This document shows, piece after piece, positions 1 through 64,000 of a DNA stretch of 64,000 nucleotides. Within the stretch, counting starts at the first letter, position 1; every line of letters starts with the position of its first letter. The stretch lies in contig JAFGUB010000027.1 of assembly GCA_016938735.1 (NCBI GenBank), positions 1 to 64,000 of the forward strand, read 5' to 3'. The position numbers and the translations under genes were made by a program. Source of the DNA: Campylobacterales bacterium. GTDB taxonomy: Bacteria; Campylobacterota; Campylobacteria; Campylobacterales; Sulfurimonadaceae. Below the pieces are notes generated by a model, which was not told the origin of the DNA, searched no databases, and was given only the letters and a program-made list of their open reading frames with translations.

Positions 1-197
1 CTCTTCCGCCTCTAGCCATCTATGGATTCCTTGATACATTTATGATTTTTGATCGTTTCTTTGTACCAAGAAGTGTAGCCAGATCAAGACTACTATACGC
101 GGGTGCTGAGTCTTGAGGAGCAAAAGCAGATGCTAGAGCCGTAGTCCTCGGGTCTCATCCGGGAGCCTTCGGCGTTGCCGTCGAAACTGACCACACC
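1..197. other. Window edge, unassigned
   Basis: No convincing gene is seen. On the plus strand one frame is open from base 3 to a TGA at 114-116 and could be the tail of a protein starting outside the window. On the minus strand an ATG at 19 follows an AAGGA Shine-Dalgarno-like sequence and would encode M-A-R-G-G-R before leaving the window. The two overlap, so at most one is real, and neither can be identified from this much sequence. Confidence 0.3.
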
Positions 198-1472
198 CTA
201 CGTACACAGCAGCCACTCGCTCATAGGCACAATCATAATTTTTTTGCCCTCAACCGTTATCTCCTCTTTTTCATCATGCGTGACAAGGTATCCCTCGTTG
301 AGCGAAAAGTACGCCATGGCTTCCAAAAGTCCGTTGATCTCTCTGCGCTTGGTTTGTTCTTCCTTGATCTCATAGCTGACATTGACCAGCAGCGCTTTGT
401 CGTGAAGTTTGGCATAAAAGTCTACTTCTTGCGTCCCTTTGTAGTAGTAGACCTCCTTCGTCTGCCTCCTTAGGTGTAAAAACGCGAGGTTCTCATAGAG
501 TTTACTTTTATCGTCGCCGATGGAGTACATTTTTTTAAAGCCGTTGTCCACCGCATAGATCTTTTTTGGATTACGCTGTTCCTCTTTGATGGAGTTACGA
601 AAAATCGGTACGCTAAAGAGCGCATAGGCATCTTCAAGGTAGGCCATATAGTTAAAAATCGTATCTTTACTGAGTTTGTACCCTTGGGATTTAAATTCAT
701 TGTAGAGCTTTGTAACGCTAAGCAGTGTCGCTATATTGGTAAAACAGTACTTGTTGAGATGCTTGAGCAGTGCGGTGTTTGAGATGTTATGACGCTCGGC
801 AATGTCTTTAAAGACAATGAGCTCAAGATAATCGCTCAGAATTCTTCTGGCTATCTCACGCTCTTGAGCGATGGTCTCGGCAAATCCTCCGTCAACCAGA
901 TAAACCTCAAAACTGTTTTTGATGAAGCTCAGCGACTTTGATGAGTGTAGATTCACTTCGATATTTTTAAACGCCAGATACTCCGCAAAGGAAAACGGAA
1001 AGATCTCAAAAGAGATCGTTCTACCTCTCAGGCTTGTTGCAATCTCGGTTGAAAGGAGTTTGGCGCTTGAGCCGGTAACGAAAATGGAGATATCAAAGGT
1101 ATCATGAACCCTTCGGACATAAAGTTCCCACCCCTCGACTACTTGGACCTCATCCAAAAAGAGGTAGATTTTCTCCTCTCTTTTACGGGGATAGAGTTCA
1201 AAATAGGACTCTAAAATCAGATCCAGATGCTCCAGCCTAAGCGGATAGAGTCTGTCATCCTCAAAATTGAGGTAGATCATATTTTCTCTTGAGGTCGTCT
1301 CTCGAAGCCTGTTGATACAGTCAAACAGAATCGAGCTTTTGCCGCTGCGACGCACGCCGATCAAAGAGATCACCTTTTTGCTTTCAAGAGGAATAGCATA
1401 TGCTCTTGGCACAATCCCTTTGATCTCTTTTTCGATGAAATCGGTAATGATCTTTTTGAAGAGATTTTTCAT
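198..1472 (-). CDS. AAA ATPase, AAA_14/DUF4143 type
   Basis: A 424-residue predicted P-loop ATPase of the family with an N-terminal AAA_14 domain and a C-terminal DUF4143 domain. Walker A is GVRRSGKSS at about residues 39-47 and Walker B is the hydrophobic stretch ending LFLDEVQ near residue 105; a sensor-like FVTGSSAKLL follows. Length is typical of the family. No signal peptide or membrane segment is seen, so it should be cytoplasmic. Members are often carried as stand-alone accessory genes and their substrate is generally unknown. It ends in TAG, lacks the TACATGTA palindrome found through the rest of the window, and its codon use looks more A/T-rich than its neighbours, which fits an accessory or transferred gene. 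No operon partner is visible. Confidence 0.85.
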   Translation of the reverse strand: MKNLFKKIITDFIEKEIKGIVPRAYAIPLESKKVISLIGVRRSGKSSILFDCINRLRETTSRENMIYLNFEDDRLYPLRLEHLDLILESYFELYPRKREEKIYLFLDEVQVVEGWELYVRRVHDTFDISIFVTGSSAKLLSTEIATSLRGRTISFEIFPFSFAEYLAFKNIEVNLHSSKSLSFIKNSFEVYLVDGGFAETIAQEREIARRILSDYLELIVFKDIAERHNISNTALLKHLNKYCFTNIATLLSVTKLYNEFKSQGYKLSKDTIFNYMAYLEDAYALFSVPIFRNSIKEEQRNPKKIYAVDNGFKKMYSIGDDKSKLYENLAFLHLRRQTKEVYYYKGTQEVDFYAKLHDKALLVNVSYEIKEEQTKRREINGLLEAMAYFSLNEGYLVTHDEKEEITVEGKKIMIVPMSEWLLCT

Positions 1473-1574
1473 AATCGTCCTTATACAAAAGGATGATTAT
1501 ATATATTATTGGTCTTTTTGTAAAGGATAAATCACACCCCCCTCTTCTCTTTTGAGCACCGATACGCCAAACCT

Positions 1575-1616
1575 TTGACCAAGATCAAAAGATTTGATCG
1601 GCAAAGATGCCACAAT
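1575..1616 (+). promoter_or_regulatory. Crp/Fnr-type box and -10 for the small cytochrome c
   Basis: TTGAC-N4-ATCAA at 1575-1588 is a near-perfect Crp/Fnr-family half-site pair (consensus TTGAT-N4-ATCAA). CACAAT at 1611-1616 is a plausible -10, placing the start near 1623 and the box centre at -41.5, the class II activator position. The same geometry appears at three other promoters in the window. Confidence 0.6.
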
Positions 1617-1643
1617 GTCCCAATTCAAACGTAAAGGACATCC

Positions 1644-1940
1644 ATGCGCTCACTCGCGACACTCACCTTGGCAACACTCGGCCTCTGCGCCGCTCTTTCG
1701 GCTAACGACAGTGCGGCTCTCTACAAAAAATGCGCGGCTTGCCACGGCGCGGCCGGCGAAAAATCGGCGCTCGGCAAGAGCAAGATCATTAAAGATCTCA
1801 GTAAAGAGGAGTTTGTCGCCGCGATGAAAGGCTACCAAGACGGCAGTTACGGCGGCGCTTCTAAAGCACTCATGGTCGGTCAAGTCAAAAACCTGACTCC
1901 TGAGCAGATGGACGCCATCGCAGCGTTTATTATCAAGTAA
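1644..1940 (+). CDS. Small periplasmic cytochrome c
   Basis: A 98-residue class I c-type cytochrome. Residues 1-20 form a Sec signal peptide ending SANDS; the heme-binding site is CAACH at 30-34, and methionines in the C-terminal half could provide the distal ligand. The start is supported by AAAGGA upstream. Its mature part closely resembles the C-terminal half of the lipoprotein cytochrome at 42178-42612 (shared EKSALGKS and QVKNL blocks), so the two are paralogues. It sits downstream of a Crp/Fnr-type box like that of nosZ, which suggests co-expression with N2O respiration and a role as an electron shuttle in the periplasm; that role is inferred. Confidence 0.9.
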   Translation: MRSLATLTLATLGLCAALSANDSAALYKKCAACHGAAGEKSALGKSKIIKDLSKEEFVAAMKGYQDGSYGGASKALMVGQVKNLTPEQMDAIAAFIIK

Positions 1941-1949
1941 CCCTCTTCT

Positions 1950-1967
1950 AGCCCGCCTCGGCGGGCT
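1950..1967. terminator. GC-rich hairpin after cytochrome c
   Basis: Perfect 8-bp inverted repeat AGCCCGCC/GGCGGGCT separated by TC, ten bases after the cytochrome stop codon and between convergent genes. There is no T-run, so it may act as an mRNA 3' stabiliser or a bidirectional barrier rather than as a classical terminator. Confidence 0.5.
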
Positions 1968-2016
1968 GATTCAAGCAGCACGCGATTGTTTCACTCCTCC
2001 CTACACATTCCGCCTT

Positions 2017-2046
2017 GGCGCTGCTGCTTGACCCAGCGCCCTTTTT
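2017..2046 (+). terminator. Rho-independent terminator
   Basis: GGCGCTG (2017-2023) pairs with CAGCGCC (2034-2040) and is followed by CTTTTT. It lies between the plus-strand cytochrome and the minus-strand end of the nos operon and touches the nosL stop codon. The T-run fits termination of plus-strand transcription. Confidence 0.6.
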
Positions 2047-2506
2047 AAAAATTCATATTCAAAAGATCAATCAAACCTTTGTTGATTTGCTCAAATGCCA
2101 TTACCCTACTGCCGCCGTTTTTCTCCATAAACTTCTCCGCTTCCGCTTTGGTGGCAAAGGGAATCAGATCATCTCCAACGCTGCTGACCACATGCGAACC
2201 GTAAACATAATAGGCCTTGGTCGCATCGATCATATCGAGTGTCGCGTAGTCCACGACGTAGCGATCTTTGATGCTTGCTTGCTCCTCTGGGGAGATGCCA
2301 AAAAAGTAGCGCATCATCGTTTTAAAACTGGCAAAGTAATAGACCTTGCCGTCTTCCATTTTGGCCATCGCCACCCACTCGGGGTGCTGATAGAGCGGCT
2401 TTTGGGTCACATTACATGTAACGCTTTTGTCGAGTTTAAGTTTACCGCCGAGATCGGCGGCTCCCAGCAGTAAGGCACAGCCTAGAAGAGAGACCAGAAT
2501 TTTCAT
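2045..2506 (-). CDS. nosL: NosL-family protein, distal gene of nos operon
   Basis: A 153-residue exported protein, the last gene of the nos operon. The first ~17 residues are a hydrophobic signal (a Cys at 10 is too early for a standard lipobox). Sequence features such as PEWVAMAKMEDGKVYYF, FKTMMRYFF and the C-terminal segment before INKGLIDLL match the NosL fold, a copper chaperone family for the NosZ active site. The usual CxxCGM metal motif is missing; only VTCNVT remains, and its codons lie inside a TACATGTA palindrome. A second NosL with an intact Cys pair is encoded two genes upstream, so this copy may have diverged. Start supported by AGGAG overlapping the upstream TAG stop. Confidence 0.8.
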   Translation of the reverse strand: MKILVSLLGCALLLGAADLGGKLKLDKSVTCNVTQKPLYQHPEWVAMAKMEDGKVYYFASFKTMMRYFFGISPEEQASIKDRYVVDYATLDMIDATKAYYVYGSHVVSSVGDDLIPFATKAEAEKFMEKNGGSRVMAFEQINKGLIDLLNMNF

Positions 2507-2515
2507 TGAACACTC

Positions 2516-3334
2516 CTATAAAATATCTTTGGTAGCAAAATAGCGATATCCCAACATCGAGAGCCCAAGCCCCGAGAGTATAGGATAGAGAATCGCAAAG
2601 GCCAAAAAGCTCTTCGCGCCGAAGGTATCAAGCACATAGTAGGCACTGGGTCCCAGCACGGTGAGTTCAGGATCAAAGAGGAGAAACGATCCGATGCGAA
2701 AGCCCTCAATGGGGTTGAGAAATGAGAGCAGTACGATGAGTTTTTCATTCACCCCCTGCTGCATCATCACCCCCAGCAGCACCACATCCATGAGCAAGAT
2801 GCAGGCCAGCCAGATGAAAAAGGCGCTTCCCATAGCCATTTCGCTGTTTTTAAGCATCGTCGAGAGGATGAAGCTCACCCCTAGAAAGAAGAGGCACAAG
2901 GCAAAGAGCAGTGCGCTGTAAAGCAGCAGCAGCGATACCGGAATCGGCAGACCCTTGATGAGGCCGATAAAGACCGCCAGCACCATCGCACCGAAGATTG
3001 GCAGATAGACCACAATCAGCCTGCCGATCCACTTGCCCCAGTAGTAGTCGCGTTTGGAGACGGGAAAGGAGAGCATATATTCCAGCACATGGCTCTCGCG
3101 CTCGGCGGAGATAGAGCGTACCGTCGAGATGAGTACAAAAATCGGCAGCACGATGATGGTGACTTGCAGATAGGCCAGCAGCAATCGGCTCAGTCCCGAA
3201 AAACCCATGACGTGCGATTCGGTCACGCCGGTGGTAAAAAAGAGCACCACCAAACCCCCAAACACGAGCGTGTAGATCAAAAACCAGCGCGAACGCAGCG
3301 ACTCAACAATATCTAAAAGGATCATGGTTTTCAT
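2516..3334 (-). CDS. nosY: NosY, ABC-2 type permease of the nos cluster
   Basis: About 272 residues with six predicted membrane segments, the ABC-2 permease type found as NosY in nos clusters. NosDFY is the ABC-type system required to mature the Cu sites of NosZ in the periplasm. The start at ATG 3334 is preferred to an in-frame ATG at 3355 because GAGGAGGTAAG precedes it and the upstream nosL ends at 3339. The motif SAERESHVLEYMLSFPVSKRD, shortened here to SAERESHVLEYML, is typical of this permease family. The partner ATPase is encoded at 3757-4395. The gene ends with TAG, and the AGGAG of the next gene overlaps that stop. Confidence 0.85.
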   Translation of the reverse strand: MKTMILLDIVESLRSRWFLIYTLVFGGLVVLFFTTGVTESHVMGFSGLSRLLLAYLQVTIIVLPIFVLISTVRSISAERESHVLEYMLSFPVSKRDYYWGKWIGRLIVVYLPIFGAMVLAVFIGLIKGLPIPVSLLLLYSALLFALCLFFLGVSFILSTMLKNSEMAMGSAFFIWLACILLMDVVLLGVMMQQGVNEKLIVLLSFLNPIEGFRIGSFLLFDPELTVLGPSAYYVLDTFGAKSFLAFAILYPILSGLGLSMLGYRYFATKDIL

Positions 3335-3338
3335 GCCC

Positions 3339-3773
3339 TTACCTCCTCTGCTCAAAAGCGATCACGCGGCGCGCCATCTCGGCGTAGTCGATGGTCTCTG
3401 TAGCGTTAAAATCACTGCGGTGCGCCCCGAAGCCAAAACCCATCGGTGTGAGATCCATCGCGGTGTAACGCGCCGTTTTGGCATCGATCCACTCTTGATC
3501 TTCCAGATTCTTGACCCAGATCTTGGCCTGCTCGGCCCAAGGGATCTTCTCTTCAATGAGCCACAGCACCGCGCAACCGATATCGTCATACATGTAATGC
3601 TTGCCGCTGCTCGGGTCAAGTACTTGCGCGGCGTAGGGTTTGTCGCTCACCACCATCGCGCAGCGCACGCACATGTCGCGGTCCCAATGCACCTCTTTGG
3701 GCACGCCTGCGCCGCTTTTGCCATCACACCCCAGCAGTAAAAACAGCAGTAGCAGACTAAAGCGCACGATCAT
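3339..3773 (-). CDS. nosL: NosL copper-chaperone lipoprotein
   Basis: A 144-residue lipoprotein with a short hydrophobic leader and lipobox LLGC (Cys near 16). The metal motif MCVRCAM is a CxxCxM variant of the NosL CxxCGM site. Downstream blocks (YMYDDIGCAVLW, W-DAKTARY, TPMGFGFGAH) define the family and are shared with a second-cluster homologue at 25932-26438. NosL binds Cu(I) and supplies apo-NosZ; the lipid anchor would hold it in the periplasm. It sits between nosF and nosY, overlapping nosF by 17 nt, so it is translated with the ABC components. Confidence 0.9.
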   Translation of the reverse strand: MIVRFSLLLLFLLLGCDGKSGAGVPKEVHWDRDMCVRCAMVVSDKPYAAQVLDPSSGKHYMYDDIGCAVLWLIEEKIPWAEQAKIWVKNLEDQEWIDAKTARYTAMDLTPMGFGFGAHRSDFNATETIDYAEMARRVIAFEQRR

Positions 3774-4395
3774 CGACGATCCTTCCTAAATCCATGGTCA
3801 CGCTACGGCGGATGATGCCTGAGAGCTCTTCGAGACGGTGGCTGATCATCACCACCGTTTGCGTCTCATCCAGCGCTTCAAGCAGCTCCAGCAGCACCCT
3901 GCGCGAGGCCGGGTCGATGTTGGATGAGGGCTCATCGAGCAGAATCATTTTGCTGGATCGGGCAAAAGCCAGCGCAATCATCAGCTTTTGGCGCATCCCG
4001 CCTGAGAGGGTATAGAAGGCTTTGTGGCGTACCGACTCAAGATCCATCCCCATACGCTCCGTAATCGCAGCGACCTTCCCCTCATCGGTTTGGGCCGTTT
4101 GGCGGGCGTAGCCGCAGAGTGCATCGACACTGAGGCGAATCGGCGGGGAGAGCTGCGGCACGAAGCTAATGTGAGCGACGCTTTGGCTGCGCTCTTTAAA
4201 CGGATCGAAACCATGAATGCGCAGTTGCCCGGAAGTGGGGGCATACAGCCCCAGCATGAGCCGCATCAACGTCGTTTTACCCGCACCGTTAGGGCCTAGA
4301 ATCGCCACCTTCTCGCCTTGAGCAATGCTCAGGTTCACCCCCTCGAGTGACGGGGTGGATTGAAAATATTTGCTCAGCTCGACCGCTTCGATCAT
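3757..4395 (-). CDS. nosF: NosF, ABC transporter ATPase
   Basis: A 212-residue ATP-binding subunit with Walker A GPNGAGKTT (about 34-42), signature LSGGMRQ, Walker B MILLDEPSSNIDP and a switch histidine in MISHR. It is short compared with many NosF proteins (~300), lacking a C-terminal extension, but all ATPase motifs are complete. It pairs with NosY (2516-3334) to energise NosD-dependent copper-site maturation of NosZ. The ATG overlaps the nosH stop as ATGA, indicating translational coupling. It ends with TAG inside the following nosL. Confidence 0.9.
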   Translation of the reverse strand: MIEAVELSKYFQSTPSLEGVNLSIAQGEKVAILGPNGAGKTTLMRLMLGLYAPTSGQLRIHGFDPFKERSQSVAHISFVPQLSPPIRLSVDALCGYARQTAQTDEGKVAAITERMGMDLESVRHKAFYTLSGGMRQKLMIALAFARSSKMILLDEPSSNIDPASRRVLLELLEALDETQTVVMISHRLEELSGIIRRSVTMDLGRIVDDRAL

Positions 4396-5312
4396 AGGAA
4401 ATCCTTTAGGCGAAACTCATAGCTGATGGCATCATCCCCGCAGACGTCAATACAGCGCCCACACAAGGTACAGTCGCCGCTGATAACATGCTCGGTCACA
4501 ATCCCCTTCTCTTTACGCGCCGCGTCATGCTCCTTTTTGGCAAAGTCCAGCACATGCGGCTCGGGACAGACCCGCATACAGGCGGTACAGTGGGTACACT
4601 TGTCATTGTCCCACTTCATCCGCAGCGCCGAACCCCACCCCAGCGAACCATAAGTGGTGCCGATGGGGCAGATGTAGGTACACCACGCGCGGCGCGAATA
4701 GAAAATCTCCATCAGTAGCACCGCCACCACCCACACCGCCGCAAGGCTCCAGCCATAGACGATCATACGGCTCATGATACCCACAGGGTTGAGCGTCTCA
4801 AAGACCAGATAGCCGCTCAGCAGTGCAAAGAGGGCAAAGAGTGCCCAAAAGACGTAGCGCACGCGGTGGTCGAAGCGACGCTCTTTGAGGATGCCTTTGG
4901 CGACAAGCTGCTTGTTGATACACTCGCCGATTTCGCTGAGCAGCCCATAAGGGCAGACCCACGCGCAGTAGGTACGCCCGCCGATCAGCAGATAGAAGAT
5001 AACGATGGTCGCCGTACCGATGAGCATATTGGTCGGCAACACACGCTCCGCCAGCACCACCTGCAGCGTTGCAAAAGGGTCGATCAGATGAAAACCCAAG
5101 ATGCGTGAGGCGCTCAGCGTCCCCTCTAAAATCTGAATATCGATATGAAAGGAGAGAAAAAAGAGCAGGTGCAGCGCAATAATCGCCATCCAGCGCCAAC
5201 CGCGCCAGGTGAGCACCGTTTTGCCCGCTTTGTCTTTACCCAGCAGTGTTGCGTAGAAGCGGTGCGAGATCACCTTGCGCAGGGAGTCGTTGTATTTGTC
5301 CATCAGTTTCAT
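4392..5312 (-). CDS. nosH: NosH, NapH-like membrane polyferredoxin
   Basis: A 306-residue integral membrane protein of the NapH family. Four to five transmembrane helices are interrupted by two CxxxCP motifs (CAWVCP and CTYICP), and the C-terminal cytoplasmic tail carries two [4Fe-4S] ferredoxin motifs (CTHCTACMRVCP and CTLCGRCIDVC). In Wolinella-type nos operons NosG and NosH are thought to form a menaquinol-oxidising module passing electrons through NosC1/NosC2 to NosZ. Adjacent to nosC2 (nine bases) and overlapping nosF. MKLMDK is taken as the start; an internal Met at residue 4 is a possible alternative. Confidence 0.9.
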   Translation of the reverse strand: MKLMDKYNDSLRKVISHRFYATLLGKDKAGKTVLTWRGWRWMAIIALHLLFFLSFHIDIQILEGTLSASRILGFHLIDPFATLQVVLAERVLPTNMLIGTATIVIFYLLIGGRTYCAWVCPYGLLSEIGECINKQLVAKGILKERRFDHRVRYVFWALFALFALLSGYLVFETLNPVGIMSRMIVYGWSLAAVWVVAVLLMEIFYSRRAWCTYICPIGTTYGSLGWGSALRMKWDNDKCTHCTACMRVCPEPHVLDFAKKEHDAARKEKGIVTEHVISGDCTLCGRCIDVCGDDAISYEFRLKDFL

Positions 5313-5321
5313 TGCATCAAC

Positions 5322-5846
5322 CTACTGTGCGATTTTGCTTTTGGCCTCGAAGGTGGCGATCTCTTTGGCTAAGGCATCGAGCTCCTCTTGACTCATGTTG
5401 GCAAGCAGTCCGTACATGACGTAGTTCTGCTTTTTACCGGTTTTGAAGTCGGTGAGGCTTTGGATCAAATGCGCTTCGGAGAGGCCGATAATCTTGGGTC
5501 CCACCCCTCCTTCGCCGTTGTTGCCGTGACACGAAGAGCAGCGCACCTTGTATTCGGGGCTCACCTTGAAGCTGGCCATAGAGCCGGCTTTCTCTTTGAG
5601 TGCCTTAAGCGTCTCGGCGCTCTCGTCGGTTTTGTCGGCCATCTGTGTCACGGCTGAGCCGATCACCTGTTGGGGTACATCGCCTACTTGAGCTTCTGTC
5701 TGGGCCATAGTCGCCATCATCTCCGATTTATCCAGCACCGCCTGGATTTTGCCAAGCTTGTCAAATTTCGTGTCGTTAGCGTACATGTAAAGAAACGCGG
5801 CAAGCGACAACGCGCCTCCGAGCCCTGCGATAATGTGTCGTAGCAT
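5322..5846 (-). CDS. nosC2: NosC2, membrane-anchored monoheme cytochrome c
   Basis: A 174-residue cytochrome c with an uncleaved N-terminal membrane segment (residues 1-22), an Ala/Glu-rich predicted coiled linker, and a C-terminal class I domain with heme motif CSSCH followed by GNNGEGGVGP; MYGLLANM may supply the distal Met. It is the second of the paired cytochromes of Campylobacterota nos clusters, thought to relay electrons from NosGH to the cytochrome domain of NosZ. Directly abuts nosC1, sharing one base. Its membrane-leader codons include a TACATGTA site (5782-5789). Confidence 0.88.
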   Translation of the reverse strand: MLRHIIAGLGGALSLAAFLYMYANDTKFDKLGKIQAVLDKSEMMATMAQTEAQVGDVPQQVIGSAVTQMADKTDESAETLKALKEKAGSMASFKVSPEYKVRCSSCHGNNGEGGVGPKIIGLSEAHLIQSLTDFKTGKKQNYVMYGLLANMSQEELDALAKEIATFEAKSKIAQ

Positions 5847-6424
5847 TAGTGTGATCCTTCTTCTTTGAGTTCGCGTACCGCCTTGTTGAAGGTGGCGATT
5901 TCATCGGCCAGCGTGCGCAGTTCGGTGTCGCTGAGATTGTTCATCAGCTCCACCATCAGCACGTTGGGTTTCTCTTGGTGTTTGTAGTTTTGCATCGCGG
6001 TATAGATAAATTCGGCGTCGCGTCTCAGCAGCGATGGGCCGATAATGCCGTTGGCGTAGTCGTCGTGACAAGAGGAGCAGAGCTGAAAAAAGCGGTTGCT
6101 CAGACGACCCTTGAGCAGATCGATGCGCACCCGCTCATAAGGCGAACGCACATTGGCTTCGGCTTCAACACGGCTTTTGTAGTAATCCTCGTCAACCGTA
6201 GCGTTGGCCTCTTTGGCGTAGGAGTAGTAAAAGCTTTTGTTCCCCTCCCCATCGGGGCGGTTGTTTTGCGTCTGCTTGGCTTTGGGCGCGGCGTCGGGGT
6301 GTGGCGCCTCAACGACAATACCGGCCGGTACGGCTGCTTTAGGCGCTTCACGCTCTTGGCTTTTCTCTTCGCAGCCGCTCAGCAGCAGCAAGGAGAGTAG
6401 AAGGGATTTAGTAAATATCTGCAT
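5846..6424 (-). CDS. nosC1: NosC1, lipoprotein monoheme cytochrome c
   Basis: A 192-residue cytochrome c lipoprotein: leader with lipobox LLSGC (Cys 18), a long low-complexity linker rich in Ala, Pro and Lys, and a C-terminal heme domain with CSSCH at about 118-122. The spacing to NYKHQEKPNVLMVELM suggests an ordinary class I cytochrome. It probably works with NosC2 as the periplasmic electron relay of the N2O-reduction chain. It overlaps nosG by 17 nt. Confidence 0.88.
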   Translation of the reverse strand: MQIFTKSLLLSLLLLSGCEEKSQEREAPKAAVPAGIVVEAPHPDAAPKAKQTQNNRPDGEGNKSFYYSYAKEANATVDEDYYKSRVEAEANVRSPYERVRIDLLKGRLSNRFFQLCSSCHDDYANGIIGPSLLRRDAEFIYTAMQNYKHQEKPNVLMVELMNNLSDTELRTLADEIATFNKAVRELKEEGSH

Positions 6425-7187
6425 AACTCAGCCTTGGTTGGATTTCTAATACATTGGTCGGACAGACTTCGACGCAGACGCCGCAGCCCACGCATGCTTC
6501 TAGGATTTTTGGGATCATTCCTCCCTCTTTGGAGGCCACCATGCGGATCGCCTCCTCTTTGTTGGGCAGCGGACAGAGATCGGCGCAGAGCGTGCAGGGC
6601 TTGCCCTCTAGCTTTTGCGCTTCGATCAGCTCCGCCTCTTCGAGTTCGCGCTTGTTGGATTTAGCTCCCTCGCCGAGATTTCGGCTTTGCTGCTCTTCGG
6701 GGCTTAAGGTATGGGCATGGGCAAAGAGGCGATCGATATGCTCTTTTTGTACCGCGCCGCCTGTTTTGGCGATGCAGCGATCAAGGGCGCGCACGGCAAC
6801 GATCCCCATCTCCACCTTTTTGACATCCTCAACATGATGATCCAATGCGCCGCTTGGGCACGCCAGCACGCACGGCAGCAGCGGACAGAGATAGCAGCCT
6901 CGATCAAGGGCTTCGATATAAGGGGTGCCGATTCCATGACCGGTTGCGATATCGGCCAAACGGATCGAGTCGTAAGGACAGACCTGAAGACACTGCCCGC
7001 ACTTGACGCATAGCGCCAAAAAATCCTCTTCATTCACTGCCGCAGGGGGGCGCAGGAGCTTTGTGGTGTCGGATTTAAGATAGGGCGATAGCCCGACTCC
7101 GGCGGCTGCAAAAAGGGTTAAAAAACCGATGCCGCCGGCGTTTTTGAGAAAATCGCGCCGTGGCTCTTGTTTGGGTTCATGGGACAT
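6408..7187 (-). CDS. nosG: NosG, NapG-like Tat-exported ferredoxin
   Basis: A 259-residue iron-sulfur protein with a twin-arginine signal (PRRDFLKNAGG) and four [4Fe-4S] binding clusters of Cys: CVKCGQCLQVCP, a CYLCPLLPCVLACP block, CTLCADLCP and CVGCGVCVEVCP. This is the NapG/NosG architecture, a periplasmic partner of the NapH-like quinol dehydrogenase (NosH at 4392-5312). Overlaps the end of nosD by 11 nt and the start of nosC1, so it is embedded in the operon. Confidence 0.9.
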   Translation of the reverse strand: MSHEPKQEPRRDFLKNAGGIGFLTLFAAAGVGLSPYLKSDTTKLLRPPAAVNEEDFLALCVKCGQCLQVCPYDSIRLADIATGHGIGTPYIEALDRGCYLCPLLPCVLACPSGALDHHVEDVKKVEMGIVAVRALDRCIAKTGGAVQKEHIDRLFAHAHTLSPEEQQSRNLGEGAKSNKRELEEAELIEAQKLEGKPCTLCADLCPLPNKEEAIRMVASKEGGMIPKILEACVGCGVCVEVCPTNVLEIQPRLSYADIY

Positions 7188-8400
7188 GAATACTCCTGTG
7201 AAAACGGGGTTGGGTATCGGTGAGTAGATACTCGGGCTCCGAAAAAGGGGCCAGTTTGGTGAGAAAGTTGATTAAGGAGACCAGCGGTGTACCATAGAAG
7301 AACTTCGCATCCTCCTTGTATTGCCACAGCCGCCCGATGTACTCGTGTAGGTGATAAGGGGTATCGCCGATACCATCTTGATTCTTATCGAATCCTTGAT
7401 AATCATCCCAGTAGTTGCCCTCCCAGAAATTTTCAACGATGGAGGCTTTTTTGGTGTCATTGATGACTTGATCGATATTGCCGATAAGACTATTCGCTGC
7501 AAAGCGGTTGCCTTTATTATAGGCATGAAAATGGATCCCCTCGGCGTTGTAGAGGATCTTGTTGTTCTCGATGGTGTTGGTGGTCTCAGGCTCAAACGGC
7601 GACCAGTCAATATAAAAACCGCGCGCACAGTAAAGCACGGTGTTGCCCTTGATGGTGAAGTTAGAGACCTCTTTAAGCCCGATACCGATGCCCGTAGATC
7701 CCAAAGAGCTCTGCACCAGATTGCCCGTAGCGACCGAATCGCGGCTGTACATAAAAAAGATGCCCACCGAATTTTTGAGGTAGCGGTTGTTGCGGATGGT
7801 ATTGGCTCCGGCGTACATGAAGTGCAGCGAATAGCGGCACTCCTCGCCCACATTCTTCTCAATCAGGTTGCCGTGGCTGTACCAGATCACCATATCACGC
7901 GAACGGTAGAGACGGTTTTTGGCCACTACGTTGTCATTGCTGTACCACAGCCGCACCCCATCCCCGCGCACCCCTAAATCGAAATCTTTGGAGATGATGG
8001 TGTTGCCGACGATATGCGAATGGTGCACCATCTGAAAATCGATTCCAAAGAGGGTATCTTCAATATGACACCCCTCGATGCGCAGATCCTCGACCCCATC
8101 GGCCAAAACTGCGGCGTCAAGCTTGTAGTGCTGATCGCCGCTGTTTTGGATGCGCAGATTCTCTAGCGTCACATGGCTGCTTTTGATCGTAACGACCGTC
8201 CCTTCGCCTTCGCCGTCGATGATGCTCTTTTGATCCGCGCCGATGATGTGCAGAGGCTTATCGATCACGATGCGCCCCTTAAACACCCCCTCGGGAAGAC
8301 GGATCATCGAACCCGCCGCAGCGGCATCAATCGCCTCTTGCAGAGTGTTTTGGGCCATTACATGTAAGGCCGCCGCCAACAGAACCATTACGATTTTCAT
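7177..8400 (-). CDS. nosD: NosD, periplasmic copper-site maturation protein
   Basis: A 407-residue right-handed beta-helix protein with a Sec signal peptide (to about residue 17) and many PbH1-type repeats rich in N-x-I/V (for example IENNKILYNAEGIHF). NosD works with the NosFY ABC transporter to assemble the CuZ site of N2O reductase in the periplasm. Length and repeat pattern match the family. The ATG lies two bases after the TAA that ends the full-length nosB frame. A TACATGTA palindrome overlaps the signal-peptide codons (8359-8366). Confidence 0.92.
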   Translation of the reverse strand: MKIVMVLLAAALHVMAQNTLQEAIDAAAAGSMIRLPEGVFKGRIVIDKPLHIIGADQKSIIDGEGEGTVVTIKSSHVTLENLRIQNSGDQHYKLDAAVLADGVEDLRIEGCHIEDTLFGIDFQMVHHSHIVGNTIISKDFDLGVRGDGVRLWYSNDNVVAKNRLYRSRDMVIWYSHGNLIEKNVGEECRYSLHFMYAGANTIRNNRYLKNSVGIFFMYSRDSVATGNLVQSSLGSTGIGIGLKEVSNFTIKGNTVLYCARGFYIDWSPFEPETTNTIENNKILYNAEGIHFHAYNKGNRFAANSLIGNIDQVINDTKKASIVENFWEGNYWDDYQGFDKNQDGIGDTPYHLHEYIGRLWQYKEDAKFFYGTPLVSLINFLTKLAPFSEPEYLLTDTQPRFHRSIHVP

Positions 8401-8402
8401 CG

Positions 8403-9191
8403 TTAATGTGACGCTTCAAGAGTTTTGAACGCTTTGGCGCGTGAAAGCAGTGAGAGCAGACAAAAGAGCGCAATCGCCATCAAAAACCAAAAGCCCGCAT
8501 CCGGGTAAGAATGGGTGGTAAACTACGCCACTTTGCCATCCCCAAAGACGGTCGGCATAAAGGGTTTGATCTTAAAAGCGCCGTAGTCGTGCATGTTGTG
8601 ACCAAACCAGTAGAGCCAGTAGGCGTAAAAACCTAAAAAGATCCCCGGTAGCCCTGCTGCGATGAGCGGAACAATGCCCAGTACTTTGATGGGATAGAGG
8701 ATAAAAAGCAGCAGCGCGAAGCTCAGCGCCACCAGCACATAAGGGGCAAACGCGCGCAAATGCGGCGCGCCGCGCTCCATAGGGTCCATACCGATGTAGT
8801 GGTTGATGGTGTTCATCTCATGCACTTCGCCGCTAAAACCGTCAAAGTGGTAATAAACGGGAATCCCCTCGGGAAAGGCGTCTTTAGGGTAGTTGGGCGC
8901 TTCGAGCGAGACGTACCAGATGGGCGCGGAAGCGACCCCGATCTCGGCTTGCATCTCGATCATCTTGGCCAGATCGTTTTGCGCCGCTTTGGGGGCACTG
9001 TGGCTGAAGTAGCGGCCGCTTTGGTAGTGGTTCCACAACCCGTAGACAAAAGAGGGAATCTCCGCGCTCTTTTGATCTTCAATCCGCTCTAAAGTGCCAT
9101 GAAAGAGCACCGAAGGAACGGTAAAAGCATACAGCAACAATGTGAGCGCGATGGAGGCAAACAGGCGCGATTTAAAAAAGGGACTTTGCAT
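8403..9191 (-). CDS. nosB: NosB-like membrane protein, interrupted by an in-frame TAG
   Basis: Located between nosZ and nosD where Campylobacterota carry nosB. The ATG at 9191 begins MQSPFFKSR, preceded by TAAGGA. The frame contains a membrane anchor (residues ~12-30), a periplasmic part and two hydrophobic segments, then TAG at 8523-8525 (codon 223). The same frame continues without another stop for 39 codons, encoding FTTHSYPDAGFWF, a further hydrophobic helix and KAFKTLEASH, to TAA at 8403, two bases before nosD. The downstream part reads as the missing last transmembrane segment, so the native gene is about 262 codons. A single C-to-T or G-to-A change from a Gln or Trp codon would explain it. 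Without readthrough the product is 222 residues (8523-9191). Function of NosB is unknown. Confidence 0.75.
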
Positions 9192-9198
9192 AACAATC

Positions 9199-9210
9199 CT
9201 TACATGTAAG
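9199..9210. repeat. TACATGTA palindrome supplying the nosB ribosome binding site
   Basis: Perfect 12-bp palindrome CTTACATGTAAG in the 90-base nosZ-nosB gap. Read on the coding (minus) strand, its end runs into TAAGGA placed 7-8 bases before the nosB ATG, so the element and the Shine-Dalgarno sequence overlap. Confidence 0.8.
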
Positions 9211-9280
9211 ATAGAGCTTTGGTTCAACCGCCAAAAGGTGGCTGGAACAAAGCTCCTGCCCGAAGGCAAGAGTATTGATC

Positions 9281-11875
9281 TTAGAACAGGTTGGCGTTCT
9301 CATCGATCCACTTGAAGTATTCGATGATATCTTTAGACTGTTGCGGCGACATGTTCTGGTTAGGCATGCGCAGGTTGAATGAGTTGATCATCGCCTCGAT
9401 ATAAGGGTTTTTGTAATGTTTTTCAGGGTTAAGAATAAAGTCATAGACAAACTGCTCGCCGTTTTCATGACGCATCAATACGCCGGTGAGGTCTGGGCCT
9501 GAGCTGACTTTACCGACGACGTGACAACCTGAACATCCGCCCTCATGGAAGGCTTTCTCACCGGCCGCTGCGGCAGGCGACATTTTGGTAGCCACCATCT
9601 TGGTGAGGATATCCTTGGCGCGGATACCGACGTCGGCAGTTTTAACCATGTACTGCCAGATCATGTTTTCAAAAAGAACCGCTTTTTCAACATCGCCCGC
9701 TTTGTAGGCGGCGTCAGCTTTTTTCTTCTCATCGGGGATCTTGCCGTACTGATCAAGCGCATCGACGACAAGGTTTTTAACAGTGTCATGCTTCTCGTAA
9801 TGGTTCTCTTTGAGGAATTTCACGACGGATTGAATAACGGCATCGGTGGCGGCATTGACGCCGACGATCTTTTTGTACTCCGCTTCAAGCTGCTCCGGAG
9901 TCATACCCGCCATTTTCATCTTCGAGACGTCTTCATACTTTTTGTTGGGGTCTTTGACCATCATATAGCCCATCATCTCGAGGTGCAGCGCGGAGCAGAA
10001 CTCGGTGCAGTAGAACGGGAATACCCCTTCAATGTCAGCGATAAACTCGATTTTGGCGGTTTCGCCCGGCTCAAGTGAAGCGTGGATATCGTAGCTGCCG
10101 ACCGTAAAGCCGTGGGTCTCATCCTGGGCACGCTCCAGGTTGGTCATGTAGATCGTAACCTTGTCGCCTTTATTGACGGTGATGTGCTCAGGATTGATGT
10201 GTGAGCGTACAAAGGTCGAATAGACGGTGACATGGTTGCCGTTACGTTCAACACGCTCTTGACCGGCGAGGGTTTTGCCTTCGTGCACCTTGCCCGTTTT
10301 GGGGTTGGTACCCATCTCATAACGGACATGCGGATGGACTTTACTCGCACGAATCGACTCTGCCTGATGCGGTTCACCCAGCGGGAAAGGCATGTCGTAG
10401 AGCAGCTGCATCTTGGGCCCTGAAATATCGATGAGCTGGTGGTTCTGCGGATGCAGCGGACCTACCGGCAGGAAACGGTCAATCGCAAGTTTATTGAGCG
10501 CAATCAGGTATTGACCCTGCGGATCGGCTGATTTGCCCTCCATCGCGGTGAGGTGTCCGATGTTGTAGTGGACATTGACCTTATCAAGCACCTTCAGATC
10601 TTTATAGTTCCACTTCACCACCTGTGAATCGACATAAAGCGAGGTATAGACTTCGCCGTCTACGTTGGAGTACTGGTTGTGCAATGGCCCCAGACCCAGC
10701 TCAAGCTGACCGTGTAGTGATTTTTTCATATCCAAAATGGGGATGCCGTAGGGATCTTTACCCGCATATTCTTTATTGTCAATGAGCTTCTTGATTTTTC
10801 TAAAGTCATAAACCGAAGCGTGGGTATCGAGTTTACCGCAGACAATGATCAGTTCACCCGTGGGGTTGACGTCTACACCGTGGGGCGATTTGGGCTCGGG
10901 GATCAGGAAGAGCGCGTCGTTTTTGACCGCGACGTCGATGGGGATCACCTTGTGGCCGTTAATCAGCTGATAGTTCTTCTTGTCTTTAGCCAGTTCGGCG
11001 AGCTTCTTCCAGTTGTATACATGTAAGAAGTCGGTGTCAAATCGGCTCATCCCCGCTTCAAACGGCGGCAGCCCTTTTTCGATGCCGCCTACGTACATTT
11101 CGGCGTTGAAAGAGTTGGTAAAGGCCCAACCGTCCGAGACACCCTTACCGGCATCGGTGAGGTCTTGCATATACGGCGGCAGCTCCAGCGTAAAGGCTTC
11201 GTCGGCCTTGATTTTGCCCGCTTTTTTATCAAACGGCCAGTGGGTTACGCCGCCACGGTACTTCTCTTTGTAGAGTTCGATAGGATAGTAGTTGTTATCC
11301 AAAGGGGCGGCGTATTGGCTCGCTTCGAGGATAAAGTCGGTATTGGGGGTAACAAAAGCGCCGCCGTGTTCGGATTTGAGTACGGGGTTCACAACGATCT
11401 GGGTGGTCTCAAAGTCGGCAAGACTAATGACGGCGATACGTGGATTGGCCTTGTCATTGATAAAGAGAAACTTACCATCACTCTTACCATCAGTCTCGGA
11501 GACGGCGGGGTGGTGGGTATCGCCCCAGTTGATCTCGCGTCCACGGATGTTGCCCTGACGCAAGATCGCCTTAGAGTCCTCATCGTAGCCATAACCCTGC
11601 CACGGCTCCGGGGTAAAGACGGCAATATACTTGAGGATACGCATCGAAGGCACCCCATAAACAATCACCTGACCCGATTGGCCACCCGATGAGAAGATGT
11701 AAAACTCATCATGCACACCCGATGGGGTATAGGTTTTGGCAGCGGCGAGCAGATCGGTCTCACTCAGACCGCGCTTCTTCATCACCTCTTGCAACTCATT
11801 GGCCTCTGCACCGATCCCCAGCAGCGCTAGGGCAGCGCAAGAGTAGACCACTCTTTTTAAACGACTTGGCTTCAT
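9281..11875 (-). CDS. nosZ: NosZ, nitrous oxide reductase with fused cytochrome c
   Basis: An 864-residue clade II (Sec-type, atypical) N2O reductase: N2O + 2 e- + 2 H+ to N2 + H2O in the periplasm. The N-terminal signal is a Sec peptide (KRVVYSCAALALLGIGAEA) rather than Tat. A seven-bladed propeller with the His ligands of CuZ follows, then the cupredoxin domain with the CuA motif CTEFCSALHLEMM, and finally a C-terminal cytochrome c domain with CSGCH near residue 781 and LRMPNQNM, as in Wolinella cNosZ. First gene of the operon, preceded by a Crp/Fnr box at -41.5. Start supported by AAGGAGA. Confidence 0.97.
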   Translation of the reverse strand: MKPSRLKRVVYSCAALALLGIGAEANELQEVMKKRGLSETDLLAAAKTYTPSGVHDEFYIFSSGGQSGQVIVYGVPSMRILKYIAVFTPEPWQGYGYDEDSKAILRQGNIRGREINWGDTHHPAVSETDGKSDGKFLFINDKANPRIAVISLADFETTQIVVNPVLKSEHGGAFVTPNTDFILEASQYAAPLDNNYYPIELYKEKYRGGVTHWPFDKKAGKIKADEAFTLELPPYMQDLTDAGKGVSDGWAFTNSFNAEMYVGGIEKGLPPFEAGMSRFDTDFLHVYNWKKLAELAKDKKNYQLINGHKVIPIDVAVKNDALFLIPEPKSPHGVDVNPTGELIIVCGKLDTHASVYDFRKIKKLIDNKEYAGKDPYGIPILDMKKSLHGQLELGLGPLHNQYSNVDGEVYTSLYVDSQVVKWNYKDLKVLDKVNVHYNIGHLTAMEGKSADPQGQYLIALNKLAIDRFLPVGPLHPQNHQLIDISGPKMQLLYDMPFPLGEPHQAESIRASKVHPHVRYEMGTNPKTGKVHEGKTLAGQERVERNGNHVTVYSTFVRSHINPEHITVNKGDKVTIYMTNLERAQDETHGFTVGSYDIHASLEPGETAKIEFIADIEGVFPFYCTEFCSALHLEMMGYMMVKDPNKKYEDVSKMKMAGMTPEQLEAEYKKIVGVNAATDAVIQSVVKFLKENHYEKHDTVKNLVVDALDQYGKIPDEKKKADAAYKAGDVEKAVLFENMIWQYMVKTADVGIRAKDILTKMVATKMSPAAAAGEKAFHEGGCSGCHVVGKVSSGPDLTGVLMRHENGEQFVYDFILNPEKHYKNPYIEAMINSFNLRMPNQNMSPQQSKDIIEYFKWIDENANLF

Positions 11876-11914
11876 ACCATTCTCCTTAAGCTAGCGTTAT
11901 GAATAACATCAGCG

Positions 11915-11956
11915 ATTGTAACTGTTACAAAAATTTAACACTTTGATTTCTATCAT
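11915..11956 (-). promoter_or_regulatory. nosZ promoter with Crp/Fnr-type box
   Basis: On the minus strand ATGAT-N4-ATCAA (11943-11956) matches the Crp/Fnr consensus with one mismatch. TACAAT (11920 to 11915) is the -10, giving a start near 11908 and placing the box centre at -41.5. A GTAAC-T-GTTAC inverted repeat (11918-11928) overlaps the -10. Confidence 0.65.
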
Positions 11957-11966
11957 TAAGAAAAGC

Positions 11967-12635
11967 TTAATTGGTGAGCACGATCTGCTCTAAGCCCTGA
12001 AGATCGGTAATCACGATTGCTTTGCCGCGCAGGGCAATACAGCCTTGCGATTCAAGCTCTTTGAGGGTACGCGAAAGGCTCTCCGCCGCAATACCAAGCG
12101 TTTTGGCGACCTGATAGCGTTTGGAGCTATTGAACTGCTCGAGGTTCTCTAGCAGATAGCGCGCGATTTTCGCTTTGACCGGGAGCCTTGAGAAGGTATA
12201 TTGAATATTGATGCTAACGTGATGGTTGAGCTTATCTGAGATGGAGTCAAGCAAAACAGGCAGAATCGCAACGGCGAAAAAGGGCTCCTGCTTGAGTTTG
12301 GCAAACTCTATTTTGGCGAGTTTGGCAGACTGAAGTGCCCGTATGGAGGCGGGAAAGCCGATCTGCTTGATATTGGCCATTTCACCGACGAGATGAATGG
12401 CGTCGATGTCGCGCATCACAATCTCTTCATTTTTGGCACCTATCTTGAAGATGCGGATCATCCCTTCACAAAGAAGATGAAGATAAATCGGTGCATCCTC
12501 TTCATAGACGATGATCTCGCCGCTCTCATACGCACCATAGAGAGTGTATGCAGCGATTTTGTCAGAGGCGTCTGCATCCAGCAGAGGAAAAATCGATTGT
12601 AAGCAGCGTTTCAAACGCTTTTCGCGGGTGAGCAT
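11967..12635 (-). CDS. Crp/Fnr-family transcription regulator
   Basis: A 222-residue regulator with an N-terminal cyclic-nucleotide-binding-like beta-roll (residues ~20-130) and a C-terminal winged helix-turn-helix (TLGIAAESLSRTLKELESQG). There is no N-terminal Cys cluster for an Fnr-type [4Fe-4S] centre, so it resembles the Nss/Dnr-like regulators that respond to nitrogen oxides or other signals in this phylum; the ligand cannot be read from sequence. It lies immediately upstream of nosZ in the same orientation, and its own promoter and that of nosZ both carry its likely target box, suggesting autoregulation and control of N2O respiration. Confidence 0.9.
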   Translation of the reverse strand: MLTREKRLKRCLQSIFPLLDADASDKIAAYTLYGAYESGEIIVYEEDAPIYLHLLCEGMIRIFKIGAKNEEIVMRDIDAIHLVGEMANIKQIGFPASIRALQSAKLAKIEFAKLKQEPFFAVAILPVLLDSISDKLNHHVSINIQYTFSRLPVKAKIARYLLENLEQFNSSKRYQVAKTLGIAAESLSRTLKELESQGCIALRGKAIVITDLQGLEQIVLTN

Positions 12636-12666
12636 ATTAGGCCTTGCGTCATCAAACTTGGAGCGT

Positions 12667-12708
12667 ATCTTAGAAGATTGCGCACCGTAATACTTTGACC
12701 TATATCAA
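12667..12708 (-). promoter_or_regulatory. Promoter of the Crp/Fnr regulator with its own box
   Basis: TTGAC-N4-ATCAA at 12695-12708, with minus-strand TAAGAT (12672 to 12667) as -10 and a start near 12660. The box centre is again at -41.5, so positive autoregulation is likely. Confidence 0.55.
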
Positions 12709-12725
12709 GAAGCGCAGTGGGGAAA

Positions 12726-13169
12726 TTAGAGTATGGAACGTATCTGCATGGCCACCCACAAGATGGCCAAATTGAGGATAAAGATGGCCATAGAGCCGCC
12801 TCTGGAGAGAAACTTTTGATAGAGCGAGCGCTCTTTTTGATGGGTTTTAAAGGCGATCACGAGATGAATGACGGTAGCTATGCTCAGGGCGCAGACCAAG
12901 ATCAGTTTCCACGTAATCCACCGATCAAGCTGCGTCTCACCCTCAAAAAGCATCGAGAAGAGTCCGTAATGATCCCCCAAAACAAGGCCTGTCGTGATCA
13001 AAATCAGCAACCATACGGTCTCAAAATAGCCATAAAAGGGACCAATCGTTCCATATACGGCACTTTGCACTTTTGGGTCTCGAATGGCCAAGCCTAAACC
13101 AAAGAGCACGATACTGCCGCCGATCCAGGCACAAGCTGCAAGGATATGTACGTACAAAACAAGTGACAT
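12726..13169 (-). CDS. CopD/HemJ-like four-helix membrane protein
   Basis: A 147-residue integral membrane protein with four predicted helices, starting MSLVLYVHILAACAWIGGS. The histidine in the first helix (YVHILAACAWIGG) and another in the third helix (VIHLVIAF) resemble the b-type heme or copper-associated positions in CopD/DUF2269/HemJ-type proteins. Its promoter carries the same Crp/Fnr box at -41.5 as nosZ, so it probably belongs to the same regulon; a role in copper or heme handling for respiration is an inference. Confidence 0.7.
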   Translation of the reverse strand: MSLVLYVHILAACAWIGGSIVLFGLGLAIRDPKVQSAVYGTIGPFYGYFETVWLLILITTGLVLGDHYGLFSMLFEGETQLDRWITWKLILVCALSIATVIHLVIAFKTHQKERSLYQKFLSRGGSMAIFILNLAILWVAMQIRSIL

Positions 13170-13201
13170 CAGAACACTCCCTCTTGACAGGAATTGTTGA
13201 C

Positions 13202-13243
13202 AGTATAAAATAAATGATGCCTTATGCTCTTGATATGGATCAT
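13202..13243 (-). promoter_or_regulatory. Crp/Fnr-type box and promoter of the CopD-like gene
   Basis: TTGAT-N4-ATCAT at 13230-13243 with minus-strand TATACT (13207 to 13202) as -10; the predicted start is near 13195 and the box centre is at -41.5. Fourth member of the identical-geometry set. Confidence 0.6.
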
Positions 13244-13351
13244 ACCTGCGTTGACAAGGGTGCCTGAAAAATTGATGTTGTGAGATAGAGAGTGTGAATA
13301 AAGGTTGTCGTTACAAAGACAAACGACGATCTCTGCTGATGCATTCGAAGG

Positions 13352-13428
13352 TGGTGGGTCCTCACGGGCTCGAACCGTGGACCGCCCCGTTATGAGCGGG
13401 GAGCTCTAACCAACTGAGCTAAAGACCC
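13352..13428 (-). tRNA. tRNA with CAU anticodon (Met or lysidine-Ile2)
   Basis: A 77-base cloverleaf including encoded CCA. The acceptor stem is GGGTCTT/AGGACCC with one G-T pair and discriminator A; the D-arm is AGCTCAGTTGGTTAGAGCT; the anticodon stem-loop is CCCCG-CTCATAA-CGGGG; the T-arm holds GGTTCGAGCC. The CAU anticodon fits elongator Met or tRNA-Ile2, which cannot be separated by eye; the absence of initiator-type features (the first pair is G-C, no three G-C pairs flanking the anticodon loop in the initiator pattern) argues against tRNA-fMet. Confidence 0.9.
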
Positions 13429-13471
13429 TTTTAAGAGGCGCAATTATACGCTCGCAACTCTAAAAAAGAGT

Positions 13472-14581
13472 TTACATAAAGCTCTTTTTACCTCTTGGGT
13501 CATAAAGGTCGCGGTAGCGAAAGGTAAGCAGGTTTTGCATGATGGCGATCAGCACCATAAAATTGACAAAACTGCTGCCGCCGTAGCTAAACATCGGCAA
13601 AGGCACCCCCACCACGGGGGCAAAACCGATCGTCATGGCGATATTGATGCTCATGTAAATAAAGATCATCATAGCGATGCCTGAACTGACCACCTTGATA
13701 TACATGTCATCACTCCACAGGGCGATCCCCATCAAGTGTAGCACCAATAGTGCGTACAGAGCGATCAGCAACAGAGCGCCGAAAAAACCGAAGCGCTCGA
13801 CGACATACGCGAAGATAAAATCGCTCGAAGCGATCGGCAAAAAGCGCATCTGGGTCTGCGTCGCCTCTTCGACGCTCTTACCCAGCATCCCCCCAGAACC
13901 GATGGCGATGATCGACTGATAAACCTGATGGCTCGGTTTTTCACTGACAAAGTCGTGTAGCCGCTGCTTTTGGTAATCATGCAGTTGTGTATAGATGAGC
14001 GGCAACGACACCACGAAGACAGCGATGAGACTCACCCAGATCTGCCAGCGCACCCCCGCGACGAAGAGGATGCCGAAGCCCAGCAGCAGCATGATCGTCG
14101 CAGTCCCCAGATCGGGCTCTTTGACGATCAGCGCAAAGGGAAGCAGAATAAAAAACGAGAGCTTGGCGAACGCTTTGAGATCGTAACCCTCTATAGGCGG
14201 AGGATTTCTGGCAATCAGGTAGGCGAGCATGAGCACAAAGGCCGGCTTCATCAGCTCCGAAGGTTGCAGGGTAAAGTTGATAAAGGGGATCTCGATCCAG
14301 CGTTTGGCGCCAAGACGACTGTGACCAAAGAGCTCGACCGACAAGAGCAGCGCAATGTTCAGCCAATAAAAAAAGGGAATCAGCCAATTAAAGCGACGAA
14401 TAGGCAAGAGCAAAAAAAGGACAAAGACGCCCGCACCCACCCCAACATAAATCAGGTGTTTGGTCGCCAGTGCCGGATGAATCTCACCGATGAGCATTCC
14501 CGAAACCGCGATGAGCGGTATGATCATCAACATCGTGAGAAAATCGAAATGTGTTAAAATGCGCCTGTCAAGTTTCCACAC
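13472..14581 (-). CDS. rodA: RodA/FtsW-family peptidoglycan polymerase
   Basis: A 369-residue SEDS-family protein with about ten transmembrane helices. The WKLDRRILTHFDF start, the KRWIEIPFINFTLQPSELMK block and the terminal loop VPLPMFSYGGSS are RodA signatures. RodA polymerises lipid II for side-wall growth with a class B PBP. The start is GTG at 14581, divergent from rluD with 54 bases between. It is downstream-adjacent to the tRNA gene. Confidence 0.93.
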   Translation of the reverse strand: MWKLDRRILTHFDFLTMLMIIPLIAVSGMLIGEIHPALATKHLIYVGVGAGVFVLFLLLPIRRFNWLIPFFYWLNIALLLSVELFGHSRLGAKRWIEIPFINFTLQPSELMKPAFVLMLAYLIARNPPPIEGYDLKAFAKLSFFILLPFALIVKEPDLGTATIMLLLGFGILFVAGVRWQIWVSLIAVFVVSLPLIYTQLHDYQKQRLHDFVSEKPSHQVYQSIIAIGSGGMLGKSVEEATQTQMRFLPIASSDFIFAYVVERFGFFGALLLIALYALLVLHLMGIALWSDDMYIKVVSSGIAMMIFIYMSINIAMTIGFAPVVGVPLPMFSYGGSSFVNFMVLIAIMQNLLTFRYRDLYDPRGKKSFM

Positions 14582-14635
14582 CGCTTTTCCCCAGCGAAAA
14601 TTTGCCCCATTATATCCAAGCCGAGGTTAACCCCA

Positions 14636-15613
14636 ATGAATGAGCCTGTTACCATCGACGTCACTGCTGCAGAGCGTCTGGACACCTTTTTGGCGGAGCA
14701 CTTGGGACAGAGTAGAAACCAGATCGCCCAACTCATCAAAGGCGGTCACGTCCGCGTCGATGCAGAGGTCCAGACCAAACCCGGCCTCAAACTCAAAGCG
14801 GGGCAATCCTTACATGTAAGCATTCCCCAAGTGACGCCGCATGTCGCGCAGAGCATCGATTTTGACGTGACGGTGCTTTATGAAGACGCATCGATACTGA
14901 TCATCGACAAGCCCAGCGACCTCACCGTCCACGCCGCCCCCAGCGTCAAGGAGCCGACCTTGGTCGATTGGCTCATCCACAAGGGGATTTCGCTCTCCAC
15001 CATCAGCGGCGAAGAGCGCCACGGCATCGTCCACCGCCTCGATAAGGGCACCAGCGGCGTGATGGTGGTCGCCAAAACCAACGAAGCCCACGAAAAGCTC
15101 TCGCAGCAGCTCCAGGACAAAAGCATGGGGCGCTACTATCTCGCCCTCGTCACACCGCCGCTCAAAGAGCATCACACGGTGATCGAAGCTCCCGTAGGTC
15201 GTAGCAGCCACAACCGCCTCAAGATGGCCGCCGTACCGGAGGGCAAAAGTGCCAAAACCCTCTTTTGCGCCCTCTCGCGCAGTCGCGACGGCAAAGAGGA
15301 GCTGATCGGGGCCAAACTCTTTACAGGACGCACCCATCAGATCCGCGTCCACCTCGAAACGATCAGCCGTCATATTCTGGGCGATCATTTATACGGTGTT
15401 AAGAGCAAAGAAGATAAAATCAGTCGCATTTTGCTGCACGCCTACGTCATGTACCTGACCCACCCGCAAAGCGGGGAACGGATGCAGTTTTACGCGGACA
15501 TTCCGCAAGCGATGCGTGATCATTTGCAAAAATATTTCGACCAGGAACCTCTCGATGCGCTTCTCTCTCCCGATACTTTTAGCCGTCATTTCGACCAGCC
15601 TGATCTTTATTAG
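14636..15613 (+). CDS. rluD: RluD/RluA-family pseudouridine synthase
   Basis: A 325-residue RNA pseudouridine synthase with an N-terminal S4 RNA-binding domain (residues ~14-75) and the catalytic domain with the HRLDKGTSGVMVVAK motif (catalytic Asp) and RTHQIRVH. In Campylobacterota this gene precedes the FN3 lipoprotein and trmB as here. It ends in TAG and its last 59 bases overlap the start of the next gene. A 12-bp CTTACATGTAAG encodes part of SLHVS at 14809-14820. Confidence 0.93.
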   Translation: MNEPVTIDVTAAERLDTFLAEHLGQSRNQIAQLIKGGHVRVDAEVQTKPGLKLKAGQSLHVSIPQVTPHVAQSIDFDVTVLYEDASILIIDKPSDLTVHAAPSVKEPTLVDWLIHKGISLSTISGEERHGIVHRLDKGTSGVMVVAKTNEAHEKLSQQLQDKSMGRYYLALVTPPLKEHHTVIEAPVGRSSHNRLKMAAVPEGKSAKTLFCALSRSRDGKEELIGAKLFTGRTHQIRVHLETISRHILGDHLYGVKSKEDKISRILLHAYVMYLTHPQSGERMQFYADIPQAMRDHLQKYFDQEPLDALLSPDTFSRHFDQPDLY

Positions 15614-16811
15614 CGGCTGTAGCCAACAGCCCAAGCCCGCACCCAAGGTGATCATCGATACTTCATTGCCCGTCGTATCGCTCAACGGCCACATCAGCGA
15701 AATGACCTCCATCGCCTTTGAATGGAAGAGCATCCAAGATCCGCGCGTCGAAGGCTACTACGTCTATCGCTCTGACCCCAAAGCAGCCGATGAGAAACTA
15801 GAGCGCATCGCCAACATCAAAGGGCGCTACGTCACCCATTTCGTTGATAGCGCTCTGCAACCCAATACGCTTTACATGTACCGCTTCTCCTCCTATAATA
15901 CCCAAGGTGCCGAGTCTCAAGGCAGCGCCACCTACCGCGCGGCAACCCTACCGCTGCTGCAATCGGTGAGCTTCTTCGCCTCACTAGGCAATCTGCCCCG
16001 TAGCGCCAAGCTGATCTGGCGTCCGCACACCGACACGCAGATCAAGGGCTACTATCTCGAACGCAAGCTCAAAGAGCAGACCGAATGGAAGCGCGTCGCC
16101 ACGATCAACGAGCGCTTGATGGCCGAATATATCGATACCGATCTCAAAGACGCCCAAAGCTATCAGTACCGCCTCTTCGCCTACACCCACGCCGGCATCG
16201 TCTCTACGGCAAGCGACGTGGTTACGGTGGTCACCAAGCCTCTGCCCGATCCCATCACCAACATCAAAGCCACCAGCCAGCTTCCCCGCAAGATCATCAT
16301 CTCATGGGATCCAAGCATCAGAGAAAATTTCACCCATTACAACCTCTACCGCGCCGACGAGCCTGAGGGGCAATACCGCTACCACGTCAAACTCACAGAG
16401 ACCTCGTTTACCGACATCATCGAAGAGGACGGAGCGCACTACTTCTACAAAGTCAGTGCGGTAGACGGCGACGGTCTGGAAAGCCTCATCGAAACGGCGC
16501 CGACGCGCGGCTCCACCCTTGCCAAACCCAAAACCCCGCTGAGCCTAAGCGCACAGATCAGAGCCCACACCGTGCAACTTCGCTGGCAAAAAGCCGATGA
16601 TGAGACGCAGAGCTACGTCCTGATGAAAACCCGCAAAACAGGTTGGCTCAGCAAAAGCGTCACCGAAATCAAAGACATCCAAAGCGAGCAGTACAGCGAC
16701 CACGACCTGCAACCAGACTCAGCCTATCTCTACCAAATCGCCTCTGTTAATCAGTACGGTATTCGCTCTGAGTTGAGCGAACCCGTCACCGTGATCACCG
16801 AAGCGAATTAG
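15555..16811 (+). CDS. FN3-repeat lipoprotein
   Basis: A 418-residue lipoprotein with a leader starting MRFSLPILLAV and lipobox ISGC, followed by four fibronectin type III-like repeats (each with a YYVYRS or YYLERK-type strand and a final YRF/YQ strand). The ATG at 15555, inside the rluD frame, is chosen because it gives a proper lipoprotein signal; earlier in-frame starts give no signal. The function of this conserved Campylobacterota protein is not known to me; location next to trmB and ftsEX suggests an envelope role. Confidence 0.85.
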   Translation: MRFSLPILLAVISTSLIFISGCSQQPKPAPKVIIDTSLPVVSLNGHISEMTSIAFEWKSIQDPRVEGYYVYRSDPKAADEKLERIANIKGRYVTHFVDSALQPNTLYMYRFSSYNTQGAESQGSATYRAATLPLLQSVSFFASLGNLPRSAKLIWRPHTDTQIKGYYLERKLKEQTEWKRVATINERLMAEYIDTDLKDAQSYQYRLFAYTHAGIVSTASDVVTVVTKPLPDPITNIKATSQLPRKIIISWDPSIRENFTHYNLYRADEPEGQYRYHVKLTETSFTDIIEEDGAHYFYKVSAVDGDGLESLIETAPTRGSTLAKPKTPLSLSAQIRAHTVQLRWQKADDETQSYVLMKTRKTGWLSKSVTEIKDIQSEQYSDHDLQPDSAYLYQIASVNQYGIRSELSEPVTVITEAN

Positions 16812-16816
16812 CGCCG

Positions 16817-17992
16817 ATGCCACACCTACATGTAAGCACTTTTCAATCGCCGAGCATGCCCCACACACAAGGCGAAGTTCGCTTTGAGTTTGTCGCCTCG
16901 AACATCCTGCACCCACTAGAGAAGCTCGTTGCGGTGCGCCATCACGGCAACGAGTTCTTCTTGCTCTACGTCCAAAAAGAGGCCAAGGGGCTGCTCAAAA
17001 GCGATAAACTCACCCGCCCCTCACCCAACTACGTCATCAAAGAGGCGCTAAACGCGTACGCCAAAGCCGCCGATCTGGAGGTACTTGCCTCCAACGTCGA
17101 TGAAGCCCCCAAAAACGTCCATCTCGAAGAGAACAGTGCGCTACGCCACATCGGCGACTTCATCCAAGACTTCCCCGCGCATCCGCGCATCTGGATCGAA
17201 GTGGGGTTTGGATCGGGGCGTCATCTGCTGCATCAGGCCAAAAACAATCCTGATGTCCTTATCATCGGCCTGGAGATCCACAAAACCTCCATCGAACAGG
17301 TGCTCAAGCAGATCACCATCATGAATCTAAGCAACATACAGGTGCTTGACTACGACGCCCGCCTCTTTTTGGAGCTGATCCCCTCCAACCGCATCGAGCG
17401 CATCTTTGTGCATTTTCCCGTCCCGTGGGACAAAAAACCCCACCGCCGCGTCATCTCCGATGCTTTTGTCGCCGAAGCCGAACGCGCACTGGTTGTAGGC
17501 GGCACACTGGAGCTACGAACCGACAGCGACCTCTATTTCGCCTACGCACTTGAGACCCTTACGGCGCTACAAAAAGTCTCATTTGAAGTACACAAAAACC
17601 GCGATCTAAGTATCAGCAGCAAATACGAAGACCGCTGGAAACGGATGCACAAAAACACCTACGACGTCACCATGCATAACCAGATCCACAGCCCCCAGCG
17701 TAGCGAACAGTACCGTTTCGAGCTGCCCATAGAGCGCAAAAGCGACGATGAAGTGATCGCACTTAGCGGCACCATACACCGCTTTGATGAAGGGTTTGTT
17801 CACTTCGAGCGCATCTACCGCGTCGATGGCGGCGGGGTGCTGCTGCGGCTTGCGATGGGAAGCTTTGATCGTCCCGAACACCTTTATGCGTTGCTCACAC
17901 CCACGCAGACGCGCTACGTCCCCGCTCTGCCGATACCCTCGCGCGCTAATTACCGTGCCCACCTACTCCTAGGAGCGCTCCTGCATGGATAA
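16817..17992 (+). CDS. trmB: TrmB, tRNA (guanine-N7)-methyltransferase
   Basis: A 391-residue protein, longer than the usual ~240 because of the extra N- and C-terminal regions typical of Campylobacterota TrmB. The SAM-binding motif is IEVGFGSGRHLLHQA and the family-specific substrate motif is VHFPVPWDKKPHRRV. It makes m7G46 in tRNA variable loops. Starts five bases after the FN3 gene and overlaps ftsE by 8 nt. The start codons cover a TACATGTA site (16827-16834, encoding HLHVS). Confidence 0.93.
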   Translation: MPHLHVSTFQSPSMPHTQGEVRFEFVASNILHPLEKLVAVRHHGNEFFLLYVQKEAKGLLKSDKLTRPSPNYVIKEALNAYAKAADLEVLASNVDEAPKNVHLEENSALRHIGDFIQDFPAHPRIWIEVGFGSGRHLLHQAKNNPDVLIIGLEIHKTSIEQVLKQITIMNLSNIQVLDYDARLFLELIPSNRIERIFVHFPVPWDKKPHRRVISDAFVAEAERALVVGGTLELRTDSDLYFAYALETLTALQKVSFEVHKNRDLSISSKYEDRWKRMHKNTYDVTMHNQIHSPQRSEQYRFELPIERKSDDEVIALSGTIHRFDEGFVHFERIYRVDGGGVLLRLAMGSFDRPEHLYALLTPTQTRYVPALPIPSRANYRAHLLLGALLHG

Positions 17993-18656
17993 GGTCATTC
18001 TCGCCCAAAACCTCACCCTCTCCTACAACACCCAAGAGAGCATCATCAACGATGCCAACCTCTCGATCAACTCCGGCAGTTTCGTCTTTATCACGGGTGC
18101 CAGCGGCAGCGGCAAATCGACCCTGCTTAAAGCCTTTTTCGGCGCACTCCAGCCGCGCAGCGGATCGCTGATCGTCGGAGGCGTAGAGATGAAGGATATC
18201 CCCTCTAAAAAGCTCAACTTCCTGCGTCGGCATCTGGGCATCGTCTTTCAGGACTACAAGCTGGTCAAAGAGTGGACAATTGAAAAAAACGTGATGCTGC
18301 CGCTCATTATCTCCGGTTACACCAAAGAGGTGAGCGAAACGCAGGTGGATAAACTGCTGCAGCACGTGCGCATGACCCATCAATCGGGCAAATACCCCCC
18401 TGAGCTGAGCGGCGGCGAACAGCAGCGCATCGCCATGGCGCGCGCACTCGCGCACAATCCGATCATGATCCTCGCCGATGAACCAACCGGCAATCTCGAC
18501 GACTATTCCGCCAACCTCATCTGGCGGCTGTTAGAAGGAGCCAACACGCAGCTCAAAACCACTGTCGTCGTGGTGACACACCACATTCCCGAAGAGATCA
18601 CCACCGACTACAAGCACTACCACATCGAGGCGGGCAGCATCTATGAAGTCGTTTAA
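17985..18656 (+). CDS. ftsE: FtsE, cell division ABC ATPase
   Basis: A 223-residue ABC ATPase with Walker [10 protein letters not shown], signature LSGGEQQR, Walker [12 protein letters not shown] and the switch His in VVTHH. With FtsX it controls periplasmic peptidoglycan hydrolases at the septum. Overlaps trmB by 8 and ftsX by 14 nt, so translation is coupled. Confidence 0.95.
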
Positions 18657-19455
18657 AAACCATCTATCGCTTATCACCGCACTCTTTACGATCCTCTTTA
18701 CCATTCAAATTTTTATCATCGTAGAGCGCGCGATCGCCTCGTACGAACAGAACCTCTCGCAGCAGTACTCCATCATCGTCATCGCCAACAGCACCCTACA
18801 AAACAGCCGCTTTATCGAAGCACATCCGTTCATTGAACGCAGTGAAACCATCACGGTGGATGACGTGCTAGAGCGTCTCACACGCGATATGAAGCAAAAA
18901 AACGTCGATCTGCTCAAACTCTCGCTGCCCAAGTTTTACCGAATCTATCTCAAAAGCTACCCTTCGCCGCGCGATATCGACAGTGTCGGCAACGCCCTGA
19001 AAAAAATCCCCTCCGTCAGTAAAATCGAAAGCTTCGCGCAGTCGCACGACACCCTCTACAACCTGCTGCTGCTCTTTAAAAATGTCGTAAGCGTCTTCGC
19101 CCTCACCATTTTGGCGGTCACCACTCTGCTCATCATCAAAGAGATGCGTCTGTGGCAGTTTCAGCACTCGGAGCGCATGAACATCATGGCTCTTTTCGGT
19201 GCCCCCGTCTGGCTGCGTTCCGCCGTGCTCTTTCGCCTCTCCATCGTCGATGCGATTATTGCATCGGGTCTGATCAACGCTGCTTTTAGCGCCATCGAGC
19301 ATCAGCGCTGGATTCATGAGCAGCTAGGGGCGCTCTCCATCACACTCACCCTCTTCGATCCTATCCGAGACGGACTCATGCTCTTTGGAATTGCTATGGG
19401 CATTTCGATTGTTCTAGCCAGTATGATTATCATGGGACACAAAGAAGAGGTTTGA
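18643..19455 (+). CDS. ftsX: FtsX, cell division permease-like protein
   Basis: A 270-residue FtsX homologue with an N-terminal membrane helix, a periplasmic loop (residues ~40-140) and three further helices (around 145-165, 195-215 and 240-262). It transmits FtsE ATP hydrolysis to the EnvC-type activator encoded next. Overlaps neighbours on both sides. Confidence 0.93.
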   Translation: MKSFKNHLSLITALFTILFTIQIFIIVERAIASYEQNLSQQYSIIVIANSTLQNSRFIEAHPFIERSETITVDDVLERLTRDMKQKNVDLLKLSLPKFYRIYLKSYPSPRDIDSVGNALKKIPSVSKIESFAQSHDTLYNLLLLFKNVVSVFALTILAVTTLLIIKEMRLWQFQHSERMNIMALFGAPVWLRSAVLFRLSIVDAIIASGLINAAFSAIEHQRWIHEQLGALSITLTLFDPIRDGLMLFGIAMGISIVLASMIIMGHKEEV

Positions 19456-20714
19456 TGCGCACACTCCCGCTTTGGCTGCTCGTTTCGCTCTGCGCATGGG
19501 GTAATGTCTCGATCGACGAAAAAATTGCTAACACCTCCAAGCGCCTGGAAGGTTTCAAGAGCAGTTACAGTGAACTGCACGCCGACATGGCCGCCAACGC
19601 CAAAGAGATCCTCACCCAAAACCGCGCCGTTTTACAGCAGCAACAGGAGCTAGAACGGCTGCATGAGCGGATCGAAGCCAAAAAGAGCATCTACGAAGCC
19701 GAAAAAGAGGAGCTTTCCACCCTGCAATCTTCCCAAAAAGATCTGCAAAAGCTCCAAAACGAGATCGAAGAGCAGCTCGCGTTTGCCATCGCCAAAAACG
19801 CCTCGCTCTCACTGCTGCTCAGTGACGAACGTGCCAAAAACGCCGAAAGTTTCATCACCGAAGAGGCACTCAAACTCATCGCCAAGCAGACCCGAAACGA
19901 GATCCAATCGCTCGAATCCTCCTACAGCGGCAACCATGCAGCGATCAAAGAGCTTCAGGAACGCATCACCGCACTGCGCAGCTCCATCTCCGAGATGGAC
20001 CGCGAAGAACATGAGCTTAAACTTAGCTACGAAGCCAACCAAAAAGCACTCAAAGAGCTCAGCACCAAAACCAAAGCCTACGAAGCGTCGCTCACCAAGA
20101 TCCTCAAAGAGCAAGAGGCACTTCAAAGCACCCTTAAGCGCCTCAATATCGTAAAAGCCGAAGAGCTCAAGGCCGAACAAGAGGCCAAACGCCGCGCCAA
20201 AGCCCAAGAAGAGGCGGAAAAAGAGGCCCAGAAGGCCAGTGCAACACGCCAAAGCATGATGGTCGAAAGCCGCGATCTGCCCGATGTGAAACAAGTAGGC
20301 AGCAGCTACCAAAACGTCAAAACCAAACCCTATAAAGGGGCCAAAACCATCGCGCCGTTAGAGGGCTACAGCGTCACCAAGAAGTTCGGCCCATATACCG
20401 ACCCGATCTACAACATCAAAATCTTCAACGAATCGGTCTCGCTCAAGCCCAAAGCGCGCGACGTAAAGGTGATGAACATTTTAAACGGCAAGGTGGTCAT
20501 GGCACAAGAGACGGCGATGCTCAACCACGTCGTCATCATCGAGCACGACAACGGCCTGCACACCGTCTACGCCCAGCTCGACCAGATCGCCCCCACCATC
20601 AAAACCGGCCAAAAGATCAAAAAAGGCTCCATCATCGGCCGCGTCAACGGTGAACTGATGTTTGAAGTCACCCAGCAAAACTACCACATCAATCCGTTGC
20701 AACTGATCAACTGA
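19455..20714 (+). CDS. envC: EnvC-like murein hydrolase activator
   Basis: A 419-residue exported protein with a signal peptide (residues 1-16), long coiled coils (about 20-260, Glu/Lys/Ala rich) and a C-terminal LytM/M23 domain. The LytM domain seems degenerate for zinc ligands (VVIIEHDNGLHTVYAQLD retains only part of the HxH set), as in EnvC, which activates amidases instead of cutting itself. ATG at 19455 overlaps the ftsX TGA and is preferred to a TTG one codon earlier. Confidence 0.9.
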   Translation: MRTLPLWLLVSLCAWGNVSIDEKIANTSKRLEGFKSSYSELHADMAANAKEILTQNRAVLQQQQELERLHERIEAKKSIYEAEKEELSTLQSSQKDLQKLQNEIEEQLAFAIAKNASLSLLLSDERAKNAESFITEEALKLIAKQTRNEIQSLESSYSGNHAAIKELQERITALRSSISEMDREEHELKLSYEANQKALKELSTKTKAYEASLTKILKEQEALQSTLKRLNIVKAEELKAEQEAKRRAKAQEEAEKEAQKASATRQSMMVESRDLPDVKQVGSSYQNVKTKPYKGAKTIAPLEGYSVTKKFGPYTDPIYNIKIFNESVSLKPKARDVKVMNILNGKVVMAQETAMLNHVVIIEHDNGLHTVYAQLDQIAPTIKTGQKIKKGSIIGRVNGELMFEVTQQNYHINPLQLIN

Positions 20715-20728
20715 TGCACACGGCCCAG

Positions 20729-20744
20729 AGCGGTTAAAACCGCT
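20729..20744. terminator. Hairpin between convergent envC and msrBA
   Basis: AGCGGT-TAAA-ACCGCT inverted repeat spanning the stop codon of msrBA, 15 bases past the envC stop. No long T-run; it could serve both strands. Confidence 0.4.
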
Positions 20745-21657
20745 TGACGTAGCCGTGACAGCAAGGCTGTTTGCCCTTGTGCTCGTAGTAGTCTTGATGG
20801 TAGGCTTCGGCTTTGTAAAACGGGGTCGCAGCTCTAAGCTTCGTGGCCACGTCAAAACCTTTAGCGCGCAAGAGCGCTATGAGTTTTTCGACTGTCTTTT
20901 TCTCTTCTTCATTGCTGTAAAAAATCACCGAACGGTACTGCGCGCCGATGTCCGGCCCCTGACCGTTTTGCTGTGTAGGATCGTGAATCTCGAAAAAGAG
21001 GCGTGCAAGCGTCTCAAAATCAACCTTGCTCGCATCATAAGTGACTTCGACGGTTTCGACGTGGCCGGTATTTGTGTAGCTGACCTCTTTGTAGGTGGGG
21101 TTTTTGGTATGTCCACCCATGTAACCAGTAACCGCTTCGATAACGCCGGGCTGCTGTTCGAGATAATACTCGACGCCCCAGAAGCAGCCGCCGGCGAAAT
21201 AGGCTTTTTTGATCGGGCTTTGCACTGCCTTGGGTTCAAACTCCAGCGAGATGGAGTTGACGCAATGGCGGATGTTTTTGGGCGTCAGAGCTTCTCCTTC
21301 AAAGACGTGCCCCAGATGCGCCCCGCACTGCGCGCAGAGAATCTCTGTGCGTTGGCCGTCGGAATCGCTAATGCGTTTGATGGCTCCTGTGATCTCATCA
21401 TCAAACGCAGGCCATCCGCAGCCCGAGTCAAACTTATCCTCTGAGCGGTACAGCGGCGCACCGCACTGCTTACATGTATAGATACCTTCCTTGAAAAACA
21501 TGTCGTATTGACCGCTGAAAGGGCGCTCGGTGCCTTTGTCTATTATGACATGGCGCTCTTGGAGCGTCAACGCTCTGAGCGGTCGATCCGCCCACACATC
21601 GGCAAAAATCGGCAGCGCCGCCATCATCATCATGAGTACAAAGTATATAGGTTTCAT
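20734..21657 (-). CDS. msrAB: Exported MsrB-MsrA fusion methionine sulfoxide reductase
   Basis: A 307-residue protein with an N-terminal signal peptide (to ~ADVWA), an MsrB domain (CKQCGAPLY and CAQCGAHLGH zinc Cys pairs; catalytic Cys in RHCVNSISLEF), then an MsrA domain with the catalytic GGCFWGVEYY. It repairs both sulfoxide stereoisomers in exported proteins. MsrB before MsrA is the less common order of fusion. It may protect Met-rich cuproproteins such as NosL and NosZ. A TACATGTA copy encodes YTCK at the first zinc Cys (21471-21478). Confidence 0.93.
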   Translation of the reverse strand: MKPIYFVLMMMMAALPIFADVWADRPLRALTLQERHVIIDKGTERPFSGQYDMFFKEGIYTCKQCGAPLYRSEDKFDSGCGWPAFDDEITGAIKRISDSDGQRTEILCAQCGAHLGHVFEGEALTPKNIRHCVNSISLEFEPKAVQSPIKKAYFAGGCFWGVEYYLEQQPGVIEAVTGYMGGHTKNPTYKEVSYTNTGHVETVEVTYDASKVDFETLARLFFEIHDPTQQNGQGPDIGAQYRSVIFYSNEEEKKTVEKLIALLRAKGFDVATKLRAATPFYKAEAYHQDYYEHKGKQPCCHGYVKRF

Positions 21658-21777
21658 AGGTGTACTATAGTGCCGAATGGGTAGAATTGTGCTGATAAAG
21701 CAGGGTTAGCGCGAGGGTTTCAGGTGGTAAGCGACGCGCAGATTGCGCACTTAACACTTCCGTAGCACTTAGACCGC

Positions 21778-21783
21778 TACAAT
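21778..21783 (+). promoter_or_regulatory. Candidate -10 of the NosL/ABC operon
   Basis: TACAAT about 30 bases before the first ATG of the operon at 21815, in a 157-base intergenic region shared with msrBA. No Crp/Fnr box is seen here. Confidence 0.4.
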
Positions 21784-21814
21784 CTCAGCTCATTCACTCC
21801 TTAAGGATTCCTCC

Positions 21815-22894
21815 ATGATCCGCCTTCTCCTTTTGACTTTGCTTGCGCTGTTCTCGGCGCAGGCAGAGATGTTCCAGACCGTACCGCTCGAAAAAGCCCA
21901 ACTCCTCCAGCAAGGCGAAGCCAAACTCTACTGCCCCAGCTGCGGAATGCATCTGGGTAAGTTTTACAAAACCTCCCACGCGCTCGAGCATGAGGGCCAC
22001 ACCCATCAGTACTGCTCCATTCACTGCCTCATCGAGGCCAACCCGTATCGTGAGCTTAAAAGTGCCAAAGTCGTCGATGTGACCTCACTTAAGTTCATAA
22101 ACGTTGCCGATGCCTACTATGTCATCGGCAGTGAAAAACCGGGGACCATGACCATGAACAGTAAATACGCCTTCGCTCAAAAAGCGGACGCTGAAGCCTT
22201 CATCAAAGAACACGGCGGCACGCTTGGCCGCTTCGACGACGCGCTCAAAGCCACCTACGCCGACTTTGCAACTGACACCGCAGAGATCGACTTCAAACGC
22301 AAAATGATGGCTCAAAAAGGAGCCAAAATGTACGCCGCGCTTTGTGACGCCAAAGCCGCTCTTCCCGAGTTTCACTCCATCGCTCAGGCCAAAAGCTACA
22401 TTACCGAGCACAAGCTCTGCGGCATGATCGACGATCAAAAAGCGCAAGCCATCAGCATCTACCTCGCCGCGCCCAAAGGGGCGCACCAAGCACTTGACGT
22501 CCCCAAAGAGGCCAAATGCCCCGTCTGCGGCATGTTCGTAAGCAAATACCCCAAATGGGCCGCCGCCATCACCACCGACGCAGGCAAAACACTCTACTTT
22601 GACGGAGTCAAAGACATGATGAAGTTCTATTTCGACCCCAAAGCCTACCATCATGAGCTCATCCAAACGCAGATGAGCCGCTTACATGTAACCGAGTATT
22701 ATGATATCAAAGCCATCGACGCCAAGAGCGCATGGTATGTTATCGGCTCGAACGTCTACGGCCCCATGGGCAAAGAGCCGGTCGCGTTTGAGAGCGAAGA
22801 ACGCGCCAAAACTTTCATGAAAGATCATTTTGGCACGGCAATTGTGCGCTTTGACGCTCTTACACCGCAACTCATCGCGGAGCTAGACCGCTAG
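21815..22894 (+). CDS. Tandem NosL-domain protein
   Basis: A 359-residue exported protein with two NosL-like domains. A signal peptide (to ~AQAE) is followed by domain 1 with CPSCGM (near 48), HQYCSIHC and a TSLKFINVADAYYVIGS block; a middle stretch holds a further LCGM; domain 2 has CPVCGM (near 237), GVKDMMKFYF and AWYVIGSNVYGPMG. NosL domains bind Cu(I). The duplicated arrangement and location with an ABC transporter and a third NosL suggests copper capture or transfer for periplasmic cuproenzymes. Ends in TAG, immediately followed by the next ATG. Confidence 0.85.
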   Translation: MIRLLLLTLLALFSAQAEMFQTVPLEKAQLLQQGEAKLYCPSCGMHLGKFYKTSHALEHEGHTHQYCSIHCLIEANPYRELKSAKVVDVTSLKFINVADAYYVIGSEKPGTMTMNSKYAFAQKADAEAFIKEHGGTLGRFDDALKATYADFATDTAEIDFKRKMMAQKGAKMYAALCDAKAALPEFHSIAQAKSYITEHKLCGMIDDQKAQAISIYLAAPKGAHQALDVPKEAKCPVCGMFVSKYPKWAAAITTDAGKTLYFDGVKDMMKFYFDPKAYHHELIQTQMSRLHVTEYYDIKAIDAKSAWYVIGSNVYGPMGKEPVAFESEERAKTFMKDHFGTAIVRFDALTPQLIAELDR

Positions 22895-23143
22895 ATGATC
22901 ACCAGAGTGGCGCTGGTTTTGCTGGGTTTGCTCACGCTTGGCGTTGTGGCAGCCTTTGTCCATGCACACCACGCCGCTACCAACGATGTGCCGCGCTCGC
23001 TTTGCGCGCTTGGCGGCGTCTGCTACCCTGCCTTCGGTGTCTCGTTTGCCACAAAGCGCCACCGTTTCAAAGACGACGGGCGCGATGAGCTCATGATCGG
23101 TCTGCCGCCGCTTGACACCATGGACGCCCTCTATGCCCGCTAA
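22895..23143 (+). CDS. Small exported hypothetical protein
   Basis: An 82-residue protein with an N-terminal hydrophobic segment (residues 4-24) and HAHH right after it, then a CALGGVC Cys pair. I do not recognise the family. The Met/His/Cys placement and its position between the tandem NosL protein and the ABC permease suggest a small metal-binding component, but that is inference. Stop overlaps the next gene by 11 nt. Confidence 0.6.
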   Translation: MITRVALVLLGLLTLGVVAAFVHAHHAATNDVPRSLCALGGVCYPAFGVSFATKRHRFKDDGRDELMIGLPPLDTMDALYAR

Positions 23144-24311
23144 ACGCCTCATCGATCTGCTCTTTTTACTGCTCTATCGCCACAGACGCAAACATATGGG
23201 CGTTTTTTTGCTCTCTACCCTGATTGTCTTTGTGCTCTTATCGTTTATGCTCACCGCCCAAAGCCTGCACCATACGCTCTTTAGCGCCCTTGAGCAGCAG
23301 CCCGATTTCATCGTTCAAAAGGTGCGCGGCGGACGCAGCGTGGATACCCCGACGGCGTGGATGGAGGAGTTTGCGCGCATCCACGGCGTAGAGCGGGTCG
23401 CACCGAGGCTCTTTGGGCGCTATTTTTATGAACCCAACGAGACCCATTTCACCCTCATCGGCATTGATCCCTTTGAGGCGCAAAGCTCAAAATTTCTAGA
23501 AACACTCGTAGCGGGGCTGGATCTCAAGTGCTTCATTGCCGAAGATGGGATGCTGATCGGCGAAGGGGTCAAAGCGGTGCTGGATCATCACCACTTTTTT
23601 GACTACTACGTTTTTCGCGCCCCCGATCGCTCCAAGATCGAAGTACCTATTATGGGCACGCTACCGCGCGAAGCCGCCGTACTGGGCAACGATGCAGTAC
23701 TTTTAAGCGCCGAACGGGCGCGCACGATTTTAGGCATCGCGCACGATCACGCCACCGACATCGCCCTGTTTGTGCCCAATCCGCTCGAGCGCGACACGGT
23801 ACGCGACAAGCTCATCATGGCGCACTTCGATACCCGCATCATCGCCAAAAGCGAGCTTGAGAAGCTCTATGAACGGCTTTACAACTATAAAGGCGCCCTC
23901 TTTCTCTCGCTCTTTACCGCCGTGCTGCTGAGCTTTATGATGATTCTCTATGCCCGCTATCAGGGGCTTCACGGCAGCGAGCGGCGCGAAATCGCCATCT
24001 TGCGCGCGGTGGGCTGGAGCATCAAAGAGGTGCTCTCGCTCAAACTGCTCGAAAACGCCCTCGTGGCCTTTGGCGCCTTTGCGCTGGGCTTTGTGCTTTC
24101 TTACATGTACGTCTTTTTCCTGCAAGCGCCGCTGCTGCGGGAGGTCTTTATGGGTTTTGAGAATTTAAGGGTGCATCTGTGGCTGCAGCCGCACCTTGAG
24201 GGCGCGACGCTCATTACCGTCGCGCTGCTGTACTTCACCCCTTTTATGGCTGCGGTGCTCATCCCCGTCTGGCGCGCCGCCATCACCGAGCCGCTGGAGG
24301 CGATGCGATGA
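23133..24311 (+). CDS. MacB/FtsX-type ABC permease
   Basis: About 392 residues with an N-terminal helix (residues ~20-40), a large periplasmic domain (~45-250) and three C-terminal helices ending in the FtsX-family tail AAITEPLEAMR. ATG 23133 is chosen as it follows the small upstream gene; an in-frame ATG at 23112 lies inside that gene. It pairs with the ATPase at 24308. MacB-type transporters are mechanotransmitters acting on periplasmic or lipoprotein partners; here the NosL proteins are the natural candidates. A TACATGTA copy at 24102-24109 encodes SYMYV. Confidence 0.85.
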   Translation: MPAKRLIDLLFLLLYRHRRKHMGVFLLSTLIVFVLLSFMLTAQSLHHTLFSALEQQPDFIVQKVRGGRSVDTPTAWMEEFARIHGVERVAPRLFGRYFYEPNETHFTLIGIDPFEAQSSKFLETLVAGLDLKCFIAEDGMLIGEGVKAVLDHHHFFDYYVFRAPDRSKIEVPIMGTLPREAAVLGNDAVLLSAERARTILGIAHDHATDIALFVPNPLERDTVRDKLIMAHFDTRIIAKSELEKLYERLYNYKGALFLSLFTAVLLSFMMILYARYQGLHGSERREIAILRAVGWSIKEVLSLKLLENALVAFGAFALGFVLSYMYVFFLQAPLLREVFMGFENLRVHLWLQPHLEGATLITVALLYFTPFMAAVLIPVWRAAITEPLEAMR

Positions 24312-24976
24312 TCCGACTCGAACACGTCTGTAAAACCTTCCACGAGGGAACCCCCGAAGCGTTTGAAGCGCTGCGCGATATCAGCTTACATGTAGCGGCA
24401 TCGGAGATGGTGATCCTCAAAGGGATCAGCGGCAGCGGCAAATCGACGCTGCTGAGCATCATCGGCGCACTCTCCAAACCCAGCAGCGGCTCAGTGATCG
24501 TGGGGAATCAGAGCGTCGCCAAGCTCAGCGACCTGCACGCCTCGCACTACCGCCGCGATACGCTGGGCTTCATCTTTCAATCGTTTAACCTCTTTGAGGA
24601 GCTTAGCGTCGAAGACAACGTCGCGTTGCCGCTCATTCATGCGCCCATCACCCACGATGAGGCCGCCACGCGCATCAATGCGGCGCTGGAGCGTGCCCAC
24701 ATCGCACACAAGCGCAAGGTGCGCGCCGCGCTGCTCAGTGGCGGCGAAAAGCAGCGCTGCGCCATCGCTCGAGCGCTGGCTAGCGACCCCAAAGTGCTGC
24801 TGTGCGACGAACCCACCGCCAACCTCGACAGCCAAAATGCCCGCGCCTTTTGCGACAACCTCCTAGAGCTGCGCGCGCTTGGCAAAACCATTATCGTCGC
24901 CACCCATGACCCCATCTTCGAGACGCTTGAGGGGGTGCGCGTAGTGCCCATCGTCTCGGGGCGTATCGACTCGTGA
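24308..24976 (+). CDS. LolD/MacB-type ABC ATPase
   Basis: A 222-residue ATPase with Walker A GISGSGKST, signature LLSGGEKQR, Walker B VLLCDEPTANLD and switch His in VATHD. Overlaps the permease gene by ATGA and the next gene by GTGA. Typical partner of MacB-type permeases. Confidence 0.92.
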   Translation: MIRLEHVCKTFHEGTPEAFEALRDISLHVAASEMVILKGISGSGKSTLLSIIGALSKPSSGSVIVGNQSVAKLSDLHASHYRRDTLGFIFQSFNLFEELSVEDNVALPLIHAPITHDEAATRINAALERAHIAHKRKVRAALLSGGEKQRCAIARALASDPKVLLCDEPTANLDSQNARAFCDNLLELRALGKTIIVATHDPIFETLEGVRVVPIVSGRIDS

Positions 24977-25935
24977 TCTTTCTCTCAAACGCCGTCATCG
25001 TCTTTTTGCTGGTGGAGGCACTGCTGCTCTCTCTGCTGCTGCTCGCACTCTATCACGTCATCCCCATCATCCGCCACTGGGATTTTGCCGACACCTCGCC
25101 GCGTCAGTACGCGCTGGAGAAGCGCTCCTATCTCGCACAGCTCATCATCTTCTTTACCCTCGCATTTAAAATCGCGCTGCTGCCCTATTTCGCCTACATG
25201 ATCGATGGCCTCTCACTGATGGTTCCGGGTGCCATGTGCGCGGCTGGGGTGCTGGGTGCGAATGACTACGGAGCTTTTTTACTGGGGCTGAAAGTAGCGA
25301 TCCTTTTTGGTGTGGGGCTGTGGATCATCCTCAACCGCCGCGACCTCCAAGCGAGCGATTATCCCTACACCAGATTAAAATACCTCCTCTTTCTCGCCCT
25401 CTTTGCCCTCATCGCTTTTGAAAGTGCACTCGATTGGCTCTACCTCTCGAGCATCGCCACCACAACGCCCGTGTCGTGTTGCTCTAGCATCTACGGCGCA
25501 AGCACGCTGGGTTCGCCTATCCCTTTTGGCCTCTCCAAAGAGGAGCTGCTCATTCTCTTTTATCTGCTCTATGCGCTCTGCCTGGTCGCCGCACTCTACA
25601 GCATCGGCTGGATTTCGCTCTTTGCCAACGCGGCGTTGATCTATATCGGCTACTACGCGGTGGTCTATTTTTTTGGTCTCTATATCTACGAGCTGCCGAC
25701 CCACCAATGCCCCTTTTGTATGCTGCAGCGCGAATACGGCTATGTGGGCTACGCCATCTGGGGAACGCTGCTGCTTGGCGGCTTCTTTGGCATCGCCTCG
25801 GCGCTCTTTGCCCCCTTACATGGTAGCACCACGCGAGCGCTTTACCGCCTCAGCGCCCTGTGCAACACCCTTTTTGTGCTCATCTGCAGCACTTATGTGC
25901 TACGGTACTACTTTTTAAACGGAGTCTGGTTATGA
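24973..25935 (+). CDS. Polytopic membrane protein with CPFC motif
   Basis: A 320-residue protein with about eight hydrophobic segments. Loop cysteines are VSCCSS (near 172) and QCPFCMLQRE (near 246); the latter resembles the CxxC of DsbB/VKOR-like thiol redox membrane proteins. GTG start overlaps the preceding TGA. Within the NosL-ABC operon it could keep copper-binding cysteines reduced. No name is assigned; the redox role is inferred from the motif only. Confidence 0.65.
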   Translation: MIFLSNAVIVFLLVEALLLSLLLLALYHVIPIIRHWDFADTSPRQYALEKRSYLAQLIIFFTLAFKIALLPYFAYMIDGLSLMVPGAMCAAGVLGANDYGAFLLGLKVAILFGVGLWIILNRRDLQASDYPYTRLKYLLFLALFALIAFESALDWLYLSSIATTTPVSCCSSIYGASTLGSPIPFGLSKEELLILFYLLYALCLVAALYSIGWISLFANAALIYIGYYAVVYFFGLYIYELPTHQCPFCMLQREYGYVGYAIWGTLLLGGFFGIASALFAPLHGSTTRALYRLSALCNTLFVLICSTYVLRYYFLNGVWL

Positions 25936-26438
25936 AACGATTCTTACCCTTTGTGCTCATTGTCCTCATCCTAGCGGCCATTGCCGCCCTTTTTCTCAGT
26001 CGCGCCGCGCAGCAGCAGCCGCTCACCGTCTACGTGGGCAATACCGAGAAAAAGCCCCTGCCCATTGAACTGGGGCGCTACCAAGACACTCAGTGCGGCA
26101 TGCCGATAGTGCACCTCGAAGACGCCGCGCAGGCCGTTGCGCCTGATGGCAAAACCTGGTTTTTTGATGACGTGGGCTGTCTAGCGCTCTGGATGAGCGA
26201 CAAAGGCTTCAAAGATGCACTGGTGCTGTGGGTCTACACCAAAGATACCCAAACATGGATCGACGCCCGCGCGGCCTACTACACCCGCACCGACAACACC
26301 CCCATGCACTACGGCTTCGGCGCCTATGCGCACCAAGCGGAGGGGATGATCGGCTTTGAGACCCTACAACTGCTGATGCTACGCGGCGAACACCTCGCCA
26401 ACCCTTATACCCGGAGAGAGCTGCTTGGAGAGCGTTAA
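25932..26438 (+). CDS. NosL-family protein of second copper cluster
   Basis: A 168-residue protein with an N-terminal membrane anchor (residues 5-24, no lipobox Cys) and a NosL domain: TQCGMPI, FFDDVGCLALW, DARAAYYTRTD and TPMHYGFGAYAH. It is closer to the nos-operon NosL at 3339-3773 than to the tandem protein at 21815. The Cys pair is reduced to one Cys plus Met (QCGM). ATG 25932 overlaps the previous stop. Confidence 0.85.
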   Translation: MKRFLPFVLIVLILAAIAALFLSRAAQQQPLTVYVGNTEKKPLPIELGRYQDTQCGMPIVHLEDAAQAVAPDGKTWFFDDVGCLALWMSDKGFKDALVLWVYTKDTQTWIDARAAYYTRTDNTPMHYGFGAYAHQAEGMIGFETLQLLMLRGEHLANPYTRRELLGER

Positions 26439-27132
26439 TCTTTTATCCATCATCGCCATCGCCTTTTTAGGCTCATTCGGCCACTGCATCGGCATGTGCG
26501 GCGGCATCGTCATGGCCTACTCCACGGCCAAGATCGACGGCAGTTGGAGCCGGCTCATGCAGGCGCAAAGCCACATCCTCTACTCACTAGGCCGCGTCAC
26601 GACCTATACGCTTTTAGGCGCGCTCTTTGGCGCTCTAGGCGGCGTAGCGACCTTTAGCAACACCGCTAACGGTACCTTGCTGCTCATCGCCGGGATCGCG
26701 ATGATCCTCTCGGGCCTCTCGCTGCTGGGCAAGATCAAGTTTCTTACCCTCATCGAACACTCTCTTTCGGCCAACGCATGGTATCAAAGCACCTTCAAAG
26801 CCGCTCTGCGTAGCCGCAGCCGCCTAAGCTTTTACCTTCTGGGACTCCTCAACGGCCTGCTGCCCTGCGGCTTTGTCTACTTCTTCGCCATCACCGCCGC
26901 TTCAACTGCAAGCCCGCTGTGGGGAGCGCTGGTGATGCTCATCTTCGGCCTCTCCACCATCCCCGCACTCTTTAGTCTGGGCTTTTTTGTGGGGGTTTTT
27001 CGTCAAGGCAGCCTGCGCGCACTGATGATCAAGCTCGCCGCACTGGCCGTAGTGGCCTATGGCGGCATGACCCTTTATAGCGGCTATGGCTACCTCACCG
27101 ACCCGACCAAAACGCTGAGGGATTGTCACTAA
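26425..27132 (+). CDS. TauE/SafE-like membrane protein (COG2836 type)
   Basis: A 235-residue protein with six predicted helices and the motif FGHCIGMCGG in the first, a hallmark of the COG2836 (sulfite exporter TauE/SafE or UreH-like) family that is often found near cytochrome oxidase or copper genes. A second conserved segment is LLNGLLPCGFVY. The GHCxGMCGG and LPCG motifs have been linked to copper or thiol transport in relatives such as CcoS-cluster and DsbD-like proteins. TTG start overlaps the NosL gene by 14 nt with GGAGAG before it. Confidence 0.85.
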   Translation: MESVNLLSIIAIAFLGSFGHCIGMCGGIVMAYSTAKIDGSWSRLMQAQSHILYSLGRVTTYTLLGALFGALGGVATFSNTANGTLLLIAGIAMILSGLSLLGKIKFLTLIEHSLSANAWYQSTFKAALRSRSRLSFYLLGLLNGLLPCGFVYFFAITAASTASPLWGALVMLIFGLSTIPALFSLGFFVGVFRQGSLRALMIKLAALAVVAYGGMTLYSGYGYLTDPTKTLRDCH

Positions 27133-27201
27133 GCCGACGCCTTGCGATCACCCTAAGCCTCTTCGCTCTAAAGTACGACCAAACGATACAAAGGAGCAAA
27201 A

Positions 27202-27399
27202 ATGATCGTGTGCGATTGCAAAGAAGTTACCTATGAGATGATTCTTGAAGCGGTGCGTACCCACGGCGCTAATCTCGAGGCCGTTATGGAAGCGACCGAA
27301 GCCGGCAGCGTTTGCGAATGTTGCCTAGAAGAGGATTGCGACAAAGTTGATCTGCCGCTTCCGCTTGCCATTACCCAAGCCGCACAAACGCTTGGCTAA
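27202..27399 (+). CDS. BFD-like [2Fe-2S]-binding protein
   Basis: A 65-residue protein with the bacterioferritin-associated ferredoxin Cys pattern CDC (4 and 6) ... CECC (39-42 region), followed by a short acidic tail. AAAGGAG precedes the ATG. BFD-type domains carry a [2Fe-2S] cluster; as the last gene after the copper cluster its partner is unclear. A similar domain is embedded in the hydrogenase flavoprotein fusion at 34902. Confidence 0.8.
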   Translation: MIVCDCKEVTYEMILEAVRTHGANLEAVMEATEAGSVCECCLEEDCDKVDLPLPLAITQAAQTLG

Positions 27400-27419
27400 T
27401 ATCTTTATACTCCCTGTGA

Positions 27420-27425
27420 TATAAT
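27420..27425 (+). promoter_or_regulatory. -10 element of the GGDEF-EAL gene
   Basis: Consensus TATAAT preceded by TGTGA in a 70-base gap, 45 bases before the TTG start of the next gene. Confidence 0.55.
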
Positions 27426-27470
27426 CGAAGTAGATTTTAAATTACATTCAAACAGCTCACAGGAAGTGTT

Positions 27471-29891
27471 TTGCCACTATTTTCATCTAATCTACGTGAA
27501 CGCCTTAGTATTTTAGTCTCATCAGGTTGTCTGAGTGCAGATCAACTGAGCGCTCTAAGCGAAGAGGAGTTAGTGGATCAATTACTTCAGTGTTATGATG
27601 CATTGCAATGTCGCTATGGCACACTCAGCAATGAGATGCAAACGCTCCAAGATCAGCTACATGTAACCCAAAAGCTCTCCACCCACGTTCAAGAGTTGCA
27701 TGATACCCGCGAGCGCCTTTTAGAGTTGGCTAACTACGATGCACTGACCAAGCTACCCAACCGTACCTTGCTCGCGGATCGGCTCGAAATCGCCTGTTCA
27801 TACGCCCAACGCGATAACACCTGCGTCGCCGTCTGCATGATCGATCTTGACGGTTTTAAGCAGGTCAACGACACCTACGGCCACAATGTAGGCGATGCAG
27901 TTTTGATCGAAGCAGCGCAGCGCATGAAGCGGATCAGCCGCAAACACGACACGGTTGCCCGTCTCGGCGGCGACGAATTTGTGTTGATTCTGACCAAACT
28001 CTCGCAGTGCGAAGAGAGCGCCATGATGCTCTACCGCGTCGTCAACCTCCTTAGCCGCCCATACTTGATCGGTGAGCACCGCATCGAAAGCATCAGTGCC
28101 AGCATCGGGGTCACGTTTTACCCCAAAGATCCCGTCGCACCCGATCAACTGCTGCGCCACGCCGACGAAGCGATGTACAAATCCAAAAAAAGCGGCAAAA
28201 ACCGCTTCACCTTCTTTGACGTAGACACCGACAACAAAATCCGCGCCAACAACCAAACCATCAGTAGAATCACCGCCTCGCTTCAAAAAGGAGATTTTAC
28301 GCTCTACTACCAACCCAAAGTGAACGCACTTTCAGGAGAAATTCTCGAAGTCGAAGCACTTGCACGCTGGCGCCATCCACTACTGGGCATTGTCTCGCCC
28401 AGCGAGTTTTTACCCCTCATCGAAAGCGACGAAACACTGAATGCCGCATTCGATACCTGGGTGCTTACCGAGGCGTGCCGACAGATCATTGCATGGCAGA
28501 AAGAGGGCCTTTTTCTGAAAATATGCATCAACCTCTCCGTGCGCCTCTTTCGCAGACAAGACTTTGTGCCGTGGCTCACACGCCTGGTCGCACCACTCGG
28601 TGAAGGCAAAGAGATCTTCCCCTTTTTGGAGTTTGAGATTCTCGAAAATGCCGCACTGGAAAATCTGCCGCTTTCCAAGAAGATCATCCATGCGTGTCAA
28701 GAACTCGGCATCTCATTCGCGCTTGATGATTTCGGCACCGGCTACTCCTCGATGATGCACCTCAAAGAGCTTCCGATCGATACTATCAAAATTGACAAAC
28801 ATTTTGTCCTCGGTATGCTCGAAGAGAGTGCCAACATGGTGATCGTTCAGGCAATGATCGCTATGGGCAATGCCTTTGACATTCATGTGACGGCTGAAGG
28901 AGTTGAACATATCGAACAGTTTATAACCCTTCTGGATTTGGGTTGCGACGACATACAGGGCTTTATCGTCGCCAAACCGATGCCCAAAGAGGAGCTTCCG
29001 GAATTCATTAGACACTTTACTCCTGATCCACGCTGGCAAATCGTTGCCCACAGCCTCCCTTCAAAGATCGATTTTGAACTCCTGCTGGCTGCTACCAACC
29101 ACAACCATTGGTTAGAACGCTCTTTAGAATCTCTCAGTTCAGATACTTCAAGGGAGCTACATGTAAACCTTCCCTCCCAAGAGTGTCGCATGAGTCAATG
29201 GCTTGAAGAGCAACGAACCGGCGAGCTGGGACGATTTGAAACTTTTGCGGCGCTTGAGGCCCTCCACCAAGAGCTGCACCAACGCATCGCAACCCTACAA
29301 GATCAGGCGGCATCGACACGCAAACCGCTGAATCAACAGGAGCGGCTCTTGATCCTCGAGACCAATGCGCGCCTCGATCACCTACTGCGCCAAATGCGTC
29401 AAGAGGTGGAAGCAGTGAAGAAAAAAATAATCTTATCGATAAAATTATGGAAAAAAGGAGACACTATGGCAAGCAGCACCATCGCTTGGGATAAAAGTTA
29501 TGAAGTCGGCATCGAAGACATCGACGAGCAGCACCGTATTCTGGTCAGCACCCTCAAGGAGGCTGATGAAAAATTAAGTGGCGATGCTTCTCAAGCTATG
29601 CTCGAGCGTATCACAAAGGATCTGCTTAGCTACGCGCTCTACCACTTCGAGACGGAAGAGGAGAAGATGCAGCAATACGACTACGCCAAAACTCACCCGC
29701 GAGAGTATGAAACCCACATGAAACAGCACCGCGATTTCTCGGCAAAGGTTGTCCAAATTCGCGACGATATCAAGATGAACAAGCCGATCAACAAAGACGA
29801 TCTGATTACTTTTTTGACACAATGGCTCATCAACCGTATCAACAAAACCGATAAAAAACTGGGACTCTTTTTACAGCAACAGGCGCAGTAA
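27471..29891 (+). CDS. GGDEF-EAL-CZB-like protein in frame with a hemerythrin domain
   Basis: An 806-codon frame from a TTG start. Order: N-terminal helical segment (1-85), GGDEF domain with LGGDEF at about 165-170, EAL domain from EVEALARW (near 295) with DDFGTGYSS, a His/Trp-rich region NHNHWLERS ... CRMSQWLEEQ resembling a CZB zinc domain, then hemerythrin (DEQHRILV, HFETEEEKM, H-x-DF) from residue 666. EAL catalytic residues look complete, GGDEF active site also. A strong AAAAAAGGAG and ATG at 29466 start the hemerythrin part, and a run of seven A at 29421-29427 precedes it: with six A the upstream protein would end at EAVKKK-stop. Thus it may be two genes joined by one base. Confidence 0.8.
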   Translation: MPLFSSNLRERLSILVSSGCLSADQLSALSEEELVDQLLQCYDALQCRYGTLSNEMQTLQDQLHVTQKLSTHVQELHDTRERLLELANYDALTKLPNRTLLADRLEIACSYAQRDNTCVAVCMIDLDGFKQVNDTYGHNVGDAVLIEAAQRMKRISRKHDTVARLGGDEFVLILTKLSQCEESAMMLYRVVNLLSRPYLIGEHRIESISASIGVTFYPKDPVAPDQLLRHADEAMYKSKKSGKNRFTFFDVDTDNKIRANNQTISRITASLQKGDFTLYYQPKVNALSGEILEVEALARWRHPLLGIVSPSEFLPLIESDETLNAAFDTWVLTEACRQIIAWQKEGLFLKICINLSVRLFRRQDFVPWLTRLVAPLGEGKEIFPFLEFEILENAALENLPLSKKIIHACQELGISFALDDFGTGYSSMMHLKELPIDTIKIDKHFVLGMLEESANMVIVQAMIAMGNAFDIHVTAEGVEHIEQFITLLDLGCDDIQGFIVAKPMPKEELPEFIRHFTPDPRWQIVAHSLPSKIDFELLLAATNHNHWLERSLESLSSDTSRELHVNLPSQECRMSQWLEEQRTGELGRFETFAALEALHQELHQRIATLQDQAASTRKPLNQQERLLILETNARLDHLLRQMRQEVEAVKKKIILSIKLWKKGDTMASSTIAWDKSYEVGIEDIDEQHRILVSTLKEADEKLSGDASQAMLERITKDLLSYALYHFETEEEKMQQYDYAKTHPREYETHMKQHRDFSAKVVQIRDDIKMNKPINKDDLITFLTQWLINRINKTDKKLGLFLQQQAQ

Positions 29892-29919
29892 ACTTGGGAT
29901 GTAGGCCTTTGCCCTGTGT

Positions 29920-29925
29920 TATAAT
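29920..29925 (+). promoter_or_regulatory. -10 element of the lytic transglycosylase gene
   Basis: TATAAT preceded by CTGTGT, 31 bases upstream of the ATG at 29957. Confidence 0.5.
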
Positions 29926-29956
29926 TCAGCCTTGCAAACTGAAAAAACGGAACGTG

Positions 29957-30568
29957 ATGATTAAAAATTTGCTCATCTTTTTTGTCTTGTCGCTGATTCA
30001 TCTGCACGCCAACACAGGAAGCCTTTGGAACAAGGCCGGTGAAGCCTTCGGCATCGATCCGCGTCTGCTCTATGCGATCGCCAGCGTCGAGAGCAACCAC
30101 CGTCCTCTCTCCGTTTCGGCCAATTACAAAAAAATGAGTTCGTATCAAAAACAGCGCCTACTTGCCATGCTCAGCGCCAAAGGTATCCCGCATATCACCA
30201 TGACCAAAGTGATCTCGATCGAAAACCGAAACCTTGCCGAAGCGCTCGAAGTGATCACCTTTCTTGATTACCACCGCTACCCCAGCTTCGACATCGGATT
30301 GATGCAGGTGAACAACATCCACAAAGAGCGTCTCCAAAAAGAGGGCATCACGCTTCACCAACTGCTGATGCCCGCTACCAACCTCAAAGTCGCCGCAGAG
30401 ATTCTTGCCGATTGCTACAAAAGACACCGCAACAACCGCAAAGCGATCAATGCCTACAACGGCAAGCTTTATGGAAACCCTTACTACTCAAAAGTCGAAA
30501 ACGAACTCAAAAAGCTTCTCTTTCCCCACGAAAAAAGCAACAAACGCCTCTTTTATCAGATCCTTTAA
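29957..30568 (+). CDS. SLT-type lytic transglycosylase
   Basis: A 203-residue exported protein: signal peptide to about residue 18 (LIHLHANTG), then a single SLT domain with the catalytic Glu in AIASVESNH, and the GLMQVN and NAYNGK blocks. It cleaves peptidoglycan glycan strands to 1,6-anhydro ends. Size fits the small IagB/specialised type that often assists envelope machines, but no such machine is next to it. Start supported by AACGGA upstream and by the signal peptide. Confidence 0.88.
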   Translation: MIKNLLIFFVLSLIHLHANTGSLWNKAGEAFGIDPRLLYAIASVESNHRPLSVSANYKKMSSYQKQRLLAMLSAKGIPHITMTKVISIENRNLAEALEVITFLDYHRYPSFDIGLMQVNNIHKERLQKEGITLHQLLMPATNLKVAAEILADCYKRHRNNRKAINAYNGKLYGNPYYSKVENELKKLLFPHEKSNKRLFYQIL

Positions 30569-30576
30569 AGCGCTCC

Positions 30577-33153
30577 CTACAACACCTCATCCACGCTTAC
30601 CCTATAGACCTGCACCGCCACGCCGCTCTTTTCAATACAAGGAAAACGCCCTATCTCCTGAGTGTCAAGCTGTCGCTCTTCATCAAAGAGTAAAATAAAC
30701 TTGTCACCGTGGTAGCGAAAGATCATCGCCGAATCAAAGCGCTCGCGTAAGGCACGGGCGAAGTTGCCTAACAACAGATTGCCCGCCTCCCAACCGTGCG
30801 TCTTGTTAAACGCAGAGACATTTTTAAGATCCACGCACCACAAGATGTTTTGACGCTCCAGCCGCCCCATCAAGACGGTTTTGAGGTAATTTTCGTTGTA
30901 CAGATCGGTAAGTGCATCGGAGAAGAAGTAGGCGAAGCGCCGCTCCTCCAGCTCGCTTTTGGGCATCTGCGACGTCTCGTCGATCACCACGTCTTGCAAC
31001 ACCGGCAGCGCCGCATCGACTACCTCGGGCAAAAACTGCGTCCCGCGCATCGCGGCGAGCTCTTCAAGCGCCTCTTCAAGGGTTTTTCGGGGTTTATAGA
31101 TGCGGTTGGAGGTCATTGCATCAAAGGCGTCTGCAACACTCATGATGTGTGAGAGCATCGGAATCGCCTCCGGATCAAAGGGCTTGGTCTCGGGATAGCC
31201 CCTTCCGTCGAAGCGGGCGTGGTGGTAACGGATAATCTCGGCAAGATCGCGGTACATGTCGATCTGCGAGAGCATCCGATAGCCTGCGGCGGCATGCTGC
31301 TTGATCAGCTCATACTCAAGCGGCGTCAATGCGCCGGGTTTGAGCAAAATGGCATCGGGGGTGACCACCTTGCCGATATCATGCAAAATCGCCGCCTTCT
31401 CCAACTTCTCGATGAGCACATCTTCGATGCCCATGTTTTGGGCAATCAACCGGCAATACTGTGCCACCCGCACCGTATGCCCCGCCGTGTAGCTGTCGCG
31501 CTGCTCGATGAGATCGACAAAGGCCAAGATGGTCTCTTCGTAGTTGGAGATCTTCTCCAGCTCCATCGCCTCAAGCATACTGCGCTGCGTGATCGTGTGT
31601 AGCGTCAGGGCAATATCGGCAGCGAGCTTTTCAAGCATCTCAATCTCTTCGGATTCAAAAGGATCGGCGTTGGTCGAAAAGACGTTCATCACCCCCAAAG
31701 GGCTCTGCGCGTTGCTCATCTGTAGCGGCAGGGCAATCATCCAGTGCACCCCTTCCTCTTTGCCGCTTAAACCCACGGAGATGCTACGCCGCTCTTTCAG
31801 GGCTGTTTTGGCCCCCTCTACGGCGACGTTGTGAGCCGTTTCACCCAATCTATAGCGCGCTTCATCAAACCATACCGGAGGAGCGTCAAAATGGCCTATC
31901 GCCTCCAGCACACCGTTTTTGAGCAATCCGATCCAGACATGACGGTAATGGCTCTGATGCGAAAGCACCTTCATCGCGTTTTCGACAACACTCTGGGTCG
32001 AGTAGGAGGTAATAAGGATCTCGTTGACATCAATGATGGTTTTGAGAATATCTTTGAGATAGCGCTCATGGGTGTTGGCGTGTTCCAGCGCCAACGTGCG
32101 CTCGCTCACCTTTCGCTCGAGTTCGTGGTTGAAGGCTTCAATCTCGGCGCGCTGTGTTTTAAGCACTCCATTGAGTCTGATAATATAAAGTGCCACCCCC
32201 AAAACCAGTGCAAAGAGTCCTAGTGTAGCGACAATCCAGCCGCCGTAGCGCTCATATATATTATGCCATGTGATTTCCCGCAGGGTTTTATAGGGTCCTA
32301 GATGCAGCTCCTGCATCACTACATGTACAGGCGAATAGTCCAGCGGTATCGTCCATCCGGAACTCTCCGAGACGCGCGCGGCGTCGCTATCCGGCGGCAT
32401 TCCCAGCAGCGCAACCGCCACAGCTTCACTAAGCGCCATGGACGTATGCGCAAGCTTGGCAAAGGGCCATTCAGGATAGAGCGCAGTGCTGACAACATAG
32501 GGAAATCCCTCATGGTGTTTCACTCCCAGAACCCTGCAGGCCTACGGAATGATCAATCCTTCGTGGATCATCCGTTCATAGGTATCGGTGCGTACCGTTC
32601 CCGCATTAACTTCACCCTTTTGAAGCGCAAAAATTACCGCGTCGTGACTACCCAAAAAGCGTAGAGATGCAAAGTCTTCCTCCGTAATACCGTGATCCTT
32701 TAGCTCCTTTTGCGCCATGATCCAGCCTCCAAACGACTGCCGATCTACCGCCCCGAAGCGCTTCCCCTTAAGCTCCTCGATACTCTTGATACCGCTATCG
32801 CTTCTGGTGAGCACAACACCTCCAAAACGCGTCTGCATGACACCTGAAAGGGAGAGACTTTTAAGCGTCGCGATTCGGCTGGCGCCGTAAAGCGCTTCAA
32901 GCTCAACATAGTAGGCCGTGTTGGTGATCACAAAATCAATCTCGTGTTTGTGCACTGCCCCCGAAAGCTTTTCAAAGCTCAGCGGCACGATTTCAAAGCG
33001 CTGACCGACTACATTCGCGCTGAGATAATCAGCGGTAGCGCCCCAGCGGCTGAGCGTCTTGGTGTCGCCTCGCTTGGCCAGCACACCGATTTTGACGACG
33101 GTATCGGCGATGACTACGCAGCCAAGCAACAAAATCGCTACCACAATTTTCAT
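30577..33153 (-). CDS. PhnD-like/GAF/HD-GYP/degenerate GGDEF sensor, interrupted by in-frame TAG
   Basis: An 859-codon frame from ATG 33153 with a single internal TAG at 32542-32544 (codon 204). Before it: signal peptide and a PhnD/SBP-type periplasmic domain (GKRFGAVDRQSFGGW, GTVRTDTYERM). After it, in the same frame: ACRVLGVKHHEGFP, the PhnD tail STALYPEWPFAKL, a transmembrane helix, coiled coil, GAF domain, HD-GYP (HDIGKVVTPD, HHARFDGRGYPE) and a GGDEF remnant with YHGDKF. The TAG lies inside one domain, so both sides belong to one sensor. Without readthrough, 32542-33153 makes a soluble periplasmic half and 30577-32523 a start-less remainder. HD-GYP residues for c-di-GMP hydrolysis are present. 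Ends in TAG. Confidence 0.8.
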
Positions 33154-33210
33154 TATCGTTCCTTATTGATGCAAGAGGCTACATTGTACCAAAACGACCT
33201 CTCATTTGCT

Positions 33211-33218
33211 TACATGTA
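33211..33218. repeat. TACATGTA element between divergent genes
   Basis: CTTACATGTAAC in the 145-base region between the minus-strand sensor and plus-strand sorA; the only other feature there is the sorA -10. Confidence 0.8.
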
Positions 33219-33265
33219 ACGCTTATAAAGAAGATAACAACGCCTTAGATGTAAGAGGATTGTGA

Positions 33266-33271
33266 TAAAAT
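33266..33271 (+). promoter_or_regulatory. Candidate -10 of sorAB
   Basis: TAAAAT in the context TGTGATAAAAT, 28 bases before the ATG at 33299; TAAGGAG is the ribosome binding site. Confidence 0.45.
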
Positions 33272-33298
33272 CCGCACAAAATGCCCTAAGGAGTCCAG

Positions 33299-34498
33299 AT
33301 GCAGCGTAGAGAATTTTTCAAAAAATCATTCGCCGCCGCTTCGGCGCTCGCCCTTGCCGATACACTCGGCGCAAGCGAGACCCGACAACCCATCGACAAC
33401 CGCAAAGTTTCATCCATCGCCTTCCCCGAAAAGCGACCGCTGATCACCTATTCCGACCGTCCGCCGCTGCTTGAGTCGCCGCGCGAGACCTTCAGCCGCG
33501 CCATCACCCCCAACGATGAATTTTTCGTACGCTGGCACATGCCTGAAATCCCTACCCACATTGATCCGGCCACTTATAAAATTCACATCAACGGTGCGGT
33601 AGAGCGCGAACTGCACATCTCGCTTGATAGCCTCAAACTAGACTTTGAACAGGTCGAAGTAACCGCCGTACTGCAGTGTGGGGGTAACTCCCGCTCCGCC
33701 TTTACCCCGACCGCCGGAGGTATCCAGTGGGGGCATGGTGCGATGGGCTGTGCCAAATGGAAAGGGGTCCGTCTGCGCGATCTGCTCAGCCGCGCCGGAC
33801 TCAAAAAAGATGCCGCGTGGATCGGCTTCAACGGCCTTGACAATGCCGCCTACTACGAAACACCCAACTTCGTGCGCGAAATGCCGCTTGAAGATCTCGA
33901 CGACCACGTGATCGTCGCTTATGAGATGAACGGCGAGGATCTGCCCTATCTCAACGGCTACCCCCTGCGCCTTGTTATCCCCGGCCACTACTCCGACAGT
34001 TGGGTCAAGATGCTCAGCAACATCACCGTCACCACGGAGTATCAGAAGCTCTTTTTTATGGACGTGGCCTACCGCGTCCCCGATAACGACTGCGAGTGCG
34101 AAACCCCCGAAAACCGCTTTAAACCGACCAAGCCCATCACCACGATGAACGTCAAATCGATCATCGGCTATCCCACCAACAACACCATCGTGCATCACAA
34201 CACCCATCTGGTCGTGCGCGGCGTCGCGTTTGACGACGGCCACGGTATCCGCGACGTACTCATCTCTACCGATGGCGGCAAAACTTGGGGCACTGCGCTG
34301 CTTGATAAAGATGCGGGGCGCTACGCCTTTCGCGCTTTTCGCTACGCGATCAAGCCTACCAAAATGGGCAAACTCACCATTATGGCCAAAGCGATCAACC
34401 GCCTAGGTGCGGAGCAGCCCTTCGCCCACGAGATCAAGTGGAACCACGGCGGCTACAAATTCAACGGTATCGACGCCGTCACCGTCGAAGTGATCTAA
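33299..34498 (+). CDS. sorA: Sulfite dehydrogenase molybdopterin subunit, SorA-like
   Basis: A 399-residue protein of the sulfite oxidase family with a Tat-like leader (QRREFFKKS). The Moco-binding domain has the ligand Cys 127 in VLQCGGNSRS, followed by GIQWGHGAMG and the C-terminal Mo-co dimerisation domain (GVAFDDGHGIRDVLIS). SorA oxidises sulfite to sulfate in the periplasm and passes electrons to the cytochrome SorB encoded next. SoxCD-type or YedY-type assignment is less likely given the pairing with a small cytochrome. Confidence 0.88.
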   Translation: MQRREFFKKSFAAASALALADTLGASETRQPIDNRKVSSIAFPEKRPLITYSDRPPLLESPRETFSRAITPNDEFFVRWHMPEIPTHIDPATYKIHINGAVERELHISLDSLKLDFEQVEVTAVLQCGGNSRSAFTPTAGGIQWGHGAMGCAKWKGVRLRDLLSRAGLKKDAAWIGFNGLDNAAYYETPNFVREMPLEDLDDHVIVAYEMNGEDLPYLNGYPLRLVIPGHYSDSWVKMLSNITVTTEYQKLFFMDVAYRVPDNDCECETPENRFKPTKPITTMNVKSIIGYPTNNTIVHHNTHLVVRGVAFDDGHGIRDVLISTDGGKTWGTALLDKDAGRYAFRAFRYAIKPTKMGKLTIMAKAINRLGAEQPFAHEIKWNHGGYKFNGIDAVTVEVI

Positions 34499-34508
34499 GG
34501 AGCCGCCC

Positions 34509-34817
34509 GTGAAAATTCTATTAACCGCCCTTGTACTCACCGCTTCTGCCTTGATGGCTCAGGTCAACGAACCGGTCGAAGTCCCCTATATCGCCTACGA
34601 GATCAAAACCGGCAAAGGCTTCGACGCCGTCCAAGCCAACTGCCTCACCTGCCACTCTTTTGGCTACATCATCAACCAAGGGCCCCAAGCACGCGCCTTC
34701 TGGCTTGAAAAAACCGTCAAAATGGTAGACGCCTTCAAAGCCCCCATCACCCCCGAAGATGTGCAGAGCATCGCGGAGTACCTCTTCACTTACTACGGCA
34801 ACGGCGAGGAGAAATAA
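34509..34817 (+). CDS. sorB: Small cytochrome c subunit, SorB-like
   Basis: A 102-residue cytochrome c with a signal peptide (to ~LMAQ) and heme site CLTCH followed by SFGYIINQGP; WLEKTVKMVDAFKAP and the final YLFTYYG are typical of the SorB/small sulfite dehydrogenase cytochromes. GTG start ten bases after sorA with AAGGAG upstream, so a two-gene operon. Confidence 0.88.
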   Translation: MKILLTALVLTASALMAQVNEPVEVPYIAYEIKTGKGFDAVQANCLTCHSFGYIINQGPQARAFWLEKTVKMVDAFKAPITPEDVQSIAEYLFTYYGNGEEK

Positions 34818-34868
34818 CTCCTCGTTTTGCCGCCGCGTAATCTCCCCGCAAGAGCGTTTCGCTACACT

Positions 34869-34876
34869 TACATGTA
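34869..34876. repeat. TACATGTA element at the hydrogenase promoter
   Basis: CTTACATGTAAC directly follows a candidate -10 TACACT (34863-34868), at about -1 to -10 relative to where transcription of the hydrogenase operon should begin, 26 bases before its ATG. Confidence 0.7.
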
Positions 34877-34901
34877 ACGTCCTCATCTCAAGGAGTCCTA
34901 C

Positions 34902-37334
34902 ATGAACGTCGTGATCGTCGGCGGCGGTATCGTCGCGGCCTATATGGCCAACCGCCTCAAAGAACTCGCTCCCCGCACTCAGGTGCAAATCATCTCCGAT
35001 GAAGCCTATCCCCCTTATGACCGCATCCACCTCTGTGCGCTCGTGAAGCGCGAAAAGAGCATCGATGAGATCAAACTTCAACTCCCTCCTTCGGTGGAGC
35101 TGATCCTCAACCAGCCCATCACCCACATCGACGCAGCGGCTAAAAAGGTCTTCTCCGCTGATACCCAATACCCCTACGACATCCTCGTCATCGCCACCGG
35201 CTCCAAGCCCAAAGCGCTCTTTGACATCGAAGGGATCGAGAATGCCGCCACCTTCAGAAGCGCCGGGGATAGCTGCAAGATCGAACACAATATGGTCGGC
35301 AAAAATGTCGTGCTGCTGGGAGTGGGCCCCATCGGGCTGGAGCTGCTCGATACGCTGAGCGAAATGAGCGGACCCAAAAGCATCACCCTACTCTCACGCG
35401 GCAACCACCTCTACGCCAAAGAGCTGACCGCACAAGCCGTGCAGCTCATTGAGCACACCTTTACCAAAAGTGATAGCCGCATCCGCATCCGATACAACGA
35501 CGAGATCGTCGATCGGGTGGTTGAGGGCAACCGCATCGTGCGCGTCCAAACCCGCAGCGAAACCATCGAAGACCCCTTTATCGTCTTTGGGGTGGGGATT
35601 GATCCCAATATCGATTTTGTACGCCATGAGCTTACATGTAATAAAGGGATTTTGGTTGATCGCTACATGCGCAGCTCCGATCCGCACATCTACGCGGCCG
35701 GCGAAGCGGCGGAGCTGAGCGAAAGCGGCTTTGTGGCAGGGCGGGTCAAAGAGTGTACCCTCGAAGCCGACGCGACGGTGGCCTCCATCTTGGGCTTTGA
35801 GCATGAGGGCTATGTGCATGAAGTGGCGCTAGACGGGCTCAAAGTGGGCAGTTTCCTACTTGCCGACGTGACCGCGCCGCACTATGTGCACAAGCATGAG
35901 GAGAACGAAGACATCGTCATCAGCTCGCGCAAAGAGCGACGGATTGATCACTACATCGTCAACAACGACCATCTGGTGCGCTTTATCGGGCTCAATACCA
36001 ACATCGACCTCCTCGCGCTTAAGACGATGATCGAGAAAAACACCAAAGTCGATGCATCATTTTTCTACGACAACCGCCTTGTCTCTGAGCGCGGCAAGCT
36101 GGTCTGTAGCTGCGCAAGTACCTATGAGCAAGACCTCATCGACCTCATCAAAGAGAACGCCATTACCGATTTTACGGGGCTAAAACCCTTTAGCGAAGCG
36201 GGACGCGTCTGTGGTCGCTGCAAGCAAGAGATCAGCCGCATCATCGAAGCTACCCCCGTCGATCCCGAAGAGGCTGCCCGCATCCGCGCCCAAAAAGAGC
36301 GCGCCGCGCGTGAGGCCGAGATGGCACTGGTGCAAAAGCGCATCGACAAATACAACGCCCTGCACCCCGCCAACCCGCTCGACACCGCCAACCTCGACGT
36401 CGCCATCAAGAGCTTTGACATGAACCGCGAATATAACCGCTGGGTCTCCATGATCACCTCAAGTATGCGCTTGCACCCCGATTACGCACCGCTGGTAGAT
36501 CAAAGCGTCGCGCAGCTCAACAAGATCCCCATCATCTGGCTGGAGCTCTCTGATTGCACCGGCAACTCCGAGGGCTTTATCAAAGCCGCGCATCCTAAAG
36601 TGGACGATCTGATTCTCAACTACATCTCGCTGGATTACCACGAACTGCTGATGGCCGCTTCGGGCGATCAGAGCGAACACGCCCTTGATGCCATCTTAAA
36701 AAACGACGCCGGACGCTACATTCTGCTCGTCGAAGGAGCGGTGCCGCTGGGGCTTGAGGGCAAATACTTGCGCATCGGCCCCAAAGGCGAAACGGGGCTG
36801 GAGCTGCTGCGCCGCTGCGCCAAAGATGCGGCAGCCGTCTTCTCCATCGGAAGCTGCGCACTTGATGGCGGTGTGGTAGCCGCCGCGCCCAACCCCACGC
36901 AGGCCGTGGGCGTCGCCGAAGCGCTGGGTAGGGCCGACATCATCAACCTTCCGGGCTGTCCCGTCAACCCCATCAACATCGTCGGCACCCTGCTGCACTA
37001 CATTATGTTTGATGAGCTTCCCGAATTGGATGAAAAAAACCGCCCCAAATGGGCCTACAGCTACCGCATCCACGACAACTGCGAACGACGCGGCCACTAC
37101 GAGCTTGAAGAGTTCGTACTGGAGTGGGGCGATGAGGGAGCCAAAGCGGGATGGTGTCTCTTTAAGATGGGCTGTAAAGGCCCCTACGCCGACCTCAACT
37201 GCTCGCTGGTCAAATTCAACGAAGGCACCAGCTGGCCGGTACAAGCAGGGCACGGCTGTATCGCCTGCGGCGCGGGCAAGATCGCGTTTGACAAACTCGC
37301 CAACCATCGAATGGTAGAGACAGAGGAGTCTTGA
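34902..37334 (+). CDS. Flavoprotein-BFD-[NiFe] hydrogenase small subunit fusion
   Basis: An 810-residue three-part protein. Residues 1-~380: NirB-like FAD/NAD(P)H oxidoreductase (VVIVGGGIVAAYMANRL; second nucleotide site VVLLGVGPIGLE; IYAAGEAAELSE). Residues ~400-445: BFD-type [2Fe-2S] site with Cys 402, 404, 437 and 440. After a charged helical linker, from ~545: hydrogenase small subunit with Cys 552 in CTGNSE, SIGSCALDGG, LPGCPVNPINIVG, CLFKMGCKGP and GCIACG. There is no Tat signal, so it should be cytoplasmic. In CTGNSE the second proximal-cluster Cys is Asn, as in cyanobacterial HupS (group 2). The fusion implies direct electron flow from H2 through 2Fe-2S to a flavin. AAGGAG precedes the ATG. 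Confidence 0.88.
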   Translation: MNVVIVGGGIVAAYMANRLKELAPRTQVQIISDEAYPPYDRIHLCALVKREKSIDEIKLQLPPSVELILNQPITHIDAAAKKVFSADTQYPYDILVIATGSKPKALFDIEGIENAATFRSAGDSCKIEHNMVGKNVVLLGVGPIGLELLDTLSEMSGPKSITLLSRGNHLYAKELTAQAVQLIEHTFTKSDSRIRIRYNDEIVDRVVEGNRIVRVQTRSETIEDPFIVFGVGIDPNIDFVRHELTCNKGILVDRYMRSSDPHIYAAGEAAELSESGFVAGRVKECTLEADATVASILGFEHEGYVHEVALDGLKVGSFLLADVTAPHYVHKHEENEDIVISSRKERRIDHYIVNNDHLVRFIGLNTNIDLLALKTMIEKNTKVDASFFYDNRLVSERGKLVCSCASTYEQDLIDLIKENAITDFTGLKPFSEAGRVCGRCKQEISRIIEATPVDPEEAARIRAQKERAAREAEMALVQKRIDKYNALHPANPLDTANLDVAIKSFDMNREYNRWVSMITSSMRLHPDYAPLVDQSVAQLNKIPIIWLELSDCTGNSEGFIKAAHPKVDDLILNYISLDYHELLMAASGDQSEHALDAILKNDAGRYILLVEGAVPLGLEGKYLRIGPKGETGLELLRRCAKDAAAVFSIGSCALDGGVVAAAPNPTQAVGVAEALGRADIINLPGCPVNPINIVGTLLHYIMFDELPELDEKNRPKWAYSYRIHDNCERRGHYELEEFVLEWGDEGAKAGWCLFKMGCKGPYADLNCSLVKFNEGTSWPVQAGHGCIACGAGKIAFDKLANHRMVETEES

Positions 37335-37594
37335 TGCCTGAGATCAGCCGCTTTTACGGCATCAAAATTTTGATGTTTTACGATGAGCACAATCCGCCGC
37401 ACTTTCATGTGGAATACAATGAACATAAAGCTGTGATCCGTATCGCCGACTTGGCCATCACTGAGGGTACACTCCCGCCAAAAGCGGCTGCTTTGGTTGT
37501 AGAGTGGGCCTTGGCCCATCAAGACGAACTGCGTGCAGACTGGGATCTGGCGCAAAGCAACCAAAAACCGCATAAAATAGCACCGTTGTATTAG
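37334..37594 (+). CDS. DUF4160 protein
   Basis: An 86-residue DUF4160 protein (PEISRFYGIKILMFYDEH, PPHFHVEY). ATG 37334 overlaps the TGA of the hydrogenase fusion; a TTG one codon earlier is also possible. DUF4160 and DUF2442 often form an adjacent pair suggested to be toxin-antitoxin-like. Its location between hydrogenase subunit genes, with overlapping stops and starts, means it is co-translated with them. Confidence 0.8.
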   Translation: MPEISRFYGIKILMFYDEHNPPHFHVEYNEHKAVIRIADLAITEGTLPPKAAALVVEWALAHQDELRADWDLAQSNQKPHKIAPLY

Positions 37595-37602
37595 GAGTGT
37601 TG

Positions 37603-37851
37603 ATGCATTATTTAGTAAAACACGCACACTATCTTGGAGATTATAAACTTCACATCGAGTTTAATGACGGTCACAGCGGTACCGTCGATCTCTCATCGTA
37701 TCCAAAGCGCGGCGGAGTCTTCGCACCGCTTCATGATCTTGCCTTGTTTAAGCAATTCCAACTCAACGGCTGGACGATTGTCTGGGACGATGAAATCGAT
37801 ATCGCCCCTGAACGTCTCTATGAACTTGCCATCTCAAAGGAACACCAATGA
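37603..37851 (+). CDS. DUF2442 protein
   Basis: An 82-residue DUF2442 protein (YLVKHAHYLGDYKLHIEF, WTIVWDDEIDIAPERLYE). ATG 37603 is preferred over GTG and TTG just before it because AGGAG (37593-37597) is at proper spacing. Its TGA overlaps the ATG of the hydrogenase large subunit as ATGA. Partner of the preceding DUF4160 gene. Confidence 0.8.
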   Translation: MHYLVKHAHYLGDYKLHIEFNDGHSGTVDLSSYPKRGGVFAPLHDLALFKQFQLNGWTIVWDDEIDIAPERLYELAISKEHQ

Positions 37852-39539
37852 ACCAAAAAATCGTCATCGACCCCATCACCCGCATTGAGGGGCACCTCAG
37901 AATCGAAGTCGAAATCGACGACAATGGCGTCGTACAAGAGTCATGGGCGTCGGGGCAGCTCTTTCGCGGGATTGAGACCATCCTCAAAGGGCGCGATCCG
38001 CGCGACGCGGCGCTGATTGCGCAGCGTATCTGCGGGGTCTGCACCAATGTGCACTACCGCGCCTCGATTAGCGCCGTCGAAGATGCCTACAAGATCATCC
38101 CGCCGCACAACGCGCAGATCATCCGCAACCTCGTCACCCTTTCGCTCTTTGTGCAAGACCATATCGTGCACTACTACCATCTGCACTCGCTGGATTATGT
38201 GGATGTGGTCTCTGCCCTCTCGGCCGATCCGCACCTTGCCAGCGAAGAGGCCAAAAAGTACCACCCCAACCCCTACCACTGCTCACGCGGCCACCTTGAA
38301 GCGGTCAAAGAGAAGCTCACCAACTTCGTCAACGCCGGAAGGCTGGGGCTCTTTGCCAACGGTTATTGGGGGCATAGCGCTTACAAACTAACGCCGGAGC
38401 AGAACCTGCTGCACATGAAAAACTACCTCACGGCGCTGCGCATCCAGCGCGAACTCTCACAGGCCGTGGCCATCTTCGCGGGCAAAACCCCCCACCCGCA
38501 AAATCTGGTCGTCGGCGGGGTCACCAGCGTGGCAGATATGCTCAACCCCCAGCGGCTTAACGACTTTATGTTCATCATCAAAGAGACCCGCGACTTTATC
38601 GAGCGCGGCTATCTGCCTGACATGACAATGATGGTAGATGCCTACCGCGAAGAGATCAAACGCGGCGACGGACGCGCCATGGGCAATTTCATGGCCTGCG
38701 GCGGCTATCTGCTGGGAAGCGGCGAAAAGCTCTTTGAGGGCGGCGTGATCTACAATCACGACTTCTTACATGTAAAGCCTTTTGATGAGCGCAACATCAC
38801 CGAAGAGGTGGGCCGATCATGGTATGTCGGCGATGCACCCAAAGGGCCTTATGAGGGGAGTACCGAACCCTTTTATACCGATCTCAACGATGACGGCACG
38901 CTCAAAACCGAGGGCAAATACACCTAGGTCAAAGCGCCGCGCTACGGCGGCGTGAGCATGGAGGTGGGGCCGCTCTCACGGATGCTCATCGGCTATCTTA
39001 AAGAGTCCAAAATCATCAAGCCCTATATGCAGCGTTTTATGGACGCAACGGGACTGGAGCTGCTTGACTTCTCTAGTACCGTCGGACGCAACGCCGCGCG
39101 CGCCATCGAAGCGCAGATCTGCTGCGACTATATCTTCAGCTTTATGAGCGATATGATCGAAAATATCAAATACTACGACGAAACCACATGGACCAAATAT
39201 GACTTTGCCGCCCTGCCCCAAGAGGCCAAAGGGCGCGGATTGTATGAGGTACCGCGCGGCGTGCTGGGGCACTTTGTCAAGATCAAAGAGGCCAAAATCG
39301 AAAACTATCAAGCAGTCGTGCCCACCACATGGAACGCTTCGCCCAAAGACGCCGCCAATCAGCGTGGTGCCTACGAAGAGGCACTCATCGGCATTCGCTT
39401 GGCTGATCCCAAAATGCCGCTGGAGGTGCTGCGCGTCGTACACAGTTTCGATCCCTGTCTGGCGTGCGCCGTACACATCATTGACACCAAGGGCAAAGAG
39501 CTTGCGCACTACCGCACAGAGGCGGCTTGTGCACTTTAA
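37848..39539 (+). CDS. [NiFe] hydrogenase large subunit, interrupted by in-frame TAG
   Basis: A 564-codon frame with one internal TAG at 38925-38927 (codon 360). Upstream: EGHLRIEVEI, L1 motif RICGVC and the NPYHCSRGHL region. Downstream, in frame: VKAPRYGGVSMEVGPLSRM, ending with L2 motif DPCLACAVH plus a 20-residue C-terminal extension that a maturation protease would remove. Large subunits normally read K-Y-S/T-W before the KAPRY segment, so TAG stands where Trp (TGG) is expected. Both nickel-binding ends are intact, and without readthrough only the 359-residue N-terminal part (37848-38927) is made and the enzyme lacks L2. An internal GTG/ATG (38952) could start the second half. No maturation genes lie in the window. 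Confidence 0.85.
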
Positions 39540-39540
39540 A

Positions 39541-39556
39541 GGCTTACATGTAAGCC
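39541..39556. repeat. Extended 16-bp TACATGTA palindrome
   Basis: Perfect palindrome GGCTTACATGTAAGCC starting one base after the hydrogenase stop codon, in an 82-base intergenic region. It is the longest symmetrical copy of the element in the window; its lack of a loop makes it a poor terminator. Confidence 0.85.
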
Positions 39557-39621
39557 CTTAGCGTCGATCCTTAAGTCATCCTTTGTTACCATGGGGTACT
39601 CTTTTTAACTAAGGCGTATCA

Positions 39622-40890
39622 ATGCCAAACCCCGAGGACTCAACCGTTCTACCCTCTTTCGCCACACTCGACGTTCAAGCCGCTCTGTCGCATCTAGGCG
39701 GAAGTGCGCAGCTTTACCGTAGCGTGTTGCGTCAATTTTATGACGAATATCATGCGTTTAACCTCGATCACGCCGATGAAAAGCAGCGTCGCTACGCCAT
39801 CCACACCCTCAAAGGCTTAAGCGGCAATATCGGGGCGTTCGAACTCTACGCGATCACGTCACAAATCGACGCCACCGCAGATCATGCGCTTTTGCCGCGT
39901 CTGCATGATGCGCTTGAGCGGGTCTGCAGCGAGATCGATCGGCTTATTCCGCCAAGCGCCAACCCACCAAATGAAACAAAGAGCGCACTCAAGGGCGCAG
40001 AGCCACTTTGTGACCTGCCTACGGTGCTCATCGTAGAGGATGCCCAAAGCAACGTCGATATCTTGCTGCAACTGCTTCGCCCCTATACGCTGCTGGTCGC
40101 CATGTGCGGTGCCGACGCGTTAGCATACGTCGGTAGCCGTAAAGTCGATCTTGTCTTGCTTGATATCATGTTGCCCGATATCGACGGCTATGGCGTCTGC
40201 GCCGAGATCAAATCCGATCCCCAAAACGCTGATCTGCCCGTCATCTTTTTAACGGCCAAAACCGACGAAGCCTCGCTGGAAAAAGCCTACGACGTAGGCG
40301 GCGTCGATTATGTTACCAAACCCTTTCGCCCCAAAGAGCTGCTTGCGCGCGTGCGCACCCACATTCGCCTCAAAAAGACAATCGAACATCTCGAATACAT
40401 CGCCTCTCACGACTCCATGACCGGACTCTACAACCGCCACAAATTTTTCGAACTCGCCCTTATACGCTTTGAGCAGCCAGTTCAGCCGCTTTACGCGGTG
40501 ATGCTGGACATCGATTTTTTCAAACGGATCAACGACACCTTCGGTCACGCCGCGGGCGATGAAGCGCTCAAAGCCTTTGCACACGTACTGCACAAAGAGA
40601 GTCCGCCAAGTGCGCTGATCGCACGTCTAGGCGGAGAAGAGTTCGTCTGGCTTGATAGCTTCGCGAACGATGACGAGGCGATTCTAGCGGTCGAAGCCGT
40701 ACGCGAAGCGACCTCAGCCATCAAAATCCTTACCTCCCAAGGCGAGACCATACGCCTAAACGTCAGCGCGGGCATCGCCCGCTACGACCCTGCGCGCCAC
40801 TACGGACTCGACACACTCTTATTGCAAGCCGATCGCTGCCTCTACAAGGCCAAAACAAGCGGACGAGACCGAAGCGCCTTTCGTTGTTAA
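39622..40890 (+). CDS. HPt-REC-GGDEF diguanylate cyclase
   Basis: A 422-residue cytoplasmic regulator. Residues ~15-115 form an HPt domain (phosphoacceptor His in AIHTLKGLSGNIGA), ~130-250 a receiver (VLIVEDAQ, LLDIMLPDIDG with the phospho-Asp, K in VTKPF), and ~260-422 GGDEF with LGGEEFV. All catalytic positions for c-di-GMP synthesis appear present. HPt before REC in one chain suggests it sits late in a phosphorelay; a hybrid kinase partner is not in the window. Confidence 0.9.
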   Translation: MPNPEDSTVLPSFATLDVQAALSHLGGSAQLYRSVLRQFYDEYHAFNLDHADEKQRRYAIHTLKGLSGNIGAFELYAITSQIDATADHALLPRLHDALERVCSEIDRLIPPSANPPNETKSALKGAEPLCDLPTVLIVEDAQSNVDILLQLLRPYTLLVAMCGADALAYVGSRKVDLVLLDIMLPDIDGYGVCAEIKSDPQNADLPVIFLTAKTDEASLEKAYDVGGVDYVTKPFRPKELLARVRTHIRLKKTIEHLEYIASHDSMTGLYNRHKFFELALIRFEQPVQPLYAVMLDIDFFKRINDTFGHAAGDEALKAFAHVLHKESPPSALIARLGGEEFVWLDSFANDDEAILAVEAVREATSAIKILTSQGETIRLNVSAGIARYDPARHYGLDTLLLQADRCLYKAKTSGRDRSAFRC

Positions 40891-40938
40891 CACCCTTACA
40901 TGTAATTAAGAGAGGATGCGATACCCTACCGCTCTATA

Positions 40939-42132
40939 TTGCCAAAAAGTGAGCCTTTGGAGCAGTTTTTCATCATTTTCACCGTCAGCGTGATCATCAT
41001 CTTCTCGCCGCTGATCTCCAAAATGACCAATATCTCCGTCGTTGTCATCGAGATTTTTCTGGGGATGCTGGCGGGCTTTTTCGGTTTGCTCCACAACGAC
41101 CCCAACTTTGCCCTCGTCTCCAAATTCGGCTTTTTGTACCTGATGTTTCTTGCAGGCCTTGAAATCAACTTCCAGCAGGTCAAAGCGATCCGCCAAAAAC
41201 TGGCGCTCAACGTCATCGCCTATCTGCTGCTGCGCTATCTCATCGCAGGGGCCGTCTGTCTCTTTTTTGAGCTCAACATCGCCTACTTCATTGCACTGCC
41301 CATCTTTTCGCTGGGCATGGTGATGATACTCATCAAAGAGTTCGGCAAAGAGGAGCCTTGGCTCAATCTCGCACTTGCCGTAGGAGTCTTGGGCGAAATT
41401 GTGAGTATCTTGATCCTGACAGTCTTTAGCGGCTGGCTGGCCTTTGGCTTTACGATGGAATTTTTCCTCTCGATCGTCACGATTTTGGCCGTCATCGTCG
41501 CTATCTTGATGCTACTCAAGCTCTTTACCATCTTCTTTTGGTGGTTCCCCGAATTTAAAAAATACATCATTCCCGACCACGATTGCCTTGATCAAGATAT
41601 CCGCTTTTCGCTCTCGCTCTTTTTTATCATGGTAGCCGTCATGCTCTACTTTAAAATCGACGTGGTGCTGGGTGCCTTTACCGCAGGACTTTTTCTCAAA
41701 CTCTATTTTCACCACAAAGAGGAACTGATCGAAAAGCTCTCCTCGTTTGGCTTTGGGTTTTTCGTGCCGATCTTTTTTATCTACATCGGCACCACGATCG
41801 AGCTGGAGATGCTCAGTCTCGACATCTTGTCGCACGCCTTTTTTATCATCGCCGTGATGATCTCCATCCGTCTCATCGCCGCTTTTTTCACCTTTACCCG
41901 TTATCTCAAAAGCAAGCAGACCATCCTCTTTGCACTGAGCGATTCGATGCCGCTCACCTTTATGGTGGTGATCGCTATTTTGGCCTATGAGCATCAAATG
42001 ATCACTCAAGAGGAGTATGTATCCTTCATCATCGCCAGTATGCTTGACGGGTTACTGCTGATGGTACTGATCCGCAAACTTTACGGTTGGTTTGGCCTCA
42101 CGCGCCAATCTCAACAGCCAACCCCACACTAA
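40939..42132 (+). CDS. CPA2-family cation/proton antiporter
   Basis: A 397-residue membrane protein with about twelve helices, Na+/H+ exchanger-like (CPA2, KefB-type membrane domain without a RCK domain). Conserved segments include LYLMFLAGLEINF and FTAGLFLKLYF. Its start is uncertain: TTG 40939 gives MPKSEPLEQ with no clear Shine-Dalgarno sequence; TTG 40957 is an alternative. A TACATGTA element lies 35 bases upstream. Confidence 0.8.
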   Translation: MPKSEPLEQFFIIFTVSVIIIFSPLISKMTNISVVVIEIFLGMLAGFFGLLHNDPNFALVSKFGFLYLMFLAGLEINFQQVKAIRQKLALNVIAYLLLRYLIAGAVCLFFELNIAYFIALPIFSLGMVMILIKEFGKEEPWLNLALAVGVLGEIVSILILTVFSGWLAFGFTMEFFLSIVTILAVIVAILMLLKLFTIFFWWFPEFKKYIIPDHDCLDQDIRFSLSLFFIMVAVMLYFKIDVVLGAFTAGLFLKLYFHHKEELIEKLSSFGFGFFVPIFFIYIGTTIELEMLSLDILSHAFFIIAVMISIRLIAAFFTFTRYLKSKQTILFALSDSMPLTFMVVIAILAYEHQMITQEEYVSFIIASMLDGLLLMVLIRKLYGWFGLTRQSQQPTPH

Positions 42133-42177
42133 GCTCGTTGTGTTACAATCCCACCAAATAGATCAAAAGGATTCTCC

Positions 42178-42612
42178 ATGAGACCGTTGATACTCTCCGG
42201 TATTTTGCTCTTTGCGCTCTATGGATGCGGCGAGAAGCGCAGCGACCAAAGCACCCAGAACTCCACGCCCGCAAGCACTTCCGCTCCCGCTTCCGATACG
42301 CTTTTGGCACCTCAAATGATCTCTTCCGCCACAATTGAAGAGACTTCCTCCGCCGAAAGCGAGCCTAAAGTGCTCAGTGCCGGCGAGCTCTACCACAAAT
42401 GTGCTTCATGCCACGGCACCGGCGCAGAGAAGAGCGCTCTAGGCAAATCACAGGTGATTGCCGGATGGGACGCTCAAAAGACGATCGATGCGATCATAGG
42501 CTATCAAAACGGCACCTACGGCGGGCCCATGAAGGCCCTCATGGGCGCTCAGGTCAAAAACCTCAGCGACGAAGAGATCCAAGCCCTCGCCCGCTATATC
42601 GCCGCGCTCTAG
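42178..42612 (+). CDS. Lipoprotein cytochrome c
   Basis: A 144-residue lipoprotein cytochrome: lipobox LYGC (Cys 17), a Ser/Ala/Thr-rich linker (residues 20-65), then a class I heme domain with CASCH near 76. The heme domain is paralogous to the small cytochrome at 1644-1940. It would be anchored in the periplasm and act as an electron shuttle; its partner is not evident. Ends in TAG. Confidence 0.9.
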   Translation: MRPLILSGILLFALYGCGEKRSDQSTQNSTPASTSAPASDTLLAPQMISSATIEETSSAESEPKVLSAGELYHKCASCHGTGAEKSALGKSQVIAGWDAQKTIDAIIGYQNGTYGGPMKALMGAQVKNLSDEEIQALARYIAAL

Positions 42613-42620
42613 GCGATCTG

Positions 42621-42655
42621 CGCTACACACTCGCTACACACTCCTTGCGTATGAT
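42621..42655 (+). promoter_or_regulatory. Tandem 11-bp operator and -10 of the LTPEQ protein gene
   Basis: Two head-to-tail copies of CGCTACACACT (42621-42631 and 42632-42642), then seven bases and TATGAT (42650-42655) as -10. One-helical-turn direct repeats next to the -10 are typical of OmpR/PhoB-family operators. The same layout occurs at 46591-46625. Confidence 0.6.
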
Positions 42656-42683
42656 ACGTCATACCCAAACAAGGAGAACCCAA

Positions 42684-43037
42684 ATGAAAACCCTCACCGC
42701 ACTCACCTTAGTCGCCCTTATCGGTACCGCTCAACTCAGCGCAGCACGCCCAAGCAACTGCGACTTGACCAACCTCACCCCGGAACAGCAACTCGCCTTT
42801 GAAGAGCTGCTTGAGCGCAAAGTCGCCATTGAGAGCGAATCGCATCTACAGCGCATCACGATTCTCGAAGAGGCTGAAGATTGCATCCAGAGCATTGAGA
42901 CGCTTGAAGCGTACAAAGCGTGCGAGAAGAGCGAAGCCGAAGCCAGAATGGCCCTACGTGCCTCCCAAGAAGATGATCACAAAGCGTTGCGCGACGATTT
43001 CAAAGCGCTGATCAGCGACATTTGCGCCGCGCAGTAA
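42684..43037 (+). CDS. Small exported LTPEQ-containing protein
   Basis: A 117-residue protein with a signal peptide (to ~LSAARP), the sequence NLTPEQQLAFEELLERK and a highly charged helical remainder containing three Cys (C26, C71 region and C113 region). The LTxxQ-like motif recalls CpxP/Spy periplasmic chaperones, and the gene has a probable response-regulator operator upstream and sits just ahead of that regulator. AAGGAG supports the start. Membership of the Spy family is not certain. Confidence 0.75.
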   Translation: MKTLTALTLVALIGTAQLSAARPSNCDLTNLTPEQQLAFEELLERKVAIESESHLQRITILEEAEDCIQSIETLEAYKACEKSEAEARMALRASQEDDHKALRDDFKALISDICAAQ

Positions 43038-43041
43038 GTCA

Positions 43042-43057
43042 GGCTCCTGCGGGAGCC
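43042..43057. terminator. Hairpin after the LTPEQ gene
   Basis: GGCTCC-TGCG-GGAGCC, four bases after the stop codon and immediately before a TACATGTA element. No T-run. Confidence 0.4.
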
Positions 43058-43116
43058 CGCTTACATGTAACCCTCTTTTCGCTACACTTACCTCATTTCA
43101 CACAACCGAAACGACC

Positions 43117-43767
43117 ATGCCCTCTCTACTACTCTTAGAAGATGATCTCTTACTCGGCGAAACGCTCTACGATGAACTTGAAGAGGCCGGCTATCATGTC
43201 TGCTGGGTCAAAAACAGTACCCAAGCCGCCGAAGCCGCTTGGCGCGAACGCTTCGATCTTTATCTCTTTGACGTGAACGTCCCCGGACAAAACGGCTTCT
43301 CTTTGCTGCGCGATCTTCGCGCGGCGCAAGATGAGACCCCCGCACTCTTTTTGACGGCGAAATCTTCGCTAGGCGATCTGCAAGAGGGCTTTGAGGCCGG
43401 AGCCGACGACTATCTCTGCAAACCCTTTGATATGGCGGTGCTGCTCATTCGCCTACGCGCCAAACTACGCCGCAAAGAGGAGCTGATCATCGCTCCGAAC
43501 GTACGCCTCATCTGCGCCGCTCAACAGCTTGAATGCGCACAAAAGTCCATCAACCTGCCCAAGCGCGAATTCATGATCCTTCACTATTATGCTCAGCGCA
43601 TCGGGCACATCATCGGCAAAGAGGCGCTGTGCAATGCGCTTTTCGACGGCGATTACATCAGCGATGCCACCTTCCGCGTCTATATCAAAAAACTCAACGC
43701 CCATCTCGAAGGGCATGCCAGACTCATCAACGTACGCGGCGAAGGATACCGTCTTGAACCCCTATGA
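43117..43767 (+). CDS. OmpR-family response regulator
   Basis: A 216-residue regulator: receiver domain (LLLEDD, LFDVNVPGQNG with the phospho-Asp, K in LCKPF) and C-terminal winged helix (residues ~125-216, KREFMILHYYAQRIG, VYIKKLNAHLEG). Co-encoded with the histidine kinase that follows (14-nt overlap). Likely binds the tandem 11-bp repeats upstream of the gene at 42684 and of the lipoprotein gene at 46684; that assignment is inference. Confidence 0.92.
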   Translation: MPSLLLLEDDLLLGETLYDELEEAGYHVCWVKNSTQAAEAAWRERFDLYLFDVNVPGQNGFSLLRDLRAAQDETPALFLTAKSSLGDLQEGFEAGADDYLCKPFDMAVLLIRLRAKLRRKEELIIAPNVRLICAAQQLECAQKSINLPKREFMILHYYAQRIGHIIGKEALCNALFDGDYISDATFRVYIKKLNAHLEGHARLINVRGEGYRLEPL

Positions 43768-44746
43768 ACGCCGCTCGATTCTGCTCTTTAGCGCACTGTA
43801 TACCGGAGGTATTTTGCTGCTCTACAGCCTTGTGGGTTTTTGGTACTACCAAAAAGAGACGCGGCGCATCAACGCCGAAGAGCGCGTGGCGTTGAGCCTG
43901 TATGAGAGTCGCTGCGCCAGACTGACAAAGCTCGATCCCACGGGCAAGCCCTGCGCTATAGAAACGCCTGATTTTTCCGCATCCAAAGCGCTACTGCGCC
44001 GTGAACTCACCATTGCATCTTTGATCACATTGGTGCTTGGCGGAGCACTGAGTGTCGCGCTGGCGCTGGCGGTACTGCGCCCCATACGCCGCAACTACCG
44101 TATGATGGACGCCTTTATACACGCCATGATCCACGATCTAGGCACCCCCATCAGCGCCGCGCGGATCAATATCGACGCGCTCGCCGATACGGCGCTAAGC
44201 CCACAGCAACTCAAGCGCGTCGGGCGCATTACACGTGCGCTGCAACGTCTCAGTGCGCTTCAAGATCAGATGCGGCTGGCACTGGTGCGCAGTGAAGCGG
44301 CCTACAGCGACAGCGAATTTGATCTGTGCGTACTGCTGCATGAGCTGCGTGAATTCTCGGAGCTGATCGACTGTACATGTAAACATGCGCTCACTATCCG
44401 CGCCGACCGTACGATGATCGAACGTATGATCGAAAATCTTCCCTCCAACGCCGTCAAATACAACCGCGACAACCGCCGCATCACGTTGCGGCTTGAGGAG
44501 CATACCCTGATCATCCAAGACCACGGCATCGGCATCCGCCGACCCGATCGGGTTTTTGAACGCTACTACCGCGAAGCCTCTTCGATGAGTGGCATGGGGC
44601 TTGGGCTGGGAATCGTGCAGATGATCTGCCGCCACTACAACCTACCGCTGCATCTTGAGAGTCGGCTGCGCGAAGGCACGACCGTTCGGATCGATTTTAG
44701 GCCAATTACGTTACACTATTCTTCACTCAAGGAGCCTCACGCATGA
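43754..44746 (+). CDS. Sensor histidine kinase
   Basis: About 330 residues from a TTG start (LNPYERRSILL) that overlaps the regulator gene by 14 nt. Two membrane helices (~10-30 and ~90-115) flank a short periplasmic loop with two Cys (SRCARLT, KPCAIE). The H-box is MIHDLGTPISAARIN, the N-box ENLPSNAVKYN (Pro replaces the usual Leu/Ser) and the G-box GLGLGIV. Together with the RR and the LTPEQ proteins on both sides it looks like an envelope-stress system. A TACATGTA element at 44374-44381 encodes DCTCK. Confidence 0.88.
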   Translation: MNPYERRSILLFSALYTGGILLLYSLVGFWYYQKETRRINAEERVALSLYESRCARLTKLDPTGKPCAIETPDFSASKALLRRELTIASLITLVLGGALSVALALAVLRPIRRNYRMMDAFIHAMIHDLGTPISAARINIDALADTALSPQQLKRVGRITRALQRLSALQDQMRLALVRSEAAYSDSEFDLCVLLHELREFSELIDCTCKHALTIRADRTMIERMIENLPSNAVKYNRDNRRITLRLEEHTLIIQDHGIGIRRPDRVFERYYREASSMSGMGLGLGIVQMICRHYNLPLHLESRLREGTTVRIDFRPITLHYSSLKEPHA

Positions 44747-44997
44747 ATCGGTTAGTACTGATCTTGTTGCTTTTGACCCATAGCGTGTTTGCACTTACGC
44801 CGGAGCAAAAAGCAGAACTGATCGAAAAAGTCCGCCAAAGCAAAAACGAAAAACGCGTCGCGCTCGAAGGGCGTATCGCTCAGCACAAACAAGCCAAAGC
44901 GCTGCATAGACCCCACCTCATAAAGCATGAAAGGTTACGACTCCTACGCCAAGATGAGCGGCTGCGCAACTATAAGCCGATCCGTCACAGCCGATGA
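44743..44997 (+). CDS. Small exported LTPEQ-containing protein
   Basis: An 84-residue exported protein with a signal peptide (to ~HSVFA), LTPEQKAELIEKVRQ directly after it and a very basic C-terminal tail. Like the protein at 42684 it has the LTPEQ motif of CpxP/Spy-type chaperones, at the opposite end of the two-component operon. ATG overlaps the kinase TGA. Confidence 0.75.
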   Translation: MNRLVLILLLLTHSVFALTPEQKAELIEKVRQSKNEKRVALEGRIAQHKQAKALHRPHLIKHERLRLLRQDERLRNYKPIRHSR

Positions 44998-46160
44998 AGC
45001 TTTGGTCTCTGTGTTGTTTCTGGACGCTTGCGGCAGCACAACAGACGCATATCGCTCTCGAATCGACCCTCTTTTATGAATCGCAAGCGCTCAAAGGACA
45101 CAATGTCATCTACGGCGATACCGTCGTCAAACGCCTTGAAGATGATACCCAAAGCCTGGCGACATGGTTCAACCGCATCTCTCTCACGACCCGCGATGAC
45201 GAAGAGCGATACGCACTCAATGTAGAAGCCGCCGCGAATACCCATCTTGCGCAAGAGGCCTTTTCAACCCCGCTTTATATTCGCAAAGAGGGGACGCAAT
45301 CGGCGCAAGGTGCGATGCTCACCCAAGGCAGTCTCGATCTGAACTTTCCATGGGCGGCACTGAGCTTCGGGCGTAATCGCTTTGAAACGCCTTGGATCTC
45401 AGGCACTATCGACGGTATTATCGCCCATCATACCAACGACTACGCCGACGTACGCCTCTTCTGGTTTGCCAACTACTACGACTTTGCCCCCAATTATCGG
45501 CTCAGCGAAGAGGCGCTCGCCGATCATCAAGGGGTTGTCGGCGCAAGCGTGCAAACCCTCCGCGCATCAGAGCGGTTACGCGCGGAAGCAAGCTACCATC
45601 GCCTTTTCGACACGTATGATCTGAGTGATCTAAGCATCTCTCTCAGCCCGCTAGAACCATTGGGACTCACCCTCGCCTACACCGCGCTGCGCGACCTCAG
45701 AGCTGATGTCGATCCGGTCGATGAGGCGCTTCTGCGCTACGCTCTAGCATGGTTTCCCGTCAATGGACACACCCTCATGCTCGGCGGCAGCACTACCGGC
45801 AAAAACGGTCTGCGGCGCATGCTTCAGATGGGGACGCAACCCTTTGATCTCTTTGTGCTGGGCAATCAAGTCCATCGGCGCGAAGCACAAAACCGCTCTC
45901 TCGCTTATCGATATGAAGGCGAGGCTTATTGGGGCAGCGTGCTCGCAGGCCAAAGCGACTATCTCGGCAAAAAACTCGAACGGCGAAGCCTTGTAGATGC
46001 CCGTTTCGATGCACGCGAGATTGACATCACCATAGGGATGATGCTGCATTCTCAGCTCTCTTTTGAGCTCTCTTGGGCCCTGATGGATGTCGATTCGGAA
46101 GATCTGCTCGAATTTGACACCTCTTTGTTACATGTAACGCTGATGGCGGTGTGGCCATGA
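44994..46160 (+). CDS. Opr-type outer membrane porin
   Basis: A 388-residue exported beta-barrel-like protein with alternating hydrophobic strands, signal peptide to ~AAAQQ and regular Tyr/Phe/Arg-rich strands (for example ALSFGRNRFETPWISGTIDG, here cut to SFGRNRFETPW). It resembles the campylobacterial Opr/OprD-like porins. The last residue is Pro after LMAVW, not the classical terminal Phe, so barrel insertion signal may differ. ATG overlaps the previous gene. Confidence 0.75.
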   Translation: MKLWSLCCFWTLAAAQQTHIALESTLFYESQALKGHNVIYGDTVVKRLEDDTQSLATWFNRISLTTRDDEERYALNVEAAANTHLAQEAFSTPLYIRKEGTQSAQGAMLTQGSLDLNFPWAALSFGRNRFETPWISGTIDGIIAHHTNDYADVRLFWFANYYDFAPNYRLSEEALADHQGVVGASVQTLRASERLRAEASYHRLFDTYDLSDLSISLSPLEPLGLTLAYTALRDLRADVDPVDEALLRYALAWFPVNGHTLMLGGSTTGKNGLRRMLQMGTQPFDLFVLGNQVHRREAQNRSLAYRYEGEAYWGSVLAGQSDYLGKKLERRSLVDARFDAREIDITIGMMLHSQLSFELSWALMDVDSEDLLEFDTSLLHVTLMAVWP

Positions 46161-46573
46161 AGTGGTGGAGTCTGTGGATCGCACTGACACTAAGCGCCGA
46201 TGAGCCGCGCTACCTTCAAGCGCTCAATGCCTATTACGACCAAAACCGCCAAAACGACGCTGCCGCCATCTCCGCGCTCACGCAAGAAGCCGAGGAGGCG
46301 AACAATGCCGATGCCGCTTTTTTGATCGCACTCTCGTATGAGCAAGGGAGTCATACGGAGCGCAACGAGACCAAATCACTCGAGTGGTATGAAAAAGCAG
46401 CTGAACTTGGCGATGTCGATGCCATGATGATGAGCGGCTGGAGACACTACAAAGGAGAGGGCTGCACCCCATCTTTGGAGCACGCGCGCCGCTGGTTTGA
46501 GCAGGCTGAAGCCCTAGGCGAGAAAGAGGCTTCAGCGCTGCTGCGACTTTTAAAAGAGGACAGACTCTTTTAA
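46157..46573 (+). CDS. Sel1-like repeat protein
   Basis: A 138-residue exported protein with a signal peptide (WWSLWIALTLSA) and two to three Sel1 repeats (ALSYEQGSHTERNETKSLEWYEKAAELGDVDAMMM and the following ARRWFEQAEALGEKEA, shown here abbreviated). Sel1 proteins are adaptors. ATG 46157 overlaps the porin stop; translated as the last gene of the two-component operon. Confidence 0.8.
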   Translation: MKWWSLWIALTLSADEPRYLQALNAYYDQNRQNDAAAISALTQEAEEANNADAAFLIALSYEQGSHTERNETKSLEWYEKAAELGDVDAMMMSGWRHYKGEGCTPSLEHARRWFEQAEALGEKEASALLRLLKEDRLF

Positions 46574-46590
46574 CCTCTCTCACCGCGCAT

Positions 46591-46625
46591 CGCTAAACAT
46601 TCACTACACACTCCTCTTGTACACT
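46591..46625 (+). promoter_or_regulatory. Tandem 11-bp operator and -10 of the lipoprotein cluster
   Basis: CGCTAAACATT (46591-46601) and CACTACACACT (46602-46612), then seven bases and TACACT (46620-46625). The layout and spacing equal those at 42621-42655, only the outer repeat has diverged. Confidence 0.55.
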
Positions 46626-46683
46626 ACCGTTTATCAAAAACTAATGATTTTAAATATCAAGCCGATTCAAGGAGAGAGATCGC

Positions 46684-48306
46684 ATGAAAAAAATTGGGCT
46701 CTATTTCATCACTTCGGCGATTACAGCACTGATTGCAGGATGCGATGCAGGCAACACAAACCCGTCATCTTCAAAAACAATGGATGAAAATTCCCCTAAA
46801 TATGCCAAGCCAATCAAAATTGGCGCTATGGTTTGGGGCGATTACAGCTCAGAAGAGATTCACTTCATCGCTAACGAGCCCAGAATCAAACTGGTCTCTT
46901 GTTTGGGCAACGTAGACCCTGACGATGCCCTGTTGCTAAAACAGCTCAACCCGCAAAAACCCTCGTTGTGGTTTCGCACCGCGCTCAATGTAGGAGAACA
47001 TATTAATGAGCAGACCTTCTTGGGATTTTGGACCAAGGAGCGTTATGCCATACAAGAAGATGCGTTCTCTCACTACAATACATCAACGACCGATCTTGTA
47101 TCCGAAATTTCTATCGAATTCGGCTTTGATCCGCAATACATTCTTCATCCGAATAATCGTGTGATCGATACCCTTTGGAGTACCGCTCTGGCTGATCCTT
47201 CATCGCCATTTTGGAAAAGATTCTGGCAGGAAGAAGTTCAAAAACAAGTGGTTCAGGAGCAGACTTTTAGCGGCGTGCGTATGGATGTTTTTTACGAACA
47301 ACTTGAAGGCTGGACAAAGCCGGCCGTCGCGTTGACGCAACAGCAGTATGGCCAGCTCAAGGAGAAGCTCTTAGCATCACCCGAGCTGCAAAACCGGTAT
47401 GGCGATGCGATCAATGCCATCTATCATGATCGTCTTCCATCAACCTATGACCCCAAAAACTTCCGCGCTGATATGCTCACGCTTATCGGAGGTGTCAAGG
47501 AGGGACTAGATGCGATGCCGCTGGCGGTGAATCCCATGTGGCCAAGCTATGACGGTACGTTTGCGTTTTATCAGGAATATGCCGCAGTCGCTGACATTTT
47601 AGAAATCAAAATGTTTGTCACGCAAGCCGGTATCAGCAAAGAGAGTTATCAGCCGCAGGATGTCTGGTCTAGGCAGATCGGGACGATGATCTGGAACGAG
47701 CTTAACGGCAAAACCACATTAGCGTTTGCCCGCGGACTCTCTTTTGATACCCAAAGGCGCATCTATGCTCTGGCTTCCTATCTGCTTGGACAGGGAGAAA
47801 AGAGTCTTTTTTATTACGAGGCACTTGACTTTGAACTCTCCGCAGAGCGATTGGGCTATTGGGCACAATTTTCATATCTTCCCGAATGGGAACTTGCCAT
47901 TGGCAAGGCTCTGGAACGCCCACAGCCACACGCGCAGCAAAATAGTGATCCGACACTTCTTTTGCAGCAGTATTATGACGCCGATCTTGGGGTCTACGTG
48001 CGCCGATATGAAAACGGTATGGTATTCGTCAATCCGACCAATCAAAGACAACGGGCTGCTTATCATTTTGATAAAAGCGTTTATCTTGTCCAGCCCGTTG
48101 GCGGCAACGTATCACCCATTCATCGGATGGAAGATCCCTCTATTTTGGAAGATGAAAAGTTGGAAAATATCATTAGCAAAAACCCTGACTTAAAAGATCA
48201 TTTCAACCGTGTCGGCACTCTGCTCTACACGACTATTTCCAGTATTCAGCTAAACCCGCGCGAGGCAGCCATCGTACTATTTGTGCCGGAGCCAGATCAA
48301 GATTAA
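46684..48306 (+). CDS. Putative glycosidase-like lipoprotein
   Basis: A 540-residue lipoprotein (lipobox IAGC, Cys 20). The catalytic-like region carries acidic residues in a TIM-barrel-type pattern (GVRMDVFYEQLEGW, LAVNPMWPSYDG, DILEIKMFV, IGTMIWNELNGKT) that recalls uncharacterised glycoside-hydrolase-like families (GHL15/DUF4434-like). I cannot name it further. AGGAGAG precedes ATG. First of three exported proteins, expressed from a promoter with response-regulator-like repeats. Confidence 0.6.
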   Translation: MKKIGLYFITSAITALIAGCDAGNTNPSSSKTMDENSPKYAKPIKIGAMVWGDYSSEEIHFIANEPRIKLVSCLGNVDPDDALLLKQLNPQKPSLWFRTALNVGEHINEQTFLGFWTKERYAIQEDAFSHYNTSTTDLVSEISIEFGFDPQYILHPNNRVIDTLWSTALADPSSPFWKRFWQEEVQKQVVQEQTFSGVRMDVFYEQLEGWTKPAVALTQQQYGQLKEKLLASPELQNRYGDAINAIYHDRLPSTYDPKNFRADMLTLIGGVKEGLDAMPLAVNPMWPSYDGTFAFYQEYAAVADILEIKMFVTQAGISKESYQPQDVWSRQIGTMIWNELNGKTTLAFARGLSFDTQRRIYALASYLLGQGEKSLFYYEALDFELSAERLGYWAQFSYLPEWELAIGKALERPQPHAQQNSDPTLLLQQYYDADLGVYVRRYENGMVFVNPTNQRQRAAYHFDKSVYLVQPVGGNVSPIHRMEDPSILEDEKLENIISKNPDLKDHFNRVGTLLYTTISSIQLNPREAAIVLFVPEPDQD

Positions 48307-48359
48307 AAAGTCTTAAGCTCCATGTCAATCATCAGCGCGGTTGTTCACAAGGATAAAAT

Positions 48360-48944
48360 TTGAAAAAATTATTGCTATTGGCGATGCCGATTGTTTGCTC
48401 AATTCCTGTCGCCGTTTGGTTTTTTTACAAACCGGCAAGGGTTCTCGCGCCCCAATGGCTTGAGGGTATCACCTGCAGCGCACCGAACATTTGCATTGAC
48501 GATAGGGCGAAGTTACCCGAAGCCATGACGCTGTACGCGAATGCCCTGCAAGCGGTCTCCCAAACCGTCGGAGACTTCAAAGAGCCTCCGCATACCATTT
48601 TTTGCAGCACGCATGACTGTTTTAAAACCTTCGGATTTGATCAGGCAAGCGCAAAAACAGTCGGCAAATGGGGGATCGTCATTGGTCCAAACGGTTGGAA
48701 AGATCATTATATCCGACACGAAATGATTCACCATCGGCAGGCTGAAGAGCTGGGGGTCATGGGGGTCATCTTCTCTGCGCAATGGTTTATAGAGGGGATG
48801 GCGTATGCGCTTAGCAACGATCCTAGGGCACTGCTGAGTGAACCGTGGCAAGGCTATCGAAGCCGATTCGAGCGGTGGTTTGCAGAGAGACCAAAGGAGG
48901 ACTTATGGAAAGATGCACCCTTAATACGGAGAAAGAGACCATGA
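48360..48944 (+). CDS. Membrane-anchored HExxH-type protein
   Basis: A 194-residue protein from a TTG start (AAGGA at proper distance) with an N-terminal membrane segment. The motif RHEMIHHRQAEELG holds HEMIH, the gluzincin signature, followed by WFIEGMAYALS with a possible third ligand Glu. It looks like a small zinc peptidase-like domain. Cys pairs (TCSAPNIC and FCSTHDC) may form disulfides. Last bases overlap the next gene by ATGA. Confidence 0.65.
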   Translation: MKKLLLLAMPIVCSIPVAVWFFYKPARVLAPQWLEGITCSAPNICIDDRAKLPEAMTLYANALQAVSQTVGDFKEPPHTIFCSTHDCFKTFGFDQASAKTVGKWGIVIGPNGWKDHYIRHEMIHHRQAEELGVMGVIFSAQWFIEGMAYALSNDPRALLSEPWQGYRSRFERWFAERPKEDLWKDAPLIRRKRP

Positions 48945-50743
48945 AACAAAAGATCAAAAAATGGCTGCTATTGGCTCTGCTGCCTGCTTTACATGTAAGC
49001 ATATGCGGTTGCGGCAACGAAAGCGCTTCCGTCGTTGCGGATGATAACGTCACCTTTTCCGTCTCTTTGGATGCGGATCGTTCGGCGGGCAGGATGCCGC
49101 GCGTACTCAAGCCGTCGGCATTCACGTCATGGAACGAAGAGATTGTAAGCGATTTTATTGACGATGCCGGCAAGTCAGAGATCGGAATGGTGCGTCTGTC
49201 CATAGAAACCGAGCTGCTCAATAGTCGTAATGAGCAGGATTTTCTGGCAAAAATACGCAGCGATTCCGCTACGGCCAAAGCGTGCAAAGAGGTTGTGCAA
49301 GAAGGCGGCATCGTACTGATGCAAATCAGCGGAACCCCAAAATGGCTTCGTCAGCCTTCAAACCGAAGCCCCTATTTTTGGCAAGGAACCCCTACGGATA
49401 TGGATGCTTGGTATCGAATCGTTCAAGAGATGGCAAAACACTTCAAAGAGAACGTAGGATTGAACGATCAGATTTGGTACGAATTTAGCAATGAGCCTGA
49501 CAATAAAGGCGAATGGCAATGGCATGGAACGGCGGAAGCGTTCATGCTGACCTATGCCGCAACGGCGAACGCCGTTAAAAGTATCGACCCACAAGCAAAG
49601 GTTGGGGCTGCCGGTGTTCTCTCTTATGCAGGATCGTTTACGGATGGAGGCGAACCCGTCATCAAGCTCTTGATTGAATATTGCGGCGCCCATCATACTC
49701 CCCTTGATTTTGTCTCCTGGCATTTTTTCGGCGTCCCGATACTCATCAATACCCACATCGTGCCCACCATCAAACAGTGGCTACGGGAAAACGGTTTTGA
49801 CGAAGATTTAGCGCAGATTGTCAGCGAATACAATCCCCTCTCAAACTACCCGCTCTCCTATGATCCCAAGCCTGCGCCGCCCAACCTAAAAGACGGAGAA
49901 GTCGGCGGTGCCGCCATAGGAAAAATGTTATACGAACTCTATCGAGGGGGCATTTATGGCTGTTCGCTGAGCCTGGGCGATACCGGAAGAGTAGAAAACG
50001 GTGATTTTCAAAACGGTTTTGGAGCAAAAACCCATAAGCATCTCAACAACATCAAAAAACCGATGTATCACGTCGCCATGATGTACGCATCGCCCTATTT
50101 CGGAAGAAATATGGTCCAAACTACATTCAAAACCGTCCATCCCTATGATATCGATCCCCCTTTGTATGCCTTATCCGGCATCAACGATGAACGCACCAAA
50201 CTCTCTCTGGTGATCGGTAACTATATTGAAGCTCCCGTAGCAATCGCCATGCACCATCTTACGGCGCACAAAGGCCGTACCATGAGCGAGATCGATTCAT
50301 GGGGAGGGCAACAGGCCCTCACGGACTATTATGACGGCAGAATCGCTCTTGATGGTCTCACAACCGATGCACCGACGCAGGCGGATATCATCAGCGCACA
50401 ACCCTATTTTGACCGATACCAAAAACTGCTCACAACCACGCATCGAACGCTTTTAGAGATTAAAAACTTTGATGCCGATGCCTACATGGTGAGTAGATAC
50501 CTTGTAGATGCCACCTATTCCAATGCCTACTTCCACTATTGGGCCAACCACAATGACATCGATGCCGCCGTCAAAAATCAGGAATTGGAGATGATAGAGC
50601 GTTTCGAAGTGAAGAGCCTAGCCGATATCAAAGAGCATTTTTTCCGGCCCTTTAGCCAGTCGCTCATCGTGATTGAAAAGATTGCGCCTCCGCTTAAGAC
50701 GCAAGAGAGAACTTCTGCGTCATCAGCTCCCCCTCTTCGCTGA
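48941..50743 (+). CDS. GH39-like lipoprotein
   Basis: A 600-residue lipoprotein (leader ALLPALHVSICGC). The central domain resembles GH39/clan A glycosidases: WYEFSNEPDNKGEWQW holds the N-E-P acid/base motif and LDFVSWHFFG and IVSEYNPL fit later strands, with Glu in SEYN as candidate nucleophile. The C-terminal 150 residues match no family I know. Ends 50 bases inside the 3' end of the convergent ThiF gene. Possibly part of extracellular polysaccharide processing. One TACATGTA element (48990-48997). Confidence 0.7.
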   Translation: MKQKIKKWLLLALLPALHVSICGCGNESASVVADDNVTFSVSLDADRSAGRMPRVLKPSAFTSWNEEIVSDFIDDAGKSEIGMVRLSIETELLNSRNEQDFLAKIRSDSATAKACKEVVQEGGIVLMQISGTPKWLRQPSNRSPYFWQGTPTDMDAWYRIVQEMAKHFKENVGLNDQIWYEFSNEPDNKGEWQWHGTAEAFMLTYAATANAVKSIDPQAKVGAAGVLSYAGSFTDGGEPVIKLLIEYCGAHHTPLDFVSWHFFGVPILINTHIVPTIKQWLRENGFDEDLAQIVSEYNPLSNYPLSYDPKPAPPNLKDGEVGGAAIGKMLYELYRGGIYGCSLSLGDTGRVENGDFQNGFGAKTHKHLNNIKKPMYHVAMMYASPYFGRNMVQTTFKTVHPYDIDPPLYALSGINDERTKLSLVIGNYIEAPVAIAMHHLTAHKGRTMSEIDSWGGQQALTDYYDGRIALDGLTTDAPTQADIISAQPYFDRYQKLLTTTHRTLLEIKNFDADAYMVSRYLVDATYSNAYFHYWANHNDIDAAVKNQELEMIERFEVKSLADIKEHFFRPFSQSLIVIEKIAPPLKTQERTSASSAPPLR

Positions 50744-51362
50744 AGAAGAGGTAATAGAGATAATCTCTCTTTACATGTAAGCCCGCCAGATAACGCAGCG
50801 CCAGATTTGCCTGAAGCGAGGCGATGTGCATCACAATCGGTGCAGCGATGCCTGAGGGGGTGCGGTTGGTGACTTTAAAAAGCTCCGTAAAGGAGGCCTT
50901 TTCAAAAAAACAGACCTGACCGTTGAAGGCTTCAACCGAGCCGTAGATCCACGGCACTGCCGTTTGCGCGGCGTAGTCGCTGATTTTGGCGCGGGTGGGG
51001 AGGTTGTCGGTGGCGTCGATGATCAGATCCACGCCGATCTCTTTGGCGGCGAAGGTATCGAAATCACAGGTATGGGCATAAGCCTTCACATAAGGGCAAC
51101 GCGCTTGAATGAGTTCGGCGGCGATCACCGCTTTGAAGCGCCCCACGTCGTCTGTTTTGAAGGCGATCTGGCGGTGAATATTGTGCAGACTCACCGTATC
51201 GAAATCAACCATGTGAATTGTGCCGATACCTGAAGCACCCAGCGCAAAGGCGAGTGAACTGCCCAGCCCGCCGCTGCCGATAATGGCAATGCGCTTAGAC
51301 TGCAAGCTTCGCTGCGTCTCTTCTCCCCATAACTGCACCTGCCGGTGAAAATACTCCATCAT
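50694..51362 (-). CDS. ThiF/MoeB/HesA-family E1-like protein
   Basis: A 222-residue adenylyltransferase: nucleotide motif GSGGLGSSLAFALG at ~31-44, DFDTVSLHNIHRQ, and DATDN. It lacks zinc Cys pairs and the catalytic Cys region, so it resembles short ThiF/MoeB types that activate a sulfur-carrier C-terminus (ThiS or MoaD); Moco synthesis for SorA would fit. Its 3' end overlaps the GH39-like gene by 50 bases antisense. Confidence 0.85.
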   Translation of the reverse strand: MMEYFHRQVQLWGEETQRSLQSKRIAIIGSGGLGSSLAFALGASGIGTIHMVDFDTVSLHNIHRQIAFKTDDVGRFKAVIAAELIQARCPYVKAYAHTCDFDTFAAKEIGVDLIIDATDNLPTRAKISDYAAQTAVPWIYGSVEAFNGQVCFFEKASFTELFKVTNRTPSGIAAPIVMHIASLQANLALRYLAGLHVKRDYLYYLFFSEEGELMTQKFSLAS

Positions 51363-51397
51363 GGCCTCTCCTTCAAAACTGTTCGAATCATTATAAC

Positions 51398-53329
51398 TTA
51401 TGAAACTGCTTTGGGCATTTTGATCACAAAGAGCGCCCCGTACTCGGCGTTTGTCCCCTCGATGGTGCCTCCGTACTTTTCGATAATCGCTTTGGAGAGA
51501 TACAGACCGATACCCGTTCCCTCTTTTTTACTAGAGATGTAGGGTTCAAACAAAGTAGCGATGATTCTCTCCTCAATGCCGCCTCCGTTATCGCTAAAGT
51601 GAACGATCACATTTACCGGATCCTCTTGTATCTGCACTTCGATATGCCCATCCGAAATCTTGCGCTCTCGAATCACGTCGATGCTGTTTTTGATCAGATT
51701 CATAAAGACCTGCGTCAGTTCGCTGGCCTTGACACTCACCGACGCCTCAACACTGCCTGAAATATCGATACGGGTGTGACGTAACAAAGAGGTGCTGAGT
51801 TTGACGGCGTTGTTGACAATCTTGTACATCGGTGTAGCGGCGGTCTGCGGATCGGGATGAAAAAACTCCCGAAAGTCATCAATGGTGCGCGACATATACT
51901 GCAGATTCTCGTTGAGCGCTTCGTGGTTGTGCTCTAAGGTTTTGTCATCTAAGGTACCCAGCGACTTTTTGATATAGGTGTCTTGGTTGATCAGCGCCAT
52001 ATTGTTGAGCGGCTGACGCCATTGATGAGCAATCTGCTCGATCATCTCGCCCATCGACGCCAGACGCGCCTGATGTGAGATCATCTGCTCTTTTTTACGC
52101 ATCGAAGCCAAAGTTTCGTTCATCTGCGCACTGAGCTCTTCGTTCAGTTTTTGCAGCTTCCGCTTGAACCCCTCTTCGCCAAGATGGATTCGATCGGCGA
52201 GCGCCCACGACAAAAAGAGCATCTCCAATGCCGAACCGAACTGCTGAATGTGGTGAATAGCGTAAAACCCCTCGATCAGATCAAATTTATTGAGCGCAAA
52301 GAGTGCGCTGCCGACCAAAAAGGAGACCCACCCCACCACATAAAAACGTGCCGAGCGTTCTCCTAGTCGCCACGCCCATATTCCAGAAAAAAGCAGTACC
52401 ATTGGGGTAATGATCGCCATCGCAGCCCCGATACGCACCATCGACTCATACGCTCCGGCAACGCTGAGCAGCGCTATAAAAGCGCTAAAGAGCTGCAACA
52501 CAAAGAGCAGGCGATCGATTTGAGGCATGATGCGGAATGTTTGCAAAAAGTGGCGTCCGAACCAGATCGCACTAAAAGAGGTCATGAGGATCCAAAATGC
52601 GGTTCCGTGCTTGATCTGCCACCACCAGTCGCGCCACACGTAGCAGACGCCCAGACCATCAAACGAAAGCTGCCAAACCATGAAGGTGCTCAAAAAGAGC
52701 AGATAGCGCAGATAGTTGGTATCACGAGAATAGGCAAAATGGGCCAGATTGTAGATGAAGATAATCAGAAAGATACCGTAGTAGATGCCGATCAGTAGCA
52801 GCATGTTTTGCGACTCAAGCAAGGCATCGGCAGAGACGACACTGATGGGAAGCTGCAAAACACCCTCTGTTTGCACCCGAAGCAGTAGATCAACTTGAGC
52901 GTATTTGTCTAACGGCAGCTCGAAGAGAAAGTGGCGGTGCGGCAAGTCGCGTGAAGCAAAAGGGACATGTTCACCGCTTTGCTTTTCAAATAAAAGTCTC
53001 CCCTCTTCATCAAAAGCAAACAGTCTCAAATTATCAATCAAGGGATAATCGATTCTAAGATACCAATGCTGGTGCGCCATGACATCGGAGCGCTTGATGC
53101 GCAATTTGAACCAATAAGCAGCATGATCGAAACCGAACGAAGGCACCGCTTCATCTATATCTCTAAAGGGCTTTTTCATCACCTCCACACGCGACATATC
53201 CACTTGTCCGTCACGTACATAACCTAAGAATAAAGCTGCATCATAAACACCGAATCGGTCGATGTTGAGTGTCTGCGCAGCCCCCAAAGGCAACACAAGC
53301 AAGACCCAGAAAAGAACAAAGCGCATCAT
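51398..53329 (-). CDS. 7TMR-DISM sensor histidine kinase
   Basis: A 643-residue membrane sensor: signal peptide, 7TMR-DISMED2 periplasmic domain (residues ~25-170), seven transmembrane helices (~175-390), coiled coil, then HisKA with GEMIEQIAHQWRQPLNN and HATPase (NLIKNSIDVI, DNGGGIEE, GTGIGLYLSK). HQWRQPLN is the usual Campylobacterota H-box. ATG 53329 overlaps the nitrilase stop; a second ATG one codon on is equally good. No regulator gene adjoins. Confidence 0.9.
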   Translation of the reverse strand: MMRFVLFWVLLVLPLGAAQTLNIDRFGVYDAALFLGYVRDGQVDMSRVEVMKKPFRDIDEAVPSFGFDHAAYWFKLRIKRSDVMAHQHWYLRIDYPLIDNLRLFAFDEEGRLLFEKQSGEHVPFASRDLPHRHFLFELPLDKYAQVDLLLRVQTEGVLQLPISVVSADALLESQNMLLLIGIYYGIFLIIFIYNLAHFAYSRDTNYLRYLLFLSTFMVWQLSFDGLGVCYVWRDWWWQIKHGTAFWILMTSFSAIWFGRHFLQTFRIMPQIDRLLFVLQLFSAFIALLSVAGAYESMVRIGAAMAIITPMVLLFSGIWAWRLGERSARFYVVGWVSFLVGSALFALNKFDLIEGFYAIHHIQQFGSALEMLFLSWALADRIHLGEEGFKRKLQKLNEELSAQMNETLASMRKKEQMISHQARLASMGEMIEQIAHQWRQPLNNMALINQDTYIKKSLGTLDDKTLEHNHEALNENLQYMSRTIDDFREFFHPDPQTAATPMYKIVNNAVKLSTSLLRHTRIDISGSVEASVSVKASELTQVFMNLIKNSIDVIRERKISDGHIEVQIQEDPVNVIVHFSDNGGGIEERIIATLFEPYISSKKEGTGIGLYLSKAIIEKYGGTIEGTNAEYGALFVIKMPKAVS

Positions 53330-54129
53330 GTCATACGGTGCTTGTAACGATTCACAAAACCCCAACCGCGTCTTGCTTCGCGCACGGCGTGGTGATCGAT
53401 AGACGCAATCATCAGCTCTTCAGTATTGCCTAGATGCTGCGCCACTGTCCCATCAGGTGAAACACAAAGCGAATCGCCGTAAAAGCGCCACGCATGAGCT
53501 CCGTCGCGGTACTCGCCGATGCGGTTGGCGCGCAGAATGTAGCAGTGGTGGGTAAAAGCACGCATACGGATCAGCTCCCCCCAACGCTGCGACGACTCGA
53601 AGGTCGAGACGCTCGGCACGAGCAGCAGATCGATATTTTTGGCATCGAGCATCGCAAAAAAAGGATCAAAATGGAGCTCGAACCCAAAGAGCACCGCGCA
53701 GCGCACCCCGTCTACGGTGAAGATCATCGGCTCTTTGAGTACAGTACTTTCGTTGGCATAAAAGGCCTGCTCATTCCAGTGCGGATAGTCGATCAGAATC
53801 TGCTGATCGTAATAGCTTGTTGAATGCGCAGAGACCTTCACGGCGGTTTTAAACGGTTTGCCTTTTTTCACCGTTACCAGCGGCGCTACAATCGTCATGT
53901 CGTAGGTGGCAGCGAGCTCTTTGAGTACCCGCAACTGATGTTCGCTTTGCTCTTTGATCATAGGCAGCGGCAGGGTGCGCAGCTCATGAAAAAAGGGGTT
54001 GAGCAGGTACTCGCCCAGCAGCAGCAGCCGCACGCCCGATTTATGTGCATGACGGACGTAGCGGTAGAGCTGCGTCGAGCTCATCCCGATACCCGGCAGT
54101 TGCAGTACTGCGGCATTAATGGCTAACAC
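53326..54129 (-). CDS. Nitrilase-superfamily hydrolase
   Basis: A 267-residue carbon-nitrogen hydrolase. The Glu-Lys-Cys triad can be placed at LLGEYLLNPFF (Glu), VTVKKGKPFKT region (Lys) and a CAVLFGFELHF segment, where the usual catalytic Cys-E/W-D context GxxICYDxxF is replaced by VLFGFELHFD, so the nucleophile Cys seems missing or moved (nearest Cys is four residues before). Substrate unknown. GTG start overlaps xseB by 14 nt. Confidence 0.75.
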   Translation of the reverse strand: MLAINAAVLQLPGIGMSSTQLYRYVRHAHKSGVRLLLLGEYLLNPFFHELRTLPLPMIKEQSEHQLRVLKELAATYDMTIVAPLVTVKKGKPFKTAVKVSAHSTSYYDQQILIDYPHWNEQAFYANESTVLKEPMIFTVDGVRCAVLFGFELHFDPFFAMLDAKNIDLLLVPSVSTFESSQRWGELIRMRAFTHHCYILRANRIGEYRDGAHAWRFYGDSLCVSPDGTVAQHLGNTEELMIASIDHHAVREARRGWGFVNRYKHRMT

Positions 54130-54325
54130 GGCTCTTGATCTCCTCTACATGTAACTGCGCCTTCTCAAGCATCTCTTGCGCTTCGCCAAGCAGCCGCATC
54201 CCCTCTGCATACGCCGCGACGCTCTCGCTCATCGTGATCTGCGGATTCATCAACATCTCTAAAATCTCTTTGGAGCGCTCCAGCCGTGTTTCAAATTCAT
54301 TGGTGGTTGTCTCAGCCAAGTGCAT
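54116..54325 (-). CDS. xseB: Exonuclease VII small subunit
   Basis: A 69-residue helical protein: ETRLERSKEILEMLMNPQITMSESVAAYAEG, here recognised by the F/L-E-x-x-L-x-x-L pattern with LEMLM and the SVAAYAEGMRLL block, matching XseB. It binds XseA to form exonuclease VII, which cleaves single-stranded DNA. It overlaps metX by 14 nt. One TACATGTA copy encodes QLHVE near the C-terminus. Confidence 0.88.
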   Translation of the reverse strand: MHLAETTTNEFETRLERSKEILEMLMNPQITMSESVAAYAEGMRLLGEAQEMLEKAQLHVEEIKSRVSH

Positions 54326-55409
54326 CCTTTACATAGGTGTCAAACTTCTCCAGCTCTACCAAAAAAGCGTCGTGTCCGTAGTCGCTTGGCACCTCCAGAT
54401 AGTTACATGTAAGCCCAAACTTTCGGGCAATTTCATGGATCTTGATCATCTCTGAGGGCAAAAAGAGCAGATCTTTTTCAAATCCGATCAGGTGCAGTTC
54501 GGCTTTGATCTGTCCGATTGCCTCTTCAAGCGAATCAAAACCGCGTGCAAGATCAAAGATATTGATCGCTTTGGTAATGTAGAGATAGGAGAGCGGATCG
54601 AACCATTTGGTGAAGTTAAAGCCGTTGTACTCCAGATAGGTCTCGACCTGAAACTTTCCAAAAAGCTCAAAAAGCCCGTCGTCGCGGCGGTATTCGCGCC
54701 CGAATTTGCGCGCCATCGACTCATGCGAGAGAAAACTGATATGCCCCGCCATCCGCCCTATGGCCATGCCATGCAGCCCCTCTTTGCGAACCTCATCGGG
54801 ATCATAATAGCCCTGTTTGAATCCCGGATCGCGCAATATCGCCTCTTGGGCAATCTTGTTAAAAGCAATCGCCCAAGGCTGCGTCGCATGCGTACCGGCC
54901 ATAGCGATGATTTTGGAGGCGAAATTGGGGTAGCTCACCGCAAACTGCAACGCCTGCATCGCCCCCATACTCCCGCCGACGATGGCATGGACTTTGTGCA
55001 ATCCCAACCGGTCAAAGAGCAGCCGCTGCGCCTTGACCATATCTTTGATGCTCACCACCGGAAACTTGTAGCGGTAAGGCTCATCATAAGGAAACATCCG
55101 CGACATCGGCCCTGTTGAACCAAAACAGCTACCGATGACGTTAGAGCAGATGACAAAAAAACGATCCGTGTCAATCGCTTTGCCGGGGCCGATAAATCCG
55201 TCCCACCATCCCGGCTTTTTATCATCCTCGTAGTAGCCGGCAGCGTGGTGCGATCCCGTGAGCGCGTGCGTCACCACCACCACATTATCTTTGACTTCGT
55301 TTAGGGTGCCGTAGGTCTCGAAAATGATGTCAAAAGGTTCCAAAATCCGGCCGCTCTCGAGATAGAGCGGCGACGTGAAGTGTTCGGTTCGGGTCTGTAG
55401 ATGAAGCAC
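54312..55409 (-). CDS. metX: MetX, homoserine O-acetyltransferase
   Basis: A 365-residue alpha/beta-hydrolase-fold enzyme. VVVTHALTGSHHAAG is the oxyanion region, VGGSMGAMQAL holds the nucleophile Ser, and the catalytic Asp/His are near SDYGHDAFLVE. It transfers acetyl from acetyl-CoA to homoserine for direct sulfhydrylation by MetY, whose gene directly precedes it (no gap). A TACATGTA copy encodes LTCNY (54404-54411). Confidence 0.95.
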   Translation of the reverse strand: MLHLQTRTEHFTSPLYLESGRILEPFDIIFETYGTLNEVKDNVVVVTHALTGSHHAAGYYEDDKKPGWWDGFIGPGKAIDTDRFFVICSNVIGSCFGSTGPMSRMFPYDEPYRYKFPVVSIKDMVKAQRLLFDRLGLHKVHAIVGGSMGAMQALQFAVSYPNFASKIIAMAGTHATQPWAIAFNKIAQEAILRDPGFKQGYYDPDEVRKEGLHGMAIGRMAGHISFLSHESMARKFGREYRRDDGLFELFGKFQVETYLEYNGFNFTKWFDPLSYLYITKAINIFDLARGFDSLEEAIGQIKAELHLIGFEKDLLFLPSEMIKIHEIARKFGLTCNYLEVPSDYGHDAFLVELEKFDTYVKDALG

Positions 55410-56675
55410 TTACGCCTCAAAAGCCTGTTTAAGATCATCGATCAAATCCACGGGCGCTTCCAAACCGATGCTCAGACGAATCAGTCCCGCAGGAACACCG
55501 CAGGCTTTGAGCTCTTCACTGTTTAACTGCTGATGGGTGGTGGAAGCGGGATGGGTTATGATCGATTTGGAGTCGCCGATGTTGACCACCAGCGAGAAGA
55601 TCTGCACCGCGTCCACGATACGCTTGGCCTTCTCAAAGGACTCTACTTCAAAGCTCAGCAGTCCACTGCTCGCTCCTCCGTCGAAATAACGCTGGGCGTT
55701 GGCGTAGTTGGCGTTGGATTTAAGCCCCGGATAGTTCACCTTAGAGACCAGCGGATGGGTTTCGAGAAACTGCGCAACGATCAAAGCGTTGTGCGAATGC
55801 TCGCGCATCCGAAGCGGCAGGGTCTCAAGCCCTTGAATAAAGAGCCATGAGTTAAACGGTGACACGACCGCGCCTAAATCGCGCAGCAGTGAGAGGCGGG
55901 CACGCAGGGTAAAGGGAGGCAGCGGCACATCGACATAGACCAAGCCGTGATACGAAGCGTCAGGCTCATTAAAGTGCGCATAGCGGGGATTGGCGCGCAG
56001 CTTCTCTACTAAGCCTTTGCGCTCCACCATGATCCCGCCGATGGCCAGCCCCTGCCCCGTGGTGTATTTGCTCGCCGAATGGACGACCACATCCACGCCG
56101 TGCGTCAGCGGTCGGCAGAGCACGGGGGTGGCGACCGTATTGTCCACGACCGTCAGAATGCCGTACTTGTCCGCAATGGCGCAGATTTGATGAATGTCGG
56201 CGACATCAATGCTGGGGTTGGTGAGGGTTTCAAAAAAGATCACCTTAGTGCGCGCATCGATGAGTGCATGAATCGCTTCAGGATTGTGCACGTCAAAAAA
56301 GCGTACCTCGATCCCAAAGCGCTTGAGGGTGTGCGCTGTTTGCGTCAGCGTTCCGCCGTAGAGCTGCGCGGCACAGACGATGTTGTCGCCGGCTTCGGCG
56401 GCGTTGGCGATGGCATAAAAGATCGCCGCCATACCGCTGGAAGTTGCGAGTGCGGCCTCACCCTCCTCCATCTCGGCAAAGCGCTTCTCAAAGACGTCGG
56501 TGGTGGGGTTGTTGAGGCGGGTGTAGATGTTGCCCAGCTCTTTGAGTGCAAAGAGATTGGCCGCATGTTCAACATCACGAAACTCATAGGCGGTCGTCTG
56601 ATAGATGGGCACCGCCATCGTGCTTTGCGTGTCTTTGGTATAGCCTGAATGTAAGGCTCTGGTCTGCTGTTTCAT
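55410..56675 (-). CDS. metY: MetY, O-acetylhomoserine sulfhydrylase
   Basis: A 421-residue PLP enzyme of the Cys/Met metabolism family: TTAYEFRD, SSGMAAIFYA, PLP-Lys in VVHSASKYTTGQG, and the final LIRLSIGLE. It forms homocysteine from O-acetylhomoserine and sulfide, suited to a sulfide-rich environment. ATG 56675 with GGAG eight to ten bases upstream is preferred over an in-frame upstream codon at 56693. Operon with metX, xseB and nitrilase. Confidence 0.95.
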   Translation of the reverse strand: MKQQTRALHSGYTKDTQSTMAVPIYQTTAYEFRDVEHAANLFALKELGNIYTRLNNPTTDVFEKRFAEMEEGEAALATSSGMAAIFYAIANAAEAGDNIVCAAQLYGGTLTQTAHTLKRFGIEVRFFDVHNPEAIHALIDARTKVIFFETLTNPSIDVADIHQICAIADKYGILTVVDNTVATPVLCRPLTHGVDVVVHSASKYTTGQGLAIGGIMVERKGLVEKLRANPRYAHFNEPDASYHGLVYVDVPLPPFTLRARLSLLRDLGAVVSPFNSWLFIQGLETLPLRMREHSHNALIVAQFLETHPLVSKVNYPGLKSNANYANAQRYFDGGASSGLLSFEVESFEKAKRIVDAVQIFSLVVNIGDSKSIITHPASTTHQQLNSEELKACGVPAGLIRLSIGLEAPVDLIDDLKQAFEA

Positions 56676-56707
56676 GATGACGCTCCGGGTCAAAAAATAG
56701 GTCGCAG

Positions 56708-56713
56708 ACTATA
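56708..56713 (-). promoter_or_regulatory. Candidate -10 of metY operon
   Basis: Minus-strand TATAGT in a 91-base gap upstream of metY. No SAM or other riboswitch-like structure is recognised in the short leader. Confidence 0.45.
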
Positions 56714-56766
56714 ACACGCCAATGTTTTAGATGGGGTTAAGGCAGACAATCAGATACGCATCCACG

Positions 56767-59292
56767 CTACTCAAGTATCTCTATAAGATTCGAGGCTTCC
56801 ACTAAACACAAAGTAACGCGCAGATCAGGCTCATCAAAGAGAAATTGCCGCATCACACCCAATGCGCTGTCAAGATCATCAAAAGCCAAAACAAAATCGT
56901 CTCCATGAATGCGAAAAACCTTTTCAGGCTGCATCCATTCGTATACATGTAAAGCGATCTCCCTGATTTTTCGGCTTCCCGCTTTCCAGCCGAAGCGCTG
57001 GTTGTACGCACCCATCCCCTTAATTTCAAGCAACACCAACTGCTTAAAGGGCTGCTGTGCGGGGGGATCTAACAGCAGCATCTTCAAATAGACTTCGTTG
57101 TAGGCTCCAGTCAGCGGGTCTTTAAAAAAATAGGCCAAACGCGCGTGCTCCATAGGGGTGAGCGGCAACTGAGAGCTCAACTGATCCCCTGCAAGCAGAT
57201 GCAGTGCCGATGCCGCCGCATCGACGACATTTGGATGGTACCAAACACCCCGATACTTGATGATCTCGTCAATCGCTTCACGCATGCTGCGGCGCGGCTG
57301 ATAGATTCGGTTGGTCGTCATCGCGTCGATGGCGTCACAGACCATCATAATCTGTGCCGGCAAGGATATTTCGCCCCCTTTGAGCCCATCGGGATAGCCG
57401 CTGCCGTCATATTTTTCATGGTGCTGCCGGATGATTTGCGCAAGCGGACGAAAGTAGGCAATTTTGTGCAGCATTCGAAAACCGGTCATCACATGCTCTT
57501 GGATGAGTTGATACTCCTCTTGGCTCAGTCTGCCCGGTTTGAGCAAAATCACATCAGGAACCGTCACTTTACCGATGTCGTGCAGTACCGCCGCCTCATG
57601 TAGCAATGCCCTAGTCGAACGATCAAGCTCCATAGCCTCCGCAATGATGTCGCAGTAGTTCGCTACACGGCGGGTATGTCCGGCGGTATAAGCGTCGCGC
57701 CCTTCGATGAGCTCGATGAGCCCTTCAAGCAGCTCGGTATAGTGGCGATGTTTCTCCTCTTCCAGCGCGGCGATCTGCGCCTGCTGCAGACGGGTTGTAA
57801 ACTGCGCTTCAAAGCTCTGCGCCGCATGTTCCATCGTCACCGCAAAAAGCGGTGCAAACTCAATCTCAACTTTTACCCAATCACTCGCCGTATAACGTAC
57901 CGTCTCTCTATAGGCTTCAAAAGAGGTACGCGGGGAGATCCCTCCGCGCGCGTTGAGAAACCCTTTCTCGTTCGGATTGCCGCCCCATGTCAGCGTTAGG
58001 CTCTGCTCGCGGCGGATCCAAAGCCAATAGATGCTCTCGGGTTTGCGCGTATGAATCAGCATCATCCCGGCAAACTGCTCATGATACCTTGTAGGCAGAT
58101 AGGGAAGCAGCGCATGAAGACTTGAGGTATGCCAATATCCCTGCTCAAGATGCGGCTCTATAAATCCGATCAGCGCGTCGATCTCTTCACGCCCGACCTC
58201 CAGTCCCTGCGCATAAAAAGCGTCATGGGCACATACAACAAAACCGTCCGCAGGAAAAAGCGATGCAAAAAGCCCCGCATGGTGGATTGCGGAGGCGACA
58301 AAAGAGGGATGCAGCGATCCTCTTTGCATATACTCCGAGAGCGTTTCAAGGCGTACATGTAACTCTGCTTTTCGCTTTTGCTGTTGCATTTCGATTCGGG
58401 CCTGCAACAGCGCACTAAAGATCTCGCCAAAGGTCTCCGCCATCGCCACCTGACGCATTGAAGGAGAAAACGCGACGCTGTTGTGACAGGCGATCAAACC
58501 CCAAAGCCGCCCCTCAACCAGTAAAGAGACGGTCATCGAGGAGCACACCCCCATGTTGTGCATATACTCGATATGTACGGGTGAAACGCCCCGCAGGTAG
58601 CTATAGGTCATATCCAGCGGACCCAGAGTACCGCCGCGCCAAAAATCAACCGGATGGTGATAAGCGTCGGCAATCACGCGAATGGAATTTTTGCGAAACA
58701 GTTCACGCGCCTGGGCAGGAATATCCGATGCCGGAAAGTTAAGCCCCAGATACGACCCCGCCTCAGCATCGCGGCTCTCGGCAATGACACAGCCGTTATA
58801 CTCCGCATCAAAGCGATAGACCATTACCCGCTCGTATCCGTTAAAACGGCGCAACTCTTCCACGGCGCGCTGACACATCGTTTCAATCGTAGGCGCGGCA
58901 CTGATCATCTGCGCACTATGACCCAGCAAGGTCTGCATACAAACGTGCTCTTGCGACGCGCTTGAGGGCACACACTCTAACAAGAGCTCATCACCGCTGC
59001 GCGTTACGATCATATCGAGCATCTCATCCGCCAAAGCGCTCAAGCGAAGTGCGTATCCCATATGCTTGCGCGTCTGAGGCTTCGTTAGCCACTGCTCCAG
59101 CATCATACACACCTCATCACCAAGCAGCTCACGAAGCGATGTTCCAATGGCTGCTTTGGAGGCGATGTTGGCACTCACTCCGCTAATGCGCCACGAATCG
59201 ACCTCAAATGAGAGTGCCCAGCCGTGCGGCTGAATCAGCCCTGGAATATGGATCGGCTCACGTTCACACAGCGAATAGTCAATCGGTACCAC
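56767..59292 (-). CDS. bphP: Bacteriophytochrome with HD-GYP and degenerate GGDEF output
   Basis: An 841-residue photoreceptor. PAS domain with the biliverdin Cys 9 in CEREPIHIPG and QPHG; GAF domain (~130-310) with the ASDIPAQAR motif and PHY domain with the WGGNPNEKG and PRTSFEAYRE tongue. Output: HD-GYP at ~520-690 (AGHTRRVA, HDIGKVTVPD, HHEKYDGSGYP), then a GGDEF remnant with IHGDDF that should not make c-di-GMP. So red/far-red light could control c-di-GMP hydrolysis. GTG start overlaps the heme oxygenase gene, which would supply biliverdin. Ends in TAG. Confidence 0.9.
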   Translation of the reverse strand: MVPIDYSLCEREPIHIPGLIQPHGWALSFEVDSWRISGVSANIASKAAIGTSLRELLGDEVCMMLEQWLTKPQTRKHMGYALRLSALADEMLDMIVTRSGDELLLECVPSSASQEHVCMQTLLGHSAQMISAAPTIETMCQRAVEELRRFNGYERVMVYRFDAEYNGCVIAESRDAEAGSYLGLNFPASDIPAQARELFRKNSIRVIADAYHHPVDFWRGGTLGPLDMTYSYLRGVSPVHIEYMHNMGVCSSMTVSLLVEGRLWGLIACHNSVAFSPSMRQVAMAETFGEIFSALLQARIEMQQQKRKAELHVRLETLSEYMQRGSLHPSFVASAIHHAGLFASLFPADGFVVCAHDAFYAQGLEVGREEIDALIGFIEPHLEQGYWHTSSLHALLPYLPTRYHEQFAGMMLIHTRKPESIYWLWIRREQSLTLTWGGNPNEKGFLNARGGISPRTSFEAYRETVRYTASDWVKVEIEFAPLFAVTMEHAAQSFEAQFTTRLQQAQIAALEEEKHRHYTELLEGLIELIEGRDAYTAGHTRRVANYCDIIAEAMELDRSTRALLHEAAVLHDIGKVTVPDVILLKPGRLSQEEYQLIQEHVMTGFRMLHKIAYFRPLAQIIRQHHEKYDGSGYPDGLKGGEISLPAQIMMVCDAIDAMTTNRIYQPRRSMREAIDEIIKYRGVWYHPNVVDAAASALHLLAGDQLSSQLPLTPMEHARLAYFFKDPLTGAYNEVYLKMLLLDPPAQQPFKQLVLLEIKGMGAYNQRFGWKAGSRKIREIALHVYEWMQPEKVFRIHGDDFVLAFDDLDSALGVMRQFLFDEPDLRVTLCLVEASNLIEILE

Positions 59293-59911
59293 TGAGGATC
59301 TCTTGAAGTCTCAAAAAGAGCGCACAGGCAGCGAGCAGCACGCGGTTGTGCTCTGCCAAGGTAGCATCTTGCGCGTAGCGATTAAGAAAATGGGTATACT
59401 CCCCCCACATGCGCATGGTCTGATCCCCATAAGCACTAAAGTAGCGCATTGCGGGAAGACCGTCGTTGCCAACGATGCTCAGCAGTCTCTGGGCTAAAAA
59501 CCTACCTCCCATCGTCGAACCCTCAAGCACATACATCACACCGACGGCTTCAGGAAAACCCCAACGTTCGTCCCATACGCGCTGCATCGGCGTCGAAGGT
59601 TCCGCCACCCCAAGGGCCGCAAGATCGAGGCGCAGCAGCTCAAGCCGCGCGCGCCGCTCAATATCGATGCCATAATCCGCCCACTGCGCCCACTGCCGCA
59701 CACGCGGTTCAATCACAGAATGCACGACATATAGCTGCGTCAAATAACGCGCGTAATCGCTTCTGCCCACCCCTCCAGAAGCCATCGCCTGTGCCAGTCG
59801 CGTCGATTCCAGAGCATCGTGAAAAGGTGCCGTCATGGTTTTGAGCCGATGGTGAAACGTTGCATCAACAGGTGTCGTCGAACGGTTCATTTCATCGTGT
59901 TTATCGGCCAT
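59279..59911 (-). CDS. bphO: Heme oxygenase
   Basis: A 210-residue heme oxygenase producing biliverdin from heme. Candidate proximal His is His 31 in APFHDALE; GSTMGGRFL matches the distal-helix glycine motif. ATG 59911 has AAAAAAGGAG at proper spacing and lies 17 bases after the previous stop; an in-frame ATG at 59962 would run back over the TACATGTA element and upstream gene. The coupling with bphP indicates BphO function. Confidence 0.9.
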   Translation of the reverse strand: MADKHDEMNRSTTPVDATFHHRLKTMTAPFHDALESTRLAQAMASGGVGRSDYARYLTQLYVVHSVIEPRVRQWAQWADYGIDIERRARLELLRLDLAALGVAEPSTPMQRVWDERWGFPEAVGVMYVLEGSTMGGRFLAQRLLSIVGNDGLPAMRYFSAYGDQTMRMWGEYTHFLNRYAQDATLAEHNRVLLAACALFLRLQEILSGTD

Positions 59912-59928
59912 TTTATCTCCTTTTTTGG

Positions 59929-62019
59929 TTACATGTAAGCCTGTTGCTGACGTGAGCGCCACTGCGCCAAAGGCATCGGCCGATCGATCGCATACCCCTG
60001 CATGGCATCAACGGCATTCTCTTCAAGAAATCGTCTCTGCTCGGCCGTCTCAATCCCTTCGGCGATGCTGACCACCCCGAGCGTCTTAGAGAGCGCCAAA
60101 ATCGACTTAACGATTTTGGCACTGCGTTCAGAGTGCCCGATCGATCTGGCAAACGATTGATCGATCTTGATCATCTGCACATCAAATTCGAGCAGATAAC
60201 TCAGTGATGAATAGCCTGTTCCAAAATCATCGAGCGCAACCGCGACACAGCGCCGGTGCAGCTCTTCGATACGCTGCTTGGCGAGCGGAATATTTTGCAT
60301 CAGCTCGGATTCGACGATCTCGATCACGAATGCCTCTCCACCTAGACCGTATCGCGCCAGCATCTGATCAAATCGTAGCATGAAATCAGGTGCGAACAGC
60401 GTTTGAACGGTTAGATTGACGCTCAGCGAGAAGGGTTTGGCTGAATTGTTGCGAAACGACGCATGCAACTGCGCAGTATGCGCGAGCACCCACCAGTCGA
60501 TCTCAACCATCAACCCGGATTTGGCCGCCGTCGACAAAAATGCTCCGGGCAGCAGCAGGCCTCGCTCAGGGTGATTCCAGCGTAGCAGCACCTCAGCGCA
60601 CGCCATCGCCACATCCGAAATCAGCTCAAAAGGTTGAAAGTAGAGTTCAAACGCTCCGCTCTCAAGCGCTTGTCTGATCTGCGATGACAACAGCAGATAT
60701 TCCTGAGCCATCTGCGTCAGTTCGGGTTTGTAAAAATGGTAACAGTTACGTCCTTCGTTTTTGGAGACGTACATCGCGGCGTCGGCGTTGCTAAGCAGCA
60801 TCTCGGCATGTTCGCCATCTTTGGGATAAAGAGCGATGCCGATACTACAGCCGATGCGGGCCCGAATACCGTTGATCAGAAACGGTACGCTCACTTTTTT
60901 GAGAATCTTCTCGGCCACCTGCGCGAAATGCGCTTCATCGGTACCGTTTTCAATCAGCAATACAAACTCGTCACCCCCGATTCTGGCAATCGTATCGACT
61001 TTGCGCAGCACTTCAACCAGCCGTTGCGACACTTGTACCAAGAGCTGATCGCCGTGTGAGTGTCCAAATGAGTCATTAACCTCTTTGAAGTGGTCAAGAT
61101 CTAGAAAATAGACGCCAAAACCCTCACCGCTGCGTCGCTTGCGCTCGATGGTCTGCTCGATGCGGTCAGAGAGGAGCCGACGGTTGGGCAGCCTTGTGAG
61201 CGGATCATGCAAGGAGAGATGGGAGAGTTTTTGGGTTTCTGCCCGAAGATCCTCTTGAATGCGTAGATAATCAGTCACGTCGTGCGAGATTTCGATGTAG
61301 GCACTGATGGCCCCTTCGTTATCGAAAAGCGGCCGCATATGTACATCCACGTGGCGCTCTTCATTGTGGATGTTGCGCCGGACATGACGCAAGGTCACCG
61401 GACGTCCGTTGCGGTTCACCTGATCGATCGGACAAGGCTGGGCTGTGTTCGGACATGGAGCCGGTAGATTGTAATTAACCTGATGACACTTCAGCACCAC
61501 CGACACTTCGCTTAATCCGCGCTGTAGACGCGCCGCCTGATTCATCATCGACACTGTGTAATCGCGCTCGATGTATAAAATGGGATCTGGGATTTCGTCG
61601 ATGATGGTCTGGATCGTTTCGCGCGAAGCGTGTAGCGCCTCTTCGAGCTGTAGCATGCGCGACGCTTTATGCAGTGCATCGATCAGCTTGCCCGGATCGG
61701 TCGGCTTAAGGATGTAGCTGTCTACATGTAAGTTAATGCTGCGCAGCAGCATCTCCGTATCGCTAAACGCCGAATTGACGATGACGGGCAGTTGGGGATG
61801 GCGTTCGCGGATAGATGCTATCATGTCCAAACCGCTCATCCCCGGTAGTTGCAGATCACTAAGCACCAGATCGGGGCGGTGCATCTCAAAAAGCCGCAAC
61901 CCCTCGTCGCCGCTTTGTGCCACATAGACTTTTTTAAAACTCTCCCCAAAGACGTTGACAAAGGCTTCTGAAGTACGCGGATCATCCTCGACATAGAGAA
62001 TCGTATGGTTTTTAAGCAT
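59929..62019 (-). CDS. REC-PAS-GGDEF-EAL regulator
   Basis: A 696-residue cytoplasmic protein: receiver (VEDDPRTSEA, LVLSDLQLPGMSG with phospho-Asp, K in ILKPTDPG), PAS (~130-250), GGDEF with IGGDEFVLL and EAL with AEVLLRWNHPE and DDFGTGYSS. In the EAL signature position A-E-V-L-L replaces E-A-L, so phosphodiesterase activity may be altered. The stop TAA lies inside a TACATGTA element (codons for AYM then TAA). The start overlaps the upstream kinase by 8 nt. Confidence 0.9.
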   Translation of the reverse strand: MLKNHTILYVEDDPRTSEAFVNVFGESFKKVYVAQSGDEGLRLFEMHRPDLVLSDLQLPGMSGLDMIASIRERHPQLPVIVNSAFSDTEMLLRSINLHVDSYILKPTDPGKLIDALHKASRMLQLEEALHASRETIQTIIDEIPDPILYIERDYTVSMMNQAARLQRGLSEVSVVLKCHQVNYNLPAPCPNTAQPCPIDQVNRNGRPVTLRHVRRNIHNEERHVDVHMRPLFDNEGAISAYIEISHDVTDYLRIQEDLRAETQKLSHLSLHDPLTRLPNRRLLSDRIEQTIERKRRSGEGFGVYFLDLDHFKEVNDSFGHSHGDQLLVQVSQRLVEVLRKVDTIARIGGDEFVLLIENGTDEAHFAQVAEKILKKVSVPFLINGIRARIGCSIGIALYPKDGEHAEMLLSNADAAMYVSKNEGRNCYHFYKPELTQMAQEYLLLSSQIRQALESGAFELYFQPFELISDVAMACAEVLLRWNHPERGLLLPGAFLSTAAKSGLMVEIDWWVLAHTAQLHASFRNNSAKPFSLSVNLTVQTLFAPDFMLRFDQMLARYGLGGEAFVIEIVESELMQNIPLAKQRIEELHRRCVAVALDDFGTGYSSLSYLLEFDVQMIKIDQSFARSIGHSERSAKIVKSILALSKTLGVVSIAEGIETAEQRRFLEENAVDAMQGYAIDRPMPLAQWRSRQQQAYM
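59930..59937. repeat. TACATGTA element containing a stop codon
   Basis: On the coding (minus) strand the element reads GCT TAC ATG TAA, the last three codons of the REC-GGDEF-EAL gene and its stop, and the following TAACC leads into the heme oxygenase Shine-Dalgarno region. Confidence 0.8.
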
Positions 62020-64000
62020 CTAATGCTCCTTCAAGGGTAATAGAGGTGCGCATACCTCCGTCAATACCGTGCATGGCGATGGTGCCGTGCATCGAATTTT
62101 CAATGATGATCTTGCTCATATATAGGCCTATACCGGTTCCTTCATGTATATTTTTGGTCGTAAAATAGGGCTCAAAGGCACGTGCGATCAGCTCTTCAGA
62201 TGCCCCTCCGCCGTTGTCATCGATATCAAGCCTCACCTTACTTCCCTGCCGCTCGGATCTAAAAAGGATCTGAGCCGCTACGGAGCCGCTGCGCAAAATT
62301 GCATCTTTGGAGTTGTTCATCACATTAAGCAACACTTGAGCAAACTCATTTTCATACCCCTCAAGCATAAGGCCCTCCTGCACTTCGATCGAAATTTCAA
62401 TGTTGTGATGACGGAATGCCTCGCGCACAAACGATACAGCCTGTTCGATCGCCTCTTTAAATCCAAAGCGGGTTTTGGCCTTTTTGGGATTGAAAAAGTT
62501 ACGAAAAGCATCAATAGTCGTTGACATATGCTGTAAGCTCTTTTGCGACTCCACAACCAGATGCGATATCCCTTGCACCCCTTGGCTCTTTTGCTCGATA
62601 CCGTATAGATTAAAGGCCAACGCATTGAGAGGCTGACGCCACTGATGAGCGATATTGCCCATCATCTCACCCATACTGGCCAGTTTTGACTGCTGATAGA
62701 GCATCTCCTGATGACGGATCAGCTCCGTCTTGTCGGTAAAGGCGATGACGGCACCCGAAACGTTACTTGAAAAGAACATCCGCTTAATCTGAAACCAGTA
62801 GATGCGCCCTTCTAGTGTCAGATCGTACTGGATTTCAACGCCCTCCTGAATCGCTCTTTTGACATTGTCGAATAGATCGGGGACAGGTATCAGGGCATTA
62901 AGAATCAGTTCGCTTAAATTGGTTTTACCGCCATAATTGATAATGAAAAAGCGTTCGATCCCACGCGTGTGCAAAAAGAGATCAAGATTGCCGTCAAGAA
63001 TCACCACATCGGTATTCATCACTTCGACAACCTTATTAAGCGCCTCGTTGATAAAGCCGAGCTCATAGTTTTTGTGTTCTAACTCATCATTAACGGTGTG
63101 CAGCTCTTCGTTGGTACTTTGCAGCTCTTCATTGGAGGTCTCCAGCTCTTCGTTGGTACTTTGGAGCTCCTCGTTCGTGCTTTGCAGCTCTTCGTTGGTA
63201 CTTTGCAGCTCTTCGTTGGAAGTCTCCAACTCTTCGATGGTGATTTGCAAACGCTCTTTAAGAGAAGCGAGTTCGGTTTCGAGCAGATTGCGATCATGAT
63301 CACCTTGCGGCTGGATACGATTGGCAGCCAAAGGCACATCATCGTCATCAAGCAGCTCCTCAAATGTGATAAAAAGGCTCGATTCGGCCAGCTTATTGGG
63401 TTTGAGCGGAAATACGGTGATCAGCACATAGTGCCGCTGCGGGGTCGTAGGCAAAACACGGATCTTTTTTGAGACGACCACCTCATCACTTTTCAGCGCC
63501 TCGGCCATAGTCGCACGCAGATCCAGACGCAGAAACTCCGCCACCTGCCTAAAAAGGTCGTTGCTCATCAGCCCTTTGGGATGGCTGACGTACGGTACCT
63601 CACCTCTAAAAAAGAGGATCGTACCGTTCGTATCGACCACCACGCCGTTAGGTGCCAAAAATGAAGCTACGGAAGCATTGATCGAGTAGCTAATATCTAG
63701 GGTATTCACCTCGTCTCTCAGCTTTTTCGGCCCCTTACGCAACGCTTTTTTATGAAAATAGGTTAAAGCCTCGAGATCCACGGCATCGATGTCATTGGCT
63801 TTACGGTAAATCTTGTGCTTGCTATCAAGCGTCGCAAAAAGATTACTTAAGGTACCGATGGTCTCAGACATCCCCAAAAACATTACCCCGTGATAGCGAA
63901 GTGCGTAATAAAAAATGCTCAAGATACGTTGCTGTAGTTCCGTATTGAAGTAAATGAGCAGATTGCGGCAGCTGATCAGATCAAGATTGAGAAAGGGCGG
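62012..64000 (-). CDS. CheR-PAS-histidine kinase (CheB/CheR fusion type), 5' end outside window
   Basis: At least 663 codons, open at the window edge. The visible N-terminal part is the end of a CheR methyltransferase domain (LDLISCRNLLIYFN, MFLGMSETIG), so CheB probably lies outside. Then a coiled region with 7-residue repeats of the (Q/E)STNEEL type, a PAS domain and a histidine kinase with GEMMGNIAHQWRQPLN and HATPase (DNGGGASEE, GTGIGLYMSK). The following REC-GGDEF-EAL protein overlaps its stop by 8 nt and may be its target. Confidence 0.9.
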   Translation of the reverse strand, partial: PPFLNLDLISCRNLLIYFNTELQQRILSIFYYALRYHGVMFLGMSETIGTLSNLFATLDSKHKIYRKANDIDAVDLEALTYFHKKALRKGPKKLRDEVNTLDISYSINASVASFLAPNGVVVDTNGTILFFRGEVPYVSHPKGLMSNDLFRQVAEFLRLDLRATMAEALKSDEVVVSKKIRVLPTTPQRHYVLITVFPLKPNKLAESSLFITFEELLDDDDVPLAANRIQPQGDHDRNLLETELASLKERLQITIEELETSNEELQSTNEELQSTNEELQSTNEELETSNEELQSTNEELHTVNDELEHKNYELGFINEALNKVVEVMNTDVVILDGNLDLFLHTRGIERFFIINYGGKTNLSELILNALIPVPDLFDNVKRAIQEGVEIQYDLTLEGRIYWFQIKRMFFSSNVSGAVIAFTDKTELIRHQEMLYQQSKLASMGEMMGNIAHQWRQPLNALAFNLYGIEQKSQGVQGISHLVVESQKSLQHMSTTIDAFRNFFNPKKAKTRFGFKEAIEQAVSFVREAFRHHNIEISIEVQEGLMLEGYENEFAQVLLNVMNNSKDAILRSGSVAAQILFRSERQGSKVRLDIDDNGGGASEELIARAFEPYFTTKNIHEGTGIGLYMSKIIIENSMHGTIAMHGIDGGMRTSITLEGALDA
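63101..63240 (-). repeat. 21-bp repeats encoding STNEEL coil
   Basis: About six to seven 21-bp units, consensus CAGCTCTTCGTTGGTACTTT plus one base on the plus strand, encode the heptads of the kinase linker. Such repeats are common in this CheB/CheR-PAS family and may vary in number between strains. Confidence 0.75.

Follow-up and report, generated by a model that had tools for sequence, protein, structure and literature searches.

Background

The closest described system to the one reported here is a hydrogenase of Hydrogenovibrio crunogenus XCL-2. Hansen and Perner (2016; PMC4744846), citing Scott 2006, describe a Tat-less small subunit of 813 amino acids in this strain and in several Campylobacterota, and the same gene is listed there for Sulfuricurvum kujiense, Sulfurovum sp. 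AR, Sulfurimonas autotrophica, Arcobacter nitrofigilis and Thioalkalimicrobium microaerophilum. HynS/HynL of strains XCL-2 and SP-41 constitute the 'hydrogenase gene cluster I' (Scott 2006 via PMC4744846; PMC6501319), and XCL-2 has this fused hydrogenase but lacks the group 1d and 2b enzymes of SP-41 (PMC4744846, PMC6501319). The fused design is thus already published for sulfur-oxidising bacteria, as a biochemically uncharacterised kind of hydrogenase noted in Thiomicrospira crunogena. No further accounts of the fusion under other names were found in the literature searched.

Here we describe a locus of this kind in a member of the Campylobacterales (family Sulfurimonadaceae). The window, that is, the whole stretch of DNA analysed, comprises 64,000 nucleotides of contig JAFGUB010000027.1. 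Compared with the description in PMC4744846, the protein is of the XCL-2 type: it has about 810 residues, joins a Pyr_redox domain to a hydrogenase small subunit and has no Tat signal. The adjoining group 1-type large subunit contains both characteristic motifs, but is interrupted by a TAG codon in the window. To the published picture we add a BFD domain with invariant ligands, a remnant of the Tat signal, an asparagine ligand shared with another hydrogenase and an NADP(H) motif, as well as a link to a group 4 operon, a broader distribution and the broken partner gene of the window genome.

Results and discussion

The fused protein and its distribution

An earlier note, made from the letters of this DNA alone, had described a single chain composed of an FAD/NAD(P)H oxidoreductase, a BFD-type [2Fe-2S] site and a hydrogenase small subunit. 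All three parts are recognised by profile models above the Pfam cut-offs, in that order (Table 1): Pyr_redox_2 (E 3.5e-37), Fer2_BFD (E 1.7e-8) and Oxidored_q6 (E 7.1e-27), the latter followed by NiFe_hyd_SSU_C (E 9.1e-26). In NCBIfam, TIGR00391 (hydA) covers residues 508-792 (E 5e-108). Pfam showed no second flavin domain in the protein. The NirB model TIGR02374 covers residues 3-453 only, including the BFD region, and reaches 129 bits against a cut-off of 578; this partial match below the cut-off excludes a full-length NirB nitrite reductase with sirohaem/4Fe-4S domains.

Table 1. Features of the fused hydrogenase locus (positions in the window)
Feature	Position	Strand	Basis or remark
Fused flavoprotein-[2Fe-2S]-hydrogenase small subunit (HynS/HydA-like), 810 aa	34902..37334	+	ORF, Pfam, relatives
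FAD/NAD(P)-binding domain Pyr_redox_2, residues 1-271, BphA4/putidaredoxin-reductase-like fold	34902..35714	+	
Ser165-Arg166-Gly167, predicted to determine NADP(H) use; at the end of beta2 in the nucleotide-binding Rossmann fold	35394..35402	+	
BFD-like [2Fe-2S] domain, residues 400-449; Cys402, 404, 437 and 440 invariant	36099..36248	+	
Linker part, residues 495-541, homologous to HydA Tat signal region	36384..36524	+	BLAST
Small-subunit core Oxidored_q6, residues 552-699; proximal ligands Cys552, Asn555, Cys652, Cys686	36555..36998	+	
Asn555 codon, replacing the usual proximal-cluster Cys (CTGNSE)	36564..36566	+	invariant, 81/81
Small-subunit C-terminal domain, residues 719-791	37056..37274	+	Pfam, alignment
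DhiT-like toxin (DUF4160) between the subunit genes	37334..37594	+	TTG start also possible at 37331
DhiA-like antitoxin (DUF2442)	37597..37851	+	overlaps large-subunit start (ATGA)
[NiFe] hydrogenase large subunit, group 1-type, 563 codons if read through	37848..39539	+	interrupted by in-frame stop
In-frame TAG; Trp in sibling G005 and other relatives covering the site (68/68)	38925..38927	+	

The fused protein is encoded in at least 80 other genomes at 52-70% identity. At least 80 loci lie in named genomes, mostly metagenome-assembled genomes and isolates of Sulfuricurvum, Sulfurimonas, Sulfurovum and Hydrogenimonas. Of 121 genomes in the same family, about half have a full-length fused orthologue, and such orthologues also occur in several further families of the same order. 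The order of Thiomicrorhabdus has a fused orthologue in 6 of 63 genomes. The plasmid collection yielded no full-length fused homologue. Full-length orthologues in dozens of independent genomes exclude a frame joined by assembly or sequencing, which the note had named as grounds for rejecting the fusion, and no internal stops were seen in the fused orthologues among the matches listed. It is nearly certain that the fusion is real.

In an alignment of 81 fused sequences, the four BFD cysteines are invariant, as are Cys552, Asn555, Cys652, Cys686, His724, Cys727, Cys752, Cys758 and Cys767; Cys786 and Cys789 vary by gaps only. The BFD cysteines and the CTGNSE motif lie exactly where the note had placed them. 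In the C-terminal domain, His724, Cys727, Cys752 and Cys758 are the distal ligands, and Cys767, Cys786, Cys789 and Pro779 belong to the medial cluster. Conservation across the 81 sequences extends to the glycines of the FAD and NAD(P) sites, the Rossmann glycines G140 and G142 being invariant. Between the window genome and its sibling G005, dN/dS is 0.06 for the large subunit and 0.04 for the small-subunit part; selection on both subunits is purifying. A further cysteine, residue 45 (35034-35036), lies in PYDRIHLC close to the FAD site. It does not vary among the fused proteins (80 of 81, with one gap) and is possibly redox-active.

A remnant of the Tat signal

The N-terminus of the fused protein is an FAD beta-alpha-beta motif, MNVVIVGGG, and it follows that the chain carries no N-terminal signal. 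The region corresponding to the signal is found inside the protein. Residues 478-803 align with the periplasmic HydA of the same genome at 46% identity over 326 residues (BLAST), and the alignment runs straight across the Tat region of HydA: DRRDFMKWASATTAMLMLPSSFTPLV in HydA corresponds to MNREYNRWVSMITSSMRLHPDYAPLV in the fused protein. The aligned fused proteins do not retain the twin arginine, and the region is no longer hydrophobic, the maximum Kyte-Doolittle mean being 0.13 in the linker versus 1.31 in HydA. Tat export, expected of a small subunit of [NiFe] group 1 (HydDB 1b), is thus not indicated for a signal region that is internal, non-hydrophobic and devoid of its twin arginine. The absence of a Tat signal noted earlier holds on both counts, at the N-terminus and inside the chain.

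The linker is what is left of a Tat signal region, and the enzyme therefore goes back to a HydA-like preprotein. The simplest history suggested by the alignment would be that a ferredoxin-reductase-like flavoprotein with a BFD domain became fused ahead of a Tat-dependent HydA precursor, and that the Tat signal subsequently decayed, leaving the enzyme in the cytoplasm. The decayed region lends support to the cytoplasmic location that the note had suggested, and we predict with high confidence that the fused hydrogenase is cytosolic.

Group 1 ancestry and the proximal asparagine

The note had called the small subunit group 2-like; this does not hold. Compared with PDB sequences, the small-subunit part scores about 260 bits against group 1 enzymes versus about 70 against the group 2a enzyme Huc. 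The corresponding scores are 322 versus 96 bits for the first part of the large subunit and 483 versus 188 bits for the intact large subunit of the sibling. In maximum-likelihood trees, the large subunits of the fused systems form a single clade (support 100/100) inside group 1, beside the HydB proteins of Campylobacterota, and the fused small subunits likewise fall inside group 1. The group-2-type hydrogenase of the same organisms clusters in both trees with HupU/HupV, away from the fused clade. Together with the 46% identity to HydA, the PDB scores and the trees of both subunits rule out group 2 membership, and the sequences argue strongly for a group 1 ancestry. The group 1 placement comes from these trees, and the label of subgroup 1b is taken from PMC4744846.

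The asparagine at the proximal cluster is real, as the note had seen. Because one of our scan patterns contained GNSE, Asn555 was rechecked in the loci recovered by whole-protein search, and it is present in 56 of 56 loci found without using the motif. The suggested kinship with cyanobacterial HupS was not borne out, since the periplasmic HydA of the same genome also reads CAGNSE, as does HydA of several relatives including Sulfurimonas paralvinellae, for which H2 uptake was measured (PMC4149538). Asn has also been reported in group 2a and in HupS of mesophilic verrucomicrobia, and group 1f is reported to have either Asn or Asp (PMC5364354). Asn is therefore not diagnostic of group 2a (HupS), because group 1 HydA and group 1f have it too; it is a tolerated ligand change and no mark of a defective or group 2 enzyme. 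The suggestion in PMC4744846 that the clusters might bind improperly is weakened because the same residue occurs in HydA of the H2-consuming S. paralvinellae.

The flavoprotein part and its coenzyme

The N-terminal fold matches putidaredoxin reductase and BphA4. The best matches are the BphA4 mutants E175A/Q/C-T176R-Q177G, with 76.9 bits versus 70.1 for the wild type. According to the substitutions in their PDB titles, these mutants read A/Q/C-R-G at positions 175-177, where the fused protein natively has S-R-G; we take the mutants to have been engineered to favour NADPH. Arg166 is kept in 78 of the 81 fused relatives, and an acidic residue at the NAD-specifying position is almost never seen among the motifs listed. 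In putidaredoxin reductase and MDHAR, Glu at the coenzyme position gives NAD preference (PMC5031999). If the protein is an H2:NAD(P)+ oxidoreductase, this one motif makes a preference for NADP+ over NAD+ fairly likely. In an AlphaFold model of the small-subunit chain without its partner, the flavoprotein-BFD part is confident and the small-subunit part poor (pTM 0.57), so that the inter-domain geometry is not fixed.

The interrupted large subunit

Three features outside the fused gene are unmentioned in the earlier note: the TAG in the large subunit, a DhiTA-like gene pair and the adjacency of a group 4-type operon in relatives. The large-subunit frame of the window contains the RxCGVCT and DPCxACxVH motifs, both conserved in the relatives covering them. 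TAG recoding can be ruled out, since TAG ends 11 of the 46 long ORFs in the window. A natural split of the large subunit is unlikely: the relatives covering the site have Trp, and the downstream GTG lacks an obvious ribosome-binding site. Compared with the sibling, dN/dS is 0.069 before the TAG and 0.047 after it. The latter value speaks against an old pseudogene, and any loss of the large subunit must be recent because dN/dS stays low after the stop. The TAG may be a recent nonsense mutation or a sequencing error. Unless it is an error, an active enzyme would need read-through, and the probability that the hydrogenase is active in this strain is low.

The subunit genes of the sibling overlap by ATGA, and the DhiT/DhiA-like pair is absent there. 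In the window, the small-subunit gene ends in an overlap with the start of the toxin gene (TGATG), and the end of the antitoxin gene likewise overlaps the start of the large-subunit gene (ATGA). This arrangement indicates that the pair was inserted between the subunit genes in the window genome. Two further cases were observed. In locus L064 (12463-21247), a nucleotidyltransferase and an AbiEii-type toxin gene lie between the small and the large subunit, with a gap of 8.8 kb, and locus L113 (15899-16894) has a RhuM gene within a group 4 operon. Hydrogenase operons repeatedly carry inserted genes of the toxin-antitoxin-like type.

These observations bear on the possibility that the whole family, having no Tat signal, cytochrome or proper Fe-S sites, is an inactive relic of which the window copy is already a pseudogene. 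Inactivity was one possibility raised for XCL-2 by Hansen and Perner, and XCL-2 showed no H2 uptake (PMC4744846). The in-frame TAG and the toxin-antitoxin insertion in the window operon, as well as the large subunit lying about 8.8 kb off in one other genome, point in the same direction. However, all Fe-S ligands are conserved, the supposedly defective Asn is shared with HydA of an H2-consuming species (PMC4149538), dN/dS is 0.04-0.07, downstream of the TAG too, and the other relatives covering the TAG site carry Trp. For the family as a whole we consider such a relic unlikely, and a recent loss in the window genome alone is likely. The window is a poor source for enzyme study because its large subunit is interrupted.

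Gene neighbourhood

The large subunit is the next gene in 71 of 81 loci examined. A six-gene group 4-type hydrogenase operon, with subunits matching NuoL/HyfB, NuoH, NuoB, NuoC, NuoD and NuoI/HyfH-like models, adjoins the pair in 10 of 32 fully flanked loci (upstream in 4 and downstream in 6), and the gaps or overlaps between the two are mostly a few bases. It is contiguous with the fused pair, in either order, in loci L069 (4984-9994), L075, L094, L103, L113 and L116. This six-subunit hydrogenase is probably ion-translocating. The gene order suggests a functional link between the pair and the group 4 operon in those lineages, which could possibly supply NADPH and reduced ferredoxin jointly.

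In the genome of the window, the pair stands without such an operon, and no large subunit of group 4 was recognised; a candidate region at C49:5699-7000 proved to be a group-2-type operon. The genome also has Tat-type HydABC and the group-2-type hydrogenase; its periplasmic HydA/HydB copy and a hypD lie on contig C49. The small subunit of the group-2-type hydrogenase carries CNGNT and its gene adjoins a TetR-family gene; this enzyme probably corresponds to HydDB 2d.

Elsewhere in the window, SorAB-like sulfite dehydrogenase genes lie directly upstream of the fused gene (33299-34817). A nos-like cluster includes a nitrous oxide reductase that carries a cytochrome c domain at its C-terminus (9284-11875, minus strand). 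A phytochrome-like photoreceptor (PAS_2-GAF-PHY with HD and GGDEF) is encoded beside a heme oxygenase gene (56770-59962, minus strand), which is unexpected in a probably chemolithoautotrophic member of Campylobacterota. There were no Rfam matches in the window.

Proposed function

In flavoproteins of the BphA4/putidaredoxin reductase type, electrons move between NAD(P)H, FAD and a [2Fe-2S] partner protein. The gene context in Thiomicrorhabdus ZW0627 provides a further clue. Its self-contained operon comprises a NicO-like gene, hypB, C, D, E and A, the fused gene, the large subunit, a hybD-type protease and hypF. It encodes neither a cytochrome b nor any further redox subunit, and this genome yielded no second full-length NiFe large subunit. 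The fused domain is therefore the only encoded electron outlet. The most economical reading is that electrons would flow to flavin and NAD(P), as the earlier note had proposed.

We consider it reasonably probable that the family is a cytosolic two-subunit H2:NAD(P)+ oxidoreductase of group 1 descent, most likely preferring NADP+. The domain content, the conserved cluster ligands, the ancestry, the gene pairing, the Tat remnant and the stop codon are seen directly in the sequences; we infer the electron path, its direction, the NADP preference, the cytosolic location and the physiological role. The NiFe site in the large subunit would cleave H2, and the electrons would pass from the proximal, Asn-ligated cluster through the medial [3Fe-4S] to the distal cluster, and from there via the BFD [2Fe-2S] centre and FAD to NAD(P)+. 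Unless the H2 pressure is very low, thermodynamics favour electron transfer from H2 to NADP+. In Hydrogenovibrio SP-41, homologues of these genes are expressed on H2 (PMC6501319), which counts for this function. Other data count against it: XCL-2 showed no H2 uptake under any tested condition, and SP-41 activity was located in the membrane and not in the soluble fraction (PMC4744846, PMC6501319). The group 1d hydrogenase has been suggested as a possible source of H2 consumption by SP-41 (PMC6501319).

The same chain might also run in reverse, with NADPH or a ferredoxin docked at the BFD domain feeding the NiFe site, as an H2-evolving redox valve. This flavoprotein family normally transfers electrons from NAD(P)H to a [2Fe-2S] partner, and the adjacent group 4-type operon in 10 of the 32 loci could couple H2 production and use. 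Against this reading, besides the thermodynamics given above, Pro779 is kept at the medial cluster, indicating the [3Fe-4S] type typical of uptake enzymes, and homologue expression was highest with H2 as the only donor (PMC6501319). Reverse operation is thus rather improbable.

We give similarly little weight to a route in which the electrons reach the reductive TCA (rTCA) cycle through a ferredoxin or a different carrier protein and the flavin domain serves as an intermediate or docking module, possibly a bifurcating one. For these autotrophs, a supply of the rTCA cycle by cytosolic hydrogenases has been proposed, but for hydrogenases other than this one (PMC4149538, PMC5401914). Against this route, the NAD(P)-binding glycines G140 and G142 are invariant, Pfam shows a single flavin domain in the chain and, apart from the HyfH/NuoI-like subunit encoded in the group 4 operon, no ferredoxin gene was recognised beside the pair. 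A role as cytosolic H2 sensor or as regulator, as distinct from a catalyst of bulk electron flow, is very improbable. In its favour, the protein is predicted to be soluble, and many of these genomes encode energy hydrogenases as well; however, the conserved neighbours include no recognisable kinase or sensor partner, the separate group-2-type operon with its TetR-family gene is a better sensor candidate, and in some genomes the fused system is the only full-length NiFe hydrogenase.

The oxidoreductase proposed above may be extended to a hitherto uncharacterised class of cytosolic, group 1-derived H2:NADP+ oxidoreductase that is co-operonic in some lineages with the six-subunit group 4-type hydrogenase, in a unit making NADPH and reduced ferredoxin, both reductants of the rTCA cycle, directly from H2 or exchanging electrons between the two through internal H2 cycling. 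We put this extension forward as a doubtful, though conceivable, proposal. The function is directly testable: the argument from a defective Asn is weakened, the motif predicts NADPH over NADH, and several genomes have intact genes. At least one such genome combines a complete maturation operon with the absence of any other full-length [NiFe] hydrogenase.

Comparison with known systems

The fused protein resembles HynS of XCL-2 in its N-terminal pyridine nucleotide-disulfide oxidoreductase domain, in the lack of a Tat signal and of cytochrome b, and in the group 1b large-subunit motifs described in PMC4744846. Unlike the XCL-2 type, the window has a TAG in the large subunit and a toxin-antitoxin pair between the genes. 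The available part of the XCL-2 account makes no mention of a BFD domain, a Tat remnant or a coenzyme motif, and calls the Fe-S sites not conserved (PMC4744846).

Among the hydrogenases of the same organisms, periplasmic HydA/HydB (group 1b) is similar in the 46% identity of the small subunits, the equal cluster ligands including Asn, and the adjoining large-subunit clades. The two differ in that HydA is exported by Tat and partnered by cytochrome b, whereas the fused form lacks the twin arginine and has FAD and [2Fe-2S] domains. The cytosolic group-2-type hydrogenase shares with the fused form the absence of a Tat signal and the Asn in the proximal site, but it lies on the HupU/HupV side of both trees and has no flavin domain.

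The fold and the FAD/NAD(P) motifs are common to BphA4, putidaredoxin reductase and the N-terminal region of NirB. In contrast to these proteins, the fused protein has no sirohaem or Rieske partner; a hydrogenase small subunit, joined to the flavoprotein within one chain, takes that place. Finally, the predicted overall reaction, H2 + NAD(P)+, is that of the group 3 NAD(P)-reducing hydrogenases (HoxFUYH, sulfhydrogenases), which use an unrelated diaphorase module and belong to a different NiFe group. If NADP+ reduction is true, the fused enzyme would be an unusually simple H2-driven NADPH generator, made of two group 1 subunits without HoxFU-like parts.
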